Shown here piece after piece: positions 1-64,000 of a stretch of DNA of 64,000 bases. The position numbers were made by a program, and so were the translations under genes. The stretch comes from Tardiphaga robiniae (GTDB lineage: Bacteria; Pseudomonadota; Alphaproteobacteria; Rhizobiales; Xanthobacteraceae), in NCBI RefSeq assembly GCF_013359755.1, contig NZ_JABMCJ010000086.1, forward strand, positions 1 through 64,000, written 5' to 3'. Every line of letters starts with the position of its first letter. Within the stretch, counting starts at the first letter, position 1. The notes beneath the pieces are model-generated. The model did not search any database. It saw nothing but the letters and a program-made list of their open reading frames with translations, and had not been told where the DNA came from.

Positions 1-240
1 CGCCACCGCGGCGATTTCTGTCCCCGGGACCGTTCTTCCGGGCAAAGGCGCAGAGCTCCGCACTCCGCTGATCCCGACGGTTTCCCGCCGTTCACCAATG
101 CCACGTCCAGCCAGCATGAGTGGCAGACCCCCGTAGTGGGGCCGGACGGTGACCCAAGGCCTCCCGAGTGCGCGGGGTACGTCACCCCACACCCGCAGGC
201 GCCGCATCCCTGTTCCACCTCAAGACGCCTCTAGAAGCGC
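1..240. other. GC-rich, strongly structured segment of unknown identity
   Basis: No convincing gene is visible here, although short open frames run in from the left edge and stop at about 140 and 234. The stretch is packed with complementary segments: TGCCAC at about 100 pairs with GTGGCA at about 120, CCCC/GGGG flank a short loop near 130-140, and GGTGAC at about 148 pairs with GTCACC at about 180. Consecutive local hairpins of this kind suggest a structured RNA or leader element on either strand. I could not match it to tmRNA, RNase P RNA, SRP RNA or a riboswitch I know. It could also be the end of a gene lying outside the window. Confidence 0.3.
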
Positions 241-348
241 CCCTCGCGAACCGGACAATTCGGATAATAATCCCTCAAGGAATATTGTCAACACCTGCGA
301 AGGTCAATATGCGCATGAACTTCGCGGCGCGTGGTGCGACCAACCGGG
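241..348 (+). other. Upstream region of the DUF2259 gene
   Basis: This short AT-richer stretch precedes the secreted-protein gene. It contains AT-rich hexamers (TAATAAT near 265, AATATT near 280, TTGTCA near 285) that could form a promoter, but no single pair has clearly good spacing. An in-frame GTG at 331 and an ATG at 349 are the two possible starts of the downstream gene. Confidence 0.25.
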
Positions 349-1137
349 ATGACACAGCATTCAATCGCCGGCTTTCGCCGCTTCCTGCTCGCTCCCCTGC
401 TCTCGCTCGCCCTGCTTGGCACGGCGCAGGCCGGCGACGCCGCCGCGCGCAGAGTGATCGGCTTCTCGCCGGACGGCGCGCATTTCGCCTTCGAGCACTA
501 TACGCAGCTCTATGATGCGACCGAGATCGTCGCCGAGATCCAGGTGATCGACACGCGCAGCGACGACTTTGCGAAGGGCACGCCCTTCTCCCTTCGTACC
601 AAAGACGATGACGAGCGCGAGGTGGATGCCGTGCGCGCCGAGCTGATGGCCAGGGCCAAGCCGCTGCTGGGCAGGCTTGGTATTACCGAGCCCGGCACGC
701 GCTTCGCCGGCAAGCCGTCGATGGATCTCGACGAGATCGGCATCTATCAGATGGACTCGAAGCCGCTCGCCACCACGCAGGCCATCACTTTGCAGGACGG
801 CCGCAAGCTGGTGCTGACGATCTCCGATCAGGCGCTCGGCAAGGCGTCATGCTACGGCGCCGGCGGCCGCGGCACCACTGGCAGTGTCATTGCCACCGGC
901 ATGACACTGCTACTGAGCATCGATGGCACCGCGCCCATCACCCTGCAGCAGGACAAGCAATTGCCGAAGCGACGCCGCTGCGTCACCGCCTACGGGATCG
1001 CCGATGTCTATCATCACCAGGCCAAGGACGGCGCGCAGACGCTGGCTGTGCTGGTGGAGACCGTGGACGCCCACGAATTCCACGCCGGTCCGAACCGGCG
1101 GTTCATGGCGGTGACGACGAGGCTGCCGCCGAAATAG
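349..1137 (+). CDS. Predicted secreted protein, DUF2259 family
   Basis: The protein has about 262 residues. Its N-terminus (basic TQHSIAGFRRF, then a leucine/alanine-rich stretch ending in AQA-G) is a typical Sec signal peptide, so it should be exported to the periplasm. The mature part begins with RRVIGFSPDGAHFAFE, characteristic of the DUF2259 family of predicted secreted proteins, whose function is unknown. ATG 349 is preferred because the signal peptide then starts normally; an in-frame GTG lies 18 bases upstream. It stands alone, facing the convergent RusA-like gene. Family recognition is by memory of the N-terminal motif and overall length. Confidence 0.6.
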   Translation: MTQHSIAGFRRFLLAPLLSLALLGTAQAGDAAARRVIGFSPDGAHFAFEHYTQLYDATEIVAEIQVIDTRSDDFAKGTPFSLRTKDDDEREVDAVRAELMARAKPLLGRLGITEPGTRFAGKPSMDLDEIGIYQMDSKPLATTQAITLQDGRKLVLTISDQALGKASCYGAGGRGTTGSVIATGMTLLLSIDGTAPITLQQDKQLPKRRRCVTAYGIADVYHHQAKDGAQTLAVLVETVDAHEFHAGPNRRFMAVTTRLPPK

Positions 1138-1282
1138 CGGCCACATGGCTGCCGCTAACACAACAGAATCGATTATTGCCGGCGCAGCTCCTGAACCCGT
1201 TTTGGAAAAATGCTTTCAGCAAACCTAGCCCGGATAAGCGCCGCGATATCCGGGACCCGGGTCACAATGGGCTCGCTACGCG

Positions 1283-1948
1283 CTAAGAAAAACTTAGATT
1301 GAACATGGTCACATCATACGGTTTTAGCTCAACCGTAATGACTAAACAGACCTGCCTTCGATCAGCATCGGCATTGCCAGAGGGTGGAATTAGAAGCGTA
1401 TCAGTCTCTACAGAAATTTGCGAAACTAGGTCGTCGTCTTCCAACAAAACAAAAAATGGATCTTCGTCTGCTCCGGGTGTCTCATTGCCCTGCAACTCGT
1501 TTGCACTTTTGGGTCGCCTTAAGGTGTCGACCAACGTCTTCACTCGATTATCTAAGTCTCCAGCGCTTAATACACTTCCGGGAATATCGCGCCTAAGAAA
1601 CAGAATATTGAGCGAACAGAGAAGTGATAGCTCCTTACGAACCAGGGGCACGAACCGATAGCCGTTCTCGCGATATTGATTTGCTATATGATCCACCATT
1701 GGGATCGGCTGATCGTCCCAAATCTCCAATCGATCAAATGTCTTCGCAATAGGCTGACTAGTTACCCTGTTGCTAACTTGAATTTTATGGTCGCGCAGGA
1801 ATTTGTTCGTTGACCACAAATGCTTCAACTGAAGATGAAATTCCTTCCTAATGTCCTGCTTATGGCCAGCCAGCCGGTCTCTTTGCCCCGTAGTCGGATC
1901 ACTCTGTCTCGATTTCAATTCACCCTGATATATGAGCCTGAATCTCAT
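1283..1948 (-). CDS. Hypothetical protein with RusA-like acidic motifs
   Basis: This 221-residue protein begins MRFRLIYQGEL at ATG 1948; the frame stays open upstream, but that extension reads as GC-rich noncoding sequence. It contains DLDNRVKTLVDTLRRP at about residue 140, followed by an EDDDLVSQI segment. This resembles the D-x-D-N...D...DD pattern of the RusA Holliday-junction resolvase fold. Unlike RusA (about 120 residues) it has a longer N-terminal part (KHDIRKEFH-like, LKHLW). The gene is clearly richer in A+T than its neighbours and sits between two ordinary chromosomal genes, consistent with acquisition. Nuclease activity is only an inference from the acidic motif, and no phage genes are adjacent. 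Confidence 0.5.
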   Translation of the reverse strand: MRFRLIYQGELKSRQSDPTTGQRDRLAGHKQDIRKEFHLQLKHLWSTNKFLRDHKIQVSNRVTSQPIAKTFDRLEIWDDQPIPMVDHIANQYRENGYRFVPLVRKELSLLCSLNILFLRRDIPGSVLSAGDLDNRVKTLVDTLRRPKSANELQGNETPGADEDPFFVLLEDDDLVSQISVETDTLLIPPSGNADADRRQVCLVITVELKPYDVTMFNLSFS

Positions 1949-2131
1949 GTTTGTTGCCTGATCTGAGAGACGTAAGCTTGGGGGAGTTGCCGAACGTGGC
2001 ACACAATGGCACCACCTATGGTAGCGTCCAGCCAACCGGCCACGCAAAGTATTTATCCGTCTTGGAGCGGTGGTTTCCCCCGCCCCAATCTGCTAAAGCG
2101 CGGCGTAATCCCCCAAACGTCAGAGTGCGCA

Positions 2132-3442
2132 ATGATCCCTCGCTATACCCGTCCGGAAATGGCCTCCATCTGGGAGCCGCAGACCCGCTTCAAGATCTGG
2201 TTCGAGATCGAGGCGCATGCCGCCGATGCGCTGGCGGAACTGGGCACCATTCCGAAGGACGCGGCGAAGACGATCTGGGCCAAGGCCAAGGACGCAACCT
2301 TCAATGTGGAGCGGATCGACGAGATCGAGCGCGAGACCAAGCATGACGTCATCGCCTTCCTGACCCATCTCGCCGAAATCGTCGGCCCCGAGGCGCGCTT
2401 CGTGCATCAGGGCATGACCTCGTCTGATGTGCTCGACACCTGCCTCAACGTGCAGCTCACCCGCTGCGCCGATATCCTGATCGCCGATATCGACCGTCTG
2501 CTGGCCGCGCTGAAGACCCGCGCCTTCGAGCACAAGATGACGCCGACCATCGGCCGCTCCCATGGCATTCATGCCGAGCCGGTCACCTTCGGCCTCAAGC
2601 TCGCTTATGCCTATGCCGAATTCACCCGTAACCGCGAGCGTCTCGTCGCTGCGCGCAAGGAAGTCGCGACCTGCGCGATCTCCGGCGCCGTCGGCACCTT
2701 CGCGCAGATCGATCCGCGCGTCGAAGAACATGTCGCGAAAGCGATGGGCCTCGTGCCGGAGCCGATCTCGACCCAGGTGATCCCGCGCGACCGTCACGCG
2801 ATGTTCTTCGCCACGCTGGGCGTCATCGCCTCGTCGATGGAGCGCTTGGCGGTGGAAATCCGCCACATGCAGCGCACCGAGGTGCTGGAAGCCGAGGAGT
2901 TCTTCTCCGAAGGCCAGAAGGGCTCGTCGGCGATGCCGCACAAGCGCAACCCGGTGCTGACCGAAAACATCACCGGCCTTGCCCGCATGGTGCGCGCCTA
3001 TGTGACCCCCGCGCTGGAAAACGTGGTGCTGTGGCACGAGCGCGATATCTCGCACTCCTCCGCCGAGCGCATGTTCGGGCCGGACGCCACGGTGACGCTC
3101 GACTTCGCGCTCAACCGCATGGCCGGTGTGATCGAGAAGCTGCTGGTCTATCCCGCCAACATGCAGAAGAATCTCGACCGTCTCGGCGGCCTCGTGCATT
3201 CGCAGCGCGTGCTGATCGCGCTGACGCAGAAGGGCGCATCGCGCGAGGACAGCTACAAGCTCGTGCAGCGCAACGCCATGCCAGTCTGGCGCGGCGAAGG
3301 CGACTTCCAGACACTGCTGAAGAGCGATCCCGAGGTGAAGAAATATCTCACCGACGACGAGATCTCCGAGAAATTCGACCTCGGCTATCACCTCAAGCAT
3401 GTGGACACGATCTTCACGCGCGTGTTCGGTACCTCATCCTGA
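2132..3442 (+). CDS. purB: Adenylosuccinate lyase
   Basis: PurB catalyses two fumarate-releasing steps in purine synthesis: SAICAR to AICAR, and adenylosuccinate to AMP. The 436-residue product has the expected family length for alphaproteobacteria. The fumarase/aspartase superfamily signature GSSAMPHKRNP is present near residue 270, with HQGMTSSDVLDT near residue 90 and GRSHGIHAEP near residue 142. The start at ATG 2132 gives MIPRYTRPEM, the usual N-terminus; the longer open frame upstream is not family-like. The last codons (Thr-Ser-Ser-stop) lie inside an intergenic palindromic repeat. The other purine genes lie at 18-21 kb and 35-37 kb. Confidence 0.97.
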   Translation: MIPRYTRPEMASIWEPQTRFKIWFEIEAHAADALAELGTIPKDAAKTIWAKAKDATFNVERIDEIERETKHDVIAFLTHLAEIVGPEARFVHQGMTSSDVLDTCLNVQLTRCADILIADIDRLLAALKTRAFEHKMTPTIGRSHGIHAEPVTFGLKLAYAYAEFTRNRERLVAARKEVATCAISGAVGTFAQIDPRVEEHVAKAMGLVPEPISTQVIPRDRHAMFFATLGVIASSMERLAVEIRHMQRTEVLEAEEFFSEGQKGSSAMPHKRNPVLTENITGLARMVRAYVTPALENVVLWHERDISHSSAERMFGPDATVTLDFALNRMAGVIEKLLVYPANMQKNLDRLGGLVHSQRVLIALTQKGASREDSYKLVQRNAMPVWRGEGDFQTLLKSDPEVKKYLTDDEISEKFDLGYHLKHVDTIFTRVFGTSS

Positions 3443-3531
3443 GGAGCGACGTCTTCGTCGCGTCTCGAAGGATGAGCGCCACACGCCATGGTTCGAGACG
3501 GCGCCGAAGCGGCGCCTCCTCACCATGAGGA
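3432..3531. repeat. Palindromic intergenic repeat, family A copy 1
   Basis: The element runs from CCTCATCCTGAGGAG to CTCCTCACCATGAGG, with internal arms GCGTCTCGAAGGATG and CATGGTTCGAGACGGCGCC. Related copies lie at 8698-8793 (opposite orientation) and 14981-15084. Such bipartite palindromes are common in Bradyrhizobium-like genomes. This copy supplies the purB stop codon at one end and the start codon of the MOSC gene at the other. Confidence 0.85.
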
Positions 3532-4079
3532 CGGAGTCCACTGGCTACATCGTCGCCGTATGCCTGCGGCGCGGTCATCACTTCAGCAAGACGCCAAGCC
3601 TGAGCATCCGCCTGCTCGCGGGTCTCGGCGTCGAAGGCGATGGCCATATGGGCGCATTGGTGAAGCACCGCTACGATCGCCGCCGCGATCCCGCCAGGCC
3701 GAACCTGCGCCAGGTGCATCTGATCCCGTCCGAGCTGTTCGACGAATTGCGCGCCAAGGGGTTCACGATCCAGCCCGGCGATCTCGGCGAGAATGTCACA
3801 ACATCGGGGATCGAGCTCGCAGCGCTGCCCACCGGCACGCGGCTGCATCTGGGCACACATGCGGTGATCGAACTCACCGGCCTGCGCGAGCCCTGTGTGC
3901 TGATGGATCGCTTTCAGCGGGGATTGAAGGCAGCGACGCAAGATCGCGACGCTGATGGCAACGTCATCTGCAAGGCCGGAGTGATGGCGGTTGTCGTTGC
4001 GGATGGCGAAGTGGCGGCGGGCGATGCGATTGAGACTGTGTCGCCGGAAGGTAAGCAACGGCCATTAGAGCCGGTGTAG
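3525..4079 (+). CDS. MOSC domain-containing protein
   Basis: This 184-residue protein is a single MOSC domain, the beta-strand-rich fold found in molybdenum cofactor sulfurases and in YiiM-type proteins, which binds or transfers sulfur or pyranopterin groups. Family features are FSKTPSLSIRLLAGLGVEGD, the NLRQVHLIPSELFDEL segment, PGDLGENVTTSGIEL, and the conserved cysteine in LREPCVLMDRF. ATG 3525 fits the family N-terminus (a short lead before YIVAV) but has no good ribosome-binding site and lies in the end of the upstream repeat. The partner and substrate cannot be told from the sequence. Confidence 0.85.
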   Translation: MRTESTGYIVAVCLRRGHHFSKTPSLSIRLLAGLGVEGDGHMGALVKHRYDRRRDPARPNLRQVHLIPSELFDELRAKGFTIQPGDLGENVTTSGIELAALPTGTRLHLGTHAVIELTGLREPCVLMDRFQRGLKAATQDRDADGNVICKAGVMAVVVADGEVAAGDAIETVSPEGKQRPLEPV

Positions 4080-4395
4080 CCAGCCGCGAGCGCGGTAAGC
4101 TCCCTCTCCCCGCATCTTGCGCGGGGAGAGGGGTGGGGTGAGGGGCATGGCATTGGCCTGTCCTATGCGTCTCGTTTTCGGATCGAAGATTCCGATCCGA
4201 GAGAGCGCAACAAGCGGTGAGCGCGTGCCATGCCCCTCACCCGCCCGGCTTCGCTGCGCTACGCCGGGCGACCTCTCCCCGTAAAGGACGGGGAGAGGTT
4301 AAGAACCGCCGCCCTTCCCGAAAAAGCCCGAATGCCCCTGTCTTGATTGCCAGACCCGCAGCAACTCCGCAGTAACCATCCTCCCCTAGGCTCTC
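4080..4395. repeat. Inverted repeat region, family B (CTCTCCCCGC type)
   Basis: This 316-base gap has no gene. It holds two hairpins, CTCTCCCCGC...GCGGGGAGAG (4104-4130) and CCTCTCCCCG...CGGGGAGAGG (4272-4298). Inner arms GTGAGGGGCATGGCA (about 4138-4152) and TGCCATGCCCCTCAC (4226-4240) are complementary, so the whole block can fold on itself. Similar elements are found at 54015-54180 and, in a C-rich variant, at 18202-18334. The final 95 bases before murI look unstructured and should contain its promoter. Confidence 0.75.
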
Positions 4396-5190
4396 ATGAT
4401 GCCGACGCGTCCCACCATCCTTGTGTTCGACTCCGGTCTCGGCGGCCTCACCGTCCAGCGCGAGATCGCCAAGGCGCGCCCGGATGCCCGCTATGTCTAT
4501 GTGGCGGATGACGCGTTCTTTCCCTACGGCCAGCACACCGAAGACGCGCTGATCGGCCGCGTCGTGCCCTTGATGGGCGAGCTGATCGCTGCGCACCGGC
4601 CGGATCTCGTGGTGATCGCCTGCAACACCGCCTCGACGCTGGTGCTCAACCATCTGCGCGCGGCCTATGCCGTGCCCTTTGTCGGCACCGTGCCGGCGAT
4701 CAAGCCGGCCTGCGCGCGCTCGGTCAGCAAGCGCGTCTCCGTGCTCGGCACGTCAGGCACCGTGAAGCGCGAATATACCCAGACACTGATCCGCGAATTC
4801 GGCGGCGGCTGCATCGTCACGCTGGTCGGCTCCGCCGAACTCGCCGCACTGGCGGAAGGCGCACTCGGCGGCCAAGGCATCGACGACGCCGATCTGTTTC
4901 GCGAGATCGCGCCCTGCTTCGTGCAGGACGCCGCCGGTGCCCGCACCGACACCATCGTGCTCGCTTGTACGCATTATCCGCTGTTGCTCGACCACCTCAA
5001 TCGTATCGCGCCGTGGCCGGTAGCATGGATCGATCCGGCCCCGGCAATCGCACGCCGCGTGGTCGGCCTGATCGGCGATCATCAGCCCGGCGTGCCGCCC
5101 GGCGATGCCGTGCTGCTCTACACTTCCGGCAAGCGCCATGCCTGGCCGGAGGCACTGGCGCCGTTCTTCGGCGGACAGGTCGCGGCATAG
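4396..5190 (+). CDS. murI: Glutamate racemase
   Basis: MurI converts L-glutamate to D-glutamate for peptidoglycan in the cytoplasm, without a cofactor, using two cysteines. Both catalytic regions are visible: [15 protein letters not shown] near residue 73 and [13 protein letters not shown] near residue 193, each with the expected Cys followed by Asn-Thr or Thr-His. The N-terminal [14 protein letters not shown] is the substrate-binding loop. Length (264 residues) is normal. Two adjacent methionines open the protein; the first, ATG 4396, is taken as the start. It is followed 79 bases downstream by a secreted cupin on the same strand. Confidence 0.96.
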
Positions 5191-5269
5191 CGAGCGCTCG
5201 ACTTTCCCTTGCGCGCTGCTAGCCTTGCGGCGCGCCGTTCCGAAAAGAGAACGGCAAAGGGAGACCAGC

Positions 5270-5677
5270 ATGCTCGATACGAATTTTCTGAAGAATGGCC
5301 TTCTCAAGACACTGCTTGTTGGCGCGGCGATCACGGCCTGCGCCGGTGCGGCCAGTGCACAAGGCATCAAGCGCACGCCGCTGCAGGACGTCAAATATCC
5401 CGCCGGCCATCGCATCGTGACGGTCGTGGCTGAACTCGGCCCGAACCAGCTCGCCGGCCGCCATACCCATCCAGGTGTCGATACCGGTTACGTTCTCGAT
5501 GGCGACGCGACGCTGATCGTCGAGGGCCAGCCGGACCAGGCACTCAAGGCCGGCGATTCCTATGCCGTCCCGGCCGGGATTCCGCATGACGTGAAGACCG
5601 GCGACAAGGGGCTGAAGATCATGGCAGTCTATGTCGTGGAAGACGGCAAGCCGGTGGCGACGCCCGCGCCGAAATAA
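5270..5677 (+). CDS. Secreted single-domain cupin protein
   Basis: The product (135 residues) has an N-terminal signal peptide (LLKTLLVGAAITACAGAASA, cleavage after ASA). One cupin barrel follows, with the metal-binding motif as GRHTHPGVDTGYVLDG and second motif residues in AVPAGIPHDVKTGD. Metal-dependent periplasmic cupins of this size act as isomerases, oxygenases or binding proteins; nothing here fixes the substrate. The start at ATG 5270 is supported by GGGAG nine bases upstream. The gene is immediately followed by the HpcH/HpaI aldolase (17-base gap), so the two may be co-transcribed. Confidence 0.85.
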   Translation: MLDTNFLKNGLLKTLLVGAAITACAGAASAQGIKRTPLQDVKYPAGHRIVTVVAELGPNQLAGRHTHPGVDTGYVLDGDATLIVEGQPDQALKAGDSYAVPAGIPHDVKTGDKGLKIMAVYVVEDGKPVATPAPK

Positions 5678-5694
5678 CAGGATCCAGTTTGACG

Positions 5695-6465
5695 ATGACG
5701 ACCCCCGCGCCATTTCACGATCTCAAGCAGAAATGGCGCGAGGGGCGCCCCACTTTCGGGGCCATCGCGACCATCCCGTCGATCCAGACCGTGCGCATCA
5801 TGGCGCAGTCGCTGGACTGGATCATCGTCGATCTCGAACACGGCCCGATCGATCTCAACACCGCCCACGGGATGATCATGGCCACCGCGGGCACGCCCTG
5901 CACGCCGCTGGTGCGGATCGCCGCCAACGAGCCGTGGCTGGCGAAAGCACCGATGGATTTCGGCGCGATGGGCATCAACTTCCCGATGATCAACAGCGCC
6001 GACGATGCCTACAAGGCCGCGCGCAGCCTGCGCTATCCGACCCAGGGCGAGCGGCTGTGGGGACCGTTCCATGCGCCGTTCCGGTGGAACGTGGGCATGC
6101 CCGACTATATGGCGCGCGCCGACGACAGCATGATCTGCATGATCACCATCGAGCATATCGATGCGGTGAACCGGATCGGCGAGATCATGGCCACACCGGG
6201 CATCGACATCGCGGTGATCGGCGTCGGCGACCTCGCGACATCCATCGGCAAACGCGGCCAGCCAGGCGATCCCGAGGTGCAGGCGCTGGTGGCAAAGGCC
6301 GAAGCGGGAATCCTCAAGTCAGGCGTGCCGCTGGGCGGCGCGGCGCTGAACGCGGAGATGGGCAACGCCATGATCGAGCGGGGCTATGTGGCTCTGGCGC
6401 TGGGATTCGACTGGTCACTGTTCCAGCGCGGAATCGCCTCCGGATTCGAAGGCATCAGGCGGTGA
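5695..6465 (+). CDS. HpcH/HpaI aldolase/citrate lyase family protein
   Basis: This 256-residue protein belongs to the class II pyruvate-dependent aldolase family (HpcH/HpaI, HpaI-like, YfaU). These metal-dependent enzymes split or form 2-keto-4-hydroxy acids. Visible features are WIIVDLEHGPIDL near the N-terminus, PLVRIAANEPW, and the acidic metal-ligand strand CMITIEHIDAVNRIGEI, with DIAVIGVGDLATSIG later. The substrate loop is not the classical one, so the exact substrate is open. ATG 5695 is chosen; an in-frame TTG lies six bases upstream. A short intergenic stretch precedes the rpsD promoter. Confidence 0.85.
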   Translation: MTTPAPFHDLKQKWREGRPTFGAIATIPSIQTVRIMAQSLDWIIVDLEHGPIDLNTAHGMIMATAGTPCTPLVRIAANEPWLAKAPMDFGAMGINFPMINSADDAYKAARSLRYPTQGERLWGPFHAPFRWNVGMPDYMARADDSMICMITIEHIDAVNRIGEIMATPGIDIAVIGVGDLATSIGKRGQPGDPEVQALVAKAEAGILKSGVPLGGAALNAEMGNAMIERGYVALALGFDWSLFQRGIASGFEGIRR

Positions 6466-6551
6466 AACTGCCATTTCGAGGCCGATTTTGCGCCAAAACT
6501 GGCCGGATTGGCGCTATAAGCCCGCAAAACGGCAAAACGCCCGTCTTTCAA

Positions 6552-6580
6552 TTGACATAACCGGGCCTTCACCCTAGAAA
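6552..6580 (+). promoter_or_regulatory. Predicted sigma-70-type promoter of rpsD
   Basis: A perfect -35 hexamer TTGACA (6552-6557) is separated by 17 bases from TAGAAA (6575-6580). This is the best vegetative promoter match I found in the window, suitable for a ribosomal protein gene. Transcription would start at about 6587, giving a leader of roughly 160 bases. Confidence 0.65.
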
Positions 6581-6590
6581 CCGCCTTGCT

Positions 6591-6612
6591 CGCGGGCCGT
6601 TTTCGGCCCGCG
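6591..6612 (+). promoter_or_regulatory. Hairpin at the very start of the rpsD leader
   Basis: CGCGGGCCG-TTTT-CGGCCCGCG forms a perfect 9-base-pair stem with a four-base loop, starting a few bases after the predicted transcription start. It has no T-run, so it is not a classical terminator. It may protect the 5' end or take part in autoregulation of rpsD; S4 binding to its own mRNA is known in other bacteria, but no such site is demonstrated here. Confidence 0.5.
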
Positions 6613-6749
6613 AAGCGTTTCGCACCCGTGGTTCTCCGCCCAGCTTTGGGAATGAACCTGTCGGTGCCGAGATTTTCCAGACTCTGGACTGATCACGGTA
6701 CACAGGAGGGCGCGTCTCCTCACATTGACCATTGAACATCGAGGACGCG

Positions 6750-7367
6750 ATGACAAAGCGTAGTGAAGCTAAATACAAAATCGACCGCCGTATGGGCCAG
6801 AACATTTGGGGTCGTCCCAAGTCTCCGGTCAACAAGCGTGAATACGGCCCCGGCCAGCACGGCCAGCGCCGCAAGGGCAAGCTCTCCGACTTCGGCACGC
6901 AGCTGCGCGCCAAGCAGAAGCTGAAGGGCTATTACGCCAACATCTCCGAGCGCCAGTTCCACTCCATCTATGTGGAAGCCGGCCGTCTCAAGGGCGACAC
7001 CGGTGAAAACCTGATCGGCCTGCTCGAGCGCCGCCTCGACACCGTCGTGTATCGCGCCAAGTTCGTCGCCACCATGTTTGCGGCCCGTCAGTTCATCAAC
7101 CACGGCCACATCAAGGTGAACGGCAAGCGCGTCAACATCGCGAGCTATCTCGTGAAGGTCGGCGACGTCATCGAGATCAAGGAATCCTCCAAGCAGCTCG
7201 CTTTCGTTCTGGAAGCCAGCCAGCTCGGCGAACGCGACACCCCGGATTACGTCGAAACCGACCACAGCAAGATGACTGCCAAGTTCATCCGCATTCCGCA
7301 GCTGTCGGACGTTCCTTTCGCCGTGCAGATGGAACCGCATCTGATCGTCGAATTCTATTCGCGCTAA
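6750..7367 (+). CDS. rpsD: Small ribosomal subunit protein uS4
   Basis: S4 is a primary 16S rRNA-binding protein that nucleates assembly of the 30S body and contributes to decoding fidelity. The 205-residue product matches alphaproteobacterial S4: [14 protein letters not shown], the [17 protein letters not shown] segment, and an S4 RNA-binding domain at about 90-155 ([12 protein letters not shown]...[11 protein letters not shown]). ATG 6750 follows a GAGGACGC ribosome-binding site; an in-frame ATG 18 bases earlier would add six unusual residues. It is monocistronic: its own promoter lies upstream and a strong intrinsic terminator downstream. Confidence 0.98.
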
Positions 7368-7390
7368 TTTCTGACAGCGCAGACGAGATC

Positions 7391-7419
7391 AAGGCCCCGG
7401 ATTTTCCGGGGCCTTTTTT
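7391..7419 (+). terminator. Intrinsic terminator of rpsD
   Basis: AAGGCCCCGGA and TCCGGGGCCTT form an 11-base-pair stem with a three-base loop, and six T residues follow. It lies 24 bases after the rpsD stop codon and is the clearest rho-independent terminator in the window. Confidence 0.93.
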
Positions 7420-7440
7420 GTTTGGCCTCTGTCCCATCAG

Positions 7441-7579
7441 CCGTCATTGCGAGGTCAAGGAAAGTTGCATGCAACTTTCCCCTTAGCGTAGCGACGAAGC
7501 AATCCAGCCTTCGCTCGTTCACTCTGGATTGCTTCGCTCAGCAAAATCGCAAGACGATTTTGCGGGCTCGCAATGACGG
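7441..7579. repeat. Palindromic intergenic repeat, family C (CGTCATTGCGAG type)
   Basis: CGTCATTGCGAG at the left end is mirrored by CTCGCAATGACG at the right. Internal arms are GACGAAGCAATCCAG and CTGGATTGCTTCGCT, plus nested palindromes GGAAAGTTGCATGCAACTTTCC-like (7458-7479) and CAAAATCGC...GATTTTG. Only one copy of this family is visible in the window. Confidence 0.8.
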
Positions 7580-7614
7580 GGTAGCTTGTGGTGTGTAACA
7601 ACGTGGAATTCCCA

Positions 7615-8682
7615 ATGCCCTTCACCCCTGCTCGCCCCGACCCATCACAGCCGCCGGTCCGCATCAATCTGCTGTCCGACACACAGACGAAGCCCACGCC
7701 CGCGATGCGCGCGGCGATGGCTGCGGCAGATGTCGGCGATGAGCAGGTCGGCGACGATCCCACGGTGAATGCGCTCTGCGACCGCGTCGCCGAACTGCTC
7801 GGCAAGGAAGCCGCCGTGTTCATGCCATCGGGTACCATGTGCAATGTCGCCGGCCTGCTGGCGCATTGCCGGCCCGGCGACGAAATCCTCGCGCATCGCA
7901 CCGCGCATATCCTCTCGCGCGAGGGCGGTACCCATGCCGCTCTTGGCGGCTTCCAGATTACCGGGCTCGACGGCGCCGATGGCAAGTTCACACCAGATAC
8001 GCTGCGCGCCGCATTGCATCCGCGCACGCGCTACGAGGCAGCGCAGACCGTGGTCAGCGTCGAACAGACTGCCAATATCGGCGGCGGCACCATCTGGTCG
8101 AAATCCGATCTTGAAGCGATCGTCACCATCGCGCGTGACCGCGGCCTTGCCACGCATATGGATGGCGCGCGACTGATGAATGCCTGTGTCGCCACCGGTA
8201 TCGGTGCGAGCAGGATGTCCGATGGCTGGGACTCGGTGTGGATCGATTTCAGTAAGGGGCTCGGCGCGCCGATCGGAGCCGTGCTCGCCGGCACGCGCGA
8301 CTACATTGATGCAGTGTGGCGCTGGAAGCAGGGATTGGGCGGCTCGATGCGCCAGGCCGGCATGGTTGCCGCCGCCTGCATCCACGCGCTGGATCATCAC
8401 GTCGAGCGCCTCGCCGACGATCACGCCAATGCGCGTGCACTCGCTAGCGGACTGGCCCAGATCGACGGGATCGCCGTTCAGCAGCCGGAGACCAATCTCG
8501 TGTTCTTCGATCCCGCGGGCGCAGGCATCAGCGGTGCTGCTATGGTGAAAGCCTTGCGCGCGAAAGGCGTGCTGCTCGCCACGATGGACGGCCGCATCCG
8601 CGCGTGTACACATCTGGATGTCAGTGCGGACATGATCGGGGAAACGCTGGGATTGATCAGGGACGTGGTGCGAGCGGTTTAG
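7615..8682 (+). CDS. ltaE: Low-specificity L-threonine aldolase
   Basis: This PLP-dependent fold-type I enzyme cleaves L-threonine and L-allo-threonine to glycine and acetaldehyde. The 355-residue protein shows the family order: INLLSDTQTKPT at the N-terminus, EQVGDDPTVNAL, the cofactor-stacking region FMPSGTMCNVAGLLAH, HMDGARLMNA with the aspartate that contacts the PLP nitrogen, and the Schiff-base lysine in DFSKGLGAPIG. ATG 7615 (protein start MPFTPARP) is preferred over an in-frame GTG 27 bases upstream next to the repeat. It stands alone between two intergenic repeats. The gene symbol follows family use; stereospecificity cannot be read from the sequence. Confidence 0.88.
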   Translation: MPFTPARPDPSQPPVRINLLSDTQTKPTPAMRAAMAAADVGDEQVGDDPTVNALCDRVAELLGKEAAVFMPSGTMCNVAGLLAHCRPGDEILAHRTAHILSREGGTHAALGGFQITGLDGADGKFTPDTLRAALHPRTRYEAAQTVVSVEQTANIGGGTIWSKSDLEAIVTIARDRGLATHMDGARLMNACVATGIGASRMSDGWDSVWIDFSKGLGAPIGAVLAGTRDYIDAVWRWKQGLGGSMRQAGMVAAACIHALDHHVERLADDHANARALASGLAQIDGIAVQQPETNLVFFDPAGAGISGAAMVKALRAKGVLLATMDGRIRACTHLDVSADMIGETLGLIRDVVRAV

Positions 8683-8697
8683 CCTTATCCCGACGGC

Positions 8698-8793
8698 CCT
8701 CATGGTGAGGAGGCGCCGCTTGGCGCCGTCTCGAACCATGAGATGTTTGGCCCATCCTTCGAGACGCGCAAGAACGCGCTCCTCAGGATGAGG
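8698..8793. repeat. Palindromic intergenic repeat, family A copy 2
   Basis: This copy is in the opposite orientation to that at 3432-3531: CCTCATGGTGAGGAGGCGCC at the left, CGTCTCGAACCATGAG, then CATCCTTCGAGACGCGC and CCTCAGGATGAGG at the right. It lies in the gap between two convergent genes. Confidence 0.85.
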
Positions 8794-8836
8794 GCTGAGT
8801 ATGTGAAACAGGCACTACGATGACCTGCCCTGCCGC

Positions 8837-10117
8837 TTACTCCAGCGCCTCGGCGATGATCTTCCGCACATCAACCTCCATCCGCACCCGCTGCGACGGT
8901 GCCTGCGTCATCACCAGCATGAACATGTCATTCTTCGGATCGACCCAGAAGAACGTGCCGCCAACACCGTCCCAGCGATATTCGCCGACCGGGCCGGGCT
9001 CGCTCGCGAGCTCCTTGGTGCGCACCGCGAAGCCGAGACCGAAGCCGCTGCCGGCGCCCGGGAAATAATAGTAATCGCGCTTCACGCCGCTTTGCGGACC
9101 GACGTGATCGCGCGTCATCTCCGCCACCGTTCCCGGTTTGAGATAGCGCTTGCCGTCCAGCGTGCCGCCGTTGAGCAGCATCTGCAGGAAGCGCGCGTAA
9201 TCCGCCGCCGTGCCGACCAGACCGGAGCCCCCCGCCTCCCATTGCATGACCTCAGCGGGATCGTGCATACCGACCACCGGCCCGACCATGCGATCTCCCG
9301 GGAACGGCTCGGCCACACGCGAGCGCCGTTCGCCATCGGTGATGTAGAACGAGGTGTCCCGCATCCCCAATGGACCGAACAGCCGTTCCTCCAGGAAATG
9401 ATAGAGCGACTGGCCGGATACGACTTCGATGACGCGGCCGAGAATGTCGGTGGAATGGCCGTAGTCCCACAGCGTGCCGGGCTGCTCGGCGAGCGGAAGC
9501 TGCGCGATGCGGTCGGCCCAGGAGGCATTGTCCCAGTCGCGGCCGAAGATATCGAGCTGCGCATAACGTTTCCGCGCGGGATCGTCGCCATAGAAACCGT
9601 AAGTGATGCCCGATGTATGCGTGAGCAGATCGGCGATGGTGATCGGCCGCTGCAGCGGCACGAGGCCGAATGTGGCGTGTTCGTCGCCCCCGTTGGTGTC
9701 GACGCCCACCTTCGTCTTCGCGAAAGCCGGGATGTATTTCGCAACGGGATCGTCGAGGCGCAGCTTGCCATCCTCGACCAGCATCATGGCGGCTACCGAG
9801 GTGATCGGCTTCGACATCGAATACAGCCGGAAGATCGCATCCCTGGTCATCGGATGGCCGCTGTCGAGATTGCCGAACGTATCGAAATAGACAGGCTTGC
9901 CGTGCTGTTGCACCAGCACCACCGCGCCGGGAATCTTCCGCTCCGCGACCATGTCGAGAAAGTAGCGATCGAGCGCCAGCAGCTTTTCGGCAGAGAATTC
10001 GCGCGCAATGGATTGCGGTTTTTCGGCCCGGGCCGGCGGCGAAGGCACGATAACGGTGCCGACGCAGCAGAGCGTCAGCAGCAGGAGTACGGCCCGCCTA
10101 TTTCTCCAGCGCTTCAT
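8837..10117 (-). CDS. Secreted serine hydrolase, beta-lactamase class C fold
   Basis: The 426-residue protein begins with a signal peptide (RRAVLLLLTLCCVGTVIV...ARA). It carries the penicillin-binding/beta-lactamase fold: the nucleophile motif S-x-x-K as LYSMSKPITSVA near residue 100, and the Y-x-N equivalent as WDYGHSTDILGRV near residue 218. This family includes esterases, D-aminopeptidases and beta-lactamase-related proteins acting in the periplasm, so the substrate is uncertain. Its start overlaps by 20 bases the end of a paralogous upstream gene with matching motifs and spacing. The two are a co-transcribed tandem duplicate. Confidence 0.88.
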   Translation of the reverse strand: MKRWRNRRAVLLLLTLCCVGTVIVPSPPARAEKPQSIAREFSAEKLLALDRYFLDMVAERKIPGAVVLVQQHGKPVYFDTFGNLDSGHPMTRDAIFRLYSMSKPITSVAAMMLVEDGKLRLDDPVAKYIPAFAKTKVGVDTNGGDEHATFGLVPLQRPITIADLLTHTSGITYGFYGDDPARKRYAQLDIFGRDWDNASWADRIAQLPLAEQPGTLWDYGHSTDILGRVIEVVSGQSLYHFLEERLFGPLGMRDTSFYITDGERRSRVAEPFPGDRMVGPVVGMHDPAEVMQWEAGGSGLVGTAADYARFLQMLLNGGTLDGKRYLKPGTVAEMTRDHVGPQSGVKRDYYYFPGAGSGFGLGFAVRTKELASEPGPVGEYRWDGVGGTFFWVDPKNDMFMLVMTQAPSQRVRMEVDVRKIIAEALE

Positions 10118-11396
10118 AGACCAACAGCTTCAAAGACCTTTGAATGCGCTGTCGCTCCGACGGCGTCTGTTCGAGCAGGATGAAGAAGAAGTCCTGTTTG
10201 GGATCGATGATGAAATAGCAACCGCTGGCGCCGTCCCATTTCAACTCGCCGAGCGATCCCGGCGGCGGCGGCTTGGCATTGCCGGGATCGGTGCGCACGG
10301 CAAAGCCGTAACCGAAACCGAAACCGTCCCCGGGGAAATACAGATAGTCACGACCGACCCCGGAATCCTTGCCGATATGATCGGTGGTCATGTCCTTGAA
10401 CGTCGCCGCGCTCATGTAGCGTTTGCCGTCATATTCGCCGCCATTCAGCAGCATCTGTGCAAATTTCGTGTAGTCAGCCAGCGTCGAGACCATGCCGCCG
10501 CTGCCGGATTCCCATTTCTGATAGGTGTCGGGTCGGCCCTGTCGTCCGGTGCGGAAATCGCGGTCCCAGGCCATCGGCTTGGCGAGCATGACCTCCTTCG
10601 ACTTCTCCTTCACGAAGAAGCCGGTGTCCTTCATGCCGAGCGGCCCGAGGAACGCCTGCTCCTCGTAACCGAGCAGCGACTTGCCGGTAACCACTTCAAT
10701 CACGCGGCCGAGAATATCGGTGGAGTGGCCGTAGTCCCACATGGTGCCGGGCTGGTGCTCGAGCGGCAGTTGCGCGATGCGGTCGGCGAATTCCTTGTTG
10801 TCGAAATCGCCGCTGTAGATATCCGCATTGCCATAGGCGCGGCGGACCAGGCTCTCGCCATAGAAACCGTAAGTGATGCCGGACGTGTGCAGCAGGAGAT
10901 CGCGGATCGTCACCGGGCGGTTGGGCGCGACGATGTCCAGCGCCTTCTCGCCATTCTCCAGCTTCTTCTCAACGCCGACCTTGGCCTTGGCGAAAGACGG
11001 AATGTATTGCGAGACGGGATCGTCGAGTTTCAGCTTGCCCTGATCGATCAGCATCATCGCCGCAAACGACGTGATCGGCTTCGACATGGAATGCAGCCGG
11101 AAGATCGTATCATCGGTCATCGGCTGCTTCGTGTCGGGATCGCGAACGCCGAAGAATTCCTTGTAGACCGGTTTGCCATGCTGCTGGATCAGGACAATGG
11201 CGCCGGGGATCTTGCCGTCGGCGATCTGCTTGCGGAAGAATTCGCCGATCTTGGCCAGCTTCTCCTGCGAGAATTTGGCGCCGGCGGAAATGTCGAAGGT
11301 GCCTTCGGCGGCGAAGCGATCCTGGGCGAAGACGGGCGATCCGGCGAGCAGCAGCGCTCCGCAGAGCAGCGCGCGTAGTCTGTGCCGCATAGTCAT
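10098..11396 (-). CDS. Secreted serine hydrolase, beta-lactamase class C fold (paralogue)
   Basis: This 432-residue protein has a signal peptide (RALLCGALLLAGSPVFAQ) and the same fold as the downstream gene. S-x-x-K is seen in LHSMSKPITSFA, the tyrosine motif in MWDYGHSTDILGRVIEV, and shared blocks such as TSGITYGFYGES and YFPGDGFGFGYGFAVRTD. ATG 11396 is chosen because AAGGAGC lies just upstream; the open frame extends 18 codons further without a signal peptide. Its last 20 bases overlap the next gene, so translation is probably coupled. The two genes are not identical, so the duplication is old. Confidence 0.88.
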   Translation of the reverse strand: MTMRHRLRALLCGALLLAGSPVFAQDRFAAEGTFDISAGAKFSQEKLAKIGEFFRKQIADGKIPGAIVLIQQHGKPVYKEFFGVRDPDTKQPMTDDTIFRLHSMSKPITSFAAMMLIDQGKLKLDDPVSQYIPSFAKAKVGVEKKLENGEKALDIVAPNRPVTIRDLLLHTSGITYGFYGESLVRRAYGNADIYSGDFDNKEFADRIAQLPLEHQPGTMWDYGHSTDILGRVIEVVTGKSLLGYEEQAFLGPLGMKDTGFFVKEKSKEVMLAKPMAWDRDFRTGRQGRPDTYQKWESGSGGMVSTLADYTKFAQMLLNGGEYDGKRYMSAATFKDMTTDHIGKDSGVGRDYLYFPGDGFGFGYGFAVRTDPGNAKPPPPGSLGELKWDGASGCYFIIDPKQDFFFILLEQTPSERQRIQRSLKLLVYEALEK

Positions 11397-11442
11397 CGCC
11401 GCTCCTTTTACCTGATCACAGGAGTGTAACGGCGGGGCGTTC

Positions 11443-11943
11443 TCAGACAAGGGGAAGTGCGCGTGCGAGCGCGAGGCGATGCAGATCCGCAGATGGCTCC
11501 GAAAAGCAGCAGAAGGTGACGGCCGTGACCACCGGTGCGTCTTTCAGCATCTGGATGACCGAGCCCACGGCGATGGGAGCCGCACGCGCGGCCGGAAAGC
11601 CATAGACACCGGTTGAGATGGCCGGAAACGCAACGGAGGCCAGCCCATGCGCCTGACACAGCATCAGCGCCCGCCGGTAGCAGGACGCCAGCGCCTCATC
11701 CTCGCCGCTCCGGCCACCATGCCAAACAGGACCCACCGCGTGGATCACATGCGTGGCCGGTAATTTATAACCTTTGGTGATTTTGGCGTCGCCTGTCTCG
11801 CAACCCTTGAGGGTGCGGCATTCAGCGAGCAAGTCGGGGCCGGCCGCCCGATGGATGGCACCGTCCACGCCGCCGCCGCCGAGAAGCGACACATTGGCCG
11901 CGTTGACGATGGCGTCAACGCGGAGAGTCGTGATGTCAGCCAC
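11443..11943 (-). CDS. Macro-domain ADP-ribose binding/deacetylase protein (YmdB-like)
   Basis: The 166-residue product is a stand-alone macro domain. It has [21 protein letters not shown] near the N-terminus (the ADP-ribose-binding loops with the catalytic-type Asn), [10 protein letters not shown], and the second glycine loop [15 protein letters not shown]. Relatives hydrolyse O-acetyl-ADP-ribose or remove ADP-ribose from proteins. The only standard start in this region is GTG 11943. In-frame codons just upstream encode [10 protein letters not shown], which looks like the expected first beta-strand. Translation may therefore begin at a non-standard codon closer to the grxD stop, 41 bases away, or the N-terminus is genuinely shortened. 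Confidence 0.85.
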
Positions 11944-11984
11944 GACGACGTCGAGCGTCGCCGTGCCTATTTGTCGACTTGAAA

Positions 11985-12320
11985 TCAGGCGGACGCCGGG
12001 GCGGCAATCACGCCCTTCTCGGCCAGCAGGCTCTGCAACTCGCCAGCCTGGAACATCTCACGGATGATGTCGCAGCCGCCGACGAATTCGCCCTTCACAT
12101 AGAGCTGCGGAATGGTCGGCCAGTTCGAGTAGGTCTTGATGCCGTCGCGCAGATCGGCGGATTCGAGAACGTTGAGGCCCTTGTAGCCGACACCCACGTG
12201 ATCGAGGATCTGGACCACCTGGCCCGAGAAACCGCACTGCGGAAACTGCGGCGTGCCCTTCATGAACAGCACCACGTCGTTGGTCTTCACTTCGTTCTCG
12301 ATGAATTGCTCAATGCTCAT
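11985..12320 (-). CDS. grxD: Monothiol CGFS glutaredoxin, Grx4 type
   Basis: The 111-residue protein has the monothiol active site CGFS within [14 protein letters not shown]. It also has the family's [12 protein letters not shown] and [19 protein letters not shown], which bind glutathione. CGFS glutaredoxins carry [2Fe-2S] clusters with glutathione and partner with BolA proteins in iron-sulfur transfer and iron sensing. ATG 12320 ([11 protein letters not shown]) gives the normal length; the open frame extends upstream without homology. A bolA-family gene lies about 2.8 kb away on the same strand, separated by the egtB-egtD pair. Confidence 0.95.
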
Positions 12321-12646
12321 GTCACGTCCCTGTTCAAGGTCCAGATTCAAGGTCTGGAGTTGGCGGCCCAGCCATCGGGCGCTCGCCCGGTCAGACTTGT
12401 CATATATGTAGCCGAATCCGTTCCGCACCCCAAGTCTTATGGACGTGATCAAGAGCCTGAAATCACAGGCATTGGGGCTTATTGCCGGCCCGCCACGGTC
12501 ACTTTTCCGCAGTTTTTGCCAAGTCCGGTCCGGCCAAAGATCATATGACGACAGGCCTTTTATAACCAATCGGATGACCTATTTAGGACAGGCTGCTCGG
12601 GAACCCATCACCAAGAGCAACGTTCTCTCCAAAATCGGAGACTTTC
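12321..12646. other. Divergent intergenic region between grxD and egtB
   Basis: This 326-base gap carries no gene. It separates two divergent genes and must contain both promoters. AT-rich patches suitable for -10 boxes are visible (CATATATG near 12410, TTTTATAA near 12558), but I could not assign a convincing -35/-10 pair. No repeat-family element is present. Confidence 0.4.
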
Positions 12647-13915
12647 GTGACGAATCCAACTTTCGCCAAGAGTTCAGGCATGAGTTCAGGCACCGCGTCC
12701 CCCGCCTCCGAATCCGCCCCCGCAGGCGCACTGGTCCAAAGACTGGGCGACGCCTTCCTGACGGTCCGCAACGAAACCGAACGCCGCGCCGCCCCGCTCT
12801 CCCCGGAAGACCAGTTGGTGCAGTCGATGCCCGACGCCAGCCCGGCGAAGTGGCACCGCGCCCATGTGACCTGGTTCTGGGAGCAATTCTTGCTCGGCGA
12901 TCACGCCCCCGGCTACAAGGTCTACCACCCCGACTACGCCTATCTGTTCAATTCCTATTATGTCTCCGCTGGTCCCCGCCACGCCCGCGCCCAGCGCGGG
13001 CACCTCACCCGGCCCGGCGCCGACGAAGTCACCGCCTATCGCAAGCATGTCGATGCGGCCGTCATCAAATTCTTCAACGAGACCTCAGACGACAAGCTGG
13101 CCTCGCTGATCCCGTTGCTCGAAGTCGGCTTCAATCACGAGCAGCAGCATCAGGAGCTGATGCTCACCGACATCCTGCATGCCTTCGCGCAGAACCCGAT
13201 CCCGCCGGCCTACGATGCCAACTGGCACTTCCCGGCCTCGACCACATCGGGCGATGCGTGGACCACACTCACAGAAGGCATCCATACCATCGGCCATCAG
13301 AGCGAGAGCTTCCATTTCGACAACGAGAAGCCCGCGCATCGCGCGCTTGTCGGCCCCGTGAAGCTCGCACGCAATCTCGTCACCAACCGCGAATGGCTCG
13401 CCTTCATGGAGGCCGGCGGTTACGACGAAGCGACGCTGTGGCTGATGGATGGCTTCGCCACTGTGGCCCGCGAGGAATGGCAGGCGCCCGGTCACTGGCG
13501 CAAGGTCAATGGCGAGTGGCAGATCATGACCCTCGCCGGCTTGCAGCCGATCGATCTCGACGCGCCGGTGTGCCACGTCAGCTATTACGAATGTGACGCC
13601 TTTGCGCGCTGGAGCGGCAAGCATCTGCCCACCGAAATGGAATGGGAAGTCGCCGCGCGCGCCGGTCAGCTCAACGACGCCTTCGGCATCGTCTGGCAAT
13701 GGACCCGCTCCGCTTACGCGGCCTATCCCGGCTACCGCGCCATCGAAGGCGCACTCGGCGAATACAACGGCAAGTTCATGATCAATCAGCTGGTGCTGCG
13801 CGGCTCGTCGCTGGCGACCCCGGACGATCACAGCCGCGTCACCTATCGCAATTTCTTCTATCCCCACCATCGCTGGCAATTCACGGGCCTGCGGCTGGCC
13901 GATTACGGCAACTGA
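12647..13915 (+). CDS. egtB: Ergothioneine biosynthesis sulfoxide synthase EgtB
   Basis: EgtB is a non-haem iron enzyme that joins trimethylhistidine (hercynine) to a thiol through O2-dependent C-S bond formation, the central step of ergothioneine synthesis. The N-terminal DinB-like half holds the iron motif HEQQHQEL near residue 165, with WHRAHVTWFWE near residue 70 contributing the other histidine. The C-terminal half is the FGE-sulfatase fold (NREWLAFMEAGGY, LPTEMEWEVAARAG, RGSSLATPDDHSR...RWQFTGLRLA). GTG 12647 is preferred because GGAG lies six bases upstream; an in-frame ATG at 12680 is an alternative. egtD follows after 45 bases. Confidence 0.93.
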   Translation: MTNPTFAKSSGMSSGTASPASESAPAGALVQRLGDAFLTVRNETERRAAPLSPEDQLVQSMPDASPAKWHRAHVTWFWEQFLLGDHAPGYKVYHPDYAYLFNSYYVSAGPRHARAQRGHLTRPGADEVTAYRKHVDAAVIKFFNETSDDKLASLIPLLEVGFNHEQQHQELMLTDILHAFAQNPIPPAYDANWHFPASTTSGDAWTTLTEGIHTIGHQSESFHFDNEKPAHRALVGPVKLARNLVTNREWLAFMEAGGYDEATLWLMDGFATVAREEWQAPGHWRKVNGEWQIMTLAGLQPIDLDAPVCHVSYYECDAFARWSGKHLPTEMEWEVAARAGQLNDAFGIVWQWTRSAYAAYPGYRAIEGALGEYNGKFMINQLVLRGSSLATPDDHSRVTYRNFFYPHHRWQFTGLRLADYGN

Positions 13916-13960
13916 CTTCCAACATCATCACGGCGCTTCGAAAGCGTTGAGGAGACTGAC

Positions 13961-14926
13961 ATGAACGTTCATGCCCCGTTGGCACTGTCGCTGCTGAATG
14001 CCTCCGCCTCCGCATTTGCCGCGGATGTCGCCGAAGCGCTGTCGCAGCATCCGAAAAAGCTGTCGCCGAAATACTTCTATGACGAAGCCGGCTCGGAGCT
14101 GTTCGAACAGATCACCAAACTGCCGGAATATTACCCGACCCGCACCGAGCTCGGCATCCTCCGCTCGCGCGGCAAGGACATCAACGCGATCATTCCGAAG
14201 AATGCCGCTTTGATCGAATTCGGCGCCGGCGCCACCACCAAGGTGCGGCTGCTGCTGGATGAATGCGACGTCGGCGCCTATGCGCCGGTCGATATTTCAG
14301 GCGACTTCCTGCAGGCGCAGGCAGTGGAGCTCCGCAAGGATTTCCCCGGCCTGAAAGTGCTGCCGGTGAATGCCGACTTCACCGCACCGTTCGACCTGCC
14401 CGCCGATATCCGGATGATGCCGAAGGTCGGCTTCTTCCCGGGCTCGACGCTTGGCAATTTCGAGCCGCACGAGGCCTGCGCCTTCCTGCGCTCGGCCCGC
14501 GCCATTCTCGGCAAGGACGCCTTGATGCTGATCGGCATCGATCTGGAAAAGGACGAGAAGCTGCTGCACGCCGCCTATAACGATGCGGCAGGGGTCACCG
14601 GCAAGTTCAACATGAATGTGCTGGTGCGCATCAACCGCGAACTCGGCGGCGATTTCGATCTCTCCGCCTTCACCCATCGCGCGATATACAACAAGGAACG
14701 CCACCGCATCGAGATGCACCTGATCGCCAGGAAGCCGCAGACCGTGCATGTGCTCGGTCGCAGCTTCGCGTTCCGTGCCGGCGAGAGCATCCACACCGAG
14801 AGCAGCTACAAATACAGCATCGAGCGTTTTGCGACGCTGGCCCGGGGTTCGGGCTGGGAGCCGAAGGCGTCATGGACCGACGCGGACAAGCATTTCTCGG
14901 TGCACGCGCTGATGGCGGTGGAGTAA
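13961..14926 (+). CDS. egtD: L-histidine N-alpha-methyltransferase EgtD
   Basis: EgtD trimethylates histidine with three S-adenosylmethionine molecules to give hercynine, the substrate of EgtB. The 321-residue product matches the family: LSPKYFYDEAGSELFEQIT, YYPTRTELGIL, the SAM site IEFGAGATTKVRLLLD, PVDISGDFL, and GFFPGSTLGNFEP. The C-terminal TESSYKYSIERFATLA is the histidine-binding end. A GAGGAG ribosome-binding site precedes ATG 13961. With egtB immediately upstream this is an operon. No egtA, egtC or egtE is nearby; that is usual for proteobacteria, where the sulfur donor step differs or is encoded elsewhere. Confidence 0.95.
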   Translation: MNVHAPLALSLLNASASAFAADVAEALSQHPKKLSPKYFYDEAGSELFEQITKLPEYYPTRTELGILRSRGKDINAIIPKNAALIEFGAGATTKVRLLLDECDVGAYAPVDISGDFLQAQAVELRKDFPGLKVLPVNADFTAPFDLPADIRMMPKVGFFPGSTLGNFEPHEACAFLRSARAILGKDALMLIGIDLEKDEKLLHAAYNDAAGVTGKFNMNVLVRINRELGGDFDLSAFTHRAIYNKERHRIEMHLIARKPQTVHVLGRSFAFRAGESIHTESSYKYSIERFATLARGSGWEPKASWTDADKHFSVHALMAVE

Positions 14927-14956
14927 AAGACTGCTCCACACTCAGCCTTCATCCCA

Positions 14957-15084
14957 GCCTAAACCCGAGTGGGTTTAGGCGAGAGGAGCGCGCTCTTGCG
15001 CGCGTCTCGAAGGATGGCGGCACGCTTGGGTGCCCACAACTCATGGTTCGAGACGGCGCCAAATGGCGCCTCCTCACCATGAGG
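14957..15084. repeat. Hairpin plus family A palindromic repeat, copy 3
   Basis: GCCTAAACCC-GAGT-GGGTTTAGGC (14957-14980) is a perfect 10-base-pair hairpin without a T-run. It is followed by a family A element (GAGGAGCGCGCTC, GCGTCTCGAAGGATG, CATGGTTCGAGACGGCGCC, CTCCTCACCATGAGG, 14981-15084). The block separates convergent egtD and bolA and may act as a bidirectional transcription barrier. Confidence 0.8.
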
Positions 15085-15092
15085 ACTGAGCT

Positions 15093-15329
15093 TTACGCCT
15101 CTGGCACACCCGTCTGCAGCGCCAGCGCGTGCAGGACACCGCCCATCTGGCCTTTCAGCGACTGATAGACAATCTGGTGCTGGGCGACGCGGGATTTGCC
15201 GCGGAAGGATTCCGAAATCACGGTTGCCGCGTAATGGTCGCCGTCACCGGCCAGATCACGGATCGTCACCTGCGCGTCGGGAATCGCGGCCTTGATCATG
15301 GTCTCGATATCGCGGGCGTCCATCGGCAT
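15093..15329 (-). CDS. BolA family protein
   Basis: This 78-residue protein is a complete BolA domain: a short N-terminal helix (MDARDIETMIKAAIPDAQV), the central DHYAATVISESFRGKSRVA, and the conserved end HQIVYQSLKGQMGGVLHALAL. BolA proteins form [2Fe-2S]-bridged complexes with CGFS glutaredoxins and take part in iron-sulfur delivery or iron regulation. The lack of a cysteine in the loop suggests the bacterial IbaG/BolA3-like type. ATG 15329 is preceded by GGAG. It lies on the same strand as grxD but is separated from it by the opposite-strand egtBD operon. Confidence 0.92.
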   Translation of the reverse strand: MPMDARDIETMIKAAIPDAQVTIRDLAGDGDHYAATVISESFRGKSRVAQHQIVYQSLKGQMGGVLHALALQTGVPEA

Positions 15330-15510
15330 TAATCGGGTCTCCAGAAAGGTTCGAATCGCGGCCAGTCGGTGCCGCCTCGGATTGCGAGCCTATCGCGGCT
15401 GCCGCATGACGTCACGGCTTTCTAACGATAATCCCTCGCGTGCCCCTTTTAAAGGCCGGAGGGATCGCACATCTGAAGAAGTGAAATATGACCGTCACAA
15501 GGGTTTAACC

Positions 15511-15873
15511 ATGAAGCTTCCCGGCCCGGACCACCCGATCACCATTGCGCCCGCCGGCAAACACATCCGTGTTTCTGCCGGAGACGTCGTGATCGCCGAC
15601 ACGACCAATGCCCTGAGCCTCAAGGAGGCCAGCTACCCCGCAGTGCTGTATATCCCCCGCGCGGACGCCAATATGGACGCGGTAGCGCGCACCGACCGTG
15701 TGACGCATTGCCCGTACAAGGGCGACGCGAATTATTACAGCATCAAGACCGGCGAGAAGGTTCTCGACAACGCGATCTGGACCTATGAGACGCCGTTTCC
15801 GGCGATGGCCGAGATCAAGGATTATCTCGCATTTTATCCAGACAAGGTGAAAATCGAGGAAGTGCCTGCGTGA
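15511..15873 (+). CDS. DUF427 domain-containing protein
   Basis: The 120-residue product is a single DUF427 domain. Family features are IRVSAGDVVIADTTNAL near the N-terminus, the YPAVLYIPRADANMD segment, and CPYKGDANYYSI followed by AIWTYETPFPAMAEIKDYLAFYPDKV. These proteins are widespread, small and beta-rich. Their function is not established, though the fold has been linked to nucleotidyltransferase-like proteins in annotation. ATG 15511 is chosen at the point where homology begins. The open frame continues upstream through noncoding sequence. No operon partner is evident; the next gene starts 109 bases downstream. Confidence 0.88.
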   Translation: MKLPGPDHPITIAPAGKHIRVSAGDVVIADTTNALSLKEASYPAVLYIPRADANMDAVARTDRVTHCPYKGDANYYSIKTGEKVLDNAIWTYETPFPAMAEIKDYLAFYPDKVKIEEVPA

Positions 15874-15982
15874 TCCTCGGCTGATTGCCGAAGCGGCTTT
15901 CGACATTTATCATGACGGCGCGCATCACTGATGCGCCCGGCGACGCCTGTTGCGCGCGGAAGCGAGGGGGCTCGCCGTTCAC

Positions 15983-17155
15983 ATGTCAGACCGTAACGCT
16001 GCGCTCGATCGCGCCCGCACCTTTGTCACGCTGCTCGTGCTGGCGAACCACGCGGCGGTCGCTTACACTGCCTTCGGGCGCTATTACCCGAACCACTATC
16101 TGTGGTCGACCGCGCCGATCGTCGACAGCCAGCGCTGGATCGGCTTCAATATTCTGACGCTGTTCAACGACACCTTCTTCATGTGTCTGATGTTCATGCT
16201 GTCGGGCCTGTTCGTGTGGCCGAGCCTGAAGCGCAAGGGCATCGCCGACTTCCTGCGCGACCGCGCGCTGCGCCTCGGCCTGCCCTTCCTGGCGATGATC
16301 TTCGTGCTGATGCCAATCGCCTATTACGCGTCGTTCAGCCTGTCGACGCACAAGACCGGCTTTGTCGAATTCTACGTCAACAATTTCAAACAAGGCCAAT
16401 GGTTCGCCGGCCCCGGCTGGTTCATCTGGTATCTGTTGTTTCTTGATCTCGTCGCGATCCCGGTTTTCCTGCTTGCGCCGCGACTGGTGGACGGCATCAA
16501 CCGGCTGTCGATCCGTGCCTTCGAACGACCGTGGTTGTTCGCCGCCGTGCTCGCCGTCATCGCCGTGATCTCCTATGTCCCATTCCTGTTTACGGTCGGC
16601 GCTGTCCGCTGGTTCAGCTGGGGCCCGCTGCAGGTGCAGTTCAGCCGCATGGCGATCTATGGCGTGTTCTTCTTCGCCGGCATGGGCATTGGCGCCGCCA
16701 ATATCGACCAGGGCCTGCTGGCCCGCACCGGCGCGCTGGCACGGCAATGGCTGTGGTGGACCATCGCCGCCGCCGCCTCCTTTGGCTCGCTCGCTTTTCT
16801 CGTCAATTTTCGCCGCATGAAGCTCGCCAATCTCACCGGCGCGCCGCCTTTCTGGTGGCAGTCGAGCTACGGCGTGATCTACGCGGTCGCCTGCACGCTG
16901 ATCTGCCTCGCGGTGCTGGCGCTGTTCCTGCGCTTCGGCCAACGCGAGAAGAGCATCTTCGATCCGCTGCGCGGCGATGCCTATGGCATCTTCGTGCTGC
17001 ACTACATCCCGATGCTGTGGCTGCAATATGCGCTGCTGAACGCGCCGCTTGGCGCCGGATCGAAAGCACTGATCGCCTTCGCGGGTACGCTGGCGGCGAG
17101 CTGGGCAGCGACAAGGGCGCTGCGGGCGATCCCAGGCGTGAAACGCATTTTGTAA
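15983..17155 (+). CDS. Membrane acyltransferase, acyltransferase 3 family
   Basis: This 390-residue integral inner-membrane protein has about ten hydrophobic segments (for example FMCLMFMLSGLFVW, LPFLAMIFVLMPIAYY, LFAAVLAVIAVISYVPFLF). The N-terminal RARTFVTLLVLANHAAVAY carries the histidine typical of the acyltransferase 3 family. Members transfer acetyl or succinyl groups to polysaccharides, glucans or lipids at the membrane (OpgC, OafA and relatives). The acceptor cannot be inferred, since no glycan genes surround it. ATG 15983 is preferred; an in-frame TTG lies 33 bases upstream. It is followed 62 bases later by a reductase with its own ribosome-binding site. Confidence 0.85.
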   Translation: MSDRNAALDRARTFVTLLVLANHAAVAYTAFGRYYPNHYLWSTAPIVDSQRWIGFNILTLFNDTFFMCLMFMLSGLFVWPSLKRKGIADFLRDRALRLGLPFLAMIFVLMPIAYYASFSLSTHKTGFVEFYVNNFKQGQWFAGPGWFIWYLLFLDLVAIPVFLLAPRLVDGINRLSIRAFERPWLFAAVLAVIAVISYVPFLFTVGAVRWFSWGPLQVQFSRMAIYGVFFFAGMGIGAANIDQGLLARTGALARQWLWWTIAAAASFGSLAFLVNFRRMKLANLTGAPPFWWQSSYGVIYAVACTLICLAVLALFLRFGQREKSIFDPLRGDAYGIFVLHYIPMLWLQYALLNAPLGAGSKALIAFAGTLAASWAATRALRAIPGVKRIL

Positions 17156-17217
17156 TCCATTTCACGCCGCACCCTTTTCCGATATTCGACACTGACAGTG
17201 ATCTGCAGGAGACCAGA

Positions 17218-18177
17218 ATGCGCGCGCGCAACAGCGACAAGGCGATCAATCTTCTTTTCAACGTCACGCCGCCGCTGTTCGAGGACTATCGCGACCCCAT
17301 TCTGGATGCCCTCCGGCGTCGGAGCATCGACGCGCGAGCCAGTCTCCTGGGTGACATTGCGCATCAGGATGTGGACTACATCATCCACGCGACCGGCGGT
17401 CCCATCACCGATTTCGCCCCTTTCAGCAATGCGCGCGCCGTATTGAGCCTTTGGGCCGGTGTCGAGAAGATCGTCGGCAACGCGACGCTGACGCAGCCGC
17501 TGTGCCGCATGGTCGATGACGGCCTCCGGCAGGGCATGGTCGAATGGGTCGTCGGTCACGCCCTGCGCGCGCATCTCGGGATGGACCGCTATGTCTGCCA
17601 GAAACCGCTGACATGGGAGCAACACGTCCCGCCACTCGCCACAGACCGCTCCGTCACGATCCTCGGTCTTGGCGAATTGGGATCAGCCGCCGCCACGGCA
17701 CTTGTGCAACTCGGCTTTCGCGTCACCGGCTGGAGCCGTCGCGCGCGCGAGGTGGCCGGCGTCCGCTGCCTCGCAGGGATGGAGAAGCTGCCGCAGGCGC
17801 TGGCCTCGGCGGAAATCCTCATCGGCCTCCTGCCTCAAACGCCGGAGACGATTGATCTCCTGAATGCGGAGAGACTGGCGCTACTGCCGAAGGGCAGCTT
17901 CATCATCAATGCCGGACGCGGCACGCTGATCGAAGACGATGCGCTGATCGCGGCACTCGACAGCGGACGCGTGGCGCAGGCGACGCTCGATGTCTTCCGT
18001 ACCGAGCCCGTACCATCAGGCCATCCGTTCTGGTCGCATCCCGGCGTCACGATCTCGCCGCACGTCGCAGCGGCAACGCGTGTTGGAACGGCCGCCGAAA
18101 ACATCGCCGACAATATCGCACGCGCGGAAAGCGGCACGCCGCTGATGAATTTGGTCGATCGGACCCTGAGCTATTGA
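17218..18177 (+). CDS. D-2-hydroxyacid dehydrogenase, glyoxylate/hydroxypyruvate reductase type
   Basis: The 319-residue protein belongs to the NAD(P)-dependent D-isomer 2-hydroxyacid dehydrogenases, closest in style to GhrA. The nucleotide-binding motif is VTILGLGELGSAAATAL, and the catalytic arginine lies in FIINAGRGTLIEDDALI. The acidic residue is in DVFRTEPVP, and the histidine in TISPHVAAATRVGTAA. Such enzymes reduce glyoxylate or hydroxypyruvate in the cytoplasm. AGGAG stands eight bases before ATG 17218. Substrate preference is inferred from subfamily resemblance only. Confidence 0.87.
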   Translation: MRARNSDKAINLLFNVTPPLFEDYRDPILDALRRRSIDARASLLGDIAHQDVDYIIHATGGPITDFAPFSNARAVLSLWAGVEKIVGNATLTQPLCRMVDDGLRQGMVEWVVGHALRAHLGMDRYVCQKPLTWEQHVPPLATDRSVTILGLGELGSAAATALVQLGFRVTGWSRRAREVAGVRCLAGMEKLPQALASAEILIGLLPQTPETIDLLNAERLALLPKGSFIINAGRGTLIEDDALIAALDSGRVAQATLDVFRTEPVPSGHPFWSHPGVTISPHVAAATRVGTAAENIADNIARAESGTPLMNLVDRTLSY

Positions 18178-18201
18178 GACGGTTGCACGAACGCTCATGG
18201 C

Positions 18202-18334
18202 CTCCCTCCCCCAAGCGAAGCGCAGTGGGGAGGGTCGGCCGATAGGCCGGGGTGGGGTCTCCGCAAACGCCGTCGCTTGTGGCACCCCCACCCGTCCGGC
18301 CTTCGGCCGGCCACCCTCCCCGCAAGGGGGAGGG
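18202..18334. repeat. Inverted repeat region, C-rich variant of family B
   Basis: CCTCCCCCAAGCGAAGCGCAGTGGGGAGG-like sequence at the left and CCACCCTCCCCGCAAGGGGGAGG at the right each fold on themselves. Inner GGTCGGCCGATAGGCCGG and CCGGCCTTCGGCCGG are also palindromic. The element separates the convergent reductase and purL genes. Confidence 0.75.
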
Positions 18335-18352
18335 AAAAGATCAGCGCGCCTG

Positions 18353-20560
18353 TTACGACGCCTTGCCGCTCATATAGTTCGGCAGCCAGCTTTCATGCGC
18401 ATGCACGAGTGCCTTGATGTCGACCGCGCGTTCGCCGGCAATGGCCACCGCGTGGCCGCCGGTCTTGCCGATCTGCACGCAGGGCACGCCAACATTCTTC
18501 AGCTTCGACAGCACCGTCAGCAACTGATCTTCCGCGACAGTCACGATGTAGCGCGCCTGATCTTCGCCGAACCACCAGGCATGCGGCGCCGTCGATGACG
18601 GCGCGGCATCGAGCTTGGCACCGATGCCGGAGGCCATCGCCATTTCGGTGAGTGCCACCAGGAGACCGCCATCGGCGATGTCATGCACGGCGGTCGCGGT
18701 GCCCGCATGGATCATGCCGCGGACCACGTCGCCATTGCGCTTTTCGGTGGCAAGGTCGACCGGCGGCGGAGCGCCCTCTTCCTTGCCGCAGATGTCGCGC
18801 AGATAGACCGACTGGCCGAGCCAGCCCTTGGTTTCGCCGATCAGCAGGATCGCTTCGCCCGGCGCCTTGAAGGCCAGTGTCGCGGACTTGGTGAAATCGT
18901 CGAGCACGCCGACGCCGCCGATCGACGGGGTCGGCAGGATGCCGCGGCCGTTGGTCTCGTTGTAGAGCGAGACATTGCCGGAGACGATCGGGAAGTCGAG
19001 CGTGATGCAGGCTTCCGCGATGCCCTTCAGGCAGCCAACGAGCTGGCCCATGATTTCCGGCCGCTCCGGATTGCCGAAGTTGAGGTTGTCGGTGACTGCC
19101 AGCGGCTTGCCGCCCACAGCCGTGATGTTGCGCCAGGCTTCGGCGACGGCCTGCTTGCCGCCCTCGACCGGATCGGCCTCGCAATAGCGCGGCGTGACAT
19201 CGACTGACATCGCGAGGCCCTTGGGGCCGTCCTCGATGCGCACCACCGCGGCGTCGCCGCCGGGGCGCTGCACGGTGTTGCCGAGAATGACGTGGTCGTA
19301 CTGCTCCCATACCCAGCGCTTCGAGCACAGTTCGGGCGTGCCGATCAGCTTCTCCAGTGCATCCGGGATCGACGACGGCGCGGCGATGTCGCGCGCATGG
19401 ATCACCGGTAGTACCGGCGACGGCACATGCGGACGGTCATACAACGGCGCTTCGTCGCCAAGTTCCTTGATCGGCAGATCGGCCATCACCTTGCCGCCAT
19501 GCTTCACGACGAAGCGCAGCGTTGGCGTGGTGTAGCCGACAATGGCGAAGTCGAGTCCCCACTTCCGGAAAATATCCTCGGCCTGCTTTTCCTTCTCGGG
19601 CTTCAGCACCATGAGCATGCGCTCCTGGCTTTCCGAGAGCATCATCTCATAAGCGGTCATGCCCTCTTCGCGGGTCGGCACTGCATCGAGATTGAGCTCG
19701 ACGCCGAGGTCGCCCTTGGCGCCCATCTCGACCGCCGAACAGGTCAGACCCGCCGCGCCCATGTCCTGGATCGCGATGACGCAATCCGCAGCCATGATTT
19801 CGAGGCAGGCTTCCAGCAGCAGTTTTTCGGCGAAGGGATCGCCGACCTGCACGGTCGGACGCTTCTCCTCGGAATCCTCGTCGAATTCGGCCGAGGCCAT
19901 CGATGCGCCGTGAATGCCGTCGCGGCCCGTCTTCGAGCCGAGATAGACGATCGGCATGTTCACGCCGGACGCCGCGGCGAGAAAGATCTTGTCGGCATCG
20001 GCGAGACCGACGGCCATCGCGTTGACGAGGTTGTTGCCGTCATAGCGGGTGTGGAAACGTGTCTGGCCGCCCACGGTGGGCACACCGAAGGAATTGCCGT
20101 AGCCGCCGACGCCGGCGACGACACCCGACACCAGATGGCGCGTCTTCGGATGTTCCGGCGCGCCGAACGACAGCGCGTTCAAACAGGCGATCGGGCGCGC
20201 GCCCATGGTGAAGACGTCGCGCAGGATGCCGCCGACACCCGTGGTCGCGCCCTGATAGGGCTCGATATAGCTCGGGTGGTTGTGGCTCTCCATCTTGAAC
20301 ACGATGGCCTGATTGTCGCCGATATCGATGACGCCGGCATTCTCGCCCGGCCCCTGCAGCACCCAAGGCGCCTTGGTCGGCAGCCCCTTCAGATGGATGC
20401 GCGAGGATTTGTACGAGCAATGCTCGTTCCACATGGCCGAGAAGATGCCGAGCTCGGTGAAAGTCGGCTCCCGCCCAATCAGCTTGAGAATGCGCTCATA
20501 CTCGTCGGGCTTGAGGCCGTGGGAAGCGACGAGTTCGGGAGTGATCTTTGGCTCGGTCAT
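18353..20560 (-). CDS. purL: Phosphoribosylformylglycinamidine synthase, large subunit
   Basis: PurL is the ATP-dependent synthetase subunit of FGAM synthase, working with PurS and PurQ in the fourth step of purine synthesis. The 735-residue length is that of the small PurL type, which needs separate PurS and PurQ. Signatures include [16 protein letters not shown] near the N-terminus, [12 protein letters not shown]-type ATP site ([19 protein letters not shown]), [36 protein letters not shown] and [16 protein letters not shown]. The partner genes purC-purS-purQ lie 14 kb away on the same strand, separated by accessory genes; in many relatives they are close together. Confidence 0.97.
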
Positions 20561-20776
20561 GGGGTCTCTTGGCTCTGTAAGGCTTCTTCATAGGGAGATC
20601 GGAGCATGCGGAAAAGGCCTATTCCGGCCCGTTCCCCGCATGTCCCAAGCTTTGCCCGGGCAATGCCCGAACTGCTCGAAAAACAGCCTGCATAAGGCCC
20701 TGCGCCGGCGCCGGATTGCGCCCGCCGGATGGATCGGATTTAACACTTTTCGCAGCCAATCCAAGGAGTTCAGACC

Positions 20777-21262
20777 GTGAATGTGCCCGCCGATGCCACC
20801 ATCCCGTTCCACGCCGACGCCTATACCGCGACGGAGGGGGAATTTGCGGGCTGGACCACCTGGAAGCGGGATTCCTTCGAATCGGTCTCCGGCCCGTTCT
20901 GGCACAAGGTCGAGGCCGACGGCTCCGTCCGCTGCGCCTTCCGGGTCGAGAAAAAGCACCTCAACGGCATGAAGAACGTTCATGGCGGCTGCTTCATGAC
21001 CTTCGCCGATTATTGTCTGTTTGCGTTGGCCTCCCGCGAGCTGCAGGGACCCGGCATCACAGTCTCCTTTGGCTGCGAATTCCTCGATGCCGCCCGCGAA
21101 GGCGAGCTGGTCGAGTGTCACGGCGAAATGACCCGGATCGGCGGCTCATTGATCTTTTTGCGCGGAATCCTGAAAGCCGGTGAGCGTTCGCTGCTGACCT
21201 TCTCGGGCACCATCAAGCGCGTGAAGAAGCGCCCGAAGCCGGCGGCCATCGCGGCGGAGTAA
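20777..21262 (+). CDS. PaaI-type hotdog-fold thioesterase
   Basis: This 161-residue protein fits the PaaI thioesterase family: KKHLNGMKNVHGGCFMTFADYCLF contains the helix-capping HGG and the acidic residue one turn later, and ITVSFGCEFLDAAREGELV is the following strand. Such enzymes hydrolyse acyl- or aryl-CoA thioesters in the cytoplasm, often proofreading aromatic catabolism. GTG 20777 is the start, supported by AAGGAG eight bases upstream. The 216-base gap to the divergent purL gene holds both promoters. An AraC-type regulator follows 67 bases downstream. The specific CoA substrate is unknown. Confidence 0.85.
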   Translation: MNVPADATIPFHADAYTATEGEFAGWTTWKRDSFESVSGPFWHKVEADGSVRCAFRVEKKHLNGMKNVHGGCFMTFADYCLFALASRELQGPGITVSFGCEFLDAAREGELVECHGEMTRIGGSLIFLRGILKAGERSLLTFSGTIKRVKKRPKPAAIAAE

Positions 21263-21329
21263 TCGGGCGTCGATTGGCGGGCATGGGCGCACCCTGCTAG
21301 GTTCGTCGACGACACATGTGGGCCCGAAC

Positions 21330-22205
21330 ATGCTGAGTTCATTCGAACGATTGCGTCACACGGCAAAAGCGGATCTCCTGATCGCGGCGGACGACGAGCA
21401 TGCGGCTGTCGCCGGCCGCGGCGATTACGCCATGCCGTGGCACTGGCATGATTGCCTGATGTTCATCCTGCCGAGCCGCGGGACGATCGAGCTGAAGCAC
21501 GAAGCCGGACGCGAAGGCACATGGCTGTCGCAGGACCGGTTCGCGATCGTTCCGCCGAACCAGGCACATGAGACGCGCGCGGGGATCGGCGCACACAGCC
21601 ACGTCGCCATCTACGCAACTGGCTCGGTCCTGGAGCGCCTCGAAAGAGAGAACGGCTCGCTGAGCGAATTCCGCAGACGAACCACCACGACCCGGCTGTT
21701 TCGCCGGTCAGACAGACTGCGCGCCCTGCAGGCGCTGCTGGTCGGGGATGGCAGGCACGCCTATGGCAATGCCCATGTCCGGCACGGACTGTCCTCTGCC
21801 CTGCTCGTTCAGTGCATCGCCGAGGCTCTGACCGGTGATGCCGTATCCAGTGCCTCGCATCGCGAACACGGCATGACATTGGTCGCGGAGCTGAGGGACT
21901 ATCTCACCCTTCATGCCGACCGGGATGTTCCGCTCGACGCCCTGGAAGAACGGTTCGGCGTTTCGCGGCGTCACATCACCCGACTGTTCCGCGCGGGGAC
22001 CGGCGCGTCGATCGGCGAATTCCAGCAACGGATCCGCCTCGATAATGCAAGCGAGCTGTTGAAGGCAACCGATCTCCCGATCGGCGAGATCGCGCTCCGT
22101 GTCGGCTTCGACAGCGGTGCGGCGCTCGCCCATGCGATGCGCCGGGCAGACGGCCAATCGCCAAGCGAAATCCGCAAGCGCATGGCCCGGCAGATCAAAA
22201 TCTAG
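21330..22205 (+). CDS. AraC family transcriptional regulator
   Basis: The 291-residue protein has an N-terminal cupin-like sensor (MPWHWHDCLMFILPSRGTIEL, FAIVPPNQAHETRAGIGAHSH) and a C-terminal double helix-turn-helix domain. The latter carries VPLDALEERFGVSRRHITRLF and the second helix region LPIGEIALRVGFDSGAALAHAM. It probably senses a small molecule in the cupin pocket and regulates neighbours, such as the phzF-hydrolase pair just downstream on the same strand. ATG 21330 is used; an in-frame GTG lies 12 bases earlier. The ligand is unknown. Confidence 0.88.
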   Translation: MLSSFERLRHTAKADLLIAADDEHAAVAGRGDYAMPWHWHDCLMFILPSRGTIELKHEAGREGTWLSQDRFAIVPPNQAHETRAGIGAHSHVAIYATGSVLERLERENGSLSEFRRRTTTTRLFRRSDRLRALQALLVGDGRHAYGNAHVRHGLSSALLVQCIAEALTGDAVSSASHREHGMTLVAELRDYLTLHADRDVPLDALEERFGVSRRHITRLFRAGTGASIGEFQQRIRLDNASELLKATDLPIGEIALRVGFDSGAALAHAMRRADGQSPSEIRKRMARQIKI

Positions 22206-22319
22206 GGCCCGCTGGAACGCGCGTCGCAGCAACACCCCCCGTAGCTTCGCACCGGTGAATTCCGTGCAGCGCTGGCTGACGTGCAGTGCGAACGCGCGAG
22301 GCTGCTAGAGGGTGCAAAC

Positions 22320-23228
22320 ATGATGACGACATCTCCCGAACCGCAGGTTCGATTTGTCAGTGTCTTTGCGGCAGGACCGCAGGGCGGCAATCCCGCCCCG
22401 ATCGTGGTCGACGCTGCCGGCATGAGTGATGCAGAGATGCAGCAGGTGGCGCGCGCCTACGGGCACGAGAGCGGGTTTGTATTGCCGCCGCCGCCGGGCT
22501 CCAACTGCGATTTCGAACTTCGCTTCTGGGTGCCCAATCATGAGATGTCCATGTGCGGACACGCCACCGTCGGCGCGACGTGGCTGATTCAACGGCTCGG
22601 CCGGCTGCAGCGCGATCGGATCACGATCCTGACGAAGAGTGGCCGCGTCCATGCGCGGATCGGCCAATCAGACGAACAGGATATTTCGGTCGAGGTCTCA
22701 CAGCCTGCGGGTGTTATCGAGCCGCTTCCCGATACGCCCCGAAGCGTCGATGACATTCTCGACGTCCTCGGGATCGGTGCCGACGGCCTCGCGCCCTTCC
22801 CGATCCAGAATGCACGCACCAGCCGGATCAAGACCCTCATTCCGTTGAAGAGTGTGTCCATCCTTGATGACCTGAAGCCTGACTTCTCGAGGATGGAGCG
22901 CCTGTGCAATGGCATCGACTCCACCGGTCTCTATCCCTATGCCGTGTCCGACCGGGACGCTCAGATCATTGACGCACGGCAGTTTCCGAGCTCTTCGGGC
23001 TACCCGGAAGATGCGGCAACAGGCATTGCAGCCTCCGCCTTGTCCTTCGGTCTCCTCGCGAACCGGATGGTGGATGCGTCGGAGCGCCAGATCACCATTC
23101 GCCAGGGACGCGCCATGAATCGCCCCTCCGCAATCAAGGTGCGCTTCAGCTTCGATGACGGCGATCTCAACGGCTGCTGGCTCGGCGGCGTCGTTCAGCC
23201 GACCGAATGCGAGAAGATTGCGTCATGA
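22320..23228 (+). CDS. PhzF family isomerase-like protein
   Basis: The 302-residue protein shows the PhzF fold of two similar halves: VRFVSVFAAGPQGGNPAPIVV at the N-terminus, ARAYGHESGFVLPP with the catalytic-type glutamate, and the MSMCGHATVGATWLI loop. Later come FPSSSGYPEDAATGIAASAL and ITIRQGRAMNRPS. PhzF itself isomerises dihydro-hydroxyanthranilate in phenazine synthesis, but most homologues, including this one with no phenazine genes nearby, have unknown substrates. Its stop overlaps the next start as ATGA, so translation of the following serine hydrolase is probably coupled. ATG 22320 gives the expected family N-terminus. Confidence 0.9.
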   Translation: MMTTSPEPQVRFVSVFAAGPQGGNPAPIVVDAAGMSDAEMQQVARAYGHESGFVLPPPPGSNCDFELRFWVPNHEMSMCGHATVGATWLIQRLGRLQRDRITILTKSGRVHARIGQSDEQDISVEVSQPAGVIEPLPDTPRSVDDILDVLGIGADGLAPFPIQNARTSRIKTLIPLKSVSILDDLKPDFSRMERLCNGIDSTGLYPYAVSDRDAQIIDARQFPSSSGYPEDAATGIAASALSFGLLANRMVDASERQITIRQGRAMNRPSAIKVRFSFDDGDLNGCWLGGVVQPTECEKIAS

Positions 23229-24421
23229 CGGGCAAAGGACAGCCCTCGGCGTTCGAAGCCGACTATGGCTTTGCGCGAAGCGACGTTCGTCTCGATAACT
23301 GGCGGCAGGCGCCCTGGAATGTCTGGGCATTCCGTCACGTGTCCGAACTCATTCCGACGGCACGCATCGCAGCGACGCCGGGACTGATCGAGGATCCGTC
23401 CGTCGACGCCGGAGATCTCATCAAGCAGGCTTTTTCCACCGATGGAGAAACCGCGACGATCGAAGACGTTCTACGCAGCACTTCGACCGATGCCCTCATC
23501 GTGATGAAATCCGGCCGTGTCGTTGCAGATTACCATGCGCCGAATTTCACGGCGCAATCGCGGCACATTCTGTTCTCCGCGAGCAAGTCGGTGACATCAA
23601 TCGTCGCGGGAATTTTATACAGCGACGGCCTGATCGATTTTGACGAGACGGTCTCGCACTACGTTCCGGAACTCAAATCCTCCGCCTATTCGGACGCGAG
23701 CCTGCGCGATGTCCTCGACATGCGGGTGAGCCTGGATTTCGAGGAAACCTATCAGGATCCGCGCGGTGATTTCGCGAGGTATCGTCGCGCCGGCCTGCTC
23801 GAACCCTCCAAGGCCGGAGACACCCCTGACTCTCTCATCGCCTTCCTCGCTACGCTGCAAAAGGGCGCCGGCGATCACGGAGGTCCCTTTCACTACTGCT
23901 CACCGAATTCCGACGTGCTGGGTCTGGTGATCGAGCGCGCCTCGGGCCAGCGCTTCGCCGACTTTGCCGCCGCGCGTTTGTGGCAGCCGCTCGGCGCGCG
24001 GCAGGATGCCTATATCACCGTCGATGCGATCGGCAGCGCCCGGACCGGCGGCGGCTTCTGCATGACACCGCGCGACCTCGCCCGTATCGGCGAGATGATG
24101 CGACTGGGCGGCGTCGCTAACGGCCGCCGGATTGTCTCGCAGGATTGGGTGTCGGATACGATCGCGAACGGCTCTGCCGAGGCCTGGCGCGCGGGCAAGT
24201 TCGTCGAATGGCTGCCTGAAGGTCGCTATCGCAACAAATGGTACCAGATCGGCAACGCAAGCGGCGCGTTCTTCGCGCTCGGCATTCACGGGCAATATCT
24301 CTATGTGAATCCGCGCGCCGAAATGGTCGTGGCAAAATTCTCGTCCCAGCTGGAGCCGGTGGACAACGACTTGAAACGGCTCAACCTCGCACTGTTCGAT
24401 ACGCTTGCGAGATTGTGCTGA
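23225..24421 (+). CDS. Serine hydrolase, beta-lactamase class C fold (cytoplasmic type)
   Basis: This 398-residue protein has the S-x-x-K nucleophile in ILFSASKSVTSIVAG near residue 125, a Y-x-N-like element in HYCSPNSDVLGLVIERASG, and GGFCMTPRDLARIGEMM further on. This is the esterase/6-aminohexanoate-dimer hydrolase-like branch of the family. There is no signal peptide, unlike the two related hydrolases at 8.8-11.4 kb, so it should act in the cytoplasm. It overlaps phzF by four bases and probably forms one transcription unit with it. The pairing with a PhzF protein suggests a small catabolic module of unknown substrate. Confidence 0.85.
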   Translation: MTGKGQPSAFEADYGFARSDVRLDNWRQAPWNVWAFRHVSELIPTARIAATPGLIEDPSVDAGDLIKQAFSTDGETATIEDVLRSTSTDALIVMKSGRVVADYHAPNFTAQSRHILFSASKSVTSIVAGILYSDGLIDFDETVSHYVPELKSSAYSDASLRDVLDMRVSLDFEETYQDPRGDFARYRRAGLLEPSKAGDTPDSLIAFLATLQKGAGDHGGPFHYCSPNSDVLGLVIERASGQRFADFAAARLWQPLGARQDAYITVDAIGSARTGGGFCMTPRDLARIGEMMRLGGVANGRRIVSQDWVSDTIANGSAEAWRAGKFVEWLPEGRYRNKWYQIGNASGAFFALGIHGQYLYVNPRAEMVVAKFSSQLEPVDNDLKRLNLALFDTLARLC

Positions 24422-24488
24422 TGAAGCCGTGTGAGCCGTCCATCGCCGCAATGTTGGGATTTGTCGCTGGCGGAGACCGGCTTCGCGC

Positions 24489-24779
24489 CTAGCTGTCGTC
24501 CGAGCGAACGGACGACGGATGCCGGCACAAGGGTGTCACGCTGACGCGCATGAAGGGGAAGAGCGGCAATGTCGACAGAATGTCGTGCAGCGCCTCATTG
24601 CTCGCCACATCGAAAATACTGACATTGGCGTAACGTCCGGCGACCCGCCAGAGATGACGCCACTCGCCTGTCTTCTGCAGCTCCTGCGCGCGTTCACGCT
24701 CGGTCTTTTTCAGTTGCTCGACCACCTCGGGGGCGAGACCCGGCGGGATCTGCACGTCCATTTCCACCTGAAAAAGCAT
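24489..24779 (-). CDS. catC: Muconolactone Delta-isomerase
   Basis: CatC isomerises (+)-muconolactone to beta-ketoadipate enol-lactone in the catechol branch of the beta-ketoadipate pathway. The 96-residue length is typical, as is the N-terminal MLFQVEMDVQIPPGL. Further family blocks are ERERAQELQKTGEWRHLWRVAGRYANVSIFDV and LSTLPLFPFMRVSVTPL. The gene begins three bases after the catB stop, on the same strand, so the two are co-translated. No catA (catechol dioxygenase) is visible in the window. Confidence 0.95.
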   Translation of the reverse strand: MLFQVEMDVQIPPGLAPEVVEQLKKTERERAQELQKTGEWRHLWRVAGRYANVSIFDVASNEALHDILSTLPLFPFMRVSVTPLCRHPSSVRSDDS

Positions 24780-24782
24780 CTA

Positions 24783-25958
24783 TCAAACTCCTGTGGTTGT
24801 GCCAGCCGGTTGAATGCGCGGCGCGTAACCATCGCGGCGGAAGAATGCGACGCGGTCCATGTCCAGTTCGACACCAATGCCGGGCGCCGGCGGCACCTGC
24901 AACACGAAGTCGCCATAGCGGAGCGGCGTCGCTAGGATTTCCTCGGTCAGAAGCAGCGGGCCGAACAATTCGGTGCCCCATGCGAGCTTCGGCAGCACGG
25001 AGAAAACCTGAGCCGACGCCGCGGTGCCGACACCGCCTTCCAGCATGGTGCCGCCATACAGGCCGATGCCTGCAGCGTCGCCGATCGCAGCCATCTTCAC
25101 GGCATCGTACAGACCACCTGCCTGGTTGATCTTCAGAGCGAACACGTCAGCAGCGCCCCGCGAAGCAACATCGAAAGCATCGGTCGTGCCATGCAGTGCC
25201 TCATCCGCCATGATGGGGACGGCATAGCGACCGCTGAGGCGGGCCTGTGCCCCGCGATTGTCACGCGACAAAGGCTGCTCGATGAGGTCCACGCCGGCCG
25301 CCTCTAAGGCGGGAATGCCGCGGCGTGCGTCGGGCTCGCTCCAGGCCTGGTTGACGTCGACCCGCACGCTGGCGCGATCTCCGAGGGCGCGCTTGATGGC
25401 CGCCACATGCGCCACGTCGTCGTCCACGGACCGCAGGCCGATCTTGAGCTTGAAAATATTATGCCGGCGCGCGTCGAGCATCCGCTCGGCTTCCTCGATG
25501 TCGCGTATGGTGTCGCCGCTGGCCAGCGTCCAGGCCACCGGCAACGTGTCGTGCTGGCGTCCGCCGAGCAGCTCCGACACTGGCAGGCCCAGGCGCTTGC
25601 CGAGCGCGTCCAGCAGCGCCGTCTCCACTGCGCATTTGGCGAAGCGGTTGCCCTTCACCCGTCGCTTCACGTCGGCCATGAGCGCGGCGACGCGTGACGC
25701 ATCCATGCCGATGATGGCCGGAGCGATATAGGTATCCACGGTCAGCTTGATGCCCTCGGGACTCTCCTCGCCGTAGCTAAGGCCGCCGATGGTCGTGCCC
25801 TCGCCGATTCCGATCGTTCCGTCGGAGCAGCGGATGATGACCAGGACCAGGGTCTGGCTGTTCATCGTATGCATCGACAACCGATGGGGGCGGATCGTCG
25901 GCACATCGACCAGGATGGTCTCGACCTGGTCGACGCGGACTGCCACGCTGGTGCTCAT
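24783..25958 (-). CDS. catB: Muconate cycloisomerase
   Basis: CatB lactonises cis,cis-muconate to muconolactone, upstream of CatC. The 391-residue protein is an enolase-superfamily member. The catalytic K-x-K pair lies in HNIFKLKIGLRS near residue 165, and metal ligands lie in RVDVNQAWSE, GVDLIEQPLS and PIMADEALH. The second lysine is in FALKINQAGG. The N-terminus VDQVETILVDVPTIRPHRL fits the chloromuconate/muconate subgroup. ATG 25958 is preferred (AGGAA upstream); two in-frame ATGs within 24 bases are alternatives. The operon continues from the two binding-protein genes upstream and ends with catC. Confidence 0.93.
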   Translation of the reverse strand: MSTSVAVRVDQVETILVDVPTIRPHRLSMHTMNSQTLVLVIIRCSDGTIGIGEGTTIGGLSYGEESPEGIKLTVDTYIAPAIIGMDASRVAALMADVKRRVKGNRFAKCAVETALLDALGKRLGLPVSELLGGRQHDTLPVAWTLASGDTIRDIEEAERMLDARRHNIFKLKIGLRSVDDDVAHVAAIKRALGDRASVRVDVNQAWSEPDARRGIPALEAAGVDLIEQPLSRDNRGAQARLSGRYAVPIMADEALHGTTDAFDVASRGAADVFALKINQAGGLYDAVKMAAIGDAAGIGLYGGTMLEGGVGTAASAQVFSVLPKLAWGTELFGPLLLTEEILATPLRYGDFVLQVPPAPGIGVELDMDRVAFFRRDGYAPRIQPAGTTTGV

Positions 25959-26049
25959 GAGGGGCATCTTCCTGTTGTCCATGGATGGGGCCTTGAACGG
26001 ATCGCCGCTACCTTCCCGGCGACCCGTCGCTTTGCCATCTGCCGCTGCG

Positions 26050-27255
26050 CTACTTCTTGATGAGCGGGCAGCGTGACGCCGATAGCGGCTGGAACGCGTC
26101 GTCGCCGGAGACGGTCGCCAGCAGCTTGTAGTCATCCCAGCGCGCCTTCGATTCCGACGGCTTTTTCACTTCGAACAGGTACATGTCGTGCACCATGCGG
26201 CCGTCCTCGCGAATCCGGCCGTTCTTGGCGAACATGTCGTTGATCGGCGTGTCCTTCATGACCTTCATCACGGCCGCTGAATCGGTGGTGCCTGCCTTCT
26301 TCACCGCGTTCAGGTAGGTCGTGACGGAGGAATAGACGCCGGCCTGCGCCGACGTCGGCGCGCGCTTGGTCCGCTCCATGAAACGCTTCGCGAATGCGCG
26401 CGTTTCATCGTTGAGATCCCAATAGAACGCCTCCGCCAGCAACAGGCCCTGCGCGGTCTCAAGCCCGACGCTGTCGATGTCGGAAATGAAGGCCAGCAAG
26501 GGCGACAGCTTCTGCCCGGACTGGGTCAGGCCGAACTCGGCGGCCTGTTTGATCGCATTGATGGTATCGCCGCCCGCATTGGCGAGACCGATCACGCTGG
26601 CCTTGGTGCTCTGCGCCTGGAGCAAGAACGACGAAAAATCCGAGGTGTTGATCGGGTGCTTCACATTGCCGACAACCTTGCCGCCTGCCTTGGTGACGAC
26701 GTTCGAGGTGTCGCGCTCCAGTTCCTGGCCGAACGCGTAGTCGGCCGTGAGGAAGAACCAGCTATTGAGGCCGCGCTTCACCGTGGCGAGACCGGTGACG
26801 CTGGCCAGTGCGTAGGTGTCATAGGTGTAGTGGACGATGTAGGGACCGCACGCCTCGTTGGTCAGCCTGACCGCGCCCGGACCATTGAACATGATGATCT
26901 TGCCGCGCGTCCTGGCCATTTCCGCCGCAGCCAGCGCCGTGGCGGAGCCAGCCACATCGACGATGGCCTCGACACCCTGGTTGTCGAACATCTCACGGGT
27001 GAAGTTCGCAGCCAGGTCGGGCTTGTTGAGATGGTCGGCGACCACGATCTGGACCTTGCGCCCGAGAACCTCGCCGCCGAAATCCTCAACGGCCATCTTG
27101 GCTGCAGTCTCGCTGCCTGGCCCGGTAATGTCGGCAAACAGGCCGGACATATCGAGGACGGCCCCCAGCTTCAGCGGCCCGGTGTTCTGCGCCATGGCAA
27201 CCGAGGTGGCGACGAGCATGACGGATGCCGTCAGGCCTGAAAGTAGCTTCTTCAC
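26050..27255 (-). CDS. ABC transporter substrate-binding protein, branched-chain amino acid (LivK) type
   Basis: This roughly 400-residue periplasmic binding protein starts KKLLSGLTASVMLVATSVAMA, a Sec signal peptide. It continues with the type I fold typical of LIV-type receptors (LKLGAVLDMSGLFADITGPG, VVADHLNKPDLAA). GTG 27255 is selected because GGAG lies six bases upstream and the signal peptide then starts at MKK; ATGs at 27267 and 27279 are in frame. Proteins of this subfamily often bind aromatic acids. Its place upstream of catB-catC suggests an aromatic or muconate-like ligand. No cognate permease or ATPase genes are present. Confidence 0.88.
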   Translation of the reverse strand: MKKLLSGLTASVMLVATSVAMAQNTGPLKLGAVLDMSGLFADITGPGSETAAKMAVEDFGGEVLGRKVQIVVADHLNKPDLAANFTREMFDNQGVEAIVDVAGSATALAAAEMARTRGKIIMFNGPGAVRLTNEACGPYIVHYTYDTYALASVTGLATVKRGLNSWFFLTADYAFGQELERDTSNVVTKAGGKVVGNVKHPINTSDFSSFLLQAQSTKASVIGLANAGGDTINAIKQAAEFGLTQSGQKLSPLLAFISDIDSVGLETAQGLLLAEAFYWDLNDETRAFAKRFMERTKRAPTSAQAGVYSSVTTYLNAVKKAGTTDSAAVMKVMKDTPINDMFAKNGRIREDGRMVHDMYLFEVKKPSESKARWDDYKLLATVSGDDAFQPLSASRCPLIKK

Positions 27256-27346
27256 ATCATTCTCCATCAGCGCTCTCATCCTGAGCGCGCGTCTCTTGCT
27301 TGATATTCGTCAGTGATTGATCGCCGTATGTGTCAGGCGTCTGTCG

Positions 27347-28345
27347 TCACTGGCTGCCGCGAATGCCTGCCGTCTCGACGATCTGCTTCCACTTGGCGCT
27401 TTCCTGCGCCAGATGCGCAGCAAGTTCCTGGGGCGACGACGCGATGACGCGCCCGCTGACATCGGCGAAACGCTTCTGCACATCCGGATCCGCCAGAACC
27501 TTGCGGATATCGCCGCTGATGCGCTCCGCCAGCGCCGGCGGCATCTGGCCCGGACCAAAAATGGCCCACCAGTTGGCGAGCTCGAAGCCCGGCAGCCCGG
27601 ATTCGCTGATCGTCGGCACGTCAGGCAGTGCGGCGATGCGCTCCCTCGTGGTGACGGCAATGGCGCGGAGGCTGCCGCCCTGCACCTGCGGAAGCGCCGT
27701 CGAGGCGTTGTCGAACATCAGGTCGATCCGGCCGGCCATCAGATCTGTCAGGGCCGGCGACGAGCCACGATAGGGAACGTGGGTCATCTCGACCTTGGCC
27801 TGCTGCCGGAACACTTCCGCCGCCAGATGCAGAGAGGAACCGACGCCGGCAGAGCCATAGGTGGCGCCGCCCGATGCCGCCTTTTCTTTCGCAAAGGCGA
27901 TCAGATCCTTGATGTTCTTGATCGGCGATGAGGGCGGCACAAGCACCACATTCGGCGTCTCGAGCGCCAGCGTCAGCGGTGTCAGATCCTTCACAGGATC
28001 GTACGGCATCGACTTGAAAAGCCAGGGATTGACGGCCACGGCGATCGACGCGAGCACCAGCGTGTAACCATCGGGAGCGCTCTTGGCGGCAGCGTTGATG
28101 CCGATATTCGATCCGGCCCCGCCCCTGTTTTCGACGACGACCTGTTGGCCCCAGATCTGGCTCAGCTTTTCCGCGATCGTGCGGCCGATGATGTCGGCGG
28201 CACCGCCGGCCGCGAAGGGAACGATCAACTGGACTGGCTTGGTCGGATACTCCTGCGCCGTCGCACGGTTTGCGCCCAGGGCGATACAGCAAGCCGCCAC
28301 CGCGGCGTGGGTCGCCCGGGCAAATAAGGTGCGTCGTGACAGCAT
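27347..28345 (-). CDS. Bug/TctC family tripartite tricarboxylate-type binding protein
   Basis: The 332-residue protein has a signal peptide (RTLFARATHAAVAACCIALG...ATA) and the Bug/TctC pattern: [44 protein letters not shown], and VEMTHVPYRGSSPALTDLMAGRIDLMFDN. Such proteins capture carboxylates or other small organic anions in the periplasm for TctAB permeases, though many, as here, lack adjacent permeases. ATG 28345 is preceded by GGGAGG. It is the first gene of the leftward run leading to the LivK-type protein and catBC. A divergent LysR regulator begins 147 bases away. Confidence 0.9.
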   Translation of the reverse strand: MLSRRTLFARATHAAVAACCIALGANRATAQEYPTKPVQLIVPFAAGGAADIIGRTIAEKLSQIWGQQVVVENRGGAGSNIGINAAAKSAPDGYTLVLASIAVAVNPWLFKSMPYDPVKDLTPLTLALETPNVVLVPPSSPIKNIKDLIAFAKEKAASGGATYGSAGVGSSLHLAAEVFRQQAKVEMTHVPYRGSSPALTDLMAGRIDLMFDNASTALPQVQGGSLRAIAVTTRERIAALPDVPTISESGLPGFELANWWAIFGPGQMPPALAERISGDIRKVLADPDVQKRFADVSGRVIASSPQELAAHLAQESAKWKQIVETAGIRGSQ

Positions 28346-28491
28346 GAAAAGAGCCTCCCAGTCGGTTCTTATGTTTCGACGGCCGCACAAAAGCGTGCCG
28401 GCCAGGTCCGATATTGACAAACACTGGCACGAGACGCGTGATAGGCCAACACAGTCAAAACTATAGATGTGATAGAAGATTGTAATCGGCT
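28346..28491. promoter_or_regulatory. Divergent control region between the Bug gene and the LysR regulator
   Basis: LysR regulators usually bind in the gap between their own gene and the divergent target. This 146-base gap contains an AT-rich patch (CTATAGATGTGATAGAAG, about 28460-28477) with partial T-N11-A character just upstream of the regulator start. No exact operator or promoter can be assigned. Confidence 0.4.
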
Positions 28492-29388
28492 ATGGATCCC
28501 AGACGTCTCGGCTATTTTCTGGCAATCGCGACCCACAAGCGCATGGCGAAGGCTGCGGAAGCCCTCGGCGTCGCCCAGCCAACGCTGTCGCAGCAGATCC
28601 GCGCCCTCGAACAGGACCTCGGCACCGTTCTGTTCAACCGGACGCCCCAAGGCATGCAACTGACCGAGACAGGACATGCACTGCGCGAACACGCACAACG
28701 TCTGATGGTTCAGACCGAAGCGGCGCGCACGGCAATCGCCGAGCTGGAGGGCGGCATGGCCGGCACGCTTCGTGTCGGCGTCATCTACACCTACAGCACG
28801 ACATTCCTGCCGAAGATCATCGGCAGCTTCGGCGAGAAATATCCCGAGGTTCGGCTCAGCGTGGAGGTCGGCTCCGCAAACGATGTCGAGCGACACATCC
28901 TGTCCGGAGATCTCGATCTCGCGATTGCTTTCGCGCCGCCCCAGCACGCGGAATTGGGCGTCGACCTGTTGTTCGAGGAGCGGCTCGTCCTGGTGCTTGC
29001 GAAGTCGCAAAATCAATCACGACAACAGTCGATCACGCTGCAGGCGCTCGCCCAACGTCCGTTAGCACTTTTGACCCCCGCCTTTGCGACCCGCCGCATT
29101 CTCGACCAGTCACTACCGCCCGATATACAGCTCGATGTGCGCGTCGAGATGAACTCGGTCGAGGCCCTGATCGAACTCGCGAAATCGGGAGGGCTGCCGA
29201 CGGTTCTTGCTGACCGAAGCCTGAACGCCCGAAAGGACCTCGCGATCATTCCGATCGGGCCTCCGTGGATACGCCGCTCCGGAGCCTTGCTGTGGGATGC
29301 CCATCGCTACCAGACAGCGGCCGCGCGCGCTTTCATGGCGATCGCCCGCAAGACGACCAAAAGCGCACAAACCATTCGCGCGTCATAG
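28492..29388 (+). CDS. LysR family transcriptional regulator
   Basis: The 298-residue protein opens with the winged helix-turn-helix MDPRRLGYFLAIATHKRM, then KAAEALGVAQPTLSQQIRAL and EQDLGTVLFNRT, the canonical LysR DNA-binding domain. It is followed by a two-lobed effector domain (LRVGVIYTYSTTFLPKIIGSF). CatR/BenM-type LysR proteins activate catBCA operons in response to cis,cis-muconate. The divergent position relative to the binding-protein/catBC run makes that role likely here, but it is not demonstrated. Confidence 0.92.
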   Translation: MDPRRLGYFLAIATHKRMAKAAEALGVAQPTLSQQIRALEQDLGTVLFNRTPQGMQLTETGHALREHAQRLMVQTEAARTAIAELEGGMAGTLRVGVIYTYSTTFLPKIIGSFGEKYPEVRLSVEVGSANDVERHILSGDLDLAIAFAPPQHAELGVDLLFEERLVLVLAKSQNQSRQQSITLQALAQRPLALLTPAFATRRILDQSLPPDIQLDVRVEMNSVEALIELAKSGGLPTVLADRSLNARKDLAIIPIGPPWIRRSGALLWDAHRYQTAAARAFMAIARKTTKSAQTIRAS

Positions 29389-29498
29389 CGAACAATCGTG
29401 GACGTCGGCATTACGCGAGGAGCGCTGGTTGATAGCGACGCGCGCGTCGATGCGATCAGGCTGCTCAGCTTCCCAAGCGAGCAATGGCCAGGCGCGAC

Positions 29499-31043
29499 CT
29501 ACCACCAGCCGGTTTGCGGCTGGCGCTGATACGGCGCGACCCTGCGGCGAGCCTGCACGGGCGCGGGGTCCGCATTCCAGCGCTGGAAGAACGAGCCAAA
29601 GCCATCGCCATCCGCATCGTCGCTGCTCGCCATGAGATCGGCAGGTGGCGTCGGCTTGCGCGTAATGAAACCACCCTGAGGCTGATTACTCAGCACTGCG
29701 ACGAATTCGGTGCGATAGTTGGTCTCGGTGCTGAGCGGCTCGTCGGAGATCACAATCGACGAGCGTGGCAATGCGGTCGCTCCGATCCGGTCGAGCACTT
29801 CCTGTGGAATGGTGATGCGGTCGAGGGCGGCCTTCGCGCTATCGCCTTCGTCGATCGTGACGGCGCTCCAGCGCAGGCCTGCGTCGTTCCGCGCCATTGC
29901 CGTAAACACATGCGTGCCGATCGGCTTGCCGGGGTCGCGGATGGTGATGGGAACTTCGATGCTTGAATCGAACACCTCGCCGCCGCCGTCCGGTGCCGGC
30001 TTGTGCGTATTGCGCCGAACGTAAAGCATCTGCGTCTCGCGGCTGATATAGATCGAGACCGGCTCAAGCGCGAGTTTCGCATCGCTCGCTGCCTTGGCGG
30101 TGGCGACCTTTTTGGTCTCCGCGGCCTTGGCGGCATCCTTCGCAGCGGCCGCGGCATCAATCTTCGACGCCGTATCGGCCTTTGCGGTTTCGAATTGCGC
30201 CCCGAGCTCCGCGGCCCTGGCGGCAGCCTTCTGCTTTGCGTCCTCAGCCCGCGCCTTGGCCTCATCGGTCTTTGCCACAACGACGGCCTTGTCGGCAGAT
30301 ACGAGCTCGACATCGGCGCGCGCCTTCAGCGATTGCAGCTTGCGCAGGGCCCCCGGCAGCGGCTTCGCCTCGCGCGCAGAAGTCGCTGCGAGTTTCTTCG
30401 TCGCGTCCGCGGCAGCAGCGGCCTCCGCAGCCTCGCGGGCGAGCACCTCGACACGGCCCGGAGCAGCGGCGATGGCTTCCGCTTTCGGCATCAGAAGCGC
30501 CGGATGGGAAAACTCGACGGGCGCCGCGTCATTCGGCGAGATGATCACCCGCATTCCGATCCGCGTCTTGTCGAACAACCTGTCCGCGAAGCCGTATGGC
30601 ATCCGCACACAGCCATGCGACGCGGCATAGCCGGGCAACGGCCCGCCATGCAGTGCGACACCGTTCCAGGTGATCCGCTGCATGTTCGGCATCGCGGCAT
30701 CGTCATACATGTTGGAGCGATGGTCCTTGTTCTTCTCGAGAACCGCAAAGACGCCTGCCGGCGTCTCGCGGCCGGACACCCCGGTCGAGACCGGTGCGCG
30801 CGTGATCCATCCATCGGCGTCGTAGAATGTGACCTGCTGGCTCTTGATCGACACGATCGCCATCATCGGCTCGCCTGCTTCGCGCGGGGCGGTCGCCTCG
30901 ACGACGCGGGCGGGACGCGCCTGCTTTGCGGCGGCTCCGGCCGCCGGAGCGGCCACCGCAACCATTGCTGCCAACACCACGACGGGAGATATCCAGTGCC
31001 GCATCCCGACGTTGGGTTGCGCCGTCGCCAATCGATTTGCCAT
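29499..31043 (-). CDS. Periplasmic L,D-transpeptidase with Ala-rich coiled coil and second YkuD-like segment
   Basis: The protein has 514 residues. After a signal peptide (HWISPVVVLAAMVAVAAPAAG) comes a YkuD catalytic domain with the hallmark HGGPLPGYAASHGCVRMPYG, containing the catalytic cysteine in SHGCVR. It can form 3-3 crosslinks in peptidoglycan or attach proteins to it. Residues about 195-335 are an Ala/Lys/Glu-rich, probably coiled-coil linker. The C-terminal part (VSIYISRETQMLYVRR, PITIRDPGKPIGTHVFTAM, SSIVISDEPLS) resembles a second YkuD-type domain lacking the SHGC motif. An internal ATG 39 bases downstream of the assigned start is an alternative start. Confidence 0.85.
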   Translation of the reverse strand: MANRLATAQPNVGMRHWISPVVVLAAMVAVAAPAAGAAAKQARPARVVEATAPREAGEPMMAIVSIKSQQVTFYDADGWITRAPVSTGVSGRETPAGVFAVLEKNKDHRSNMYDDAAMPNMQRITWNGVALHGGPLPGYAASHGCVRMPYGFADRLFDKTRIGMRVIISPNDAAPVEFSHPALLMPKAEAIAAAPGRVEVLAREAAEAAAAADATKKLAATSAREAKPLPGALRKLQSLKARADVELVSADKAVVVAKTDEAKARAEDAKQKAAARAAELGAQFETAKADTASKIDAAAAAKDAAKAAETKKVATAKAASDAKLALEPVSIYISRETQMLYVRRNTHKPAPDGGGEVFDSSIEVPITIRDPGKPIGTHVFTAMARNDAGLRWSAVTIDEGDSAKAALDRITIPQEVLDRIGATALPRSSIVISDEPLSTETNYRTEFVAVLSNQPQGGFITRKPTPPADLMASSDDADGDGFGSFFQRWNADPAPVQARRRVAPYQRQPQTGWW

Positions 31044-31267
31044 TCAGTGCCCCGGTCAAATGCCTTCCGATCGCGAATCGTACAGGCGTTTGATTGCGAT
31101 TGTATCAATTCGCCGCCGCTTCGCTTGCCCGATGTCTCGTTGACGCGGCGAGCGCGGCGAAAGTTCATTCGTAGCCGACAAACGGCGCCGGACAAAGGTG
31201 GCTCACTGCCACACCCGGCACGTGGTCGACTGCGAAATCTGGACAAAACGGCGGTTGGGGCCGGAGT
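31044..31267. other. Intergenic region between the L,D-transpeptidase and GntP-type genes
   Basis: Both flanking genes are on the minus strand. The 224 bases hold no gene, repeat-family element or clear terminator. An AT-richer patch around 31090-31110 may contain the promoter of the transpeptidase gene. Confidence 0.3.
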
Positions 31268-32722
31268 TCAAAATGAGCCCAGTGCGGAGCCCATGGCAAT
31301 CACGGCGGCAAGAGCGACAACCGAGCTCACGATGCCGACCATCACAATGTCGAGATAACTTTGGCGATGCGTCAGGCCGCAGATCGCGAGCAGGCTGACG
31401 ACCGCACCATTGTGAGGGAGAATGTCCAGGGTGCCGGAGCCGATCACAGCTACCCGGTGTAGCAACCCGGGATCGATCCCCTCCCGCGTAGCAACGTCCA
31501 TATAGGTCTGACCGAGTGCATCCAGCGCGATTGTCAGTCCGCCGGATGCCGAACCTGTCAACGCGGCGAGCAGATTTGTGGAAACGGCCAACGACACCAG
31601 CGGGCCTCCTTTAATGCCCAGCGCCCAGTCCCGCACCATGTCAAATGCAGGCAGCGCTGCGATGACAGCGCCAAAGCCAACGAGGCTCGCGACAGTCAGC
31701 GCTGGCAGCACGGATGCATTGGCCCCGGCATCCATCGTTTGCCGCAGTGCAGGCAATCGCCTCCAGTTGCAGATGACGACTGTCGCGGTCGCTCCTGCGA
31801 GCGCGACGACAACGGACCACACGCCGGCAACGGCAGGTAGAGACGTGCTGCCCCAGCGCTGCTCGGCCAGGAAGGAGACATCAAGCCGGGGCAGAACAAC
31901 GAGCGACATCACGAGATTGACGACGACAACGACAACCAGGGGAAGAACGGCATTGACGATAGGCACCTCCGCTTCGCTGCGATGCCCATGGGATATTTCG
32001 GCCGGGTCGAATTCGCGCGCCGTCGTAGCACGCCCGCGCAAGCGCTCGTCATCGGCAGCGGCGCTGGTCGCGATCGACAACTCTTCGCCATAACCTTCAT
32101 TCGCTTGTCGTGCCGCCTTCTCGGCGCGGAGCAACCACCACAGTCCAATACCCAGCATGATCAATGACGCGATCACGCCGAGGCCCGGCGCCGCGAAGGG
32201 CGTGGTGCCAAAGAAGGGCATGGGTATCGCATTCTGAATCGATGGTGTGCCCGGCAAGGCTGACATGGTGAAAGTGGACGTTCCAAGAATGACCGTCGCG
32301 GGCACGAGGCGGCGCGGAATCCCCGCCGCGCGAAACAGCGACTGGGCCATCGGAACGATCACAAAAAATGCGACGAAAAGGCTGACGCCGCCATAGGTGA
32401 CCAGTGCCCCCGAGAGCACCACGGCGAGGATGACCCGGCGCTCGCCAAGGCGGCGGGTGATGAAGTTCGCGACCGCAGTGACCGCGCCGCTGTCGTCCAT
32501 CAGCTTCCCGAATACGGCGCCGAGCAGAAAGATGGGAAAGAACTGAGCGAGAAACTGGGCTGCGCTGCCCATGAAGGTCTGCGTCCAATTGGCAAGCAAT
32601 GGCTCTCTGCCGAAAGCCGCCGCAACCAGCGCGGAGAGCGGAGCAAGCAGCAGAACACTCCAGCCCCGGAAAGCCAGCCAGATGAGAAGACCAAGCCCGA
32701 CGAGAATGCCGAGAAGCCCCAT
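31268..32722 (-). CDS. GntP family permease (gluconate/organic-acid symporter type)
   Basis: The 484-residue inner-membrane protein has about 12 hydrophobic segments, beginning MGLLGILVGLGLLIWLAFRG. Blocks seen in GntP/CitMHS-like permeases include PIFLLGAVFGKLMDDSGA, YGGVSLFVAFFVIVPMAQ, TSTFTMSALPGTPSIQN, LTGSASGGLTIALDALG and SGTLDILPHNGAVVSLL. It likely imports a gluconate-, hydroxybutyrate- or other organic-acid substrate with protons. ATG 32722 lies four bases after the stop of the patatin gene, so the two are translationally linked. The longer open frame upstream overlaps that gene and is not used. Confidence 0.87.
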   Translation of the reverse strand: MGLLGILVGLGLLIWLAFRGWSVLLLAPLSALVAAAFGREPLLANWTQTFMGSAAQFLAQFFPIFLLGAVFGKLMDDSGAVTAVANFITRRLGERRVILAVVLSGALVTYGGVSLFVAFFVIVPMAQSLFRAAGIPRRLVPATVILGTSTFTMSALPGTPSIQNAIPMPFFGTTPFAAPGLGVIASLIMLGIGLWWLLRAEKAARQANEGYGEELSIATSAAADDERLRGRATTAREFDPAEISHGHRSEAEVPIVNAVLPLVVVVVVNLVMSLVVLPRLDVSFLAEQRWGSTSLPAVAGVWSVVVALAGATATVVICNWRRLPALRQTMDAGANASVLPALTVASLVGFGAVIAALPAFDMVRDWALGIKGGPLVSLAVSTNLLAALTGSASGGLTIALDALGQTYMDVATREGIDPGLLHRVAVIGSGTLDILPHNGAVVSLLAICGLTHRQSYLDIVMVGIVSSVVALAAVIAMGSALGSF

Positions 32723-32726
32723 GACG

Positions 32727-33749
32727 TCAGCACTCCGCCAACAGGATGTCGAGATCGGCCGTCGAACGCTCGCCAAGATCGGTGCCATGCGCGTCGAGAA
32801 AATCACCGGCCGCTTGCCGCCCCTCGTCGCGCAGCTTGGATACGAAGGCCCATTCGGCGTTGAGCTTGGATGACGCGGCAAAAGTCGCGAGCAGATCGCT
32901 CTTGATCCGGTGCGTCTTCATGTGAGCCCAACGGGCGCCTTCCCCGGTGCCGGGATCCACCACCTGACGAAGCAGCGCAATCATCCGCAGCTCCTTTGCC
33001 AGCGGCGAGTTGAATGAAATTTCATTGAGACGGTTGAGAATGTCCGCAGCCGTGCGCGGCTCCTCCAGTCGCTCGGTCGGATTGATCTGCACGACGATAG
33101 TGTCCTGCGCATCTGTCTCGCGAACAAGCGGCGTGATCGTGGGGTTGCCCGCGTAGCCCCCATCCCAATAGGCTTCGCCTTCAATCTCGATCGCGCGGAA
33201 CATCGTTGGCAGGCATGCCGACGCAAGCAACACATCCGCGGTGATCTCGGCGTTACGGAAAATTCGCCCGCGACCTGTCCGTACCCGCGTGGCCGTTACG
33301 AAGAGTTTGATCGGTGCACCGGCGAGACGCTCGAAATCAATGCTCTCGGCCAGTATTTCGCGCAGCGGATTGTAACCGAGCGGATTGAGATCATAAGGCG
33401 ACAGAACGCGCGACATCAGATCGGCGAAGAGATAGGCCGGAGAAGTGTCGAGCGACCAGCGTCCCATGAGGCGATCGAGGGGGGAGCGTTGAAACGGACT
33501 GAAGGCCGCCGCACGCGAGACGCGCCGCCAGTATTTGTCCAGAGCCTCGCGTGCTCCGTCGGCACCGCCGGCAGTCCAACCGTCTGCCAGAACGGCAGCA
33601 TTCATCGCTCCTGCCGATGTTCCGGATATGCCGGCAATTTGTAGCCACGGCTCCTCAACCAGCCGATCGAGGACACCCCACGTGAATGCGCCATGGGAGC
33701 CTCCGCCCTGGAGCGCCAAATCCACGAGTACCTGCCTTCGGTTCATCAT
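32727..33749 (-). CDS. Patatin-like phospholipase
   Basis: This 340-residue protein has the complete patatin catalytic set. The glycine-rich oxyanion loop is LALQGGGSHGAFTWGVL near residue 12, the nucleophile elbow G-x-S-x-G is in ISGTSAGAMNAA, and the catalytic aspartate is in YWDGGYAGNP. Patatins are Ser-Asp lipid acyl hydrolases, acting on membrane lipids or short-chain esters; the family also includes regulators of poly-hydroxybutyrate. GGAGAAG precedes ATG 33749. It is co-transcribed with the downstream GntP-type permease, a pairing compatible with turnover and transport of a hydroxy-acid. Confidence 0.9.
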   Translation of the reverse strand: MMNRRQVLVDLALQGGGSHGAFTWGVLDRLVEEPWLQIAGISGTSAGAMNAAVLADGWTAGGADGAREALDKYWRRVSRAAAFSPFQRSPLDRLMGRWSLDTSPAYLFADLMSRVLSPYDLNPLGYNPLREILAESIDFERLAGAPIKLFVTATRVRTGRGRIFRNAEITADVLLASACLPTMFRAIEIEGEAYWDGGYAGNPTITPLVRETDAQDTIVVQINPTERLEEPRTAADILNRLNEISFNSPLAKELRMIALLRQVVDPGTGEGARWAHMKTHRIKSDLLATFAASSKLNAEWAFVSKLRDEGRQAAGDFLDAHGTDLGERSTADLDILLAEC

Positions 33750-34081
33750 GCAGCTTCTCCAACTGCCGAGAGACACGCTGGTAGCCAACCGTCGAGCACT
33801 TCAGAAACCACGCACCGAATAGGCGTGGCCATCATAGACTTGGAAAGTCTGCTTCAGGTCGCTTTCGACCGAGCCCTGCGACCTCTGCGTGCTATTTGAT
33901 GCCCACCTCGCGCCAAAAGCAACCTGCCGGGGCCTGGCCAGAAACATCGTGCTGGACCCGACAATCGCACGCGGCGACCTGCAGAAGGACAAATACCAGG
34001 CCGACGCTCCGTGAATGAGGCAATGGGCGGCGCTGAAAATTTGAGCCGTACCGAGATGGCACAGCTTCGAGCAAGGGATGA
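33750..34081. other. Gene-free region between the patatin gene and a Bug-family gene
   Basis: These 332 bases have no convincing coding sequence; short open frames here lack ribosome-binding sites and homology. A possible hairpin with arms AGGTCGC (33856-33862) and GCGACCT (33878-33884) is the only structure I noticed. The region should hold the patatin promoter and the end of the purC-S-Q transcript. Confidence 0.35.
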
Positions 34082-35053
34082 TTACGGCGTCAGGAGCTTG
34101 TTGTATTTCGCCACATCGCGCGTCACCAATTGCTGCAGCACCTCCGGTGCATGCTCGTTGGCGTCGGGCGCCACGGTCGACAGATCCTGGAAACGCTTTT
34201 TCACCAGATCGCTTTCAACCGACGAGCGAGCAGCAGCGTTCAGCTTGGCGATGATCTCAGGCGGCGTGCCCTTCGGCGCGAACAGGCCATTCCAGCCCTG
34301 CGCCTCGAAGTCGGGCAGCCCTGCTTCTGCCGAGGTCGGCAAATCAGGCAGCGTCGCCAGCCGTACCGTCGAGCCGACTACGATGCCCTTCACCAGCTTG
34401 TCGTCGATGGCCTGCGAGACGGAGGCTGCAGAATCGCAGACGCCGTCGATCTGCCCGCCGATGGCATCGGTGAGCGCGGGCGCCGCGCCGCGATAGCCAA
34501 CCAGCGTGACGTCGATGCCGGCGGCCTGCACGAAGCTCTTGCAGATCAGGTAATTCGAGGAGCCGATCCCGGCATGGCCGAGATTGACCTTGCCGGGATT
34601 GGCTTTGGCATAGGCGATGAAGCCCTTGAGATCACTGGCCGGGAAATCCTTGCGCAGCGCCACGACGCCGAAGGTCTTGGCCACCATGCCGATGGAGGCA
34701 AAGGAGTCCGGCGTGAAGGACAGTTTCGGATAGATCGTGTAGGTCGCCGCACTGGTGCCGGCATTGCCGATGGCGATGGTGTAGCCATCGGGCGCAGACC
34801 GCGCGGCCCGGGCCAGCGCCGTGGAGCCACCGGCGCCGACGACATTCTCGATGATGATGGTCTGGCCCAGCGTCGCCGCCATCTGCTCGGCCACCGCACG
34901 CGCGATGACGTCCGACGTACCGCCGGCCGCGAAAGGCACGATCATGGTGATGGGGCGCTTGGGATAATCATCGGCGGATGCCGAGACGCACGTCACCAGC
35001 ACGAGCGCAAGCGTTGCGGCGAGCTTCGACAGCCGCGCCACAGCGACGATCAC
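34082..35053 (-). CDS. Bug/TctC family binding protein, coupled to purQ
   Basis: The 323-residue protein has a signal peptide ([18 protein letters not shown]) and the Bug fold: [43 protein letters not shown], and [24 protein letters not shown]. It should bind a small organic anion in the periplasm. The start, GTG 35053, overlaps the purQ stop as GTGA, so it is probably translated from the purC-purS-purQ message. Another in-frame GTG at 35041 is possible. No tctA or tctB permease is present. The link to purine genes has no known functional basis and may only be positional. Confidence 0.88.
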
Positions 35054-35751
35054 GCAGCGCGCTCCAGATGCTCGACAAGACCAGCAAACAGACCGCGGCC
35101 GTCGGTGCAGCCCATGATGTCTTCGACGTGATTTTCCGGATGCGGCATCATGCCGAGCACGTTGCCCTTCTCGCTGACGATTCCGGCAATCGACGCAGCA
35201 GCGCCGTTGATGTTGTGCAGATCACCAACCTCGCCCGTCGGCGAACAATAGCGATACAGCACGCGGCCATCGCCTTCGAGGCGCTTCAGCGTTTCGGCAT
35301 CGGCGGTGTAGTTACCCTCGCCGTGTGCGATCGGCACGCGGATCACCTGACGGGCATTGTAGCCGCGGGTAAACGCCGTGTCGGAACGCTCGACGCGCAG
35401 ATGCACGTCGTGGCAGAGGAATTTCAGCTTGGCATTGCGCATCAGGATGCCCGGCAGCAGGCCAGACTCGCACAGGATCTGGAAGCCGTTGCAGACGCCC
35501 ATCACCAGGCCACCGTCAGCCGCGAACGCCCGCACCGCATCCATCACCGGAGAGCGCGCTGCAATGGCGCCGCAGCGCAGGTAGTCACCATAGGAGAAGC
35601 CGCCGGGGACGACGACGAGATCGGTGCCCTTGGGCAGCGCGGTCTCGGCGTGCCAGACCATCGTGGACTCCTGCCCCGATGCCAGCTTGAGCGCCCGCGC
35701 CATGTCGCGCTCGCGGTTGATTCCGGGGAAGACGAGAACGGCGGATTTCAT
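35050..35751 (-). CDS. purQ: Phosphoribosylformylglycinamidine synthase, glutaminase subunit
   Basis: PurQ supplies ammonia from glutamine to PurL. The 233-residue class I amidotransferase starts [21 protein letters not shown]. It has the nucleophile elbow [21 protein letters not shown] with the catalytic cysteine, and the histidine-glutamate pair near the C-terminus in [18 protein letters not shown]. Spacing to purS is 14 bases, and its stop overlaps the start of the following Bug-family gene. It belongs with purC and purS in one leftward operon; purL is located separately. Confidence 0.96.
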
Positions 35752-35765
35752 AGCGATAACCTGGC

Positions 35766-36005
35766 TCAGAGCACTTCGACGCGATAGTTTTCGATCACCG
35801 TATTCGCCAGCAGCTTGTCCGCTGCCGCCTTCAGCGCCTCTTCGGCTTTCGCCTTGTCGGCGCCGGCGAGTTCGATGTCGAACACCTTGCCCTGCCGCAC
35901 AGAGGCAATGCCATTGACGCCGAGCGACTTCAGCGCGCCTTCGATGGCCTTGCCCTGCGGGTCAAGGATGCCGTTTTTTAGGGTAACAGTTACGCGGGCT
36001 TTCAC
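35766..36005 (-). CDS. purS: Phosphoribosylformylglycinamidine synthase subunit PurS
   Basis: PurS is the small structural subunit that joins PurL and PurQ in the FGAM synthase complex. The 79-residue product has the family pattern [40 protein letters not shown] and the C-terminal [10 protein letters not shown]. It lies 10 bases from purC and 14 bases from purQ, in the same orientation, as part of an operon. Confidence 0.96.
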
Positions 36006-36015
36006 GTCTTGATCC

Positions 36016-36783
36016 TCAGCTCTTGACCAGTACCGGGCCGGTGCCCATCGGGCGTTCGTTTTCGGAGAGAATGCCGAGACGCTTGGCGACCTCGGTATAG
36101 GCCTCCAGCACGCCCCCGAGATCCCTGCGGAAACGATCCTTGTCCAGCTTCTCGTTCGACTTGATATCCCACAGCCGGCATGAGTCGGGCGAGATCTCGT
36201 CGGCGACGATGATGCGCATCATGTCGTTTTCGAACAGGCGGCCGCATTCCATCTTGAAATCGACGAGGCGGATGCCGATGCCGAGGAAAAGACCGGTGAG
36301 GAAGTCGTTGACGCGGATGGCGAGCGCCATGATGTCATCGATTTCCTGCGGGGTGGCCCAGCCGAACGCCGTGATGTGCTCTTCCGAGACCATCGGGTCG
36401 TTGAGCTGGTCGTTCTTGTAATAGAACTCGATGATCGAGCGGGGCAGCTGGGTGCCTTCCTCGATGCCGAGGCGCTGCGACAGCGAGCCCGCCGCCACGT
36501 TACGGACCACCACTTCCAGCGGCACGATCTCGACTTCGCGAATCAGCTGCTCGCGCATGTTGAGTCGGCGGATGAAATGGGTCGGCACGCCGATGTCGTT
36601 CAGATGCTGGAACAGGTATTCCGAAATCCGGTTATTGAGGACGCCCTTGCCCTCGATCACCTGGTGTTTCTTGGCATTGAACGCGGTCGCGTCGTCCTTG
36701 AAGTGCTGAATCAGGGTACCGGGCTCCGGGCCTTCATACAGGACCTTGCCCTTGCCTTCATAAATGCGACGTCGACGGCTCAT
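36016..36783 (-). CDS. purC: SAICAR synthetase
   Basis: PurC (phosphoribosylaminoimidazole-succinocarboxamide synthase) adds aspartate to CAIR with ATP. The 255-residue protein contains [20 protein letters not shown] at the N-terminus, [38 protein letters not shown], and the SAICAR signature region [11 protein letters not shown] followed by [19 protein letters not shown] 36783 gives the usual start [10 protein letters not shown]; an in-frame ATG 30 bases upstream is possible. It is first in the purC-purS-purQ operon. PurB, the next enzyme, is encoded at 2.1 kb. Confidence 0.97.
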
Positions 36784-37130
36784 GGGGATGTACCGGGTGT
36801 TGTTGAAATCCATGGATGTGGTGTGCTCCGAATAACGGGATCGACCCACGACGGAGCTGCCGTGAAGGCCAGGAACGGGAAGAAACAGAACGAGAACCGG
36901 GCCTGCAGGCAACCTACCCGATCGGCCCTGCCAGTACAATCGACCCGGCCCGCCCAGTGGGGGTTTACCCCAACCTCGCGCAAGCCTGGTCCGATAAGCC
37001 TCGCCCGATACCGTCTTGCCTGCGACCTTGCGGCCGATTGTTCCAACGGTATCTCGACCTTATTTAAGCTCCGAACCGGCGTTTACAACGTCGTCCTGAC
37101 CGCCCAACAACCCCGACGGGAACTTTAACC
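36784..37130. other. Divergent intergenic region between purC and the DUF1476 gene
   Basis: This 347-base gap holds no gene. It must include promoters for both divergent genes. AT-richer sequence near 37050-37070 (TATCTCGACCTTATTTAAG) is a plausible promoter zone for the DUF1476 gene, but I cannot place -35 and -10 boxes reliably. No repeat-family element is seen. Confidence 0.35.
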
Positions 37131-37454
37131 ATGTCATCATTCGACAAGCGCGGCGAAGCCTTCGAGAACAAGTATGCGCTCGATGAAAGCCAGAAGTTCA
37201 AGGCCGAGGCCCGCCGCAACAAGCTGCTGGGCCTGTGGGTCGCCGAGCAGCTCGGCAAGTCCGGCGACGAGGCCGCCGCCTATGCCAAGGAAGTCGTCGC
37301 AGCTGATTTCGAGGAAGCCGGCGACGGCGACGTGGTGCGCAAGGTGCTCGCCGATCTCACCGCCAAGGGCGTCGCGATCACCGAGCCGCAGCTGCGCGTG
37401 AAGATGGATCAGCTGACCGCTGAGGCCGTCGCGCAGGTGAAGGCGGGTATCTGA
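37131..37454 (+). CDS. DUF1476 protein, F1-ATPase inhibitor zeta subunit
   Basis: The 107-residue, highly helical protein has the DUF1476 pattern: SSFDKRGEAFENKYALDES, KFKAEARRNKLLGLWVAEQLG, and ADFEEAGDGDVVRKVLADL. In Paracoccus the homologous zeta subunit binds the F1 sector through its N-terminal segment and blocks ATP hydrolysis while allowing synthesis. This family is essentially alphaproteobacterial. The gene is monocistronic, with hairpins downstream at 37469-37498 and 37514-37544. How strong the inhibition is outside Paracoccus varies and cannot be predicted here. Confidence 0.93.
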   Translation: MSSFDKRGEAFENKYALDESQKFKAEARRNKLLGLWVAEQLGKSGDEAAAYAKEVVAADFEEAGDGDVVRKVLADLTAKGVAITEPQLRVKMDQLTAEAVAQVKAGI

Positions 37455-37468
37455 GGTCAACAGCTTCG

Positions 37469-37550
37469 AGTTGCAGCGAGACATCTCGCTGCAACTCACA
37501 ACGTTTCCATAGAGAGCCGCGCATCGTATGATGGCGCGGCTCTTGTCTTT
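37469..37550 (+). terminator. Two hairpins downstream of the DUF1476 gene
   Basis: GAGTTGCAGCGAGA and TCTCGCTGCAACTC (37469-37498) are perfectly complementary over 14 bases. A second stem AGAGCCGCGC/GCGCGGCTCT (37514-37544) is followed by the T-rich TGTCTTTT. The second is the likelier transcription terminator; the first may stabilise the message end. Confidence 0.7.
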
Positions 37551-37845
37551 TGAAACGTTCCAGACTCGCAGGGTCTCGCTGAAGCTTCCGAATTGCGATC
37601 TGCAAATTCTGAAACGGAGTCGCACAGCGTGCCGATGGCGGCTCGCAGGCGCGTGCTACAAATTGCTCAAAATGCACGTTGATTGTTCAATCGTGTCGCG
37701 GCTCACCTTGCGACTGCATCACCGAAGACACACAGGCTCGCGAATCTCGTCGCTTTAGAGCGATTCAACCTCCCATTCGAAGTTTTCATTCAAAGCTACT
37801 GCTAGATCGCCTGCGCATGTTTCTCAAACGCGAAGGCGACACAAA
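37551..37845. promoter_or_regulatory. Upstream region of the TonB-dependent receptor gene
   Basis: This AT-richer stretch precedes an iron-uptake gene and probably holds an iron-responsive promoter. CTTTAGAGCGATTCAA (about 37753-37768) contains one half of an Irr-box-like sequence (TTTAGA), but the second half is not conserved. No convincing Fur or Irr site can be assigned. No gene is visible. Confidence 0.3.
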
Positions 37846-40191
37846 GTGACGACGGACAACCATTGCAATCTCGACAGCAACGCACGCAGCATCTTCAGGG
37901 TGCGCCGCGCGTATTGGTTGATCGGCGCGACGTTCCTGCTGGGCGATCTCTCCACCGATATGTCGGTCGCCAACGCACAATCGAGCACAGCACTGCCGCC
38001 TGTCACCGTCGAGTCGCCCACCGAAGCACGCCGGCCCGCACGTGCTGCGAGCACCACGCCGAGCCGGGCGCGCACTGCCGCCGCCCGCCGCAATGCCACG
38101 CCGCCGCCCGCCCCGCCGACACCGACCGAGCGCACGATCGCCGCTGCTGCCGCCAAATATGAACAGATCCTCGGCTATCGCGCTATGCCGAGTGGGACCA
38201 CGCTGCGGTCAGGCCAGCCGCCGCTCAACACGGCTCAGACCGTCAATGTCGTTCCCGAGCAGGTGATCAAGGATCAGTTGCCGCGCAACATCGACGACGC
38301 GCTCTCCAATATCAGCGGCGTCACCCAGACCAATACGCTGGCCGGTACGCTCGACGCCGTCATTCGCCGCGGCTTCGGCGACAACCGTGACGGCTCGATC
38401 ATGCGCAACGGCCTGCCGCTGGTGCAGGGCCGCAGCTTCAATCCCGCTGTCGAAAGCGTCGAAGTGCTGAAAGGACCGGCCTCGCTGCTCTATGGCATTG
38501 TGGACCCCGGCGGCATCGTCAACACGATCAGCAAGCGGCCCGACCTCTATCAGCACGGCTCGGTCACATTGCTCGGCTCGACCTATGGCAACTCGAAGAA
38601 CGGCATCGACGGTACCTTCGACATCACCGGTCCGATCGGCAATGACGGTCTCGCCTATCGTTTCATCGCCTATGGCACGAACGAGGATTACTGGCGCAAT
38701 TTCGGCACCCGCAAGGACACGCTGATTGCGCCATCGCTGTCCTGGTATGGTGACGATACCACGGTGCATTTGAACTACGAGCACCGCGACTTCTCCTATC
38801 CGTTCGATCGCGGCACATCGCTCGACAGCCGCACCAATACGCCACTTGCTATTCCGCGCGAACGCCGTCTCGACGAACCCTACAACAACATGTGGGGCAC
38901 CACGGATCTGATGCAGGCCTCGGTGGATCACCGCATCAACGAGAACTGGAAGCTCTACGCCGCCTACAGCTTCAACACCGAAACCTTCAGCGCGAACCAG
39001 CTCCGCATTGTCACCGTTAATCCGGTGTCCGGCCTCATCACCCGCAGCAATGACGGCACGCGCAATTCGTTCAGCAATGTAAGCGCCGGCACCTCCTACA
39101 TGCAGGGCACGGTCTGGACCGGCGGCTTCCGCAACGATGTGGTGTTCGGCGGCGACGCCCAATATCGGACCATCTGGCGACAGGACCTGATCCGGCAGGC
39201 CACGCCGAACGTGTTCAACATGTACAATCCAGTCTATGGCCTGCTGTCGCCCGGCACGACGGTGCTCGCGACCGACAGCGACCAGACCGACGCGCTGTCG
39301 ACGCGCGCACTCTTCCTCCAGGATACGTTCTATCTGACCAACCAGCTTCTACTGGTCGGCGGCGTGCGCTGGATGGAATTCGAGCAGTTGGCCGGGCGCG
39401 GACGTAATCCTTTCATCACCAACACCAATCTCGCCGGCGACAAGGTGCTGCCGATCGGCGGTGTGATCTACAAGTTCACCGACGAGGTCTCCTGGTATCT
39501 CAGCTACACGGAGTCGCTGAAGCCGACTGCAACAATCAACTTGTTCACCGGCGCTCCCGTTGGTTTCATAGTCGACTCCAACATCCAGCCTGAGGAAGGC
39601 GTGCAGTGGGAAACCGGCATCAAGTTCGACATCAACAAGCGGCTGTCGGGCAATGTCGCATTCTACGACATCGACAAGAAGAATGTGCTCGTGTCGATTC
39701 CTATCAGCGGCGGCGTGAGTCAGGTGCGCGCGGCCGGCAAGGTGCGCTCACGCGGCTTCGAGGTCGATATCACCGGGCGCCTGACCGACAATATCAGCAT
39801 GATCGGCAGCTATGGCTATACCGATGCCCGCGTCACCGACGACCCCACGTTGATCGGCAAGGCGCTGCAGAACGTCGCACTCAATACAGCCTCGCTGTTC
39901 ATGGTCTATGACTTCGGCACCATGCTGCCCGGCCGCCTGCGCATCGGCGGCGGTGCGCGCTATGTCAGCGACCGCCCTGGCGATGCCAACAATAGTTTCT
40001 ACCTGCCGTCCTATGTGGTCGCCGATACGTTCGCGAGTTATGAGGTCAAGCAGATGGGATTCCCGGTGATCTATCAGTTCAACGTGAAGAACCTCTTCGA
40101 CCAAACCTACTATCCCTCGGCGGTCAATAACCTGAACGTTGCGATCGGCGACGCCCGTCGCTTCTCGCTGGCAGCGACGGTGAAGTTCTGA
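37846..40191 (+). CDS. TonB-dependent siderophore receptor
   Basis: This 781-residue outer-membrane receptor imports a ferric siderophore using TonB energy. A signal peptide-like segment ends near ANAQ (residue 45), followed by the putative TonB box LPPVTVES. A proline/alanine-rich stretch leads to the plug domain (TVNVVPEQVIKDQLPRNIDD, ALSNISGVTQTNTLAG, SVEVLKGPASLLYGIVDPGG). The 22-strand barrel ends in the aromatic residue of LAATVKF. The plug motifs match the FhuA/FoxA/FpvA class. GTG 37846 is the only sensible start. The next gene starts two bases after its stop and encodes an iron-type binding protein. Confidence 0.93.
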   Translation: MTTDNHCNLDSNARSIFRVRRAYWLIGATFLLGDLSTDMSVANAQSSTALPPVTVESPTEARRPARAASTTPSRARTAAARRNATPPPAPPTPTERTIAAAAAKYEQILGYRAMPSGTTLRSGQPPLNTAQTVNVVPEQVIKDQLPRNIDDALSNISGVTQTNTLAGTLDAVIRRGFGDNRDGSIMRNGLPLVQGRSFNPAVESVEVLKGPASLLYGIVDPGGIVNTISKRPDLYQHGSVTLLGSTYGNSKNGIDGTFDITGPIGNDGLAYRFIAYGTNEDYWRNFGTRKDTLIAPSLSWYGDDTTVHLNYEHRDFSYPFDRGTSLDSRTNTPLAIPRERRLDEPYNNMWGTTDLMQASVDHRINENWKLYAAYSFNTETFSANQLRIVTVNPVSGLITRSNDGTRNSFSNVSAGTSYMQGTVWTGGFRNDVVFGGDAQYRTIWRQDLIRQATPNVFNMYNPVYGLLSPGTTVLATDSDQTDALSTRALFLQDTFYLTNQLLLVGGVRWMEFEQLAGRGRNPFITNTNLAGDKVLPIGGVIYKFTDEVSWYLSYTESLKPTATINLFTGAPVGFIVDSNIQPEEGVQWETGIKFDINKRLSGNVAFYDIDKKNVLVSIPISGGVSQVRAAGKVRSRGFEVDITGRLTDNISMIGSYGYTDARVTDDPTLIGKALQNVALNTASLFMVYDFGTMLPGRLRIGGGARYVSDRPGDANNSFYLPSYVVADTFASYEVKQMGFPVIYQFNVKNLFDQTYYPSAVNNLNVAIGDARRFSLAATVKF

Positions 40192-40193
40192 GG

Positions 40194-41219
40194 ATGACCA
40201 AATCACGTCACGCCACCGCAGGACTGATTGCGTTGGCAGCGACGTGGCTGAGCTTCGGCACGGCCCCAAGCCACGCCGAAGAGATCAATCTCTATTCGAC
40301 GCGCGAACCGCAACTCGTCGAACCGGTGATCGCATCCTTCACGGCGACGACCGGGATCACGGTCAGGCTCACTTATATCGAGGACAATCTCGTCACGCGC
40401 ATGAAGGCCGAGGGCGACGCCTCCCCCGCCGACGTGCTGATGACCATCGGTCTCGACAAGACATCGCAATTCGCCGCGAATGATCTGTCGCAACCGACCA
40501 CGTCTCCCCTGCTCGACAGGACAATCCCGCCGCAGCTGCGCGGCAAGGAGTGGATCACTTTGTCGGTGCGCCCGCGCGTGGTGGTGATGCGCAATGATTC
40601 CACACAAGGTGCGATCCGCTATGAGGATCTCGCCGATCCCCGCTTTCGCGGCCAGCTCTGCATCCGCTCGCCCTTGCATCAGAACAATGTCGCACTGATT
40701 GCGGCCTACCTCGTGCATCATGGTGCGGACACCACCGAATCCTGGCTGCGCGGCATCAAGGCCAATCTGGCCCATGCGCCGGAAGGCAAGGACAACGACG
40801 TCATTCGCCAGCTTGCGGAAGGCCGCTGCAGCATCGGCATCGCCAATACCGTAGCATTGGCGCAGCTGCGCGACGGCCGCGAAGGCGCGGAGTGGACGGC
40901 CTGGGCGAACAAGGTGAAGACGGTGCCGACGACATTCGCGGGCGGCGGCACGCATGTGAACCTCACCGGCGCGGCGCTGGCGAAACACGCGCCGCATCGC
41001 GCCGCCGCGCTGAAGTTCCTGGAATTTCTGGTGACACCGGCCGCGCAGAAAATCTACGCCGCGGCCGAACTGGAATATCCGGTCACATCAGATGCCGAGA
41101 GCGCGCCGCTGGTGGCGGCGATAGGAGCGTTTCCGAGCGATACGCTTGATATCGATGCGATCGCTGCGAACCAGAAGGCGGCGATTGCGCTGATCAGGAA
41201 AGTTGGGTTTGAGAAATAG
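40194..41219 (+). CDS. Fe3+-type ABC transporter substrate-binding protein
   Basis: The 341-residue protein has a signal peptide (LIALAATWLSFGTAPSHA). Its fold is that of FbpA/FutA ferric-binding proteins: EEINLYSTREPQLVEPVIASF, ITVRLTYIEDNLVTRMKAEG, and VNLTGAALAKHAPHRAAALKFLEFL near the C-terminus. Iron coordination in this family is through tyrosines and sometimes a carbonate. ATG 40194 lies two bases after the receptor's stop, so both are translated together. There is no adjacent permease or ATPase gene, which is unusual for FbpA-like systems. It may use a transporter encoded elsewhere. Confidence 0.88.
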   Translation: MTKSRHATAGLIALAATWLSFGTAPSHAEEINLYSTREPQLVEPVIASFTATTGITVRLTYIEDNLVTRMKAEGDASPADVLMTIGLDKTSQFAANDLSQPTTSPLLDRTIPPQLRGKEWITLSVRPRVVVMRNDSTQGAIRYEDLADPRFRGQLCIRSPLHQNNVALIAAYLVHHGADTTESWLRGIKANLAHAPEGKDNDVIRQLAEGRCSIGIANTVALAQLRDGREGAEWTAWANKVKTVPTTFAGGGTHVNLTGAALAKHAPHRAAALKFLEFLVTPAAQKIYAAAELEYPVTSDAESAPLVAAIGAFPSDTLDIDAIAANQKAAIALIRKVGFEK

Positions 41220-41248
41220 GCGTGCATGATGCGCCACCTCCGCCCACG

Positions 41249-41428
41249 CGTCATTCCGGGGCGCGTGCGTCTTCGCACGCGAACCTCAGCCACTCCACTT
41301 GGAGTAGCGGGGAATCCCGGCATGGCGGTCACCTCTCCGCCGCCCGGAATGTCGAGATGATGAACACGCGGGGATTCCGGGTTCGTGCTTGGCCGGCTTC
41401 GCCGGCAACGCACGCCCCGGAATGACGA
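41249..41428. repeat. Palindromic intergenic repeat, family D copy 1 (CGTCATTCCGGGGCG type)
   Basis: CGTCATTCCGGGGCGCG at the left end is mirrored by CGCCCCGGAATGACG at the right. Inner arms include GGGGAATCCCGG and GGGGATTCCGGGTTCG, with an internal GCCGGCTTCGCCGGC hairpin. Further copies lie at 57676-57803 and 63603-63735. It separates two convergent genes. Confidence 0.85.
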
Positions 41429-41439
41429 CGTGTGGTTAG

Positions 41440-42462
41440 CTACCGCCAGCCCATACCGGGCGCGACGTGTTTCAATATCGCCTCGATCACATGGGCGTTG
41501 TAATCGACGCCCAGCTGATTTGGCACCGTCAGCAGCAGCGTATCCGCTTCCGCGATCGCCTCATCGCCCTTCAGCTGCTTGATCAGCGCATCCGGCTCTG
41601 CTGCAAAGCTGCGGCCGAAGATGGCGCGCTCGGTGCCGTGCAGGTAGCCGACCTTGTCCTCGCCCTCGTTGCCCCGGCCGAAATAAGCGCGGTCGCGGTC
41701 GTCCACCAGCGCGAAGATGCTGCGGCTCACTGACACGCGCGGGTCGCGCGTGTGCCCCGCGGCCTTCCAGGCGTCGCGATAGAGCCGGATCTGCTCGGCC
41801 TGCTGCACGTGAAACGGCTTGCCCGACTCGTCGATCTTCAGCGTCGATGACTGCAGGTTCATGCCCTGCTTCGCCGCCCATTCCGCCGTCGCATTGGTGG
41901 AGGCGCCCCACCAGATGCGTTCGCGCAGGCCTTCGCTATGCGGCTCGAGCCGCAGCAGGCCGGGCGGGTTCGGAAACATCGGATTGGGATTCGGCTGCGC
42001 AAAGCCCTTGCCCTGCAGCACATCGAGAAACACCTCGGTATGCCGCCGCGCCATGTCGGCGTCGGTCTGGCCCTCAGGGGGCGCGTAGCCGAAATAGCGA
42101 TAGCCGTCGATCACCTGCTCCGGCGAACCGCGGGATATGCCGAGCTGCAGCCGCCCGCTTGCGATGAGATCGGCGCTCCCGGCGTCCTCCGCCATATAGA
42201 GCGGGTTCTCGTAGCGCATGTCGATCACGGCGGTGCCGATCTCGATCTTCTTGGTGCGCGCGCCGACCGCCGCCAGTAGCGGAAACGGTGCGGCGAGCTG
42301 ACGCGCGAAATGATGCACCCGGAAATAGGCGCCGTCGGCGCCGAGCTCCTCGGCGGCAACGGCGAGATCGATGGATTGCAGCAGCGCATCGCCCGCCGAG
42401 CGCGTCTGCGATGAGGCCGAAGGGGTCCAGTGGCCGAAGGAAAGAAAGCCGATGTTCTTCAT
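41440..42462 (-). CDS. LLM-class flavin-dependent monooxygenase (luciferase-like)
   Basis: The 340-residue protein belongs to the bacterial luciferase-like TIM-barrel family. Visible blocks are IGFLSFGHWTPS at the start, AVAAEELGADGAYFRVHHFA, FPLLAAVGARTKKIEIGTAV, and ENPLYMAEDAGSADLIASGRLQLGISRG. The later IWWGASTNATAEWAAKQGMN is typical of phosphate-binding loops for FMN. Members oxidise varied substrates with FMNH2 or F420. Because the window offers no partner reductase or pathway, the substrate is unknown. ATG 42462 gives the family-like N-terminus; upstream codons do not match. Confidence 0.88.
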   Translation of the reverse strand: MKNIGFLSFGHWTPSASSQTRSAGDALLQSIDLAVAAEELGADGAYFRVHHFARQLAAPFPLLAAVGARTKKIEIGTAVIDMRYENPLYMAEDAGSADLIASGRLQLGISRGSPEQVIDGYRYFGYAPPEGQTDADMARRHTEVFLDVLQGKGFAQPNPNPMFPNPPGLLRLEPHSEGLRERIWWGASTNATAEWAAKQGMNLQSSTLKIDESGKPFHVQQAEQIRLYRDAWKAAGHTRDPRVSVSRSIFALVDDRDRAYFGRGNEGEDKVGYLHGTERAIFGRSFAAEPDALIKQLKGDEAIAEADTLLLTVPNQLGVDYNAHVIEAILKHVAPGMGWR

Positions 42463-42525
42463 GGGACGGGTACTCAGGGTGGGTTTGCTGACCACCTATT
42501 TAGGCGTGAATGGGAGCAAGAAAAG

Positions 42526-42551
42526 GGAAACGATGGAAACGCATCGTTTCC
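42526..42551. other. Hairpin in the divergent region upstream of the phospholipase D-like gene
   Basis: GGAAACGATG and CATCGTTTCC form a perfect 10-base-pair stem around a six-base loop. It lies in the 272-base gap between divergent genes and could be an operator for a dimeric regulator rather than a terminator, since no transcript should end here. Confidence 0.5.
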
Positions 42552-42734
42552 GGTGAGGCGATCATTTTCGTGGACTGCAGATCCGTGTCCACTTTCGCGC
42601 ACCCCGGCACGACGTCACACAACCCCTCGCCCGCACCCCTTAAGCGTGCATCCTGTCACAAATCTTCTATAGGTTGACCAAAATACGGCGTTGGGCGAGC
42701 ATCAGCGTCACGTCGAAAAACGGGGGGACAGGCC

Positions 42735-44759
42735 ATGCGCGTTACGACGTCTGCCGGAGCTTTCGAAGCGAGCGCGATCTCGGGCACGCGCGCCATCATG
42801 ATCGCCCTCAATTGCGATGAGGCCGCGTGCAAGGGGCTGCTGGGATTTGCGTTCCAGCGCGCCAAGGGCGCCGGCAGACCGGAATTCCTGCGCTCGCTGA
42901 AAGTGTTCGAAGAGGTCGAGCCGAACCCCGATACCGAGCACGGCGAGTATTTCACCGACAAATTTCCGATCCAGAGTTTCCTCTGGAGCGACTACACCGC
43001 GGAGCCCGGCACGACCTATCACTTCGAGGTCATCCCCGTATTTGGCGATCCGACCGCGCCCGAACTGCGCGACGCCGAGAAGCTCGCCTTCACCGTCACG
43101 ACGGAGAAGGAGGACGATGGTCAACACGGCATCTGGTTCAACCGCGGCGCCATCGCCAGCCAGGCCTATGCGCGCAAGTTCAAGAACCACAAGCCGACCG
43201 AAGCGGAGATGGACAATCCGAAGGACAAGCACACGGTCTGGCTCTCGCGCGGCCTGCTGGAGGCCTGCCTGGACTATATCGACACGACGAAGAAGAGCGA
43301 GGCACTGCGCGCCTGTATCTACGAATTCACTTACGCGCCCATCATCGAGGCGTTGAAGACCAAGATCGATGGCGGCTTCGACGTCCGGCTGATCGTGCAT
43401 GACGACAAGAAGGGCAAGAACCGCAAGGCGATGAAGGCCGCCGGCCTCGACGTCAAGGCAGAGCACAACGGCGAGCCGGTGGTGATCTGGCGCACGCGGC
43501 CGCCGATCCCGCACAACAAGTTCATCATCAAGCTCGACGGCGACGCACCGCAAGAAGTGTGGACCGGCTCCACCAACATCACGCCGTCCGGATTCCTCGG
43601 CCAATCGAATGTCGGCCACCTCGTCCATGACAGCGACGTTGCCGAACAATACCTGAAATACTGGACGATCCTGAGCGACAACCCAACCGGCAAGCCGGCG
43701 AAGGAAGGCGTTGCGGAGATTTCGCCCTACCCGCCCGCCCTCGTGAAGCCGGGATCGCAGACCTGCATCTTCTCGCCGCGCCAGACGGCGTCGATGCTGA
43801 ACTGGTATGCCGACCGGATGAGCGACGCCACGTCGTCGATCATGTTCACGGCCGCGTTCAACGTCGCCGCCGATTTCATCGAGCCGCTGGCGCGCGACCG
43901 CGACTTCCTGCGCTTCGTGCTCAAGGAGAAGCCGCCCACCGCCGACGAGCGCAAGGCGCTCAAGGGCGACCGCGACCTGCAGATTTCGTTCGGCGCCGTG
44001 CTGGGCGCCGAGTTCAAGGTGGTCGACGGCAAGCTGGTCGCCAAGCGCAAGGTGAAGGAATTTCCGCTGGACCGCTGGTTTCTCAAGGAAGAGCTCACCC
44101 GCGACGAAGGCAATATCTTCTTCGTTCACACCAAATATCTGCTGATCGATCCCCTCAGCGACGATCCCCTGATCTGCACCGGCTCGGCGAATTTCTCGGA
44201 GGGGTCGCTGACCACCAACGACGAAAACATGATCCTGATCCGCGGCTCGACCCGCGTGGCCGACATCTACATGACCGAGTTCGACCGGCTGTTCCGGCAT
44301 TTCTATTTCCGCGATGTCGCCAATGACGTGGCCAGCAAGCGCAAGAAAGGCGAGAAGCCGGAAAAGGTGTTCCTCGATCCGGACGACCGATGGACGGAGA
44401 GCTACTTCAAGCCCGGCGGATTCAAGTCGCGGCGCCGCGAGATGTTCTTCACGATCCCGGCGTCCAACTGGACCGTCAATGCCGCAACCCATAGCGATGA
44501 CGAACCGGTGCGTCCGCCGAAAAAGAAGAAGGCAGCGAAGGCTGTAGCGAAGAAGGCCAAGGCAAAGACAGCCAAGAAGAAAACAACCAAGAAGACGGCA
44601 AAGGCCGCGACAGCCAAAAAGGCAAAAGCCAAGACAACCAAATCCAAGAAGGTCGCGAAGGCCAAGGTCAAAAAAGCCAAGACCAAAACGACCAAGGCGA
44701 AGAAAGCCAAGACCAAGACGTCAAAGGCCAAGAAATCAAAAACCAAGTCGAAACGCTGA
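42735..44759 (+). CDS. Phospholipase D-fold protein with histone H1-like lysine-rich tail
   Basis: The 674-residue protein carries two HKD-type motifs. One is PHNKFIIKLDG at about 259-269 (H-x-K-x4/5-D, followed by GSTN at 278-281); the other is HTKYLLIDP at about 465-473, followed by GSANFSE. Two HKD motifs in one chain make a complete PLD active site, used by lipases and nucleases. Residues about 595-674 are almost entirely Lys, Ala and Thr in KAK/KTK repeats, like eukaryotic H1 or bacterial HU-tail domains that bind DNA. There is no signal peptide. This suggests a cytoplasmic nuclease or nucleoid-associated enzyme, though membrane association via charge is possible. A convergent hydrolase gene follows. 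Confidence 0.85.
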   Translation: MRVTTSAGAFEASAISGTRAIMIALNCDEAACKGLLGFAFQRAKGAGRPEFLRSLKVFEEVEPNPDTEHGEYFTDKFPIQSFLWSDYTAEPGTTYHFEVIPVFGDPTAPELRDAEKLAFTVTTEKEDDGQHGIWFNRGAIASQAYARKFKNHKPTEAEMDNPKDKHTVWLSRGLLEACLDYIDTTKKSEALRACIYEFTYAPIIEALKTKIDGGFDVRLIVHDDKKGKNRKAMKAAGLDVKAEHNGEPVVIWRTRPPIPHNKFIIKLDGDAPQEVWTGSTNITPSGFLGQSNVGHLVHDSDVAEQYLKYWTILSDNPTGKPAKEGVAEISPYPPALVKPGSQTCIFSPRQTASMLNWYADRMSDATSSIMFTAAFNVAADFIEPLARDRDFLRFVLKEKPPTADERKALKGDRDLQISFGAVLGAEFKVVDGKLVAKRKVKEFPLDRWFLKEELTRDEGNIFFVHTKYLLIDPLSDDPLICTGSANFSEGSLTTNDENMILIRGSTRVADIYMTEFDRLFRHFYFRDVANDVASKRKKGEKPEKVFLDPDDRWTESYFKPGGFKSRRREMFFTIPASNWTVNAATHSDDEPVRPPKKKKAAKAVAKKAKAKTAKKKTTKKTAKAATAKKAKAKTTKSKKVAKAKVKKAKTKTTKAKKAKTKTSKAKKSKTKSKR

Positions 44760-44793
44760 GTACGACACCACGCCGGGCCTCCCGCGCCCGGCG

Positions 44794-45858
44794 CTAGCTC
44801 AGTACCCCCGTGCCATCGCGCGGCGCGCCGCCGCGGGTGGCGGCGGCCTTGATGCCCCAGTCGGCCATGAATTTCGGCCGCGGTCTGTCCTGCAGCATGA
44901 GCGCGCCGCCGACCACCGCGCGTGTCGGGATCGCGTCGCGGTCGATGGCGCCTTCGAGAGTCATTGCGAGGTCGCGCGCGAAGACGCGGTTGCCGATGTG
45001 CCAGGAATGAGTGAAGTCGCCGAAGAAGGTGCTCTTCTTCGGATCGAGCGTGGCGAAATAGTCCCCGCAATTGACATTGGTGGCTTTCGAATGCGCATCC
45101 GCCGGCAGGCCGACGCGGCCTGCGCGCGGCGCCACGCCGAGCCGCTTGGCATTGGAGGCCGCCAGCACGCTGTCATAGGGGTTTGAATAGTTGGTCAGCC
45201 GCAGGATGCGCTTGAACATCGGCCCCGACCAGGAATCGTTCACCGACAGGCTCGACGACGCCACGTCGCCGGCGATGAAGGCGACCTGGCTGACGCGCCA
45301 GTTGCTCTTGAACAGCGCGCCGTCCTTCTCCGCCTGCACGAAGGCCTCCATGGCCACATAGGCGCCGGTGGAATGGCCGAGCAGATGGACATTGGTGACG
45401 CAGTCCTTCTCCTGCCCCTGCGCCAGCACGGTGATGCAATCGCTGACCAGCTTCACCGCCACTTCGGCGCCCTTGGAGCGATCCTGCCAATAGGCCAGCG
45501 TCTCGTTGTCGCTCGGCCAGTCGAAGCCGATGACGAGGCCCTTCCAGCCCTCGGCCTTGAGATCCTTCGCCAGCTGGCGCTGGCGCTTCATGATGATGTC
45601 GAGATCGTTGTTGTAGCCATGGATGAAGACGAGGATGTCGCCGGCCACGCTGATCGAATTCTGGTTGGGATCGCCATCCGCAATGTCGCGCACCTCCTTC
45701 ACCCATTTGGCGAGATCGGTCTTGCTCGATGTCGCCATCGCCGGCGTCGGGATCGCCACATTGGACGGCACCCGCAGATAGCGGATGGTGCCGACATTCT
45801 CATTGAAGGCCGCGCCCGAGACGCCGCGCGCGGTGATCAGATAATCGACACCTGCCAT
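44794..45858 (-). CDS. Alpha/beta hydrolase, DUF900-type
   Basis: This 354-residue protein shows an alpha/beta hydrolase fold: the strand and oxyanion region ILVFIHGYNNDLDI, LVIGFDWPSDNE, and the nucleophile elbow VHLLGHSTGAYVAMEAF (G-x-S-x-G). A late histidine lies in FGDFTHSWHIGNRVF. It resembles DUF900 esterase-like proteins. There is no signal peptide; GVDYLITARGVS follows the start directly. A GGGGGA element precedes ATG 45858. The gene is convergent with the PLD-fold gene, 34 bases apart, and may share a function in lipid or ester cleavage, but this is only positional. Confidence 0.82.
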   Translation of the reverse strand: MAGVDYLITARGVSGAAFNENVGTIRYLRVPSNVAIPTPAMATSSKTDLAKWVKEVRDIADGDPNQNSISVAGDILVFIHGYNNDLDIIMKRQRQLAKDLKAEGWKGLVIGFDWPSDNETLAYWQDRSKGAEVAVKLVSDCITVLAQGQEKDCVTNVHLLGHSTGAYVAMEAFVQAEKDGALFKSNWRVSQVAFIAGDVASSSLSVNDSWSGPMFKRILRLTNYSNPYDSVLAASNAKRLGVAPRAGRVGLPADAHSKATNVNCGDYFATLDPKKSTFFGDFTHSWHIGNRVFARDLAMTLEGAIDRDAIPTRAVVGGALMLQDRPRPKFMADWGIKAAATRGGAPRDGTGVLS

Positions 45859-46041
45859 GAAATCCCCCTGCCGTTCCCGCCGGGTTTCCTCCGCATCGCG
45901 CCGCCCCCTCTTTGTGAGCCAGGCACGATCGACGTGTGCCAGCCTATCGCGCAATCACAGGTGCAGCCAAGTGACCGGATGCGCGCCTCCCACGATATCG
46001 GCGGCGACGGACGGCGATGCATCGGACGCCGCACGCCCGGC

Positions 46042-46070
46042 TTGCGCAATCCTGTTTATAGGTATATATT
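46042..46070 (+). promoter_or_regulatory. Promoter of HTH paralogue 1, predicted leaderless
   Basis: TTGCGC (46042-46047), 17 bases, TATATT (46065-46070) within ATAGGTATATATTC. The ATG at 46078 comes only seven bases after the -10 box, so transcription would begin at about the start codon, and no Shine-Dalgarno sequence is present. The same TTGCGC...ATAGGCATATATTC pattern precedes the paralogue at 57912. Confidence 0.6.
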
Positions 46071-46077
46071 CTTTAAC

Positions 46078-46743
46078 ATGACCCATCCCTTCTTCGGCCC
46101 CATCCTCCGCCTGCGCGTGACGCCCGATGAGCCCGAGGCGCCGGATGCCTTTGTGGGCGGCCCACGCGTGCGCGGCTCCAGGCGGCCGCATGGGGATGCC
46201 AAATGCGCGCAGGTGCGCCGCCTGATCGAGACGACGGTGCTGACCTATGGCGAGATCGCGAAGCAAACCGGCGTCGGCCGCGCCTCGATCTGCCGCTGGA
46301 CCCGCGACGGCGGCTGGAAGCGCCCGCTATTCGCGCCGCGCGCCACCGACACCGTGCCCTCCGCCCGCGCCTCGCAGAAGCTTAAGCTGCGCAAACTCGC
46401 CGAGCGGCTCCACGCGCTGGCAGAGCGCGCCGTGCGCGCGCTGGAAACGCAGCCCGATGTCGACATCGACCGCCTGATGCAGGCGCTGCAGGTGGTGAAG
46501 ATGGCGCGGCTGGAGGCGATGGGCCGCCGGCGCCCGCGTCGCCACATCGACATGCCCGCGCGCACCGGCCGCGAGATGATGGAGCGCGACGCTGCGATCC
46601 GCACCGCGCTGAAGGAAATGCGCCGCGGCGGCGTCGATGTGACACAGATTCCGGACGACGCGATGGCGCTGCTGGAAGCCGCGCATACGCCGCCGGAGCG
46701 GGATCACCCGGCGCTGCGGCCAAGGGGAAGCCGGCGGAGATAA
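46078..46743 (+). CDS. Helix-turn-helix protein, paralogue 1
   Basis: The 221-residue protein has a helix-turn-helix near residues 45-75 (TVLTYGEIAKQTGVGRASIC, RWTRDGGWKRP), similar to the N-terminal domain of phage terminase small subunits or transposase-like DNA-binding proteins. A long basic helical segment follows (LKLRKLAERLHALAERAVRAL, QVVKMARLEAMGRRRPRRH). The C-terminus AHTPPERDHPALRPRG is shared almost exactly with the paralogue at 57912-58613. The function is unknown; DNA binding is inferred. The predicted leaderless promoter fixes ATG 46078. The N-terminal 40 residues differ between the two copies. Confidence 0.7.
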   Translation: MTHPFFGPILRLRVTPDEPEAPDAFVGGPRVRGSRRPHGDAKCAQVRRLIETTVLTYGEIAKQTGVGRASICRWTRDGGWKRPLFAPRATDTVPSARASQKLKLRKLAERLHALAERAVRALETQPDVDIDRLMQALQVVKMARLEAMGRRRPRRHIDMPARTGREMMERDAAIRTALKEMRRGGVDVTQIPDDAMALLEAAHTPPERDHPALRPRGSRRR

Positions 46744-46772
46744 TGGCGCTCCGTCAACCTCCGCACACTCCA

Positions 46773-46929
46773 CGTCATCCCCGGGCAAAGCGCGAAGCGC
46801 GGCTTCGCTGGATGACCCGGGGATCCACGCCTTTCTCATCTTGCGGCAAGACGTGGATGGCCGGGTCAAGCCCGGCCATGACGTGAGGAGGGAACAGCGT
46901 GCAACACGCGGTCCCGCCCGGCCATGACG
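46773..46929. repeat. Palindromic intergenic repeat, family E (CGTCATCCCCGGGC type)
   Basis: CGTCATCCCCGGGCAAAGCGC is followed by GGATGACCCGGGGATCCACG. Two copies of a CCGGGTCAAGCCCGGCCATGACG-type arm then occur, the second shortened to GCCCGGCCATGACG at the right end. Only this copy is visible in the window. It sits between convergent genes. Confidence 0.8.
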
Positions 46930-46945
46930 TGGAGAAGACGAAGCC

Positions 46946-47824
46946 TCACACCTCCACCGGCAAATAGAAATCGATCACCGCGCCCTTCTTGGTCGGCGCG
47001 AACTCGCTGTCATAGCGCTCGAAGTCCGGCCGGTCGGCGACTGTGAGCCCGGAGGCCGGCACCAGTTCGCCCCAGATCATGGCCATCGCACGCTTGAGCT
47101 GCGGATGCACCGCCCCGCCATTCAGTGTGATGCGAAACACCGCATAGGTCGAAGCCACGATGCGTTTCGCCGCAAAACCCGCAGGCAGCGCCGCATCGCT
47201 TTCAACGCCGACGCCGGCCATGTAATCGAAACTGCCTTCGGCGCGGTCGACATTCCACACCACGCCATAGGTGGTCCAGCTCGGGGCCTGCCCTTTGAAC
47301 GGCAATGCGCCCATCAGCTTCGACCACAGTTGCGGAATCTCGGCCTTGTTTGCCTCATCGAACCGCGCCGAAGGACCTGCGACGGTGAAGTTGTCCAGCG
47401 CCACCAGGTCCGGCAAGCGGGTAACAGCGACGGCGACGTCATCGGGCATGGTCATCGGATATTGTCCTTCGATGGGCGTGACACTGAAGCCGCGCCGAAA
47501 CCGCCCGGGCGCGACGCCGAACAGGCGGGCGAACGCGCGCGTGAACGCCTCCTGCGAGTCGAAGCCGCAATCGAGCGCGAGATCGACCAGGCGCAGATCG
47601 GGATCGGCCGTGAGCCGCTGCGCGGCGCGGACCAGCCTGCGCCCACGCACATGCGCCATCACGCCGCGGCCCATCGCGGCGGAGAACAGGCGTGAGAAGT
47701 GATAGGGCGAGAGCTTGGCGCGCGCGGCGATGGTCTCGACGCTGAGGGGCTCGTCGAGATGCTGCTCGATCCAGGCGAGAACGGCGACGAGGTCAGGCGT
47801 GCGGTGCGGGAGGGAATGGTTCAT
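46946..47824 (-). CDS. AraC family regulator with GyrI-like effector domain
   Basis: The 292-residue protein has the DNA-binding domain first: LVAVLAWIEQHLDEPLSVET, IAARAKLSPYHFSRLFSAAMG, and LVDLALDCGFDSQEAFTRAF. A C-terminal GyrI/effector-binding domain follows (VAVTRLPDLVALDNFTVAGP, LWSKLMGALPFKGQ...TYGVVWN). This arrangement is that of Rob/TetD- and SoxS-related multidrug or stress regulators that bind small hydrophobic molecules. It is divergent from the large NACHT gene at 47979, with 154 bases between them, so it could affect that gene's expression; nothing in the sequence proves it. Confidence 0.88.
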   Translation of the reverse strand: MNHSLPHRTPDLVAVLAWIEQHLDEPLSVETIAARAKLSPYHFSRLFSAAMGRGVMAHVRGRRLVRAAQRLTADPDLRLVDLALDCGFDSQEAFTRAFARLFGVAPGRFRRGFSVTPIEGQYPMTMPDDVAVAVTRLPDLVALDNFTVAGPSARFDEANKAEIPQLWSKLMGALPFKGQAPSWTTYGVVWNVDRAEGSFDYMAGVGVESDAALPAGFAAKRIVASTYAVFRITLNGGAVHPQLKRAMAMIWGELVPASGLTVADRPDFERYDSEFAPTKKGAVIDFYLPVEV

Positions 47825-47978
47825 GCGACCGATATGGCACGAGTGGATGGGGGTGTCTTGATCGGTCTTGCTGTGCGGAGCGCCTGCAGATAAGCCGCAC
47901 TAATCCGCTTTGCTATTGCGTCCTTCACGTTAAGATGACTGTCTAAAATCTCATAGCAACAACAGGGAGGAAGCCTGT

Positions 47979-50900
47979 ATGCCCGAGGCAGGCGGTCCAA
48001 CAGCGCAGTCTGGAATTCTCTACCAGAACAGCATAGCTGCACTCTACCTCGGACGCCTGCTCGATCTGCGGCCCACCCCCTCTGGAAAACGGATTAGCTC
48101 CATACGACTAGAAGCCCCTGAGCAGGTAGATGACATCGTCATAAATTATGCCAGCGGCTCACGGCTTCTAATTCAAGCCAAAGAATCTATCTCGACTTCA
48201 AGCACTCCGTGGAAGCAGTTTTGGCTCGACTTGAAAGAGCAACAACTCGCGATCGAATGTCGATTGGATGAGTACCGACTCATCGTCGGCACATTCAGCA
48301 AAGAAATCGACACTCTTCGTGAAGCATGTGATCGCTCCCAAGGAAAAGACAATCATTCCGAATGGCTGGACGCTCTAAACAAAGATCAAAAGCACATCGT
48401 TGATCAGATCGCAACTACGCTGGCCAGCACGGTCGAAGTTGTATTCCTCACTATACGGCGCCTTTCCATCGAATTCTTGCCTTTCTCTCACATCGAATCC
48501 ACCGGAATTCGCGACTGGATTCCAGACTCGTCCAGCAGTCGCGAAACGCTATTTGCGATTCTTCGGGATGCATGCGGCGGAGCCGCTAGAGTTCGAGGCA
48601 CATTCACCGCCCGCGACTTTGCATCGAAGATATTTAGCATTCATGACATCAAGCTTCTCGGTTCCCCTGGAGACGGTCTCGCAAACTATCTCAGATCAAT
48701 CGGCACACAGTTCAACGCAATCACCGTACCCGGCACATCTCTCAACTCAAATGAGATGGAATTGCTAGTATGGCCACACGTGACCTCGATCGCCCGAACA
48801 ATTCACACCGACTTTGAGGAAGAATCTCCATTCACACCTCGACCGACCATTGACAGCTTTTTTGATCTCAAGAAATTTCCGCACGAGACTGCATCTTTTG
48901 GGCTTATCGTCGCTGGCGCAGGATTTGGAAAATCGACCTTCCTCCGCGCCATTGCCCGTCACCTAGCTACAAACACATCTCACGTCCCCGCATACATTAC
49001 GTCAGACACGCTTCAAAACTATCAAGACCTCGATCAATATCTGTCCACTGCGACCAACCAACACTTCCGATCGCAAATTGACTGGGCTGTACTGTGCGAG
49101 CAAGGCCGTGCAATCCTACTCATTGACGGACTAGACGAGCTAAGCGACGAAGGACGCTCCAAGGTTTCGACAATGATCGCCCGTGCTCACGCGATATATC
49201 CGTCATTGCCAATCTTAGTCGCAGCACGAGATAGCGCGGTCATCGCACTTCCCACCAGCTTTCAGTACTATCGTCTTGAGCGCCTTGATGTTCAGCAACT
49301 ATCAGAACTATTGAAAAGATACCTCTCGACAAGAGGCAACTCAGACCACTCGTCTCTAATCTCTCAAGTCATTCACAAACCAGAGCTTGTTGCACTATGC
49401 AGCATCCCGCTTTTCGCTGCCATGCTTGTAGCAACTCTACCGCCGAATGGAAACATTCCTGAAACTCGCACAGAACTTCTTGAGCGATATCTTGATATCG
49501 TCCTTTCGCCGCACCGTCACAAGAACACCGAGCGCCCTCGGCTGCCGTTAAGTACTCTCAGGACTGGCGCGGAACTACTTGCCAGAGCAGGCCTGGACAG
49601 CAATCAAATTTCCATCCCTGAAACAAGAGCCCGCGACAAGCTGAACACCAAGTTTGGCGACATTCGCGGCGACTCGTGCGTTGAGGAACTCCTACGCTGC
49701 GGACTGCTCGTCAAACGTGGCTTTCGCGTAGGCTTCGCAATCGCCACCGTTCAGGAGTACTTGGCAGCTTGCGACCTTGCCAAAGACCAGAATCCCGACC
49801 CGGACGCGTGGTTTCACAGCACAACTCGACGACCATGGGCACAGGCGGTCCAATTTGCTATTGAGAAACTCACTAATGTGAACGATCTCCTTTCTCGGCA
49901 GCTCGCAAGACCTGACGACTATTACAAAACAACAACCCGGCTGATTGCTCGAGGCATTGTCAATGGCGCTCACGTATCCCAAGAACTACGGAAAAGTGTA
50001 GCTAGCAATCTTATAAGAAGCTGGTTCTCATCAACCTATGAAGTCAACCACAGCATCGGAATACTGATCAACGAAGGCTTCTCAACGCCACCATCGACCG
50101 AGCTGATCGAAGCACTTAACACTAAAGCCGCCAAACGATACGGCGGAATGCGAATTCTGGAAAAAATCGACGACGCAGATTTGATCCTAGATTGCTTTAA
50201 AGGCCTGATCGACGAAGCTGACATTCGCGACCTATGGCACCCTGTTTGGCTACGAGCCTCGACACGACATGCGGCAGAGATGATCTCGCTCCTAGTCGAG
50301 CGCATATCTAGGCCGAATGATGACAGCTTCAACGTCAGCGTTGTTGCGGACATTATGTATCGAATGCGAACCGCTCAGGACGTAGATTGGGCGAGCATCG
50401 CAAAAAGTGAACGTCACCCTCTAACGATAAGAGCAGCGGCGCACTTCGGTGCGAAGAACGAAAATTCCGAGAGCGGAAAGAAAGATATTCAAGAACTAGT
50501 TCGACAAGCGAGACCACAGAATCTTTGGAAATCGTTCTCAGAAGCACTTCTTTCGACCACATGGTGGCGGGAACACGTCAAGGGCATACTGGCTACAACG
50601 CGCCTTAAGAAGACTACATCTGGCGAACTTGATTGTTACCTCAACATAGACCCCCAAAAACCAGCAGCACAAGATTTTCTCAGAGAATTAAAAACTCTTG
50701 TCTCTAGTGGTGAAATGCATGCCACCTCCCGAATGGCGCCCCTCACAATATTAGCGGCAAATGGCGACGTCGAAGCGGGAGAGTTGGCAACAGAGCTTTT
50801 GTCGTCTGCAAATGATAGAGCGATCTTTCAGTGGTTAGAGATCAGTGCCTTTCTAGAAGATGGACTGCAAGCAGCAGGGTTGCGCAAACTCAAAGAGCGC

Positions 50901-51512
50901 TCGATGCCAAAAACAAACGAGTTGCGACTTCTCCGCGACATAAATAACCGCATAACGTTTGCGCCATCTGGCCCTCAGCGGGTCCTAAATGGACGAGGTC
51001 CATTCAGGACAACGTCGGATCGGAAGGCTTCCCGTGAAGTTGCTATGATTTGGACCCTGGATGTATTGGAGCGATTACCACTGGAAGGCGTTGAACGCGC
51101 AGAACTCATCGTCGCCAGCATTGAAAACAAATATGGAGTAAGCTCATCTGTACTTATTTCGATGTTGCGAGAATATTTGGATAAAGCGATAGCTATTGAC
51201 CGCGAGAACTGGAGCTGGATTATTGGCGGCATTCACGCCCTTGCCAGTCAAAACGAACGAATTGGCGCTAATATTCTATGGTCGATCCTCAACAAGGGCA
51301 TCGATTTACCGACTTGGTCGATCCTCGAATTGATCTGGGCCGAGGAGGGGCCGACGTGTTGCGATCGCTTGATAGAGGTATTTTCGAGGAACGAGGAAAA
51401 GCGATGGGAGATACTAAGTTTGCTTGAAAAAGCTGCCCCCATCCACGGGCTTTCAGTACGTGTTCGTGGCGCGGACCTATTAGTAGAGGGCCTCGATAAA
51501 CTTGGGAAATAA
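47979..51512 (+). CDS. NACHT/STAND NTPase with PD-(D/E)XK-like N-terminus, antiphage-type
   Basis: This 1177-residue protein has three parts. The N-terminal ~250 residues look like a Cap4/DUF4297-type nuclease: SGILYQNSIAALYLGRLLD, then EQVDDIVINY (D51/D52) and LLIQAKES (Q66-A-K68), the D...Q-x-K core. The central NTPase has Walker A VAGAGFGKST (about 311-320), Walker B ILLIDGLDELSD (about 379-390) with the NACHT-type GLDE, and an AARDS sensor. The C-terminal ~650 residues are helical, repeat-like. Such STAND proteins (Avs, bNACHT) sense phage components and activate the nuclease. GGGAGG precedes ATG 47979. Composition is A+T-richer than flanking genes. It is alone in its transcription unit. 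Confidence 0.82.
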   Translation: MPEAGGPTAQSGILYQNSIAALYLGRLLDLRPTPSGKRISSIRLEAPEQVDDIVINYASGSRLLIQAKESISTSSTPWKQFWLDLKEQQLAIECRLDEYRLIVGTFSKEIDTLREACDRSQGKDNHSEWLDALNKDQKHIVDQIATTLASTVEVVFLTIRRLSIEFLPFSHIESTGIRDWIPDSSSSRETLFAILRDACGGAARVRGTFTARDFASKIFSIHDIKLLGSPGDGLANYLRSIGTQFNAITVPGTSLNSNEMELLVWPHVTSIARTIHTDFEEESPFTPRPTIDSFFDLKKFPHETASFGLIVAGAGFGKSTFLRAIARHLATNTSHVPAYITSDTLQNYQDLDQYLSTATNQHFRSQIDWAVLCEQGRAILLIDGLDELSDEGRSKVSTMIARAHAIYPSLPILVAARDSAVIALPTSFQYYRLERLDVQQLSELLKRYLSTRGNSDHSSLISQVIHKPELVALCSIPLFAAMLVATLPPNGNIPETRTELLERYLDIVLSPHRHKNTERPRLPLSTLRTGAELLARAGLDSNQISIPETRARDKLNTKFGDIRGDSCVEELLRCGLLVKRGFRVGFAIATVQEYLAACDLAKDQNPDPDAWFHSTTRRPWAQAVQFAIEKLTNVNDLLSRQLARPDDYYKTTTRLIARGIVNGAHVSQELRKSVASNLIRSWFSSTYEVNHSIGILINEGFSTPPSTELIEALNTKAAKRYGGMRILEKIDDADLILDCFKGLIDEADIRDLWHPVWLRASTRHAAEMISLLVERISRPNDDSFNVSVVADIMYRMRTAQDVDWASIAKSERHPLTIRAAAHFGAKNENSESGKKDIQELVRQARPQNLWKSFSEALLSTTWWREHVKGILATTRLKKTTSGELDCYLNIDPQKPAAQDFLRELKTLVSSGEMHATSRMAPLTILAANGDVEAGELATELLSSANDRAIFQWLEISAFLEDGLQAAGLRKLKERSMPKTNELRLLRDINNRITFAPSGPQRVLNGRGPFRTTSDRKASREVAMIWTLDVLERLPLEGVERAELIVASIENKYGVSSSVLISMLREYLDKAIAIDRENWSWIIGGIHALASQNERIGANILWSILNKGIDLPTWSILELIWAEEGPTCCDRLIEVFSRNEEKRWEILSLLEKAAPIHGLSVRVRGADLLVEGLDKLGK

Positions 51513-51738
51513 ACCAATCACTACGAAACCAAACGATCCGTTGATTCTCGATTCTCGCTGCTGTTTAGCGCTATTCCCGCGGCACTTATATGCTGACACT
51601 AGAGCTTCCCTCTTCTCGCTCTGCATCGACTGATCGCTATCGGCTTGCACTGGGATAACGATCATTCGACCGAGTAAACGCCGCGGGCGAGCTTCTTTAC
51701 TCACATCCACTCCGAACTCTAGAGCTTCTACAGCCCCC
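51513..51738. other. Gap between the NACHT gene and cynS
   Basis: These 226 bases keep the AT-rich character of the NACHT gene up to about 51700, then become GC-rich at the cynS end. This suggests the right boundary of the acquired segment lies close to here. No gene, repeat or clear terminator is visible; GATTCTCGATTCTCG is a short direct duplication near 51545. Confidence 0.4.
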
Positions 51739-52227
51739 CTACCCCTCCTTGAACCCATATTCCGGCACGTTGCCCGTCGCGCCGTAATACTTGTACGGCA
51801 GGAACTTGCCGGACATCGTGATCTGGACGCGGTCGCCCTTGGGGTTGGCGATGCGCTGCATCACCATGTCGAAATCGATCGCCGACATGATGCCGTCGCC
51901 GAATTCCTCCTCGATCAGCGCCTTCCAGGCCGGGCCGTTCACCATCACCATCTCGTAGAAGCGATAGATCAGCGGATCCTGCGGCGGCATCTGCACGTTT
52001 TCGGCGCGCATCGGGATCTCATTGAGCATCGCCGTCTCGCTCTTCGAGAGGCCGAACAGCTCGCCGGCATTGGCCGCCTGCGGCTTGGTCAGCTTCATGT
52101 TGCCGAGAATGGCGCCGACGATCAGCACTTCGCTGTAGCCGCCGATCTGCTCGCAGATATATTTCCAGGTCCATTCCTTCTCGCGCTTGATGTCGAGCAG
52201 CTTTTCGGTGAGGTCGGATCGCAGCAT
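51739..52227 (-). CDS. cynS: Cyanate hydratase (cyanase)
   Basis: Cyanase converts cyanate and bicarbonate to ammonia and CO2 as a decamer in the cytoplasm. The 162-residue protein is of normal length: an N-terminal helix-turn-helix-like domain (DLTEKLLDIKREKEWTWKYI, CEQIGGYSEVLIVGAILGNM), then the catalytic domain with RFYEMVMVNGPAWKALIEEEFGDGIMSAIDF. The last includes the conserved Arg, Glu and Ser of the active site. It ends in DRVQITMSGKFLPYKYYG. AAGGAG precedes ATG 52227. It is last in the leftward operon, 40 bases after the ATPase gene, giving cyanate import linked to degradation. Confidence 0.96.
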   Translation of the reverse strand: MLRSDLTEKLLDIKREKEWTWKYICEQIGGYSEVLIVGAILGNMKLTKPQAANAGELFGLSKSETAMLNEIPMRAENVQMPPQDPLIYRFYEMVMVNGPAWKALIEEEFGDGIMSAIDFDMVMQRIANPKGDRVQITMSGKFLPYKYYGATGNVPEYGFKEG

Positions 52228-52267
52228 GGTCGTTTCTCCTTCGGTCGTGAGGCTTCGGTTGACGCGG

Positions 52268-53158
52268 CTAGCGCGTCGCGCTGTGAAGAGACGGCATCGT
52301 TGGCGCCTCGGGGAATGCAGGCCGCACCACCGGCACATGGCGCGGGTCGTGGTGCGGCGTGGCGGCGGTGAACGTCTTGCTGCGCGTCACCAGGAAATCG
52401 ATGATGTGGTTGCGCAGCGCGTAATAATGCGGGTGCTTGTGCAGATCGATGCGCGAGCGATCCCGCGGCAGCGGGTTCTCGACGATCTCCGCCAGCACGG
52501 CGCCGGGGCCGTTGGTCATCAGAAAAATCTTGTCGGCGAGATACATCGCCTCGTCGACGTCATGGGTGATCATGAAGGTGGTCTGGCCGGTCTCCAGCGT
52601 CACGCGCCGCACCTCGTCCTGCAGCGTCCCCCGTGTCAGCGCGTCGAGCGCCGAAAACGGCTCGTCCATCAGCATGATCTTCGGCGTGATCGACAGCGCG
52701 CGCGCGATGCCGACGCGCTGCTTCATGCCGCCGGACAGTTCCGACGGCCGCTTGTGCTCGGAGCCCGTGAGGCCGACCTTGTCGATATAGGTCTGCGCAT
52801 GGGCGCGGACTTTCGCCTTGTCCCACTTGCGCCATTTCGACGACACCGCATAAGCGATGTTGCCCATGACCGTCAGCCATGGCAGCAGCGCGTGACTCTG
52901 GAAGATCACCGCGCGGTCGAGGCTGGTGCCTGATATCGCCTGGCCGTCGACGATCACGGTGCCTTCACTGGGCTCATCCAACCCGGCGAGGATGTTCAGC
53001 ACCGTGGTCTTGCCGCAGCCGGAATGGCCGATGATGCAGCCGAACTCGCCAGATGGCATCGACAGCCAGAGATCCTCGAAGATCGTGGTCGCGCCGTTGC
53101 CTGATGACGCCGGATAGCGCTTGGCGATGCCCTCGATGGAGATGAATTTGGTGGTCAT
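52268..53158 (-). CDS. Nitrate/cyanate ABC transporter ATP-binding protein
   Basis: The 296-residue ATPase has Walker [19 protein letters not shown] near residue 45, Q-loop [14 protein letters not shown], signature [15 protein letters not shown], Walker [13 protein letters not shown] and switch histidine [15 protein letters not shown]. It belongs to the NrtD/CynD/SsuB group energising nitrate, cyanate or sulfonate import. ATG 53158 is chosen because GGAG lies eight bases upstream; a GTG nine bases earlier is in frame. It starts five bases after the permease stop, so the transport genes are tightly coupled. Pairing with cyanase makes cyanate the likely substrate. Confidence 0.94.
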
Positions 53159-53163
53159 CGCAT

Positions 53164-54003
53164 TCACTCCGGAAACGTAACCATGCGGGTGAAGCGCGCG
53201 AGGATCTGATCGAGCAACATGCCGACGATCCCGATCAGGAGGATCGCGATAATCACATTTGTGATCGATAAATTATTCCATTCGTTCCAGACGAAGTAGC
53301 CGATGCCCGTCCCACCGACCAACATCTCGGCGGCGACGATCACCAGCCACGCGATGCCGATGGAAATGCGCATGCCGGTGAGGATCGTTGGCGCCGCGGC
53401 GGGCAGAATGACGGTGAAGGCGCGGCGGAAGGTGCCGACTTCCAGCGTGCGCGCGACATTGATCCACTCCTTGCGCACGGCGGCGACGCCGAAGGCGGTG
53501 TTGAGCAGCATCGGCCACACCGAACAGATGAAGATTACGAAGATCGCCGAGAGGCTGGAATCCTTGATGGTGTAGAGCGCGAGCGGCATCCAGGCGAGCG
53601 GCGAGATCGGCTTCAGCACCTGGATGAACGGATCGAGCGCCTTGTTCATCAGCGGCGACATGCCGATCAGAAAGCCGAGCGGGATCGCGACGATTACAGC
53701 GATCAGATAGCCGAGCCCGACGCGGCCGATGGAATAAGCGAGCTGGATCCCGAGCCCCTTGTCGTTCGGCCCGTTGTCATAGAACGGCCGCTTCAGGTGC
53801 TCCCAGAGTTTCGCGCCGACATCGAGCGGCCCCGGCATCGCGGATTTGCCGGATGTGGCGGTGAGGCCCATCAGTTTCGCGTATTCGGGCGACATGGTGC
53901 CGACGCTCAAAGTCTGCCGCGTGGCAAGGTGCCACACGCCGATGAAGGCGAGGAAGATCGCGATGGAGACGACGGCCGCGCGGAAGCGAAGGGATTGGAT
54001 CAT
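53164..54003 (-). CDS. Nitrate/cyanate ABC transporter permease
   Basis: The 279-residue inner-membrane protein has about six hydrophobic segments, starting [20 protein letters not shown]. The ABC permease EAA-loop region is [20 protein letters not shown], followed by [20 protein letters not shown]. It is of the NrtB/CynB type. ATG 54003 is preceded by AAGGA. A 205-base gap with a strong family B inverted repeat separates it from the binding-protein gene upstream; this may lower permease expression relative to the binding protein. The frame stays open into that repeat, but those codons are noncoding in character. Confidence 0.93.
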
Positions 54004-54014
54004 TGTGGTCCTTT

Positions 54015-54180
54015 CCTTCTCCCCGCTTGCGGGGAGAAGGTGGCGCGAGCTTGCGAAGCAAGTTCGCGCCGGATGAGGGGGACTCTCCGCAAACTGCGGA
54101 GCGTGCGGAGAGTCCCCCTCACCCGACTTCCACGCGCTCCGCGCGTTACAGTCGACCTCTCCCCGCACGCGGGGAGAGGC
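54015..54180. repeat. Inverted repeat region, family B, inside the cyanate operon
   Basis: CCTTCTCCCCGC...GCGGGGAGAAGG (54015-54040) and CCTCTCCCCGC...GCGGGGAGAGG (54155-54180) are hairpins at the ends. GGGGGACTCTCCGCA and TGCGGAGAGTCCCCC pair across the centre (about 54078-54116). It lies between the genes for the binding protein and permease, where such elements often act as RNA processing or attenuation sites. Confidence 0.8.
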
Positions 54181-54208
54181 AAGAAAGAAGCGCTCGCGAC
54201 AACCATTC

Positions 54209-55594
54209 TCACGTCGCCTTCCTGATCTTAAAACTCGCCAGATATTCCTTCGGCTTTTCCGGATCGAAGGTCTTGCCCATCACCGCGAACGACTTGTAGC
54301 TCGTCGTCGGTGGCGTCAGACCCATTTCCTTCATCACCTTGGCGGTGTCGGTGGCGAGGTAGATCTGTTCGGCGACGCCCTTGTAGTCGACATCGCCCTT
54401 GATCTGGCCCCAGCGCTGCATCTGGGTCATCATCCACACCGCAAAGGACTGCCACGGGAACGGATCGAAATCGACGCGCTTGGCGTCGGTCTTGATGCCG
54501 CCGAGCCCGTCGGCATAGGTGCCGGTCAGCACCTGCTCCAGCACCACCGGCGGCGCGTTGAGATAGGCGGCCGGCGCGATGGCCTCCGCAATCGACTTGC
54601 GGTTCTCCGCCTTCGACGCATAGGCGGTGGCATCGACGATGGCGCGCGTCAGCGCCGCGAAGGAATTCGGCGACGTGGTGATGAACTCCTTGGACGCTGC
54701 GAACGAGCAGCACGGATGGCCGTCCCAGATTTCCTTCGACAGGATATGCATGAAGCCGACGCCGTCATAGATCGCGCGCTGGCAGATATTGTCGGGCGCG
54801 AGGAAGCCGTCGATATTGTCGGCGCGCAGGTTGGCGACCATTTCCGGCGGCGGCACCGAGCGGAGCTGCACATCGGTGTCGGGATCGATGCCGTGTTCGG
54901 CGAGATAGTAGCGCAACAGATAATTGTGCATCGAATAGTCGAACGGGATGGCGAGCTTGAAGCCTTTCCAGTCCTTCGGGTCGCGCTTGTCCTTGTGCTT
55001 CATGGCGAGGGTAATGCCCTGGCCGTTGATGTTCTCGATCGCCGGCACGGTGTAGGGGATCGGCTGCGAGCCGAGGCCCAGCGAGATCGCGATCGGCATC
55101 GGCGCCAGCATATGCGCGGCGTCGTATTCCTTGTTGATGGTCTTGTCGCGAATGACGGCCCAGCCGGCGGTCTTCACCACTTCGACATTGAGCCCCTGCT
55201 TTTTGTAGAACCCGAGCGGATCGGCCATGATGATCGGCGTCGCGCAGGTGATCGGAATGAAGCCGACCTTGAGGTCTGTCTTTTCCAGTTTGCCCGCGCC
55301 TTGCGCGAATACTTCGGTCGCCGTCTTGATCGGGAAGAACTGCGACAGCGCCGCCAGCGCGCTGGACGCACCGACCGATTTCAGAAAGGCGCGGCGCGCG
55401 ACCTCTTTCGGGAACACCGCGCGCATCACCGCCGAGGCGACGACGCCCTCGTAGCGTTTGTCCTCGGTCTCGGGAATGTCGCAGCGAAGCTGCAGCCCTG
55501 CCTCATGCTCGGACTGGCTGGCATGCTGGCCGCAGCTGCAGGCGCCAGCGCGCAAACGGCGGGCGGGATCGAACGGATTGTCGAATGTGGACAT
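54209..55594 (-). CDS. Nitrate/cyanate ABC transporter substrate-binding protein (NrtA-like, Tat-type)
   Basis: The 461-residue protein captures nitrate- or cyanate-like anions for the downstream permease/ATPase. It has a twin-arginine export motif, VARRAFLKSVGASSALAA at about residues 66-83, preceded by an unusually long N-terminal part containing three cysteines (CSCGQH at about 19-24, C38). The mature part matches NrtA/CynA (LKVGFIPITCATPIIMADPL, GFYKKQGLNVEVVKTAGWAV, MAPMPIAISLGLG-like LAPMPIAISLGLG, IAIPFDYSMHNYLLR-like LAIPFDYSMHNYLLRYYLAE). GGAGG stands just before ATG 55594. It is the first gene of the sigma-54-controlled operon. Confidence 0.93.
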   Translation of the reverse strand: MSTFDNPFDPARRLRAGACSCGQHASQSEHEAGLQLRCDIPETEDKRYEGVVASAVMRAVFPKEVARRAFLKSVGASSALAALSQFFPIKTATEVFAQGAGKLEKTDLKVGFIPITCATPIIMADPLGFYKKQGLNVEVVKTAGWAVIRDKTINKEYDAAHMLAPMPIAISLGLGSQPIPYTVPAIENINGQGITLAMKHKDKRDPKDWKGFKLAIPFDYSMHNYLLRYYLAEHGIDPDTDVQLRSVPPPEMVANLRADNIDGFLAPDNICQRAIYDGVGFMHILSKEIWDGHPCCSFAASKEFITTSPNSFAALTRAIVDATAYASKAENRKSIAEAIAPAAYLNAPPVVLEQVLTGTYADGLGGIKTDAKRVDFDPFPWQSFAVWMMTQMQRWGQIKGDVDYKGVAEQIYLATDTAKVMKEMGLTPPTTSYKSFAVMGKTFDPEKPKEYLASFKIRKAT

Positions 55595-55626
55595 GTGACC
55601 TCCTCGGTGACGCTCCGGTCAATTAC

Positions 55627-55641
55627 GCAAGGAGTGTGCCA
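55627..55641 (-). promoter_or_regulatory. Sigma-54 promoter of the cyanate operon
   Basis: On the minus strand the sequence reads TGGCAC-ACTCC-TTGC, matching the -24/-12 consensus TGGCACG-N4-TTGC with exact spacing. It ends 32 bases before the binding-protein start codon, leaving room for a short leader. A gene for a sigma-54-dependent activator is divergent and adjacent. Confidence 0.85.
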
Positions 55642-55698
55642 TCCCCGCTCCCGCCGGAATGTCCAATCGCCGCAGGCATTTCGGGCCTGCATTGGCGA

Positions 55699-55750
55699 TT
55701 ACGAGAATTCGTGCTACACGAAAATTCGTAGCCTGATTACGAATTTTCGG
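55699..55750. promoter_or_regulatory. Repeated palindromic activator sites upstream of the cyanate operon
   Basis: ACGAGAATTCGT (55701-55712) and ACGAAAATTCGT (55718-55729) are two near-identical palindromes 17 bases apart. A third, inverted site TACGAATTTTCG (55738-55749) is an exact complement of CGAAAATTCGTA (55719-55730). They lie 60-110 bases upstream of the sigma-54 promoter, the usual place for an activator's UAS, and end 11 bases before the activator's own start codon, suggesting autoregulation. Confidence 0.75.
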
Positions 55751-55760
55751 AGTTTCGCCG

Positions 55761-57665
55761 ATGGATTTTGCAACGGCCCAGCCGCATGATTTGCGAACCA
55801 TCGCCTTCGATTATTCGGTCGAGCCGACGCTGCTGCTCGATCCCCATGCCGACCAGATCATCGACGCTAATCCCGCCGCCTGCACCCTGCTCGGCTATGA
55901 CCGCGCGCTGCTGCGCCAGATCAAGATCAGCGCGCTGCATGCGGGCCAATTGCCGGCGCTGATCGTGTTCACGCAGGCGGTGCTGGCCAAGGGCTCCTAC
56001 TGGACCAACACGCTGACGCCGCGCCACGCCACCGGCGAAGCGTTGCAGCTCGAATATGCGGGATCGCTGGTGCCGCAGGGCGAGCGCACCTTGCTGCTGC
56101 TCACCATGAGCGATCTCGAACAGCGCCGCCGCCGCCATGTGGACGCCGCCGCCGAGGATCACATGCGCGGCGGCATTGCCGCGTGGCAGCGCGTCGAGCG
56201 CGTGTTTCAGGACATCGAGCGCGAGAACCAGTTGATCCTGCGCGCGGCGGGCGAAGGCATTTACGGCGTCAATGCCGACGGCAAGACCACCTTCGTCAAT
56301 CCCGCTGCCGAGCGCATGCTGGGCTGGACCGCCGATGAACTCGTCGGCAAGGAAATCCACCCGATCGTGCATCACAGCCATCACGACGGCAGCCACTATC
56401 CGGATCACGACTGTCCGATCTATGCGGCGTTTCGCGACGGCGCCGTGCACAATGTCGACAACGAGGTTTTCTGGCGCAAGGACGGCACGCCGGTCTGGGT
56501 CGAATACACCTCGACGCCGATCCGCGACCGCCACATGGTGGTCGGCGCGGTGATCGTGTTTCGCGATGTCAGCCAGCGCCGCGAGGCGGATGAAAAGCTG
56601 CATGCCGCATTGGCCGAAGTCGATCGGCTGCGCGAGCGTCTCGAACTCGAAAACGCCTATCTGCAAGAGGAAATCCGCATCGAGACCAATCCGCGCGGCA
56701 TCATCGGCCAGAGCGAGGCGATCCAGAAGACGCTGCGGCAGGTCAAGCTCGTCGCACCCACCACGGCCGCGGTGATGATCACCGGCGAGTCCGGCACCGG
56801 CAAGGAACTGATCGCGCGCGCGATCCACGAAGCCTCAGGTCGCCGCGACCGGCCGCTGATCCGCGTCAATTGTGCGGCGATCCCGCGCGAATTGTTCGAG
56901 AGTGAATTCTTCGGCCATGTCCGCGGCGCCTTCACCGGCGCGGTGCGCGACCGCATCGGCCGGTTTGAGCTGGCCGATGGCGGCACGCTGTTTCTGGACG
57001 AGGTCGGCGAGATCCCGCTGGAGCTGCAGGGCAAGCTGCTGCGCGTGCTGCAGGAAGGCAATTTCGAGCGGGTCGGCGAGGAGCGTACCCGCTCCGTCGA
57101 TGTCCGCGTCATCGCCGCCACCAACCGCAACCTGAAACAGGAAGTGGCGCGCGGACGGTTTCGCGAGGATCTGTATTTCCGGCTCAACGTGTTTCCCGTG
57201 GAGTCGGTGCCGCTGCGCGACCGCCGCGAGGACATTCCCCTGCTGGCGCAGCACTTCCTGCTCAGCGAGAAACTGAAATCCGATCTGCGCCTGTCCGAAG
57301 GCGATGCACGCCGGCTGTCGCGCTACGACTGGCCGGGCAATGTGCGCGAGTTGCAGAACGTCATCGAGCGCGCGGTGATCCTGGCGCAGAACGGCCGCTT
57401 GCGGATCGACCTGCCCGATGCGCCCGGCCCGCATCATGCCGCAGGCGCCCATCGCGTGAAGCCCGACGCCCGGCCGGCGGTGATGACCTCAGCCGAACTG
57501 CGCGATCACGAACGCAGCAACATCCTCGCAGCGCTTGCCGCGACATCAGGCAAGGTGTTCGGTCCCGGCGGCGCGGCCGAATTGCTCGACATCAAGCCGA
57601 CGACGCTGGCGTCGCGGATGAAGGTGTTGGGGATCGAGGGTGCGCGCGGGCGGATGGGCGCGTAA
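55761..57665 (+). CDS. PAS-containing sigma-54-dependent transcriptional activator
   Basis: The 634-residue protein has two PAS-like sensor regions. The first lies at about 15-120 ([20 protein letters not shown]); the second at about 155-275 ([40 protein letters not shown]). A linker helix leads to the AAA+ domain with Walker [17 protein letters not shown], the sigma-54 contact loop GAFTGA, Walker [12 protein letters not shown] and R-fingers ([14 protein letters not shown]). The Fis-type HTH is at the C-terminus ([35 protein letters not shown]). It probably senses cyanate, a related anion or redox/haem state and activates the divergent operon. GGAG precedes ATG 55761. Confidence 0.92.
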
Positions 57666-57675
57666 GGCCCCACAC

Positions 57676-57803
57676 CGTCATTCCGGGGCGCGCGGCAAAG
57701 CCGCGCGAACCCGGAATCCCGAGATAGTTGAAACTCCGATTGCAAAACACTCGGAGATTCCGGGTTCGCGTCCGGCTGACGCCGTCCACGCCCCGGAATG
57801 ACG
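57676..57803. repeat. Palindromic intergenic repeat, family D copy 2
   Basis: CGTCATTCCGGGGCGCGCGG at the left and ACGCCCCGGAATGACG at the right are mirror ends. Inner arms CGAACCCGGAATCCCGAG and GAGATTCCGGGTTCGCG pair with each other. The element lies between two genes on the same strand and may separate their transcription. Confidence 0.85.
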
Positions 57804-57847
57804 AGCCTAGTTTTGCGAAAACAGCGCGCTCCGCTGCCACGCCTCGC

Positions 57848-57875
57848 TTGCGCTTTCCCGTAATAGGCATATATT
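57848..57875 (+). promoter_or_regulatory. Promoter of HTH paralogue 2
   Basis: TTGCGC (57848-57853), 16 bases, TATATT (57870-57875) within AATAGGCATATATTC. It matches the element before paralogue 1, but here the start codon lies about 36 bases downstream, leaving a leader with a normal ribosome-binding site AAAGGAG. Confidence 0.6.
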
Positions 57876-57911
57876 CCACACCCGATTGACCGCGGTCTAA
57901 AAGGAGTCAGC

Positions 57912-58613
57912 ATGCGCTATCCTGCCTATCCTCTGTTTCCCTCCAACATCCGCGTCATCGACTCATCCGCGGACGCGGTGACACGCGTTCGGGTCGATGC
58001 CGATCCCGGACCGCCGCCCGTTCCGGGCGGCCGCCCGAAGGGCTGCAAGAAGCTGCACACCAACGCCACGGTTGCCGCGGCGCGCCGCCTGATCGAGGAG
58101 ACGACGCTGACCTACAAGCAGATCGCGGCGAGGACCGGCGCAACCCATGGCACTGTCGGGCGCTGGGCCCGCGAGGGCGGCTGGCAGCGTCACCCCTTTG
58201 CGCCCGTGGCCAGCGACTCGCTGCGCGGCGCCCGCGCCGGCCGCCGGCTCAAATTACGGGTGCTGCGCGAGAAGCTGCAGGCGCTGGCCGAGCGCTGCGT
58301 CACCGAGCTGTGGAACAGCCCCACGGTCGATCTCGACCGGCTGATCCAGGCCATGCAGGTGGTGAAGATGGCGCGGCTGGAAGCCATGGGCAACCGCCGC
58401 CCGCGCCGCCACCCCGATGCGCCGGCGCGCACCGGCCAGGACTGGATCGACCGCGACACCGCGATCCGCTCGGCACTGAAGGAGATGCGCCGCGGCGGCG
58501 TGAATATCGACCGCATCCCTGATGAAGCGATGGCGCTACTAGAGGACGCGCATACGCCGCCGGAGCGCGACCACCCGGCGCTGCGGCCGAGGGGGCCGCG
58601 GCGGAAGGTCTAG
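57912..58613 (+). CDS. Helix-turn-helix protein, paralogue 2
   Basis: The 233-residue protein shares a core with the protein at 46078-46743: TLTYKQIAARTGATHGTVGRW with REGGW in the helix-turn-helix, LKLRVLREKLQALAERCVTEL, QVVKMARLEAMGNRRPRRH, RDTAIRSALKEMRRGGV, and the C-terminal AHTPPERDHPALRPRG. The first 60 residues (YPAYPLFPSNIRVID...) are unrelated. AAAGGAG precedes ATG 57912. The protein is probably a DNA-binding protein of unknown target. It lies immediately upstream of the convergent 1272-residue NTPase gene. Confidence 0.7.
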   Translation: MRYPAYPLFPSNIRVIDSSADAVTRVRVDADPGPPPVPGGRPKGCKKLHTNATVAAARRLIEETTLTYKQIAARTGATHGTVGRWAREGGWQRHPFAPVASDSLRGARAGRRLKLRVLREKLQALAERCVTELWNSPTVDLDRLIQAMQVVKMARLEAMGNRRPRRHPDAPARTGQDWIDRDTAIRSALKEMRRGGVNIDRIPDEAMALLEDAHTPPERDHPALRPRGPRRKV

Positions 58614-58708
58614 GGGTCAATTAGCTGGGACTGATCAGGCTCCGCTCCCGATCGTCCGCAAAGCGCTACACCGCGCGGACCAGCCGCTACCGCGCACAGG
58701 AAACCACG

Positions 58709-61700
58709 CTATTCAAATCGCTCATCTCGCTCACTATCGCGCTCGTTTTCCCATCTCCGAATACGCACGATTTCGTCCACAAGTTCAGGGCGCTTCTGCG
58801 TCACATAGTCTGCGAAGGACGTATTTTCCAACTCCTTAAGACGATCAAGCAAAGGCAGCCGGGACTCGACGATGGCTGCTCGCGACCCGGACCAAATTTT
58901 CGGAGAAAAGCGCTCCACAAACGTCGCTAGGACCACCAACGGATCAGGCGCTCTCTTGAACATCTCCACTGCAAGAGGCGTCCAATCAACCACCCCATCA
59001 GTGGACGTTGCGTGATAGGATATAACGCGGGAGATCGACCGGTAACGTTCCAAGGGTTTCTCGTCACACCATCGAAGCATTTCGTCGGCGGTCACCTCAT
59101 CCAACGCGTTTCTTCGACGCTCGGAAGGACTGTCGAAATAATCGACGCCAAGATCGGAATCGTCATCCTCACTCACACCTCCGAAAAATACGTCGAGCGC
59201 CACTCGCGACTGAGACGCGAAGATGCTGCTAAGTAGATTAGGGTGGTTGAATGCCCGGAATGTGTAGTCTGCCAAGCCGCTTCTAATCCGCTCACAAAGC
59301 GACTTCGCAGCATTAACCCCTTCTGCTCCGCGCAAACAGATACCTGCAATCTTACCCAAACGGTGATCATGCATATTATCGCTCACACTGAAGATTGGCG
59401 ATGACAGCAATGAGCGGCCGGCCACGATCAACTCCTTCGGATACTCCTTCTTCTGATCTGCATCCGAATGGAAGCGCATCGACAAAATATCAACAGCGAC
59501 CCCGTACCCGTTTTCCTGACCAGCAAGTATTGTAATTATGTCTCGCAGGTCCTCGCCACTAATCGCGTCTGAAGAGCGTCCCCAACCGAGAGAGTGGAAC
59601 GCGGAAGCTCGCGCTTTCCCGATAGCCGCAGCCCGCTTTAGCCGACCGGCTCCAGCAATAGATATTGGAATCGACGTTTGCAAAATTGGGAACCATGCGC
59701 CAAGCACGTCGTGCTCGACGGCCGCTTCTAGAATAGCCTCACAGACATCTCGATCCATTGTCGAAAGCCCGACCAAAAAGCCGATCAAAGCTCCGATGTT
59801 TCGCCTGCCGTCCTCGGCCTCCGCCAGAGCATGCGTAAGCTGCGCCCATACCATACAAAAATCGATTGAGGCGAGCGCCAAGCCTTTTCCAAAGGAAGGC
59901 AATCGCCCCCCATCACCAATTACCAAAGAAGGCAACAGCGAAGCGAATAGCGCTCCGTCGCGGCAAACGACCTTTCCAAGTTCCTCAGCTGCGGCGTTAG
60001 CTCTCTCGTAAGCCGCCATCGGTTTTTCCGCGTCAGCCTCGTCTCTACCTTCCGTGTCGGCATAGTCGAGGGCACCCCAACTGGGAGTCAGAACGACCGC
60101 TCGCACCTGCTCGGTCACATTTTTAGGGCATAATCGGCGCTCGAGATTTCGAAGACGCTGGATTGCTGCAGCATCCGCATCATCCAGGGAGCGCGAAAGA
60201 ACGATTCTGACAGCTATCCATCCTTCCTGCCAATAGTCATCCTTAGCCACCTCCTCCGCAATCGCCTCAAACTGATCTTGAACTTCGGGACCGAAGAACC
60301 AGAGCCCCTGAATCGCCTGAGCAACACTCGATCGAATTGCTTGCATCAGCTGGTCATCGCTCTCGGCGATCTTTCGGATCAGCTTCAGCGTTGAAACAAA
60401 CCAATGCGCTCTTTCTTCGCGTGAGCTCGGCCAGTATCCATAATCGCGCACCCACGCACCAAACTCGAATGACTGCGTTGCCGAGAAATGGTCACCCTGA
60501 AGAAGAGTTCGTAGAAGCGCGACGCCTAGCGATCGATTTCGAGACTCGCTCGAATGAAGGAGGCGATCAACAACTACCAACCGCTGCTCAATGTTAGCAT
60601 GAGACCCCGACAAGAATAATTGGAAAAGACCTTTAAGAGCATCCTCGGCAGGATGGTTTCGACTATCCGGTGCCTCTGCGATCGCTAGCGAGATCATTGC
60701 TACGGCGCATCTATCAAACAACAGCGCATCATATGCGATTGAATGAAGCACGGAGGCGATCCTGCGTCGCATCAGTTGCAGGTTCGACAACTCGTCAGTG
60801 ACAGACTCAGACAGCTCCCTCTCTATTGCCGCAAGGGTCGCCTCAGGCGAAACGGGCGCGATATTGTTAAACATCGCCATGCCAAATTCATTCAACCTGC
60901 CGACATTGGCAAGCAAACCATCTTTGGCCAACCATTTTTCGACAATACGTCTAGCTTCATCACTCTCGTGGAGGTACCCAAGCCTCCGACTGAATGACTT
61001 TAACAGGCGCTCGGTATCGAAATATTTTTCAATCTCGTCGAGATGAATTTCTCGAAGCGCCATTTTGGCAAGCCTGTTGGAGATTGCGTGGGGCAAAACC
61101 GCCCGCCAAACACTGCGGCGCTGAACAAGGTCACGCCCCTTAAGCTGCGAAACCTTTGCGAATACCTGTTGAGTGCTCATTCCGACCAAAGCAGCAATCT
61201 TGGGCAACTCTGCTTCATCACCGCTAAGCGCCTCGCCTTGAAAGGAGTAGAGCAAGGCGCACGCTTTAGCGACCGTGAGTAGATTGTCGTCACGCTCCTG
61301 TCGTTGCTGAAAAAGTCGCTTGAAGAGCTCTTCGTCCTGTAGACCGGCAACGGATTCGTGACGTTCCAGCGTATTGGCCAATGCCAACGCAACGCGCGCG
61401 TTGCCGCCGGAAAATTCCGCGATCTTGTCGACATCTAGCGGCGTCATTGCCGAAAATCGACGCGCAATCAATTTGGAAACGAGATCGACCGAAGACGGCT
61501 CAAGACGGAAAACTTCCGTTCCTTCAGGCTCATCTTCTTGAACATCATATTCAACTGTGACAGCGCTTATTAGGCTATCAGAAGTTCGACAGACCTCCGT
61601 GATGCGACGATGAAGCTCGGGCGCACAATTGTCGACCACCACAATTGCGCGTGTTCGTGAAGCGATCAGGTCAGAAATCATCCCAGTCGGCTGCGGCGAT

Positions 61701-62527
61701 GGATTGTCATTCATATCGGTGTAAATCACCAATGACGGGCTGAGCGCACCCTTTCCGACGCGGTCATCAAACAACGCTTGCACAAAACGCGTTTTTCCTA
61801 CGCCGGATAGCCCTGCAAGTCGGACAACGCTGCGAACATCTCGCAAGGCGTTCCGGACTCGATCAACGCCTTGCGCTACATCGCATCCTGCGTTGTCAGC
61901 AACGCCGGCGTGCAACCGCGCTTTGTCATCAAGGAGATATTCGTCTTGAATGCCATCAGGCGAGACCGCCCACGAACTGTATGGCTGCCACCCGGACATA
62001 CCGCGGCCAATTTTCTGGCGAACCCACACAATGAGTCCAACGTGTGCCCGGGTCCACGTTGCCAGGCGACTACGGTCGTAGAAATCAAGTTGTATCTCCG
62101 CATTCCGAACGTCGTCGGCCACGGCAGATCGCATAATATTTACCCGGTCGGCCAAGGCTGTATCTGAAGTATCGGAGCCCGAACTGGCGATGATGTAAGC
62201 CCCACCTTCAGCGATAAGATCGCTAATCGAAACTCGAAGGCTACCGGACGGTCGCATCTCGGGAGTGATTAAACCCGGCGTGAGATCAGACTTCTTGACC
62301 TGAAAGCCAATACTGGCTCTAGGGAGAAACCCGCCTGGAGCCACACCGTCTTGGATTCTGACGCGGACATCGATTCCTCCATCGGTAGCGTTCTGATTCC
62401 CTCCCCATGTGACGGCCGACGTTGACAGACCATGCGCGCGTAATTCGGCTTCACACAGCAGACCAACAAGGCTGCGCAGGTCAGCGTCGGTTAGTTCGGC
62501 GATATGGCTTCCTTCAATTTCGAACAT
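58709..62527 (-). CDS. Giant STAND-type NTPase with restriction-endonuclease-like N-terminus
   Basis: This protein has 1272 residues when started at ATG 62527. Its N-terminus resembles a PD-(D/E)XK nuclease: TWGGNQNATDGGIDVRVRI (about 40-58) and SIGFQVKKSDL (Q76-V-K78), the D...Q-x-K core. The NTPase region has Walker A LAGLSGVGKTRF (about 237-248) and a Walker B-like strand AIVVVDNCAPEL (about 294-305), followed by a winged-helix-like stretch. The remaining ~800 residues are helical and repeat-like, with no recognised domain. This plan is that of Avs-type antiphage sensors, though it is not closely similar to the protein at 47979. Codon composition is A+T-richer than neighbours. An open extension of 19 codons upstream is rejected because a promoter lies there. 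Confidence 0.8.
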   Translation of the reverse strand: MFEIEGSHIAELTDADLRSLVGLLCEAELRAHGLSTSAVTWGGNQNATDGGIDVRVRIQDGVAPGGFLPRASIGFQVKKSDLTPGLITPEMRPSGSLRVSISDLIAEGGAYIIASSGSDTSDTALADRVNIMRSAVADDVRNAEIQLDFYDRSRLATWTRAHVGLIVWVRQKIGRGMSGWQPYSSWAVSPDGIQDEYLLDDKARLHAGVADNAGCDVAQGVDRVRNALRDVRSVVRLAGLSGVGKTRFVQALFDDRVGKGALSPSLVIYTDMNDNPSPQPTGMISDLIASRTRAIVVVDNCAPELHRRITEVCRTSDSLISAVTVEYDVQEDEPEGTEVFRLEPSSVDLVSKLIARRFSAMTPLDVDKIAEFSGGNARVALALANTLERHESVAGLQDEELFKRLFQQRQERDDNLLTVAKACALLYSFQGEALSGDEAELPKIAALVGMSTQQVFAKVSQLKGRDLVQRRSVWRAVLPHAISNRLAKMALREIHLDEIEKYFDTERLLKSFSRRLGYLHESDEARRIVEKWLAKDGLLANVGRLNEFGMAMFNNIAPVSPEATLAAIERELSESVTDELSNLQLMRRRIASVLHSIAYDALLFDRCAVAMISLAIAEAPDSRNHPAEDALKGLFQLFLSGSHANIEQRLVVVDRLLHSSESRNRSLGVALLRTLLQGDHFSATQSFEFGAWVRDYGYWPSSREERAHWFVSTLKLIRKIAESDDQLMQAIRSSVAQAIQGLWFFGPEVQDQFEAIAEEVAKDDYWQEGWIAVRIVLSRSLDDADAAAIQRLRNLERRLCPKNVTEQVRAVVLTPSWGALDYADTEGRDEADAEKPMAAYERANAAAEELGKVVCRDGALFASLLPSLVIGDGGRLPSFGKGLALASIDFCMVWAQLTHALAEAEDGRRNIGALIGFLVGLSTMDRDVCEAILEAAVEHDVLGAWFPILQTSIPISIAGAGRLKRAAAIGKARASAFHSLGWGRSSDAISGEDLRDIITILAGQENGYGVAVDILSMRFHSDADQKKEYPKELIVAGRSLLSSPIFSVSDNMHDHRLGKIAGICLRGAEGVNAAKSLCERIRSGLADYTFRAFNHPNLLSSIFASQSRVALDVFFGGVSEDDDSDLGVDYFDSPSERRRNALDEVTADEMLRWCDEKPLERYRSISRVISYHATSTDGVVDWTPLAVEMFKRAPDPLVVLATFVERFSPKIWSGSRAAIVESRLPLLDRLKELENTSFADYVTQKRPELVDEIVRIRRWENERDSERDERFE

Positions 62528-62532
62528 ATAAA

Positions 62533-62562
62533 AAGATAGTCGCGCGCGGACTACACGGTCAA
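62533..62562 (-). promoter_or_regulatory. Promoter of the giant STAND NTPase, predicted leaderless
   Basis: On the minus strand TTGACC (62557-62562), 18 bases, TATCTT (62533-62538) is followed after only five bases by ATG 62527. Transcription would therefore start at about the initiation codon, and no Shine-Dalgarno sequence is present. This supports the chosen start. Confidence 0.55.
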
Positions 62563-62705
62563 ATACGCGCAGGGTCGTATGCACAACTCAATAGGGAGAA
62601 CTCTACTTTCCGCCATTCGCGGATCTTCTAATTTGCACGCGCAAAGAGGCGCGCACGCCCTCAGACTCGCCAAACGGTGTGTGAGGGGGACTAACGAGAG
62701 TTTCG

Positions 62706-63524
62706 CTAAGTCCCAAGCAGCTTGTTCAGCTCACCGCCCTTCGCGCCCTGCGCAAAGGCTGTAAACGTCCCCTTCCCCGCAATCTCCTGCGCCGCGCCCA
62801 TGAACCCCGCCCAGGCCACGCGCGCGAGCGCGCCGCCGACGCTGATGCGGCGGACGCCGAGGCTGGCGAGATGCGCCACGGTCATGGTCGGCTGCACGGT
62901 CAGGACATTGAGCGGCTTGCCGCCGATCGCCTTCACCAGCGTGGTGATCTCATCGTCGGTGGCGACGCCCGGCGCATAGAGGCAATCGGCGCCGGCCTCC
63001 GCAAAGGCGACGAGGCGCGCCGTGGTCTTCTTGAGGTCGCGCTCGCCATGCAGAAAACCTTCGCAGCGGGCGACCAGCATGACAGCGGGGTCGACGCTGT
63101 CGATAGCGGCGCGGGCGGCCTTGATGCGCTCGACCGCGAGCTTGTCGTCATAGAGCGGCTTGTCGGACTTTCCGGTGGAGTTCTCGATGGAGAGGCCACT
63201 GATGCCGCTCTTCACCGCGCGGGCGACATTGGCGGCGACGCCTGCGGGGTCATCGGCAAAGCCGGCCTCGAAGTCGGCATTGACAGGCAGATCGGTGGCG
63301 GCCGAGAGCAGCGCGAGATGTTCGATGACATCGTCGGCGGTGACCTTGTTGTCGGGGCGGCCGGTGGACCAGGCATAGCCGGCTGACGTCGAGGCCAGCG
63401 CCTTGAAGCCGAGATGCGCGAGATAGCGGGCGCTGCCGACATCCCAGGGATTGGGCAGCACGAAACAGCCGGTCTCGTGGAGCTTGCGGAAGTTGGCGCG
63501 CTTCTCGGCGGTGGAGATGGTCAT
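62706..63524 (-). CDS. Isocitrate lyase/PEP mutase family protein
   Basis: The 272-residue TIM-barrel enzyme has LHETGCFVLPNPWDVGSARY near the N-terminus and ALASTSAGYAWSTGRPDN. Metal-binding residues of the superfamily lie in PVNADFEAGFADDP (D...D), GISGLSIENSTG, and the strand AVMLVARCEGFLHGE. It lacks the KKCGH catalytic motif of true isocitrate lyases and is nearer to the oxaloacetate decarboxylase/2-methylisocitrate-like group. It probably cleaves a C-C bond of a small 2-oxo or hydroxy acid. Its substrate is unknown and no propionate genes are nearby. Confidence 0.85.
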   Translation of the reverse strand: MTISTAEKRANFRKLHETGCFVLPNPWDVGSARYLAHLGFKALASTSAGYAWSTGRPDNKVTADDVIEHLALLSAATDLPVNADFEAGFADDPAGVAANVARAVKSGISGLSIENSTGKSDKPLYDDKLAVERIKAARAAIDSVDPAVMLVARCEGFLHGERDLKKTTARLVAFAEAGADCLYAPGVATDDEITTLVKAIGGKPLNVLTVQPTMTVAHLASLGVRRISVGGALARVAWAGFMGAAQEIAGKGTFTAFAQGAKGGELNKLLGT

Positions 63525-63602
63525 GGGGCCTCCCGGTCTTAGTGCCGCGTTGATCGCGGCCGGTCACCGCCATCGTAGCCCGGGATGCGCCATTGATCAC
63601 GC

Positions 63603-63735
63603 CGTCATTCCGGGGACGGTCCGACGCCGCAGGCGGCGGAACGGAGCCCGGAATCTCGAGATGGTAGTCTCCGGTGAGCCAAGCCACTCAGAGATTCCGG
63701 GTTCGCTCGCCAAGTGGCGAGCGCCCCGGAATGAC
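63603..63735. repeat. Palindromic intergenic repeat, family D copy 3
   Basis: CGTCATTCCGGGGACGG at the left and GCGCCCCGGAATGAC at the right are mirror ends; CCCGGAATCTCGAG and AGAGATTCCGGGTTCG pair inside. It lies upstream of the isocitrate lyase-family gene and downstream of the DUF559 gene, both on the minus strand. Confidence 0.85.
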
Positions 63736-63739
63736 AGTT

Positions 63740-64000
63740 CTAGTTATTGCCCTGCCCCGGCATCCCGCTGGCCAGCAACGCCTCAAGCCGATCCAGCTCC
63801 GCCGCGATGTCGCTGATAACATCGTCCGCCCGCATCGCGATCACGCGGTAGCCGCGCTCTTGCAGCCAGGTCTGCCGGGCGGCGCGGTCGCTGACAATCA
63901 CGTCGGTCTCGCCGGGATTGACCAGCTCGATGGCGATGCGCTCCGGGAAGGAGACGAAATCCGGGATGTGGCGGCCGACCGGGGTCTGGCGCTTGAACTG
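63740..64000 (-). CDS. DUF559 endonuclease-like protein, partial
   Basis: The frame is open from the right edge to the stop at 63740-63742 and encodes the last 86 residues; the N-terminus lies outside the window. FKRQTPVGRHIPDFVSFPER, then IAIELVNPGETD, and WLQERGYRVIAMRADDVI match the DUF559 (Vsr-like, restriction-endonuclease fold) family, in which the D of PDF and the E of IE are the metal ligands. The usual E-x-DG form is replaced by ELVNPG. Many members are encoded singly in Rhizobiales; function is unproven. Confidence 0.8.
   Translation of the reverse strand, partial: QFKRQTPVGRHIPDFVSFPERIAIELVNPGETDVIVSDRAARQTWLQERGYRVIAMRADDVISDIAAELDRLEALLASGMPGQGNN

Follow-up and report, generated by a model that had tools for sequence, protein, structure and literature searches.

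The gene at positions 58709..62527 of the window (the whole 64,000-nucleotide stretch of DNA analysed here) encodes a member of the PD-Lambda-4_A family, which is already known from PD-lambda-4, and is found here without its usual partner gene, B. Judged on its sequence, it is probably (at a probability of roughly 0.7) a stand-alone PD-Lambda-4_A-type receptor working as a STAND switch.

Family assignment and conserved motifs

The PADLOC model PD-Lambda-4_A (PDLC03991) matches the window protein with 984.6 bits (E 1.8e-296), residues 1-1272 aligning with model positions 3-1283. The family is therefore not undescribed, and the suggestion in the original prediction of an undescribed STAND subfamily was rejected, whilst the separation that it drew from the NACHT protein encoded at 47979 stands. 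The features of the gene, with domain borders set by eye, are as follows.

58709..62527, minus strand: PD-Lambda-4_A family gene, ORF, 1272 aa, stop codon included
62033..62527, minus strand: N-terminal effector, residues 1-165, PD-(D/E)xK-like nuclease (E28, D49, D53, Q76, K78), from the 48-row alignment
62369..62383, minus strand: DGGID motif, residues 49-53, from the alignment
62294..62302, minus strand: QVK motif, residues 76-78, from the alignment
61493..61867, minus strand: nucleotide-binding domain, residues 221-345, Pfam AAA_16 below cut-off
61787..61813, minus strand: Walker A GLSGVGKTR, residues 239-247, from the alignment
61625..61642, minus strand: Walker B VVVDNC, residues 296-301, from the alignment
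61028..61492, minus strand: presumed helical and winged-helix region, residues 346-500, conserved blocks with inferred domain assignment
58712..61027, minus strand: presumed C-terminal sensor, residues 501-1272, without a Pfam domain and less conserved than the N-terminal half

The start is an ATG, as in the relatives, and a GTG 19 codons upstream is also in frame. All of the motifs named in the original prediction, i.e. TDGGIDVRV (residues 48-56), GFQVKK (74-79), Walker A and Walker B (within IVVVDNC, 295-301), are present and are conserved in an alignment of 48 sequences to an extent that exceeds chance. The Walker A and Walker B motifs of STAND NTPases are kept in all 48 rows, each of which retains G239, G244, K245, R247, D299 and C301; T246 is present in 46, with Ser in the other two. 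D49, G51, D53, Q76 and K78 are likewise found in 46 of the 48 rows, the two exceptions being the hydrolase-type rows described below, and E28 in 42. The Walker motifs are not degenerate, a possibility that the original prediction had named, although in 45 of 48 rows the Walker B Asp is directly followed by Asn (N300) instead of an acid. With this replacement of the second Walker B acid, nucleotide binding is likely and fast hydrolysis doubtful; according to the accessible text of PMC12931631, a working Avs5 has just one acid in its Walker B. The type of nuclease motif fits DNA cutting. Conserved blocks read by eye from the alignment of residues 346-500 include GNAR (375-378) and WRAVLPHAI (474-482), and the C-terminus closes with a conserved RFE.

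Pfam AAA_16 matches the window protein below its cut-off (E 0.0046) and is found at E <= 0.01 in 11 of 22 family members; the ~770 C-terminal residues, noted earlier as a long stretch without recognisable motifs, gave no Pfam match at E values up to 1. No match up to E 1 was returned by NCBIfam, nor by PDB sequences with the window protein as single query. When an alignment of residues 1-505 in 19 rows was used for a PDB profile search, the hits were confined to weak P-loop matches (ClpC best at E 0.0023; the plant NLR Roq1 weakly at E 0.03), and the search with the C-terminal alignment gave no convincing match (best E 0.019). The gene is A+T-rich for its surroundings, as first reported, with a GC of 0.538 and a GC3 of 0.546 as compared with GC3 values of 0.83-0.87 in five neighbour genes. 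A second compositionally odd gene lies at 47979-51512 (GC3 0.509).

PD-lambda-4 is described as a P-loop NTPase, credited to Vassallo et al. 2022, in the available text of PMC10952713. According to that of the Vassallo paper (PMC9519451), every candidate system, once cloned, lowered the plating of the phage with which it had been selected; the string 'PD-lambda-4' is absent from its main text, and what the paper says of this system presumably stands in the figures and supplements. The name also occurs in PMC13268207, whilst PMC12724215 was rejected as a source, its available text concerning an unrelated ATPase. Across the open-access text searched, PD-lambda-4 carries little beyond the 'P-loop NTPase' label.

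Exchange of the N- and C-terminal parts among relatives

In two plasmid relatives, L016 from Lelliottia and L017 from Enterobacter roggenkampii, the NTPase and the C-terminus are retained (~29% identity to the window protein along ~1100 aa, with E values of 1e-134 and 2e-137, respectively), and the N-terminus is an alpha/beta hydrolase with GHSLG (Pfam DUF676 at 4.3e-6 in L016 and 8.7e-6 in L017; Abhydrolase_6 at 9.5e-7 in L016). A Vibrio halioticoli record matches this hydrolase version from residues 16 to 1341 (35.5%); when viral contigs were scanned with it, no relative was confirmed. Other records that were matched by L016 align in the hydrolase part only, under annotations that include NB-ARC, AAA-like and 'ABC-three component'. 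In a tree of the 48 sequences the hydrolase pair lies among nuclease-type rows, and nuclease-type rows also stand at the outgroup; replacement of nuclease by hydrolase would be the shorter story, the exact place of the pair being unsure because this tree, a quick search, flags long branches and odd letter make-up. In L022 an HTH_3 domain is found ahead of the nuclease.

The C-terminal part was compared among 23 A sequences from the enterobacterial branch, of which six come from viral contigs, taking codons 1-490 as the N-part and those from codon 520 as the C-part. In 44 of the 253 pairs the N-part DNA is at least 85% and the C-part less than 78% identical (observed ranges 91-94% and 63-69%, respectively), and the reverse pattern, with a C-part of at least 85% and an N-part below 80%, occurs in none of the 253. 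The 44 pairs are not independent, representing three C-types (L021 with seven others; L071, L082, L083 and L091; and L072). Fourfold-degenerate sites in these pairs differ between the two parts with Fisher p values of 1.5e-11 to 5.5e-23, and in four such pairs dS rises from 0.20-0.29 in the N-part to 1.45-2.46 in the C-part, where some windows are saturated. Since silent sites also differ, selection on the protein alone is disfavoured. No fourfold jump is seen in four of seven comparison pairs (L089-L098, L015-L092, L073-L021, L088-L089), and the other three (L074-L097, L064-L021, L083-L071) show smaller differences in the same sense. The change point falls between codons ~498 and 543.

The B genes of the L021 and L083 groups are ~70% identical over 420 bases, and that of L072 is 87.9-93.8% identical to the L083 group and 66.7-70.3% to the L021 group; as L072 thus combines a third C-type with an L083-like B, the divergent block in L072, as compared with L083, is bounded on both sides. 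The plain reading of these alignments is that a C-terminal cassette has been exchanged by recombination in the enterobacterial relatives. Between the window gene and its relative L009 there is also a drop in identity at this position, from 76% to 53%, but saturated silent sites here make exchange and faster change indistinguishable. Among 5426 E. coli genomes, DNA near the L083 parts, counted separately, occurs in 141 (N-part) and 143 (C-part), and DNA near the L021 C-part in none; a more distant A type in E. coli is L084, with two such rows among the 15 matches listed. The C-terminal swap is seen, in these comparisons, between species-level genomes rather than within E. coli.

Exchange of effector and of sensor around a common core accordingly appears, from these comparisons, at the level of the family, in relatives rather than on the branch to which the window gene belongs. 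A ligand-triggered STAND receptor would be predicted to show this pattern, in which the core is conserved and the two ends are exchanged. Recognition parts of restriction enzymes are likewise exchanged as cassettes, and here the nuclease motif adjoins the NTPase, so that a restriction-like enzyme might also be considered, in which the NTPase would power DNA translocation or gating and the C-terminus would read DNA directly, the comparison being with McrBC-like and other type IV enzymes. We regard this as unlikely, however, in view of the relatives in which a serine-esterase-like hydrolase replaces the nuclease while NTPase and C-terminus remain, and because no helicase or GTPase family is found above the Pfam cut-off (RsgA_GTPase reaches only E 0.25).

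Partner gene, genomic interval and distribution

In the window genome (G000) PD-Lambda-4_B (PDLC03992) has no match at E <= 0.001, and a PADLOC scan of nine ORFs lying between 44.8 and 63.8 kb gave no match to B. Over three sets, the B model matched none of 5 genomes, the window genome among them, 2 out of 22 genomes or records, and 10 out of 25. The two in the second set are G358, with B adjoining A, and G354, with a 32-residue piece on another contig. Nine of the ten in the third set belong to the family of G358 (taken as Enterobacteriaceae) and have B adjoining A; the tenth, G496, carries B and A on different contigs. These nine come from 18 genomes of that family in the 25-genome set (three further A-fragment genomes being left out of the 18, with G354 among the set of 22 instead). 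Four of the nine (G1028, G358, G881, G863) have a B that spans the model in a single open frame, and in the other five it is partial, in two pieces or with a stop. BLASTP found B in one of 17 viral-contig loci, L091, whose A is nearly identical to E. coli A; among the genomes, records and viral-contig loci tested, B beside A was found only in enterobacterial-type sequences. The ten B-labelled rows of the 48-sequence tree fall within a single shallow clade; its 14 rows also include four (L066, L067, L068, L084) that are without B; the label of L070 rests on a 66-residue remnant, and the B genomes G932 and G1028, with A broken or split, are outside the tree. Two copies of B gave no Pfam match up to E 1, so that equating B with the CoiA-domain protein mentioned in the available text of PMC9519451 is a guess.

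It might be argued from PADLOC's modelling of B as a component, and from its position next to A in half of the 18 genomes, that A needs a partner, either PD-Lambda-4_B or an analogue elsewhere, the lone copy being inactive or working with an unknown partner. This we consider distinctly improbable, since the other half of the 18 genomes are without B and most of the adjoining B copies are not whole, B is absent from G000 and from beside A in the non-family genomes and records tested, and A outside the family of G358 is open, with its motifs, in many B-less cases.

The window gene stands alone inside a variable interval that is bounded by two genes.

57912..58613, plus strand: gene for an HTH protein, conserved flank of the interval, present in 16 of 18 genus genomes
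62706..63524, minus strand: conserved flank gene, putative PEP-mutase/isocitrate-lyase-like, in 16 of 18 genus genomes

Between these flanks the content differs among 15 genus relatives, with lengths from 0.4 to ~11 kb. One ORF from each of ten of the 15 was scanned against PADLOC (E <= 0.001); four have no match, and six match, namely to a defence reverse transcriptase of type VI (4.1e-70), to a restriction enzyme of type I (1127 bits), to enzymes of type IIG (2.7e-53) and of a type III-like kind (2.9e-20) and, more weakly, to LmuB-like (1.3e-11) and DpdB-like (5.7e-6) proteins. The locus is a small defence-bearing variable interval with the HTH gene at its edge. Several intervals contain partial copies of flank-gene ends. 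A search for co-occurrence with the HTH gene had been suggested in the original prediction, but the presence of that gene in 16 of 18 genus genomes, against 3 of 18 for a PD-Lambda-4_A relative, indicates no specific association, and it was rejected as a partner. In the genus relative G014 the same gene, in the same place, lacks residues ~299-921 and forms one open 647-aa frame, a shortening by ~620 residues that shows that the locus can decay. Whilst this copy and the odd composition of the window gene might suggest a foreign gene in decay with no present function, its open 1272-codon frame, intact motifs and 61% identity to the full-length relative L009, with the N-terminal half more conserved, make this very improbable.

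Matches to A were found in 3 of 18 genus genomes, 9 of 385 class-sample genomes and 9 of 398 phylum-sample genomes, the window genome being included in each count, and in 21 of 295 genomes of the family of G358, some as fragments. Of the 5426 E. coli genomes, 180 carry DNA similar to the G358 gene; A was found in 44 of 72,556 plasmid records, at 17 loci in viral contigs and in none of 50,697 phage records.

Proposed mechanism and comparison with known systems

As a stand-alone receptor working as a STAND switch, the protein would sense infection through its ~770 C-terminal residues, the cue being most likely a phage protein, as may be inferred by analogy with the Avs proteins described in the available text of PMC12931631. 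The core, comprising the NTP-binding and winged-helix parts (about 170-500), would then change state and assemble, whereby the N-terminal PD-(D/E)xK-like domain would be switched on and cut DNA, and the infection would be stopped with the cell surviving or not. In this scheme we infer the ligand class, the assembly, the nuclease target and the activity of the window copy. A broader proposal, which we hold to be about evenly balanced, is that PD-Lambda-4_A is fundamentally a family of NLR-like receptors, each encoded by one gene, with both ends exchangeable: its weapons (nuclease or hydrolase) would come from a pool common to other STAND proteins, and its ~770-residue detectors would be swapped through recombination at codon ~498-543 whilst the switch core is kept. 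B would then be a late enterobacterial addition, often broken or lost, and the window copy the original B-less form. Reading the family as stand-alone STAND receptors with natural effector and detector swaps gives PD-lambda-4 a testable mechanism, and the natural mosaics, i.e. one core with different detectors, would provide material for matching a detector to a phage molecule.

The NACHT-type protein encoded at 47979 is likewise large and has its P-loop NTPase in the centre, behind an N-terminus that is also nuclease-like, but differs in having Pfam NACHT (2.8e-9), which is not found in the window protein. As originally noted, the two have no evident sequence likeness, and none was found by BLASTP (best E 0.91) or with the family profile against the single 47979 sequence (E 0.11); a common origin by sequence was rejected.

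Avs models are included in PADLOC, and NCBIfam includes others besides Avs2. None is among the NCBIfam (up to E 1) or PADLOC matches of the window protein, and the Avs2 model NF041813 specifically gave no match up to E 1. An Avs2 profile of six rows, of which two pass the Avs2 family cut-off, returned one short alignment to the family, in register at the nuclease motif, with a probability of 8.7% / 14% (hhalign E 0.0019 for the 14% alignment); no NTPase alignment was returned, and there was no match for the C-terminus, which is unlike that of Avs2. Membership of Avs2 was rejected and, since this short, low-probability alignment is weak support for kinship, we claim a likeness in working and not Avs membership. 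The available text of PMC12931631 gives a three-part STAND plan, with nuclease effectors in Avs1-4, and the order of parts in these Avs (AVAST) STAND nucleases equals that of the window protein. The Avs-like sensor of the original prediction is thus upheld in the order nuclease-like part, NTPase and long C-terminus, and in having a different C-terminal region, although no Avs model matches it.

A close comparison is with PD-lambda-4, the E. coli defence system, from which the window locus differs by the absence of the B gene and by the place of its gene in the tree, where it stands on another branch, next to L009 and to a group with L002, L011, L052, L087 and L095. The A protein of PD-lambda-4 is matched by the window protein over its full length, and full-length A proteins of the enterobacterial branch are ~30-33% identical to the window protein, with the motifs in common.

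The two ends of the PD-Lambda-4_A protein

58712-58720 (-): RFE, the conserved final residues of the protein
L022 538-5259: relative with an additional HTH_3 domain

Within the 48-row family alignment the terminal motif retains F in 47 rows and E in 45, and this conservation extends to rows lacking PD-Lambda-4_B, the partner gene modelled by PADLOC. In the L022 relative, the HTH_3 domain lies N-terminal to the nuclease.

The variable interval and its HTH gene

L045 5796-7739: shortened PD-Lambda-4_A gene of genus relative G014
46102-46740 (+): paralogue (61%) of the HTH gene at 57912

The G014 copy has lost residues ~299-921, whilst keeping a single open frame. Partial copies of the flank gene's 3' part are present within the variable interval at four loci (L038, L039, L040 and L044), and are perhaps traces of the route by which inserts arrive. 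The two HTH genes of the window are ~11 kb apart; genus relatives G001, G002, G005 and G016 each have two copies, spaced about 11-14 kb.

Avs2-like neighbours and the second giant gene

G881 contig 1, 3510795-3521343: Avs2-like gene and PD-Lambda-4_A, ~4 kb apart
G807 contig 1, 1192556-1206573: the same pair, ~7 kb apart
47979-51512 (+): second giant low-GC gene in the window

The protein encoded at 47979-51512 matches NACHT (Pfam, 2.8e-9), and its N-terminus bears a weak likeness to LmuA (2.4e-8) and HamA (0.0012; both PADLOC); its HyoA match (NCBIfam, 7e-6) falls far under that model's cut-off.
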